From: an uncultured Clostridia bacterium
Lineage (GTDB): Bacteria > Bacillota_A > Clostridia > Oscillospirales > Oscillospiraceae
Direction: 5' to 3'
Length of the DNA: 9,870 nucleotides
NCBI GenBank assembly: GCA_946059285.1
Contig: CAMGMW010000031.1
Coordinates: forward strand, 1 to 9,870
Part shown: one piece after another, positions 1 to 9,870 of the stretch
Layout of the letters: every line of letters starts with the position of its first letter
Numbering within the stretch: position 1 is the stretch's first letter
Position numbers and translations under genes: made by a program
Notes under the pieces: model-generated
Databases searched by the model: none
The model's input: the letters and a program-made list of their open reading frames with translations, nothing else
What the model was told of the DNA's origin: nothing

Positions 1-1140
1 AAGCTCCAATCGATTCAGCGCCTCGTTCAGCGTTTCATCCTTCTTGGCAAAATGAAGACGAATTAAATGGTTTACAGGCTCTCTGAAAAAGCTCGATCCC
101 GGAACAGCACCCACTCCGACATCCCGGGCAAGCGTTTCACAAAACTCCAAATCAGAAGCAAAGCCGAATTCGGAAATATCCAGCAGAACGTAATAGGCTC
201 CCTGGGGAACGGTGTGCGCAATTTTAAGGTCGTCCAAGCCCTTCAGAAACAGATTGCGTTTCGCCGTATATTTTTCCTGTAGCCATTTGTAATAGTTGTC
301 CCCAAATCTTAAACCTGTTACTGCCGCCTCCTGCAGGGGGGCAGCGGCACCCACAGTCAGGAAATCGTGTACCTTTTTTGCGGCGTCAATGATATGCGAC
401 GGAGCGATTATATAACCGAGCCGCCAACCGGTGATGGAGTAGGTCTTGGAAAGCGACGAACAGGAAATTGTCCTTTCCCACATACCCGGCAGAGAAGCAA
501 AATAGATGTGCTTATGCGGCTCGTACACAATATGCTCATACACCTCGTCGGTGATAACAAAGGTGTCGTACTTTTCTGCAAGATCAGCTATCAGTTTTAG
601 CTCATCGTATGTAAACACCTTTCCGCAGGGGTTCGAGGGATTACAGAGGATCAGCGCCTTGGGATGCTGCTTGAATGCCGCCTCCAGTTCGTCTGCATTG
701 AAGCTGAACGCAGGAGGATAAAGCGGTACATAGATCGGTTCTGCACCTGAAAGTATGGCGTCCGCACCGTAATTTTCATAAAACGGCGAGAATACGATTA
801 CTTTATCTCCGGGGTTTGCTACCGTCATCATTGCCGCCATCATTGCCTCGGTGCTGCCACAGGTTACCACAATTTCACCGTTGGGATCAATCTGCCGCCC
901 CATCAGTCTTGACTGCTTTTCCGCCAGAGCCTCTCTGAAATTCTGAGCGCCCCATGTGATGGAATACTGATGAAAATCCTCCTTTGTCACCTCTGCAAGA
1001 CGGTCAAGGATTTCCTTCGGCGGCTCAAAATCCGGGAACCCCTGTGAAAGATTAACCGCACCGTATTGCAGTGATACACGCGTCATACGGCGAATCACCG
1101 AATCGGTAAAGGTTTCGGTTCGCTTGGAAAGCTCCGGCAT
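1..1140 (-). CDS. Fold-type I PLP-dependent aminotransferase (partial, C-terminus cut by window edge)
   Basis: This is an open frame of 380 codons with no stop before the window edge; relatives are about 390 residues, so only about ten C-terminal residues are missing. It is a cytoplasmic class I/II aminotransferase that swaps an amino group between an amino acid and a 2-oxoacid. Visible marks are LSQGFPDF near residue 31, NPSNP at 167-171, the cofactor aspartate in ITDEVYE (D198), the PLP lysine K232 in SLSKTYSITGWRLGY, and a probable carboxylate-binding arginine R361. The SQGFPDF type resembles kynurenine/methionine (YbdL-like) aminotransferases, which act on aromatic amino acids and Met; substrate is not assigned. 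The ATG has an AGGAGG site 7 bases upstream. It lies 15 bp after the CoA ligase, so it is the last visible gene of the operon. Confidence 0.93.
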   Translation of the reverse strand, partial: MPELSKRTETFTDSVIRRMTRVSLQYGAVNLSQGFPDFEPPKEILDRLAEVTKEDFHQYSITWGAQNFREALAEKQSRLMGRQIDPNGEIVVTCGSTEAMMAAMMTVANPGDKVIVFSPFYENYGADAILSGAEPIYVPLYPPAFSFNADELEAAFKQHPKALILCNPSNPCGKVFTYDELKLIADLAEKYDTFVITDEVYEHIVYEPHKHIYFASLPGMWERTISCSSLSKTYSITGWRLGYIIAPSHIIDAAKKVHDFLTVGAAAPLQEAAVTGLRFGDNYYKWLQEKYTAKRNLFLKGLDDLKIAHTVPQGAYYVLLDISEFGFASDLEFCETLARDVGVGAVPGSSFFREPVNHLIRLHFAKKDETLNEALNRLEL

Positions 1141-1155
1141 ATTTCACACCTCCTG

Positions 1156-2496
1156 TTAAATGCTGTAGTCCAGCTTGCGCTCGTCAATAATTCTCTTGGA
1201 TTTGTGCTCAGAACGGGTGTTCAGGTCGCCATCAGGATGCACAATCACATTATAAGGCTTAACACCGATACGTGCCTTGAGCGCCGCTGAAACCTCGGCG
1301 GCAACTGCCTCATCTGTTGCGGGGTTATCGGCATTCTTCTCAATCTCAACGGAATACTTGCAGGTAAAGTCCTTTTCAAATACACGGATCAGATACTCGC
1401 CGGTGATTCCGGAAAGTTCACGAATGACTGCTTCTATATCGCTGGGGAATACGTTGACAGCGGAAACGATGAACATATCGTCCTTGCGGCCGTTGATATG
1501 AATTCTGCCATGTGTTCTGCCGCAGGAGCAGGGCGTGTTGTCGATCCAGCCTATGTCGCCGGTGCGGAAACGGATGAGAGGTCTTGCGTGCTTGCGAAGC
1601 GTTGTAAAGACCAGCTCGCCCACCTGACCGGGTTCAAGAACCTCTCCAGTGTGAATATCCACTGTTTCAACAAGGATATGGTTTTCGGCAATATGTAAGC
1701 CGTCCTTGGCTTCGCACATTGCGGCGCAGGCACCGAAGATGTCAGACAGCCCGTAGAAATCGTAAACCTCGGCACCCCACAGATCCTCAATTGCCTTACG
1801 GGTTGCATCAATGGAACCACCAAGCTCGCCGGCAACGATAATCTTCTTGATGTTCAGATCCTTTTTGGGATCAATACCGCTTTTGAGCGCCTTTTCGCCC
1901 AGCTGCCATGCATATGACGGGCTGGTCCAGATAACGGTGGGCTGATAGGTTTTCAGCACAAACAGCAGCCTTTCGCTTGGCAGCGTGCCGCCCCAGATGC
2001 AGAGCGCCCCCAGATTCTGTGCGCCGATAACATCAGGGCCGCCCACATACAAAGAGAAGTTCAGCGCATGAACATAGCGGTCGTTCGGACGCATACCCAC
2101 CTGCCAGAACCAGCGGCTTTCCGTATCCTGAAATTCGTCAAAGTCTTTCTTCGTAAACGGACTCATGGTCGGCACACCTGTAGAACCTGATGAGGTGGAA
2201 ACAAAGACAACATCTTCCTCCGGAACAGCCGCCAATTCCCCCAGGAAAGAGCCCACGCCCTGTGTGTCTCTCTGGGTTTTCTTATCAATAAACGGGAACT
2301 TCTGTATATCCTTTAAGGTTTTGATGTCCGACGGCTTAACGCCTGCCTCATCAAACGATCTTTTATAATACGGTGCGTGATCGTACGCAAACTGTACGAT
2401 TTCCTTTAAATCCTCCAGCTGGCGCTTTTCCAGCTCCGGTCTTGGAAGAGTCTCCAGTTCCTCGTCCCAATACTTGTTGTTTACATCTCTGCTCAT
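1156..2496 (-). CDS. PaaK-family (phenylacetate-CoA ligase-like) AMP-forming acyl/aryl-CoA ligase
   Basis: A 446-residue adenylate-forming enzyme, the usual PaaK length. It should couple an organic acid to CoA using ATP, releasing AMP and pyrophosphate. The phosphate loop SSGSTGVPT is at 102-110, AGELGG at 222-227, YGLSDIFG at 248-255 and FRTGDIGW at 310-317. The C-terminal lid domain starts at about 335 with NGRKDDMFIVSAVNVFPSDI, typical of the PaaK C-terminal domain. A CSCGRTHGR segment (323-331) resembles the Cys-containing linker common in this family. The start is supported by AGGAGG overlapping the end of the beta-subunit gene, 11 bp away. Next to a 2-oxoacid:ferredoxin oxidoreductase and an aminotransferase, the likely substrate is the acid matching the acyl-CoA of that enzyme. 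Phenylacetate is only the family default. Confidence 0.93.
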   Translation of the reverse strand: MSRDVNNKYWDEELETLPRPELEKRQLEDLKEIVQFAYDHAPYYKRSFDEAGVKPSDIKTLKDIQKFPFIDKKTQRDTQGVGSFLGELAAVPEEDVVFVSTSSGSTGVPTMSPFTKKDFDEFQDTESRWFWQVGMRPNDRYVHALNFSLYVGGPDVIGAQNLGALCIWGGTLPSERLLFVLKTYQPTVIWTSPSYAWQLGEKALKSGIDPKKDLNIKKIIVAGELGGSIDATRKAIEDLWGAEVYDFYGLSDIFGACAAMCEAKDGLHIAENHILVETVDIHTGEVLEPGQVGELVFTTLRKHARPLIRFRTGDIGWIDNTPCSCGRTHGRIHINGRKDDMFIVSAVNVFPSDIEAVIRELSGITGEYLIRVFEKDFTCKYSVEIEKNADNPATDEAVAAEVSAALKARIGVKPYNVIVHPDGDLNTRSEHKSKRIIDERKLDYSI

Positions 2497-2507
2497 GATA
2501 AATCCTC

Positions 2508-3401
2508 CTAATCCATTCTAAAGTTTTTGCTGATTACATCCCACTTTGCATCACGGGAGTGTTTGATTGTTTCTATATCATCCTCAGTCAGATGCCGAAA
2601 TCTGCCCTGCTTTTTGAGATATGCAGCCACATCGGTAAACGCCTTCGGCCGGTGATTTAGCGTAAATTCGCCGTTTTCATATTCTGCAAGATACCAAAGT
2701 CCGCAGTCCACCACCTCTTTGGCGATTGCCACTGTTTCATCCGTGGCAATTCCCCAGCCGGTAGGGCAAGGTGCGATGATGTGAATATACTTGGTTCCCT
2801 TGATTTTCGACGCCTTTTCCACCTTGCGCATAAAATCATTTAAATATCCGACGCTTGCGGTTGCGGCGTAGGGAATGCCGTGTGCGGCTACGATCTCGAA
2901 CATATTCTTCTTGGGCCGAAGATTGCCGCGAATATTCTTTCCCGCCGGTATTGTAGTGGTTTTCGCACCGAAGGGGGTCAGCGAGCTTTTTTGAATGCCC
3001 GTGTTCATATATGCCTCGTTATCGTAGCAGATATACAGGATATCGTCGTTGCGGTCAATTGCGCCCGAAAGTGCCTGTATGCCTATATCCGCCGTACCTC
3101 CGTCTCCTGCAAAGCCCACCGCATGAAAATCCGTGATGCCCTGTGCGCGAAGTCCTGCCTCGACACCGGTCAACATCGACGCGGTGCCTGCAAAGGTGGA
3201 AATTATGGCGTTGTTTCCGAAGCAAAGCTGCGGAAAATTGAAACCGACTGCCGACATACATCCCGCGGGCAAAACGGCAATTGAGCGTTCACCGAGCACC
3301 TTCAGTGCAATTCTTACAGCAAGGCTGCCGCCGCAGCCTGCACACGCCTTGTGCCCGTAGAAGAATTCATCCTCATTCAGCGTTTTTGCATTTACGCTCA
3401 T
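2508..3401 (-). CDS. porB: 2-oxoacid:ferredoxin oxidoreductase, beta subunit (TPP-binding)
   Basis: A 297-residue TPP-binding beta subunit of the four-subunit pyruvate/2-ketoisovalerate-type oxidoreductases. It holds the thiamine diphosphate and the proximal [4Fe-4S] cluster. The TPP motif runs from GDGG (99-102) to DNE (127-129). Probable cluster ligands are C20 and C23 (CAGCGG), C48 (PAGC) and C212 (APCPTGW); C233 in VDCGLW is also conserved in character. Length is normal. The ATG overlaps the alpha stop as AATGA, and its ribosome binding site GGAGGTGA lies inside the alpha gene, so translation is probably coupled. The sequence does not separate pyruvate, branched-chain or aryl 2-oxoacid specificity; the symbol denotes the family. 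Confidence 0.94.
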   Translation of the reverse strand: MSVNAKTLNEDEFFYGHKACAGCGGSLAVRIALKVLGERSIAVLPAGCMSAVGFNFPQLCFGNNAIISTFAGTASMLTGVEAGLRAQGITDFHAVGFAGDGGTADIGIQALSGAIDRNDDILYICYDNEAYMNTGIQKSSLTPFGAKTTTIPAGKNIRGNLRPKKNMFEIVAAHGIPYAATASVGYLNDFMRKVEKASKIKGTKYIHIIAPCPTGWGIATDETVAIAKEVVDCGLWYLAEYENGEFTLNHRPKAFTDVAAYLKKQGRFRHLTEDDIETIKHSRDAKWDVISKNFRMD

Positions 3402-4564
3402 TTGCCGTCACCTCCGATGCCGATAAACTTTACTTCTGCTTTCTCTCTTGCAAGCTCCTCAAAAATGGTCTCGATTTCTTCGGCGGAAATGTTTCTACCG
3501 CCGAGTCCGCCGATGTAATTTGAGGAAGGAACGCTTATATTTGCTTTATGCAATGCGGAGTTGACATTGGTGTATACTGTACCCTCGTTGCCGAAGGAGA
3601 TATCCTTTTCCAACACAGCCACAGCCTTTGCGTTTTTCACTGCGTCGGCGATTTCCTCATTCGGGAAGGGCCGCATGTAGCGGAGCCGAAGCAATCCTAC
3701 CTTCTTGCCCTTGTCACGCAGCTTATCCACAGTTTCTTTCACAAGTCCCGCAATGCTTCCGAGGGTGATGAGTATATAGTCCGCATCCTCGGTGCGGTAG
3801 CGCTCGGTGAGTCCCGTATACCACCTGCCAAAAATGTCGGCGAATTTGTCCTCCGCCTCTGCGATCACCTTTTTTGCATGCAAAAGACCAAGGTGCTCCT
3901 TGAATTTAAACGCCGTGTTGTGGTCTGGCCCTGCGGAAAAGGCAAGATTCCGGGGATTTTCCAGATCCAATTTGTTCTCTGTTTCAAATTTAGGCAGAAA
4001 CGCATCGGCCTGGTCTGCTGTCGGTACATCCACCACCTCGTAGGTGTGAGTCAGCACAAAACCGTCTAAATTTGCTATAAAAGGTGTGGAGACATCCTTG
4101 TGTTCTGCTATGTAGTAGCTCATCAGCGCAAGATCTAATGCTTCCTGTGCATTCTCTGCATAGGCTTGAATCCATCCGCAGTCAAGCTGCGATAGAGAAT
4201 CTCGCTGGTCGCCGTAGATATTCCACGGCAATGCGGTGGAACGGTTCGCATTCATCATGACGATTGGGAATCGTCCGCCCGAAGCATATGTCAGACACTC
4301 GGCCATATACAAAAGCCCCTGCGAGGAGGTGGCGGTAAAAGCCCTTGCACCTACGGCGGACGCTCCCATTGCACAGGACAGCGCTGAATGCTCCGACTCC
4401 ACATGGATAAATTCCGATTTCAGACTACCATCCTCCACCATTTCGGACAGCTTTTCCACCACGATGGTCTGCGGAGTGATGGGATAAGCGGAAATGACCT
4501 GGGGACGGGCAAGGCGGATGCCGTAAGCAAAGGCTTCGTTACCCGATAAAAACTGCTTTGCCAT
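3398..4564 (-). CDS. porA: 2-oxoacid:ferredoxin oxidoreductase, alpha subunit
   Basis: A 388-residue alpha subunit with the pyrimidine-binding domain followed by the transketolase C-terminal-like domain. Family marks are AYPITPQT (26-33, where the Thr helps bind the substrate carboxylate), HVESEHSA (54-61), TSSQGLL (79-85) and the NRSTALPWN stretch, whose R108 matches the substrate-binding arginine of pyruvate:ferredoxin oxidoreductases. With beta it decarboxylates a 2-oxoacid to acyl-CoA and passes electrons to ferredoxin, or runs in reverse as a reductive carboxylase. Start ATG overlaps the delta stop (TAATG) behind GGAGGCGG; its own stop overlaps the beta start. Related gut enzymes act on aromatic and branched 2-oxoacids as well as pyruvate. 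Confidence 0.94.
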   Translation of the reverse strand: MAKQFLSGNEAFAYGIRLARPQVISAYPITPQTIVVEKLSEMVEDGSLKSEFIHVESEHSALSCAMGASAVGARAFTATSSQGLLYMAECLTYASGGRFPIVMMNANRSTALPWNIYGDQRDSLSQLDCGWIQAYAENAQEALDLALMSYYIAEHKDVSTPFIANLDGFVLTHTYEVVDVPTADQADAFLPKFETENKLDLENPRNLAFSAGPDHNTAFKFKEHLGLLHAKKVIAEAEDKFADIFGRWYTGLTERYRTEDADYILITLGSIAGLVKETVDKLRDKGKKVGLLRLRYMRPFPNEEIADAVKNAKAVAVLEKDISFGNEGTVYTNVNSALHKANISVPSSNYIGGLGGRNISAEEIETIFEELAREKAEVKFIGIGGDGK

Positions 4565-4854
4565 TACTTTTCCGCCTCCATTCCGATTGCGCCTGTCTTA
4601 CAGATGTTCTTACATATGCCGCAGCCCTTGCAAAAATCGTAGTCGATTGCGACCTTTCCGCCGTCTTTATAAATCACGCCGTCGGGACAGTAAAGATAGC
4701 ATTGCAGACAGCCTACGCATTTGTTCTTATCAATCACGGGGCGGACATTGCGCCAGCCTGCGTTTTTCGTGACTAAATATCCCGCTTCGTAAGCAGTGGC
4801 GTCGGGAATTTCGGAAAGCGTTTTCGGTATTTTGTCTCTCAAATAGGGTTTCAT
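4564..4854 (-). CDS. porD: 2-oxoacid:ferredoxin oxidoreductase, delta subunit (2[4Fe-4S] ferredoxin type)
   Basis: A 96-residue ferredoxin-like subunit of normal length that carries electrons between the catalytic subunits and free ferredoxin. Two CxxCxxCxxxC clusters are visible: C46, C49, C52, C56 (followed by Pro) and C75, C78, C81, C85. The second lacks the usual proline after its last cysteine (CK instead of CP). The N-terminal 45 residues, including GWRNVRPVID, match the usual delta extension. The ATG overlaps the gamma stop (ATGA), with GAGGGGG as ribosome binding site inside gamma. The gene is intact, although the subunit encoded before it looks shortened. Confidence 0.94.
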   Translation of the reverse strand: MKPYLRDKIPKTLSEIPDATAYEAGYLVTKNAGWRNVRPVIDKNKCVGCLQCYLYCPDGVIYKDGGKVAIDYDFCKGCGICKNICKTGAIGMEAEK

Positions 4855-5234
4855 GGGCGCACCCCCTCAGCAGCCGCCTTCACTGCGGCAATTTTATCCC
4901 CGTCAAGCGTGATAACCCGATCATCGTCAATATGCCGCTTTGTATTCAGTAATACTTTTCCGCCATCTTTCAGCTCCGCAAATGCCGCATCGGTAAACAG
5001 GGTATCATCCAAAAATATGCTGTAGTCGGCTGCCGTGACTTCGCTTCGGTTACCGATCGGTTGATTGTTGAGCTTTGTAAACGCACGGATCGGTGCGCCG
5101 CGCCGCTCAGGGCCGAAGGACGGAAACGCCAGCGCATAGCTGTCATCCCCCTTCAGCGCATAAGCCGCACCAAGCAACCGTGCCGCAGTAAAGGCACCCT
5201 GACCGCCTCGCCCGTGCCATAGTATCTCAGTCAT
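4851..5234 (-). CDS. porG: 2-oxoacid:ferredoxin oxidoreductase, gamma subunit (short form)
   Basis: This is the gamma subunit by WHGRGGQGAFTAARLLG (6-22) and FPSFGPERRGAP (37-48). At 127 residues it is clearly shorter than the roughly 180-190 of typical family members. It stops at AAAEGVRP, where relatives continue with an N-T-x-M-L-G segment and about 55 more residues. The missing part is in no frame, because the delta gene starts at once through an ATGA overlap; a simple frameshift therefore does not explain it. It is either a natural short form or the result of an internal deletion. The start has AAAGGAAGGGG upstream. The 79-bp gap to the permease gene shows no clear terminator or promoter. 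Confidence 0.88.
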   Translation of the reverse strand: MTEILWHGRGGQGAFTAARLLGAAYALKGDDSYALAFPSFGPERRGAPIRAFTKLNNQPIGNRSEVTAADYSIFLDDTLFTDAAFAELKDGGKVLLNTKRHIDDDRVITLDGDKIAAVKAAAEGVRP

Positions 5235-5313
5235 AAAAACCCCTTCCTTTTTGATGTGTCAGCAAGCAAACATCCTGTTCGCATAAAAAGCATTATGAAA
5301 TGTACTGTAGCCT

Positions 5314-6234
5314 TCACTTTTTCCAGCGCAGAAGATAGCGCTGAAGCTTATTGAACAAGAACGATATGGCAACTACCACGATGCCGATGACAAGAATCCC
5401 CACAATCGCTCTTGTATAATCGCCGAAATCGGAATATTGCTTTACATAATAGCCGAGTCCGTCTCTCGCGCCTATCATCTCCGCAGATGTCAGCAAAATG
5501 AAGGAAACGGTAAGCCCCTGATTTAGTCCGATAAAAATCTGCGGTAAAGCTGCAGGAAGAATGACCGAAAACAGCATTGTAAATTTATTGACATTCAATA
5601 CCTTTGCCGAGTCAATCACCTTTTGCTCAACATTCAATACTCCGCTCATGGTACCTGCCAGCACCGGCCAGAAGGTTGCAAGGAAAATGACGAATACCGA
5701 AACCGAACGGAAGGTGGGGAGAAGGGCTATTCCGTAGGGAATATATACAATCGGAGGAATTGCGCTTAAAAACTTTGATATGTAGGTCGCTGCGTTGCCG
5801 ATTCTCGCATTCCACCCCAGGAACAGTCCAAAAGGAATGGCAATGACCGATGCCAAAAGAAAGCCCTGTAATGTGATTCCGAGGGAGCTTTGTATGTTGA
5901 TCAGAATTTTATCCCTGTCCGCTAAAAACTGTGCAAATACTCTGCCTGGAGGGGGAAACAAGGATTCTTTCAGTAAATTGAATTTTGCAGTCGCCAGCGT
6001 CCAAAGAATAAGAAATCCAAATAAAAAACCGATAATGTCCAGAAAGAGGTTTAAGCTCTTCGGGTTCTTCACCAGTGCGGACGCAAGCAGCACAAGCACC
6101 TCCACTCCAACCGCAAACCAGATCACATAGTGGGTCTGAGGGTCCTTGGAAATCTTATCGGGTAAAAATTGCACAGCCATCAACATGATAAACAGCAGAT
6201 TTGTTACCCGTAAAAATCTGTTTCTGAGCGTCAT
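5314..6234 (-). CDS. ABC transporter permease, nitrate/sulfonate/taurine type (SsuC/TauC-like)
   Basis: A 306-residue inner-membrane permease of the BPD_transp_1 family. The core has a helix near 117-140 (SSLGITLQGFLLA), and the cytoplasmic EAA-type loop that contacts the ATPase is near 207-232 (DSAKVLN ... ILPAALPQIFIG), followed by the usual end AEMIGARDGLGY. Relatives are about 250-260 residues. The extra length is N-terminal: about three additional hydrophobic segments near 12-24, 36-55 and 63-82. The start overlaps the end of the ATPase reading frame (TAATG), with GAGGTGG upstream, so it would normally be coupled to the ATPase. Substrate cannot be read from the permease. Confidence 0.92.
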   Translation of the reverse strand: MTLRNRFLRVTNLLFIMLMAVQFLPDKISKDPQTHYVIWFAVGVEVLVLLASALVKNPKSLNLFLDIIGFLFGFLILWTLATAKFNLLKESLFPPPGRVFAQFLADRDKILINIQSSLGITLQGFLLASVIAIPFGLFLGWNARIGNAATYISKFLSAIPPIVYIPYGIALLPTFRSVSVFVIFLATFWPVLAGTMSGVLNVEQKVIDSAKVLNVNKFTMLFSVILPAALPQIFIGLNQGLTVSFILLTSAEMIGARDGLGYYVKQYSDFGDYTRAIVGILVIGIVVVAISFLFNKLQRYLLRWKK

Positions 6235-7046
6235 TACAGCACCACCTCGCTTCCTCCGATTTTACCGGCAATATCACTGTAAAACAGCGACAGCAGCTCA
6301 TTTCTGAATTTGCCGTATTCCGCAGTCTGTACAAGCTCCGCGCGGTTTCTCGGTCGTGCAAACGGGACCGGTATTTCCTTGTACACCCGTCCCGGGTTTG
6401 CCGACATCATCACAATGCGGTCGGAAAGAAGAATCGCCTCGTCAATATCGTGTGTGACGAATACAACGGTTTTCTTTGCCTGCGTTCCGTCGCCCTCCCA
6501 CAGCTTTACCAGTCACTCCTGCAAGACAGTACGGTTTTTGGCATCGATTGCGCCGAAGGGCTCGTCCATCAGCAGGATGTCCGTATCCATTGCCAAAGCG
6601 CGAGCAATCGCTACACGCTGCTGCATTCCGCCGGACAACTGAGAAGGATACTTGTTTTTAAACTCCTCAAGTCCTACCTTGTCGAGAAACGCATCCGCAA
6701 TTTTCAGTCTTTCCGACTGCGGGAGCTTTTTCTTGACCTGTTTTACGCCGAACGCCACATTTTTTCGTGCCGTCATCCACGGGAATAAGGAATAATGCTG
6801 GAAAACAACGCCCCTGTCGGGTCCGGTTCCGCTTATCGGCTTTCCGTCGATGAAAATGCTGCCCTCCGTCGGCGAATGAATACCCTCAAGAATGCTTAAA
6901 AGGGTGCTTTTTCCGCATCCGCTGGAGCCGATCACGCTGACGAATTCCCCCGCCTCTACGGAAAAGGATACATCTTTAAGCGCTGTGAAGCGATTATTCT
7001 TTTCCGTGTAGTCAACCGTTAAATGACGTATTTCAATTTTACTCAA
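6234..7046 (-). pseudogene. ABC transporter ATPase (SsuB/TauB-like) interrupted by an in-frame TGA
   Basis: The frame encodes a complete 270-codon ATPase except for one TGA at codon 178 (6513-6515), where TGG for Trp fits the family pattern LQE-W-L. Before the stop are Walker A GSSGCGKST (40-48), Q83, signature LSGGMQQR (137-144) and Walker B ILLMDEP (157-163). After it the same frame gives the switch histidine H199 (FVTHDIDEA) and a normal C-terminal tail to TAA, overlapping the permease start. The 177-residue product would lack the catalytic histidine. TGA is a true stop elsewhere here (alpha, gamma, permease). The start is taken as TTG at 7046, giving MSKIEIRHLTV, with GGGGTG six bases upstream; an in-frame GTG at 7055 has a poorer site. 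Causes could be a real mutation, a sequencing error or read-through. Confidence 0.87.
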
Positions 7047-7126
7047 ACGTATCACCCCACAGTTTATTGTTTCTTCACCGCAAGGACAGAAGTAAGGTTT
7101 CGCTCTCCTGCTCCGCCTGTTTTCCT

Positions 7127-8227
7127 TTACTCAAACTGATCGAAATGCTCCTTCAGGGATTTATATGCAGGGTCATCGGGATTTTCCGCAAGCAGGCTTT
7201 CCAGCGCCTTCTTGTAGATTTCGGTGTTATAGAGCTTTTCAATATCGTAGTCCTCGGTATAGCCCAGCTCCACAATTGTGTTTTTCAGCGCTACGGTACC
7301 CTGCTTATCCGGGTCGGGCGAAGAAACGCTGTAGCCGCCGTAAACCTCGGTCTTGATATAGTCCTCATCAATATCGATGTATTTTTTCACATCCTGGATC
7401 GTTCCGTCGTGATTCTCCTGAGAAAACTGATATGCTTTAATCAGCGCTCGCTCAAATGCATGGTAGGTATTGGGGTATTGGCTAAGCGCCGCAGTTGTTG
7501 CAACCTGACGGCAGCAGGGCTGATTCTTGAGCGCTTCCTCCTCAGCACAGTAGTAAACTACATTGTAGCCCTGTCCCTTTGCCAGAGAAGCATACGGCGA
7601 ATAAACGGAAGCCGCGTCAATTGTATCGTTTTGCAGGGCGGCATATGCTTCCTTCTGACTATCAAAGTATACAATGTTTACCTTGTCGCTGCCTTCGCCG
7701 ATGGCTATTCCGGCATTTTTGAGCAGGAGCTGCAGCTCTGCGTCCTGCACGCTGTTTTTGACAGAAGCAACATTTCTGCCCTTCAGCACTTCGATTCCGA
7801 GTCCGTCCTTGCCGCCGGTAAATTCGGATTTAATCACATATCCGTGACCGTTGCTCATTGCTCCGCCGAAGATGGTCAGATCGTGTCCCTTGCTTTGGAA
7901 GGTAAGGGCAGGAACCGAGCCGATAAACGCAACATCTAATTTGTTTGCCTCAAGGCCCGAGGAAAGCTCCGCCGCACTGGAGAACTGCGTCAATGTCACA
8001 TTGAGCCCTTCTTCCTTGAAGTATCCTTCTTCTGCGGCGACAAATGCCAGAAGATGCGCCGTAGAATTCAGATAGCCGAGATTGAAATCCGTTTTTTCAA
8101 GCTGGGCTGTTTGCGTTGTGTCAGAGCTGCCATTTCCGCTCTGACTGTTCTGCTCGTTGTTAGAGCATGCTGTAAAGGACAGCAGAAGCGTAAGGGCCAG
8201 AAAGCCCGCAATAATTGATTTTTTCAT
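7127..8227 (-). CDS. ABC transporter substrate-binding lipoprotein (NMT1/SsuA/NrtA-like)
   Basis: A 366-residue lipoprotein. The signal peptide MKKSIIAGFLALTLLLSFTAC ends at C21, the probable lipidation site, followed by a flexible Ser/Gly/Asn/Thr linker to about 42. The mature domain has the periplasmic-binding fold of the NMT1/SsuA class: FNLGYLNSTAHLLAFVAAEEGYFKEEGLNV (48-77, quoted here as its ends only matter: FNLGYL and EEGLNV), LDVAFIGSVPALTF (97-110) and a YSPYASL segment near 209. It carries a vicinal Cys pair, QPCCRQ, at 236-241. It would capture a small organic or sulfonated anion at the cell surface for the permease. The ribosome binding site AAGGTGAA is inside a 35-bp repeat shared with the small lipoprotein gene upstream. 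Class is firm, ligand unknown. Confidence 0.92.
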   Translation of the reverse strand: MKKSIIAGFLALTLLLSFTACSNNEQNSQSGNGSSDTTQTAQLEKTDFNLGYLNSTAHLLAFVAAEEGYFKEEGLNVTLTQFSSAAELSSGLEANKLDVAFIGSVPALTFQSKGHDLTIFGGAMSNGHGYVIKSEFTGGKDGLGIEVLKGRNVASVKNSVQDAELQLLLKNAGIAIGEGSDKVNIVYFDSQKEAYAALQNDTIDAASVYSPYASLAKGQGYNVVYYCAEEEALKNQPCCRQVATTAALSQYPNTYHAFERALIKAYQFSQENHDGTIQDVKKYIDIDEDYIKTEVYGGYSVSSPDPDKQGTVALKNTIVELGYTEDYDIEKLYNTEIYKKALESLLAENPDDPAYKSLKEHFDQFE

Positions 8228-8232
8228 ATTTG

Positions 8233-8267
8233 TTCACCTTGCGATTTATTGCCATCGCATTCCTTTC
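8233..8267. repeat. 35-bp perfect direct repeat, copy next to the binding-protein gene, with inner hairpin
   Basis: Identical over 35 bp to 8557-8591, at an offset of 324 bp. On the minus strand it reads GAAAGGAATG to CGCAAGGTGAA and includes the ribosome binding site of the binding-protein gene. Inside it, TGCGAT and ATCGCA (8240-8259) form a 6-bp inverted repeat around an 8-base loop, directly before the AAGG. The structure could affect ribosome access or be a protein site; neither is shown. Weak similarity continues further upstream as a GAACAA...CAATTT..CG pattern, and on into both signal-peptide coding regions. Confidence 0.9.
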
Positions 8268-8299
8268 TGCGAAATTGTTTGTGATTGTTCAGGCTTGAA

Positions 8300-8551
8300 T
8301 TAACCGCAGCAGTCGGGTACTGCCGAATCGTCTGTGTTTTCAGTTTCAGCTGATTCACCTGAGGAGCTGCTGTCGGCACTGCAACAGTCATTTTTTGCCT
8401 TGCTGTTTTCGTTTTCCGCTATGCTGCTTTCGCAGCAGTCCTTTGTACCGGCGGAAGACCCTGTATCAGCATGACCCTTATTCTCGCCGCATGCGGTAAA
8501 CAGGGTGAGAATAAACAGTGCAAGTAAACCCGCCGTAAATGTCTTTTTCAT
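8300..8551 (-). CDS. Small lipoprotein with three Asp-Cys-Cys motifs, function unknown
   Basis: An 83-residue ORF whose first 21 residues are a lipoprotein signal peptide (MKKTFTAGLLAL...LFTAC) with C21 as the probable lipidated cysteine. The 62-residue tail is low-complexity, rich in Ser, Asp, Glu and Asn, and probably disordered. It has three vicinal pairs, each after Asp: D38-C39-C40, D55-C56-C57 and D80-C81-C82. No known domain is recognised. The pairs suggest thiol chemistry or binding of a soft metal at the cell surface; that is inference. The signal peptide is about 65% identical at base level to that of the downstream binding protein, and both genes share a 35-bp leader. AAGGTGAA serves as ribosome binding site. 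It is the first sizeable gene after the terminator and probably co-transcribed with the importer. Confidence 0.8.
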   Translation of the reverse strand: MKKTFTAGLLALFILTLFTACGENKGHADTGSSAGTKDCCESSIAENENSKAKNDCCSADSSSSGESAETENTDDSAVPDCCG

Positions 8552-8556
8552 TCTGC

Positions 8557-8591
8557 TTCACCTTGCGATTTATTGCCATCGCATTCCTTTC
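8557..8591. repeat. 35-bp perfect direct repeat, copy next to the small lipoprotein gene
   Basis: Exact partner of 8233-8267. It includes the ribosome binding site of the lipoprotein gene and the TGCGAT/ATCGCA inverted repeat at 8564-8583. In this copy an intrinsic terminator lies just upstream (8604-8640); the other copy has no terminator in the matching place. The leader is more conserved between the copies than the coding sequence after it, which suggests either recent exchange or selection on the leader. Confidence 0.9.
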
Positions 8592-8686
8592 CTTTTAATG
8601 GGCAAAAAAAGCGGAAGCCGTTCTTGCTGCCGGGCTTCCGAAAATTGTTGTTCATTCGATTCGTTGTCAAGCGTAATGGGAAGCAT
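8570..8686 (-). CDS. Possible 38-codon ORF coupled to the Cys-rich leader ORF
   Basis: It begins at an ATG that overlaps the leader-ORF stop as TGATG, and reads MLPITLDNESN... to ...KGMRWQ before TAA. The frame runs through both arms of the terminator hairpin and ends inside the 35-bp repeat. If ribosomes restarted here they could unfold the terminator. No family is recognised, the composition is unremarkable, and a 38-codon frame may occur by chance, so this is a weak call. Confidence 0.25.
   Translation of the reverse strand: MLPITLDNESNEQQFSEARQQERLPLFLPIKRKGMRWQ
8604..8640 (-). terminator. Intrinsic (Rho-independent) terminator between leader ORF and lipoprotein gene
   Basis: On the minus strand, CGGAAGCC (8640-8633) and GGCTTCCG (8619-8612) form a perfect 8-bp stem with a 13-base loop, followed by C and seven Ts (8610-8604). 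It stands before, not after, the transporter operon. It would therefore end transcription from the promoter at 8812-8841 unless relieved, and would also stop read-through from the LysR gene. Confidence 0.85.
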
Positions 8687-8781
8687 CACATTCGGGACAC
8701 ACAACATCGCATGATACAGCAATCTTCAGACCGCATCATACACATACACCTATTTGCTTTTTCAATAGTAATTGTTGTCAT
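8686..8781 (-). CDS. 31-codon Cys/Met-rich leader peptide ORF
   Basis: The ATG is preceded by AAAGGAGG eight bases away, one of the best ribosome binding sites in the window. The peptide starts MTTITIEKAN and continues RCMCMMRSEDCCIMRCC to a final VSRM, then TGA. Of the last 20 residues, six are Cys (12, 14, 21, 22, 26, 27) and five are Met. It sits about 24 bases after the predicted transcription start and ends 46 bases before the terminator stem. This suggests a regulatory leader peptide sensing Cys (or Met) tRNA charging. A small metal- or thiol-binding peptide is the alternative. No family is recognised. Confidence 0.6.
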   Translation of the reverse strand: MTTITIEKANRCMCMMRSEDCCIMRCCVSRM

Positions 8782-8811
8782 GGTCCGTACCTCCTTTAAG
8801 CTTACAAGCAT

Positions 8812-8841
8812 ATTATACTACGCAAAAACCTATTTGTCCAA
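8812..8841 (-). promoter_or_regulatory. Sigma-A-type promoter for the leader and transporter operon
   Basis: On the minus strand, -35 TTGGAC (8841-8836) and a consensus -10 TATAAT (8817-8812) are 18 bases apart. Transcription should start near 8805, giving a leader of about 24 bases before the small ORF. The -35 box lies inside the dyad at 8828-8869, as expected for a promoter controlled by the adjacent LysR protein. Confidence 0.75.
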
Positions 8842-8869
8842 TATCCTATAGGTATACTCGGTAATAGGT
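8828..8869. promoter_or_regulatory. Four-half-site dyad, probable LysR-type regulator operator
   Basis: On the minus strand ACCTAT occurs at 8869 and 8853, and the inverted form ATAGG(A/T) at 8849 and 8833, each pair offset by 16 bp. The whole is symmetric about 8848.5: outer arms ACCTATT and AATAGGT, and a central CCTATAGG palindrome. Two direct half-sites facing two inverted ones suit a tetrameric regulator bound on one DNA face. It covers the -35 box and begins just after the LysR stop codon. Binding by that LysR protein is inference. Confidence 0.6.
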
Positions 8870-8874
8870 TCAGT

Positions 8875-9810
8875 CTATAACGATCCTTTTACGGAATCCT
8901 TCAGATAGCGGTCAATTTCCCGGATATACAGCTCGCCCATAGAGCTGAGCAGAATATCTTTTTTCACAATATAGCCTATTTCCATATTACTGCTGACAGA
9001 ATCCCCCTCGTCTTCTAAGGGGACGGCAATATAATCCGTTCCGTTGAGCTCCTCGCAGATAATGCCGGAGCAAAGCGTATATCCGTTCAGCCCGACCATC
9101 AGATTGAGCATGGTGGCCCGGTCATTTGCTTTGATCGTCCTGGGATATTCGGTTGTACTGAATATTTCCTCCGAAAAATAGAACGATCCGTTATCGCCCT
9201 GCTCAAAGGAAAGACAGGGATAATCGGTAAGCTGGTCAAGCCGTATCGATTGCAGCTTGCTCAGCGGATGCCCCTTCCAAAGGTAGACATATGGCTTGCA
9301 ATCAATCAATTTATGGAATACCAGGTTGTTCGTTCTGAGCAGCTTTGTCATGATCTTGCGGTTAAAATCGCTGAGATACAGAATGCCGATTTCACTCTTT
9401 GAGGTGCTTACATCTTCGATAACTTCCCGGGTCTTGGTTTCACGGATCGCAAACTCATATTCCGCTGTGTTGAACTTTTTTACCATCTCCACAAAGCTCT
9501 TGACGGCAAAAGAATAATGCTGGGTCGAAATACCGAATTTCTTTTTCAGGGCTGCGCCCTTTCCGTACTTATCTAAAATGATTTCATACTGCTGATAAAG
9601 CTGTCGGGCATGGTTGATAAATTCCACTCCGTCATTCGTAAGCGAAACGCCTTTTCTTGTCCGGTTAAAAATGATGATGCCAAGTTCCTTTTCTAGCTCC
9701 TGTACAGCACCGGTTAAGGATGGCTGGGCAATATATAACACCTCCGAGGCCTTATTGAACGATCCCATTTCCGTGATGGTTATCACATAATGCAGTTGCT
9801 GTAAAGTCAT
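8875..9810 (-). CDS. LysR-family transcriptional regulator
   Basis: A 311-residue LysR protein of normal length. The N-terminal winged helix-turn-helix covers about residues 1-60, with the typical GSFNKASEVLYIAQPSLTGA (16-35) and VSLTNDGVEF (55-64). A linker helix to about 90 leads to a two-lobed effector-binding domain to about 300. The start has AAGGAG seven bases upstream. It points the same way as the operon rather than away from it, and ends six bases before the ACCTAT dyad. LysR proteins commonly respond to a pathway ligand; here that might be the imported acid or a sulfur metabolite, but the sequence does not say which. Confidence 0.93.
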   Translation of the reverse strand: MTLQQLHYVITITEMGSFNKASEVLYIAQPSLTGAVQELEKELGIIIFNRTRKGVSLTNDGVEFINHARQLYQQYEIILDKYGKGAALKKKFGISTQHYSFAVKSFVEMVKKFNTAEYEFAIRETKTREVIEDVSTSKSEIGILYLSDFNRKIMTKLLRTNNLVFHKLIDCKPYVYLWKGHPLSKLQSIRLDQLTDYPCLSFEQGDNGSFYFSEEIFSTTEYPRTIKANDRATMLNLMVGLNGYTLCSGIICEELNGTDYIAVPLEDEGDSVSSNMEIGYIVKKDILLSSMGELYIREIDRYLKDSVKGSL

Positions 9811-9870
9811 AAGCTTTCTCCTTTTTCTTCGATTGCATGTGAACGCAGCGGCGAATGTGCAAGGCTTCCC
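9807..9870 (-). CDS. Possible 3' end of an upstream gene
   Basis: One minus-strand frame is open from the window edge, ends in HAIEEKGESL and stops at a TGA that overlaps the LysR start as ATGA. Such overlaps are common between co-transcribed genes, and no convincing promoter is visible before LysR in the 60 bp available. Twenty-one open codons could arise by chance, so this is tentative. Confidence 0.3.
   Translation of the reverse strand, partial: GSLAHSPLRSHAIEEKGESL

Follow-up and report, generated by a model that had tools for sequence, protein, structure and literature searches.

The window analysed here (a 9,870-nucleotide stretch of an uncultured Clostridia bacterium, contig CAMGMW010000031.1) carries on its minus strand a leader that is very probably a Cys-codon ribosome-mediated transcription attenuator, although the response to cysteine itself is a prediction. 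A promoter, a ribosome binding site (SD), a 31-codon ORF with six Cys codons and an intrinsic terminator follow one another ahead of an ABC transporter and 2-oxoacid:ferredoxin oxidoreductase operon (Table 1), and the short SD-bearing ORF lies between the promoter and the first gene. The original prediction had described a consensus promoter (TGGACA-17-TATAAT, 11 of 12 matches), a ribosome binding site (AAAGGAGG, 8797-8790), an ORF with six Cys and five Met in its last 20 codons, and a perfect 8-bp stem with seven Ts (8640-8612, then C and T7 at 8610-8604), and all of these are present with correct coordinates. The leader peptide reads MTTITIEKANRCMCMMRSEDCCIMRCCVSRM.

Table 1. Features of the window discussed in the text.
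Feature	Coordinates	Strand	Basis
LysR-type regulator, upstream neighbour	8875..9810	-	HTH_1 and LysR_substrate; homologue in 13 of 15 upstream regions
LysR-type operator-like stretch CCTATTACC..TATACCTATAGGATAT, conserved, immediately 5' of the -35 element	8841..8868	-	similar in 32 of 35 leader loci
Promoter TGGACA-17-TATAAT	8812..8840	-	11 of 12 consensus matches; kept in relatives
SD of the leader ORF, AAAGGAGG	8790..8797	-	sequence; SD-like stretches in relatives too
Leader ORF, 31 codons, six Cys, C-C-x-x-R-M-stop end	8686..8781	-	13 homologous leaders aligned
Cys12-Met13-Cys14 codons, predicted effective stall site	8740..8748	-	masked folding
Antiterminator 5' arm, within leader codons 16-26	8706..8734	-	24 pairs, RNAalifold, z-score
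Antiterminator 3' arm, overlapping the terminator 5' arm	8634..8660	-	pair counts, RNAalifold, z-score
Intrinsic terminator hairpin, 8-bp stem, 13-nt loop	8612..8640	-	hairpin scan, shuffles, covariation
T7 tract of the terminator	8604..8610	-	sequence
Cys-rich lipoprotein, 83 aa, DCC motifs, first gene after the leader	8300..8551	-	similar short DCC lipoproteins in relatives
ABC substrate-binding lipoprotein (SBP), NMT1/SsuA-like	7127..8227	-	Pfam NMT1_2 2.3e-26; SsuA family below cut-off
ABC ATPase, interrupted by in-frame TGA	6513..7055	-	ABC_tran; frame continues past the stop
ABC permease	5314..6234	-	BPD_transp_1
2-oxoacid:ferredoxin oxidoreductase gamma subunit	4851..5234	-	TIGR02175 above cut-off
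2-oxoacid:ferredoxin oxidoreductase delta subunit, two Cys-rich ferredoxin-like motifs	4564..4854	-	named by position and Cys motifs
2-oxoacid:ferredoxin oxidoreductase alpha subunit	3398..4564	-	POR_N, PFOR_II
2-oxoacid:ferredoxin oxidoreductase beta subunit	2508..3401	-	named by position and sequence
Phenylacetate-CoA-ligase-like (PaaK) enzyme	1156..2496	-	below PaaK cut-offs
Aminotransferase, class I/II, runs off the window	1..1140	-	best solved relative E. coli YbdL, 1u08

Judged from the window alone, the case for a Cys-rich SD-led ORF is only fair, and the ORF is mildly unusual: of 200 dinucleotide-shuffled versions of the window, 5 contain a 15-50-codon ORF that has an SD and at least six Cys. 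We hold the leader to be real because the comparison across genomes, rather than the window, settles the matter. Scanning with the SBP gave 165 loci, of which the best 80 were taken; these are mostly from Ruminococcus or Oscillospiraceae/Clostridia, with a few from Treponema, Spirochaetaceae and Alistipes. A leader profile identified a homologous leader in 13 of these best 80 loci, 12 scoring above 30 bits and L004 scoring 20. In genome searches with the profile, matches at E up to 0.01 numbered 24 of 64 for one genus and 13 of 150 for a second; two more genera gave 1 of 6 and 1 of 17 genomes. Two family samples gave matches in at least 3 of 300 and at least 6 of 395 genomes; these rates are lower bounds, with fewer candidates scored per genome (22 for G001 in the small sample, 6 in the large one), and four extra matches in the sample of 395 are weak (18.0-19.8 bits). 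Without those four, the leader is carried by 43 genomes in addition to that of the window, with a drifted copy in G003 and a partial one in G448; where named they are mostly Ruminococcus-like. G016 (17.3 bits) proved to be a chance match on inspection of its frame, and was dropped from all leader counts.

The same operon mostly stands behind the leader. Among 35 leader contexts, the SBP starts within about 1.05 kb downstream in 29, and oxidoreductase genes follow in 25; G003 has the SBP too, and the sequences of G358 and G325 end too early for the SBP to be called. In G004 the aminotransferase comes directly after the permease, and in G007 the leader precedes a membrane protein that is 74% identical to one resembling TIGR04002 (below cut-off). 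The original prediction of a cysteine-responsive attenuator for an import and 2-oxoacid operon is upheld as far as the conserved leader, terminator and antiterminator, the named operon behind them and, in relatives, the sulfur amino-acid genes nearby are concerned, but not for several operons of the same genes: no recognisable leader was found in the 250-900 nt searched at L006, L011, L016, L017, L018, L025 and L029. Three further loci have a short Cys ORF before the SBP operon, namely L003 (..ERCREQRM-stop, with SD), L005 (..KRCWERMCKSTTR) and L051 (MNTFNFRKNIMINMMCMCLMGMCCFDALFDKKF, then a terminator-like hairpin), and these are possibly diverged leaders. A wider nutrient-acquisition regulon is suggested by G014 (L093 / L159; the genome to which R. 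bromii YE282 locus L051 belongs), where a 789-aa peptidase of the M28 type lies behind the same leader and operator.

Conservation within the ORF is centred on particular Cys codons. Among 44 leaders tallied (G003 and the partial L192 being excluded), the residue is Cys at -18, -10, -6 and -5 from the stop in 41, 40, 42 and 43 leaders, respectively. The alignment of relatives that had been proposed as a check supports the original prediction, with these Cys codons kept in 40-43 of 44 leaders and the terminator in 35 of 35. A set of 26 leaders, referred to as group A, excludes the window, G001-G005, G014 and the second copies G007b and G360b; the sets of 29 (recoding) and 28 (alignment A3) take G005, G007b and G360b back in, and alignment A3 is without G321, whose leader is identical to that of G013. 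In all 26 group-A leaders position -10 is Cys, encoded by TGT in 17 and TGC in 9; the codon of Cys -5 is mixed in the same proportion (TGT/TGC, 17/9), and Cys -6 is always TGC. Their stop codon is TGA in 25 cases and TAA in one.

The terminator stem of the window, CGGAAGCC/GGCTTCCG, is perfect over 8 bp and is followed by C and then T7. A general terminator scan missed it, as the loop limit of that scan is 8 and the loop here has 13 nt. A hairpin with a T-rich tail is found in all 35 leaders, two of them with one mismatch, starting 20-52 nt past the stop; when these stretches were shuffled, 12 of 350 shuffles came up to the weakest leader score and 2 to the median. In 28 group-A-like leaders, 5 of the 9 stem pairs show two-sided changes, which none of 500 shuffles attains. 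By eye, 6 of 11 further leaders have an unrelated GCCGGC hairpin at the terminator site, so that the terminator function stays while its sequence does not. The calculated P(terminator) without a ribosome is mixed, ranging from 0.00 to 0.99 over the 35 leaders, with at most 7 innermost pairs used.

Two mutually exclusive pairings were also part of the original prediction; they do exist, with compensatory changes, but the dominant one is longer than had been described. In the window group (the window, G001, G014, G002 and L004; five sequences), leader codons 16-26 form a helix with a 27-base stretch running into the terminator 5' arm, at -34.0 kcal/mol in the window before the terminator 3' arm is made. 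Over 24 pairs and five sequences, 90.8% of the cells are paired, compared with 30-55% in slid controls. Seven pairs have two-sided changes (reached by 11 of 500 shuffles), 11 cells have them (0 of 500), and there are 18 further pair types (72 of 500). RNAalifold recovers the helix unprompted, and the z-scores are -3.79 for the window (0 of 200 shuffles), -5.05 for G014, -3.68 for G002, -2.91 for L004 and, weakest, -1.81 for G001 (10 of 200).

Group A forms a different and shorter helix, in which CUUUCC-GAA-UGUGA at the end of the ORF pairs with UCACA-CGGGAAG at the terminator. Here 91.3% of 335 cells are paired, compared with 31-56% when slid. Covariation of this helix is not beyond chance, with one two-sided pair that 187 of 500 shuffles match; two-sided changes are nearly lacking because the leader arm is nearly invariant. 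Covariation of the alternative stems bears out the window-group antiterminator and the group-A terminator, but not the group-A antiterminator. Compared with synonymous recodings, the antiterminator pairing is more extensive (mean 11.7 versus 7.2 paired, n = 29): in 17 of these leaders it is equalled by no more than 7 of 150 recodings, and the other 12 fail at about the 5% level. On the short stretch from -15 the same test was negative for the window group, with 28 (window), 37 (G001), 92 (G014) and 114 (G002) of 150 recodings pairing as well; the window-group antiterminator starts upstream of that stretch.

The bases of the group-A Cys-Cys pair at -6/-5 pair with the terminator arm and loop. 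Positions -16, -15 and -14, and -12 in the next codon, are paired in 26, 28, 28 and 28 of 28 leaders; pairing is weaker at -17 and -18 (22 and 18 of 28), and the free third base of codon -5 is unpaired. In this modelled structure, the CC pair may have been kept through RNA pairing, not through stalling. A pairing of GCUUCC directly past the stop is feasible with codons -6 and -5 in the A-site, before the 3' arm is made; G014 has no GCUUCC behind its stop.

To relate these structures to the position of a ribosome, we used masked folding, in which the leading edge of the ribosome was assumed to lie 12 nt beyond the start of the A-site codon. In the window, before the 3' arm is made, the terminator 5' arm is paired to the leader over 5.9 of 8 nt with Cys12 (-20) in the A-site, 3.9 nt with Cys14 (-18), 1.0 at -17 and 0 at -16. 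The effective stall codons are thus predicted to be Cys12 and, less well, Cys14, i.e. the C-M-C pair. The stall had been placed at codons 21-22 or 26-27 by the original prediction, which is too late, since in masked folding a ribosome there has already opened the antiterminator. G001 and G014 behave in the same register as the window; in G002, where the Cys codons are displaced upstream by one codon, the drop in pairing shifts equally. The drifted L004/G003 do not follow the register. For group A, the leaders with P(terminator) below 0.5 number 14 of 26 when Cys -10 occupies the A-site and 0 of 26 when the ribosome has moved on by one codon; the corresponding counts are 12 of 26 at -18, 9 of 26 at -20 and 43 of 1040 for shuffled RNA.

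Once the full terminator is present, equilibrium folding favours it over the stall-dependent pairing in G001, G014 and G002 and, with Cys -10 in the A-site, in 12 of the 26 members of group A. It also prevails in the window at Cys14, where 6.3 nt lie in the terminator and 1.1 nt pair with the leader; at Cys12 the values are 2.7 and 3.8. Since equilibrium folding with the 3' arm favours the terminator in many leaders, the model requires the antiterminator to form first, during transcription. Folding with a ribosome-covered segment, another check that had been proposed, supports the model in part: with the 12-nt edge and, in the window group, before the 3' arm, the exclusive antiterminator is kept at Cys12/Cys14 and exists only while the ribosome waits, but at equilibrium this does not hold in all leaders. 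According to this modelling, at least two different antiterminators would each start about one ribosome edge past a conserved Cys codon. We regard this as the strongest argument for codon stalling, and it constitutes a natural test of the attenuation model.

Translation of the leader, the stall, the cysteine signal and the direction of the response would then be connected as follows. RNA polymerase would start at the promoter with a ribosome trailing on the leader ORF. When charged tRNA-Cys is scarce, the ribosome would wait at Cys12 or Cys14, and codons 16-26 would pair with the stretch past the stop, including the terminator 5' arm, to give one long hairpin; the terminator could then not form and the operon would be transcribed. 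With plentiful cysteine, the ribosome would proceed, open the base of the hairpin and release the 5' arm, so that the terminator would halt transcription.

The C-terminal F, V, A, R and M residues are kept about as well as the Cys residues, and RNA pairing accounts for only part of this. Such an end would suit a TnaC-type arrest peptide, whose ..CCxxRM-stop would pause the ribosome at the stop codon with a bound sulfur metabolite and thereby hold the terminator on or off: R at -2 and M at -1 (each in 43 of 44 leaders), V at -9 and F at -11 (each in 38) are kept beyond what sensing of cysteine needs, the codons TTC CGA ATG at the end of the ORF are invariant in 26 of 26 group-A leaders, and the CGA ATG core is common to a second leader type described below. 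We nevertheless consider arrest at the stop unlikely. The invariant group-A bases TGC TGy GCT TTC CGA ATG TGA largely fit the pairing with the terminator arm, the window group retains CCxxRM and not the rest, and the register between the antiterminator start and the Cys codon follows from codon stalling, not from stop-codon arrest.

It is less probable still that the attenuator reads methionine, or methionine and cysteine together. Met alternates with Cys in the C-M-C-M-M stretch of the window and occurs at -19 in 33 of 44 leaders, and the closest solved relative of the operon aminotransferase is YbdL, which we take to be a methionine aminotransferase; however, Met is replaced by Ile, Thr, Lys or Arg where Cys stays, and is found at -17 in just 21 of 44 leaders. 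That the leader is no regulator and instead a working small peptide, or a selenoprotein with TGA read as Sec, is scarcely conceivable, even though it is Cys-rich and in the window TGC comes directly after the TGA. The stop is TAA in G252 and in the drifted L004, and the Sec reading was rejected; the sequence directly past the stop varies freely in length and letters, a terminator-like hairpin starts there at most 52 nt away in 35 of 35 leaders, and the RNA pairs are retained through residue changes such as S-E-D-C-C to P-K-D-G-G in G014. Other candidates were set aside by searches: for a T-box or SAM riboswitch, no Rfam match was obtained in the window at E up to 1, and in relatives (60 SBP loci and 14 upstream regions) only tRNAs reached the Rfam gathering score; the leader region gave no match to a plasmid origin.

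The Cys-codon attenuator would thus govern an operon whose genes can be named to different degrees. The gamma subunit of the oxidoreductase has 127 aa in the window and mostly 170-197 aa in relatives; orthologues of the delta and beta subunits in relatives are 63-92% and 84-92% identical, respectively. The SBP has no PDB match at 1e-5. A TGA lies within the ABC ATPase frame (6513-6530), and the ATPases of relatives have about 270 aa in one frame. The Sec-assisted organometallic (SAO) transporter SaoX/SaoA/SaoP was rejected as an identity, since the scores remain below the NCBIfam cut-offs (49.5 versus 300, 190.5 versus 360 and 91.4 versus 295 bits, with the ATPase sequence ended at its TGA). 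A 75-nt direct repeat (83%; 8193-8267 and 8517-8591) covers the start, the ribosome binding site and a small hairpin of the SBP and lipoprotein genes, and the 83-aa lipoprotein may have arisen by duplication of the N-terminal part of the SBP; loci of the R. flavefaciens type have a DCC-rich stretch inside the SBP N-terminus itself.

Upstream of the leader, the position immediately 5' of the -35 element and the adjoining LysR gene make the conserved stretch of Table 1 a putative LysR-type operator; the comparison covers the 32 of 35 leader loci in which the -35 pattern matched. In the promoter alignment (L127-L160), CCTATTACC..CCTATAGGATATT(A/G)GACA is kept 5' of -35 in leader loci. Further upstream, 15 regions were searched for homologues of the genes of G009, whose order is cysK, SAM methyltransferase, metK, luxS, a cystathionine gamma-lyase/synthase-like gene, a CysK/CBS-like gene, LysR, amidohydrolase and leader; the cystathionine gamma-lyase/synthase-like and second CysK/CBS-like proteins, both PLP enzymes, score below the equivalog cut-offs. 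The cystathionine-gamma-type gene and the second CysK/CBS-like gene are each found in 12 of the 15 regions, and this transsulfuration-type pair in 12; the SAM methyltransferase occurs in 11, luxS in 10 (three of those at 39-42% identity), the amidohydrolase in 10, cysK (at least 75% identity) in 9 and metK in 5. Within the upstream DNA covered, the sulfur gene cluster is absent from G002, G014 and G320. Judged from their sequences, the neighbouring genes of the G009 type could together convert methionine to cysteine. With less confidence, we infer a role of the operon in supplying sulfur amino acids from its location in relatives, where it adjoins transsulfuration-type genes, luxS and often cysK.

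What the operon imports can be approached from its enzymes. A PaaK-like ligase, a ferredoxin-dependent oxidoreductase and an aminotransferase together would, by their sequence assignments, turn an acid into an amino acid, and rumen bacteria convert phenylacetate, an acid, to an amino acid by such a route. From the neighbourhood genes, the likeness to YbdL and this acid-to-amino-acid enzyme set, we tentatively put forward a salvage route that has not been described, and which we regard as possible but rather doubtful. An imported thio-acid, e.g. 3-methylthiopropionate, would be activated by the PaaK-like enzyme, reductively carboxylated in a ferredoxin-dependent step to the 2-oxo acid and aminated to methionine, and the neighbours (SAM methyltransferase, luxS, mccA-/mccB-like genes and, in some genomes, metK) would lead on to cysteine, the end product that the leader would sense. 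Among the papers searched, none joined methylthiopropionate, reductive carboxylation and methionine. If this route is true, the codons of the leader would have named the pathway. In our view, sulfur amino-acid cross-feeding in the gut is poorly mapped; through the leader, an orphan ABC/2-oxoacid oxidoreductase operon would be linked to sulfur nutrition, with a candidate substrate that can be tested.

Enterobacterial attenuators of the trp/his/leu type combine a leader ORF with regulatory codons, mutually exclusive antiterminator and terminator structures, and a register set by the stall codon. The present leader is alike in its ORF codons, its exclusive structures and its stall/antiterminator register, whereas it differs in having Cys codons, in occurring in Clostridia and in its long antiterminator inside the ORF; no protector hairpin was identified. 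Leader-peptide attenuation has long been reported from Proteobacteria and Actinobacteria, with T-boxes instead in Firmicutes. A Cys-codon attenuator in rumen and gut Clostridia would be a type of switch that is seldom reported in this branch. PMC1262725 states that Firmicutes tRNA-synthetase genes show no leader-peptide attenuation, and PMC2965389 (2010) presents his leader peptides of hisS/hisZ in bacilli as 'regular' attenuation in Firmicutes and a noticeable finding. Those leaders share leader-peptide attenuation in Firmicutes with ours and differ in amino acid and order.

Among systems with Cys codons, the uORFC-8-2 motif before cysS in Rhodobacterales is a predicted ribosome-mediated attenuator (PMC8632094). 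Compared by description, it shares tandem Cys codons and an intrinsic terminator with our leader, while its phylum and gene differ and its Cys codons sit inside the first stem; with other genes downstream and loci mostly from Ruminococcus or Clostridia, our leader does not belong to that motif. Poly-Cys short ORFs act in mycobacteria (Canestrari 2020, as cited in PMC9031893 and PMC9094748), and Actinobacteria have leaders with Cys codons before sulfur operons, one of which precedes a cbs gene (PMC1262725). Cys codons before sulfur operons are thus common to both, but the mycobacterial and actinobacterial leaders are described as leaderless or without an evident terminator (PMC1262725, PMC9031893), in contrast to the SD and intrinsic terminator found here, which place our leader outside that class. 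The metL leader before metNIQ in S. lividans, MSTTSDRTPATEATTTPGARCMCRRMCAF, has no typical intrinsic terminator according to PMC8079986. Its CMC and MCAF look like our leader and methionine import lies behind it, and the likeness is likely convergent. PMC13188914 was a further comparator source. Among the Cys-leader papers listed, mainly at the level of titles and the beginnings of abstracts, no case was found for this operon, for this group or for Ruminococcus.

A second leader type precedes the SBP in R. flavefaciens-type loci that lack the Cys leader, where a similar promoter is followed by a short ORF with R-M-R-C, usually S-E-R-M-R-C with the codons CGA ATG CGA TGT. This RMRC leader is present in 30 of the best 80 of 165 SBP loci, and 18 more were recognised by eye with the last Cys changed or an early stop. 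The core pattern gives 20 sites in 14 of 19 genomes (0 in the reversed control), and 18 of the 20 lie 10-67 nt before a 383-417-aa SBP-type lipoprotein ORF. There is no comparable terminator, with 0 of 30 RMRC leaders reaching the weakest class-1 score. Because the second Cys is not kept, we claim no cysteine mechanism for this type. A possible sequestering of the SD was also considered, with mixed results: among 21 sequences, the SBP SD pairs strongly with the leader in some and not at all in others (the start of L052 was wrongly picked). The R-M-R stretch is of the basic-X-basic form, like the Arg-Leu-Arg of macrolide-arrest leaders noted in PMC8632094.

Some further observations concern these loci. 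In L014, L021, L023, L045, L066 and others, the SBP is preceded by a SERMRC or SERM-stop leader that lacks a terminator and contains a CGA ATG YGA core. In R. flavefaciens-type loci (L013, L014, L033, L050, L065 and others), a TIGR00027 SAM methyltransferase is found about 3.0-3.3 kb past the SBP start, and the same family also occurs in the luxS-transsulfuration cluster of the leader genomes. At many RMRC loci, CCTATAGG is located between -35 and -10, and not upstream of -35.
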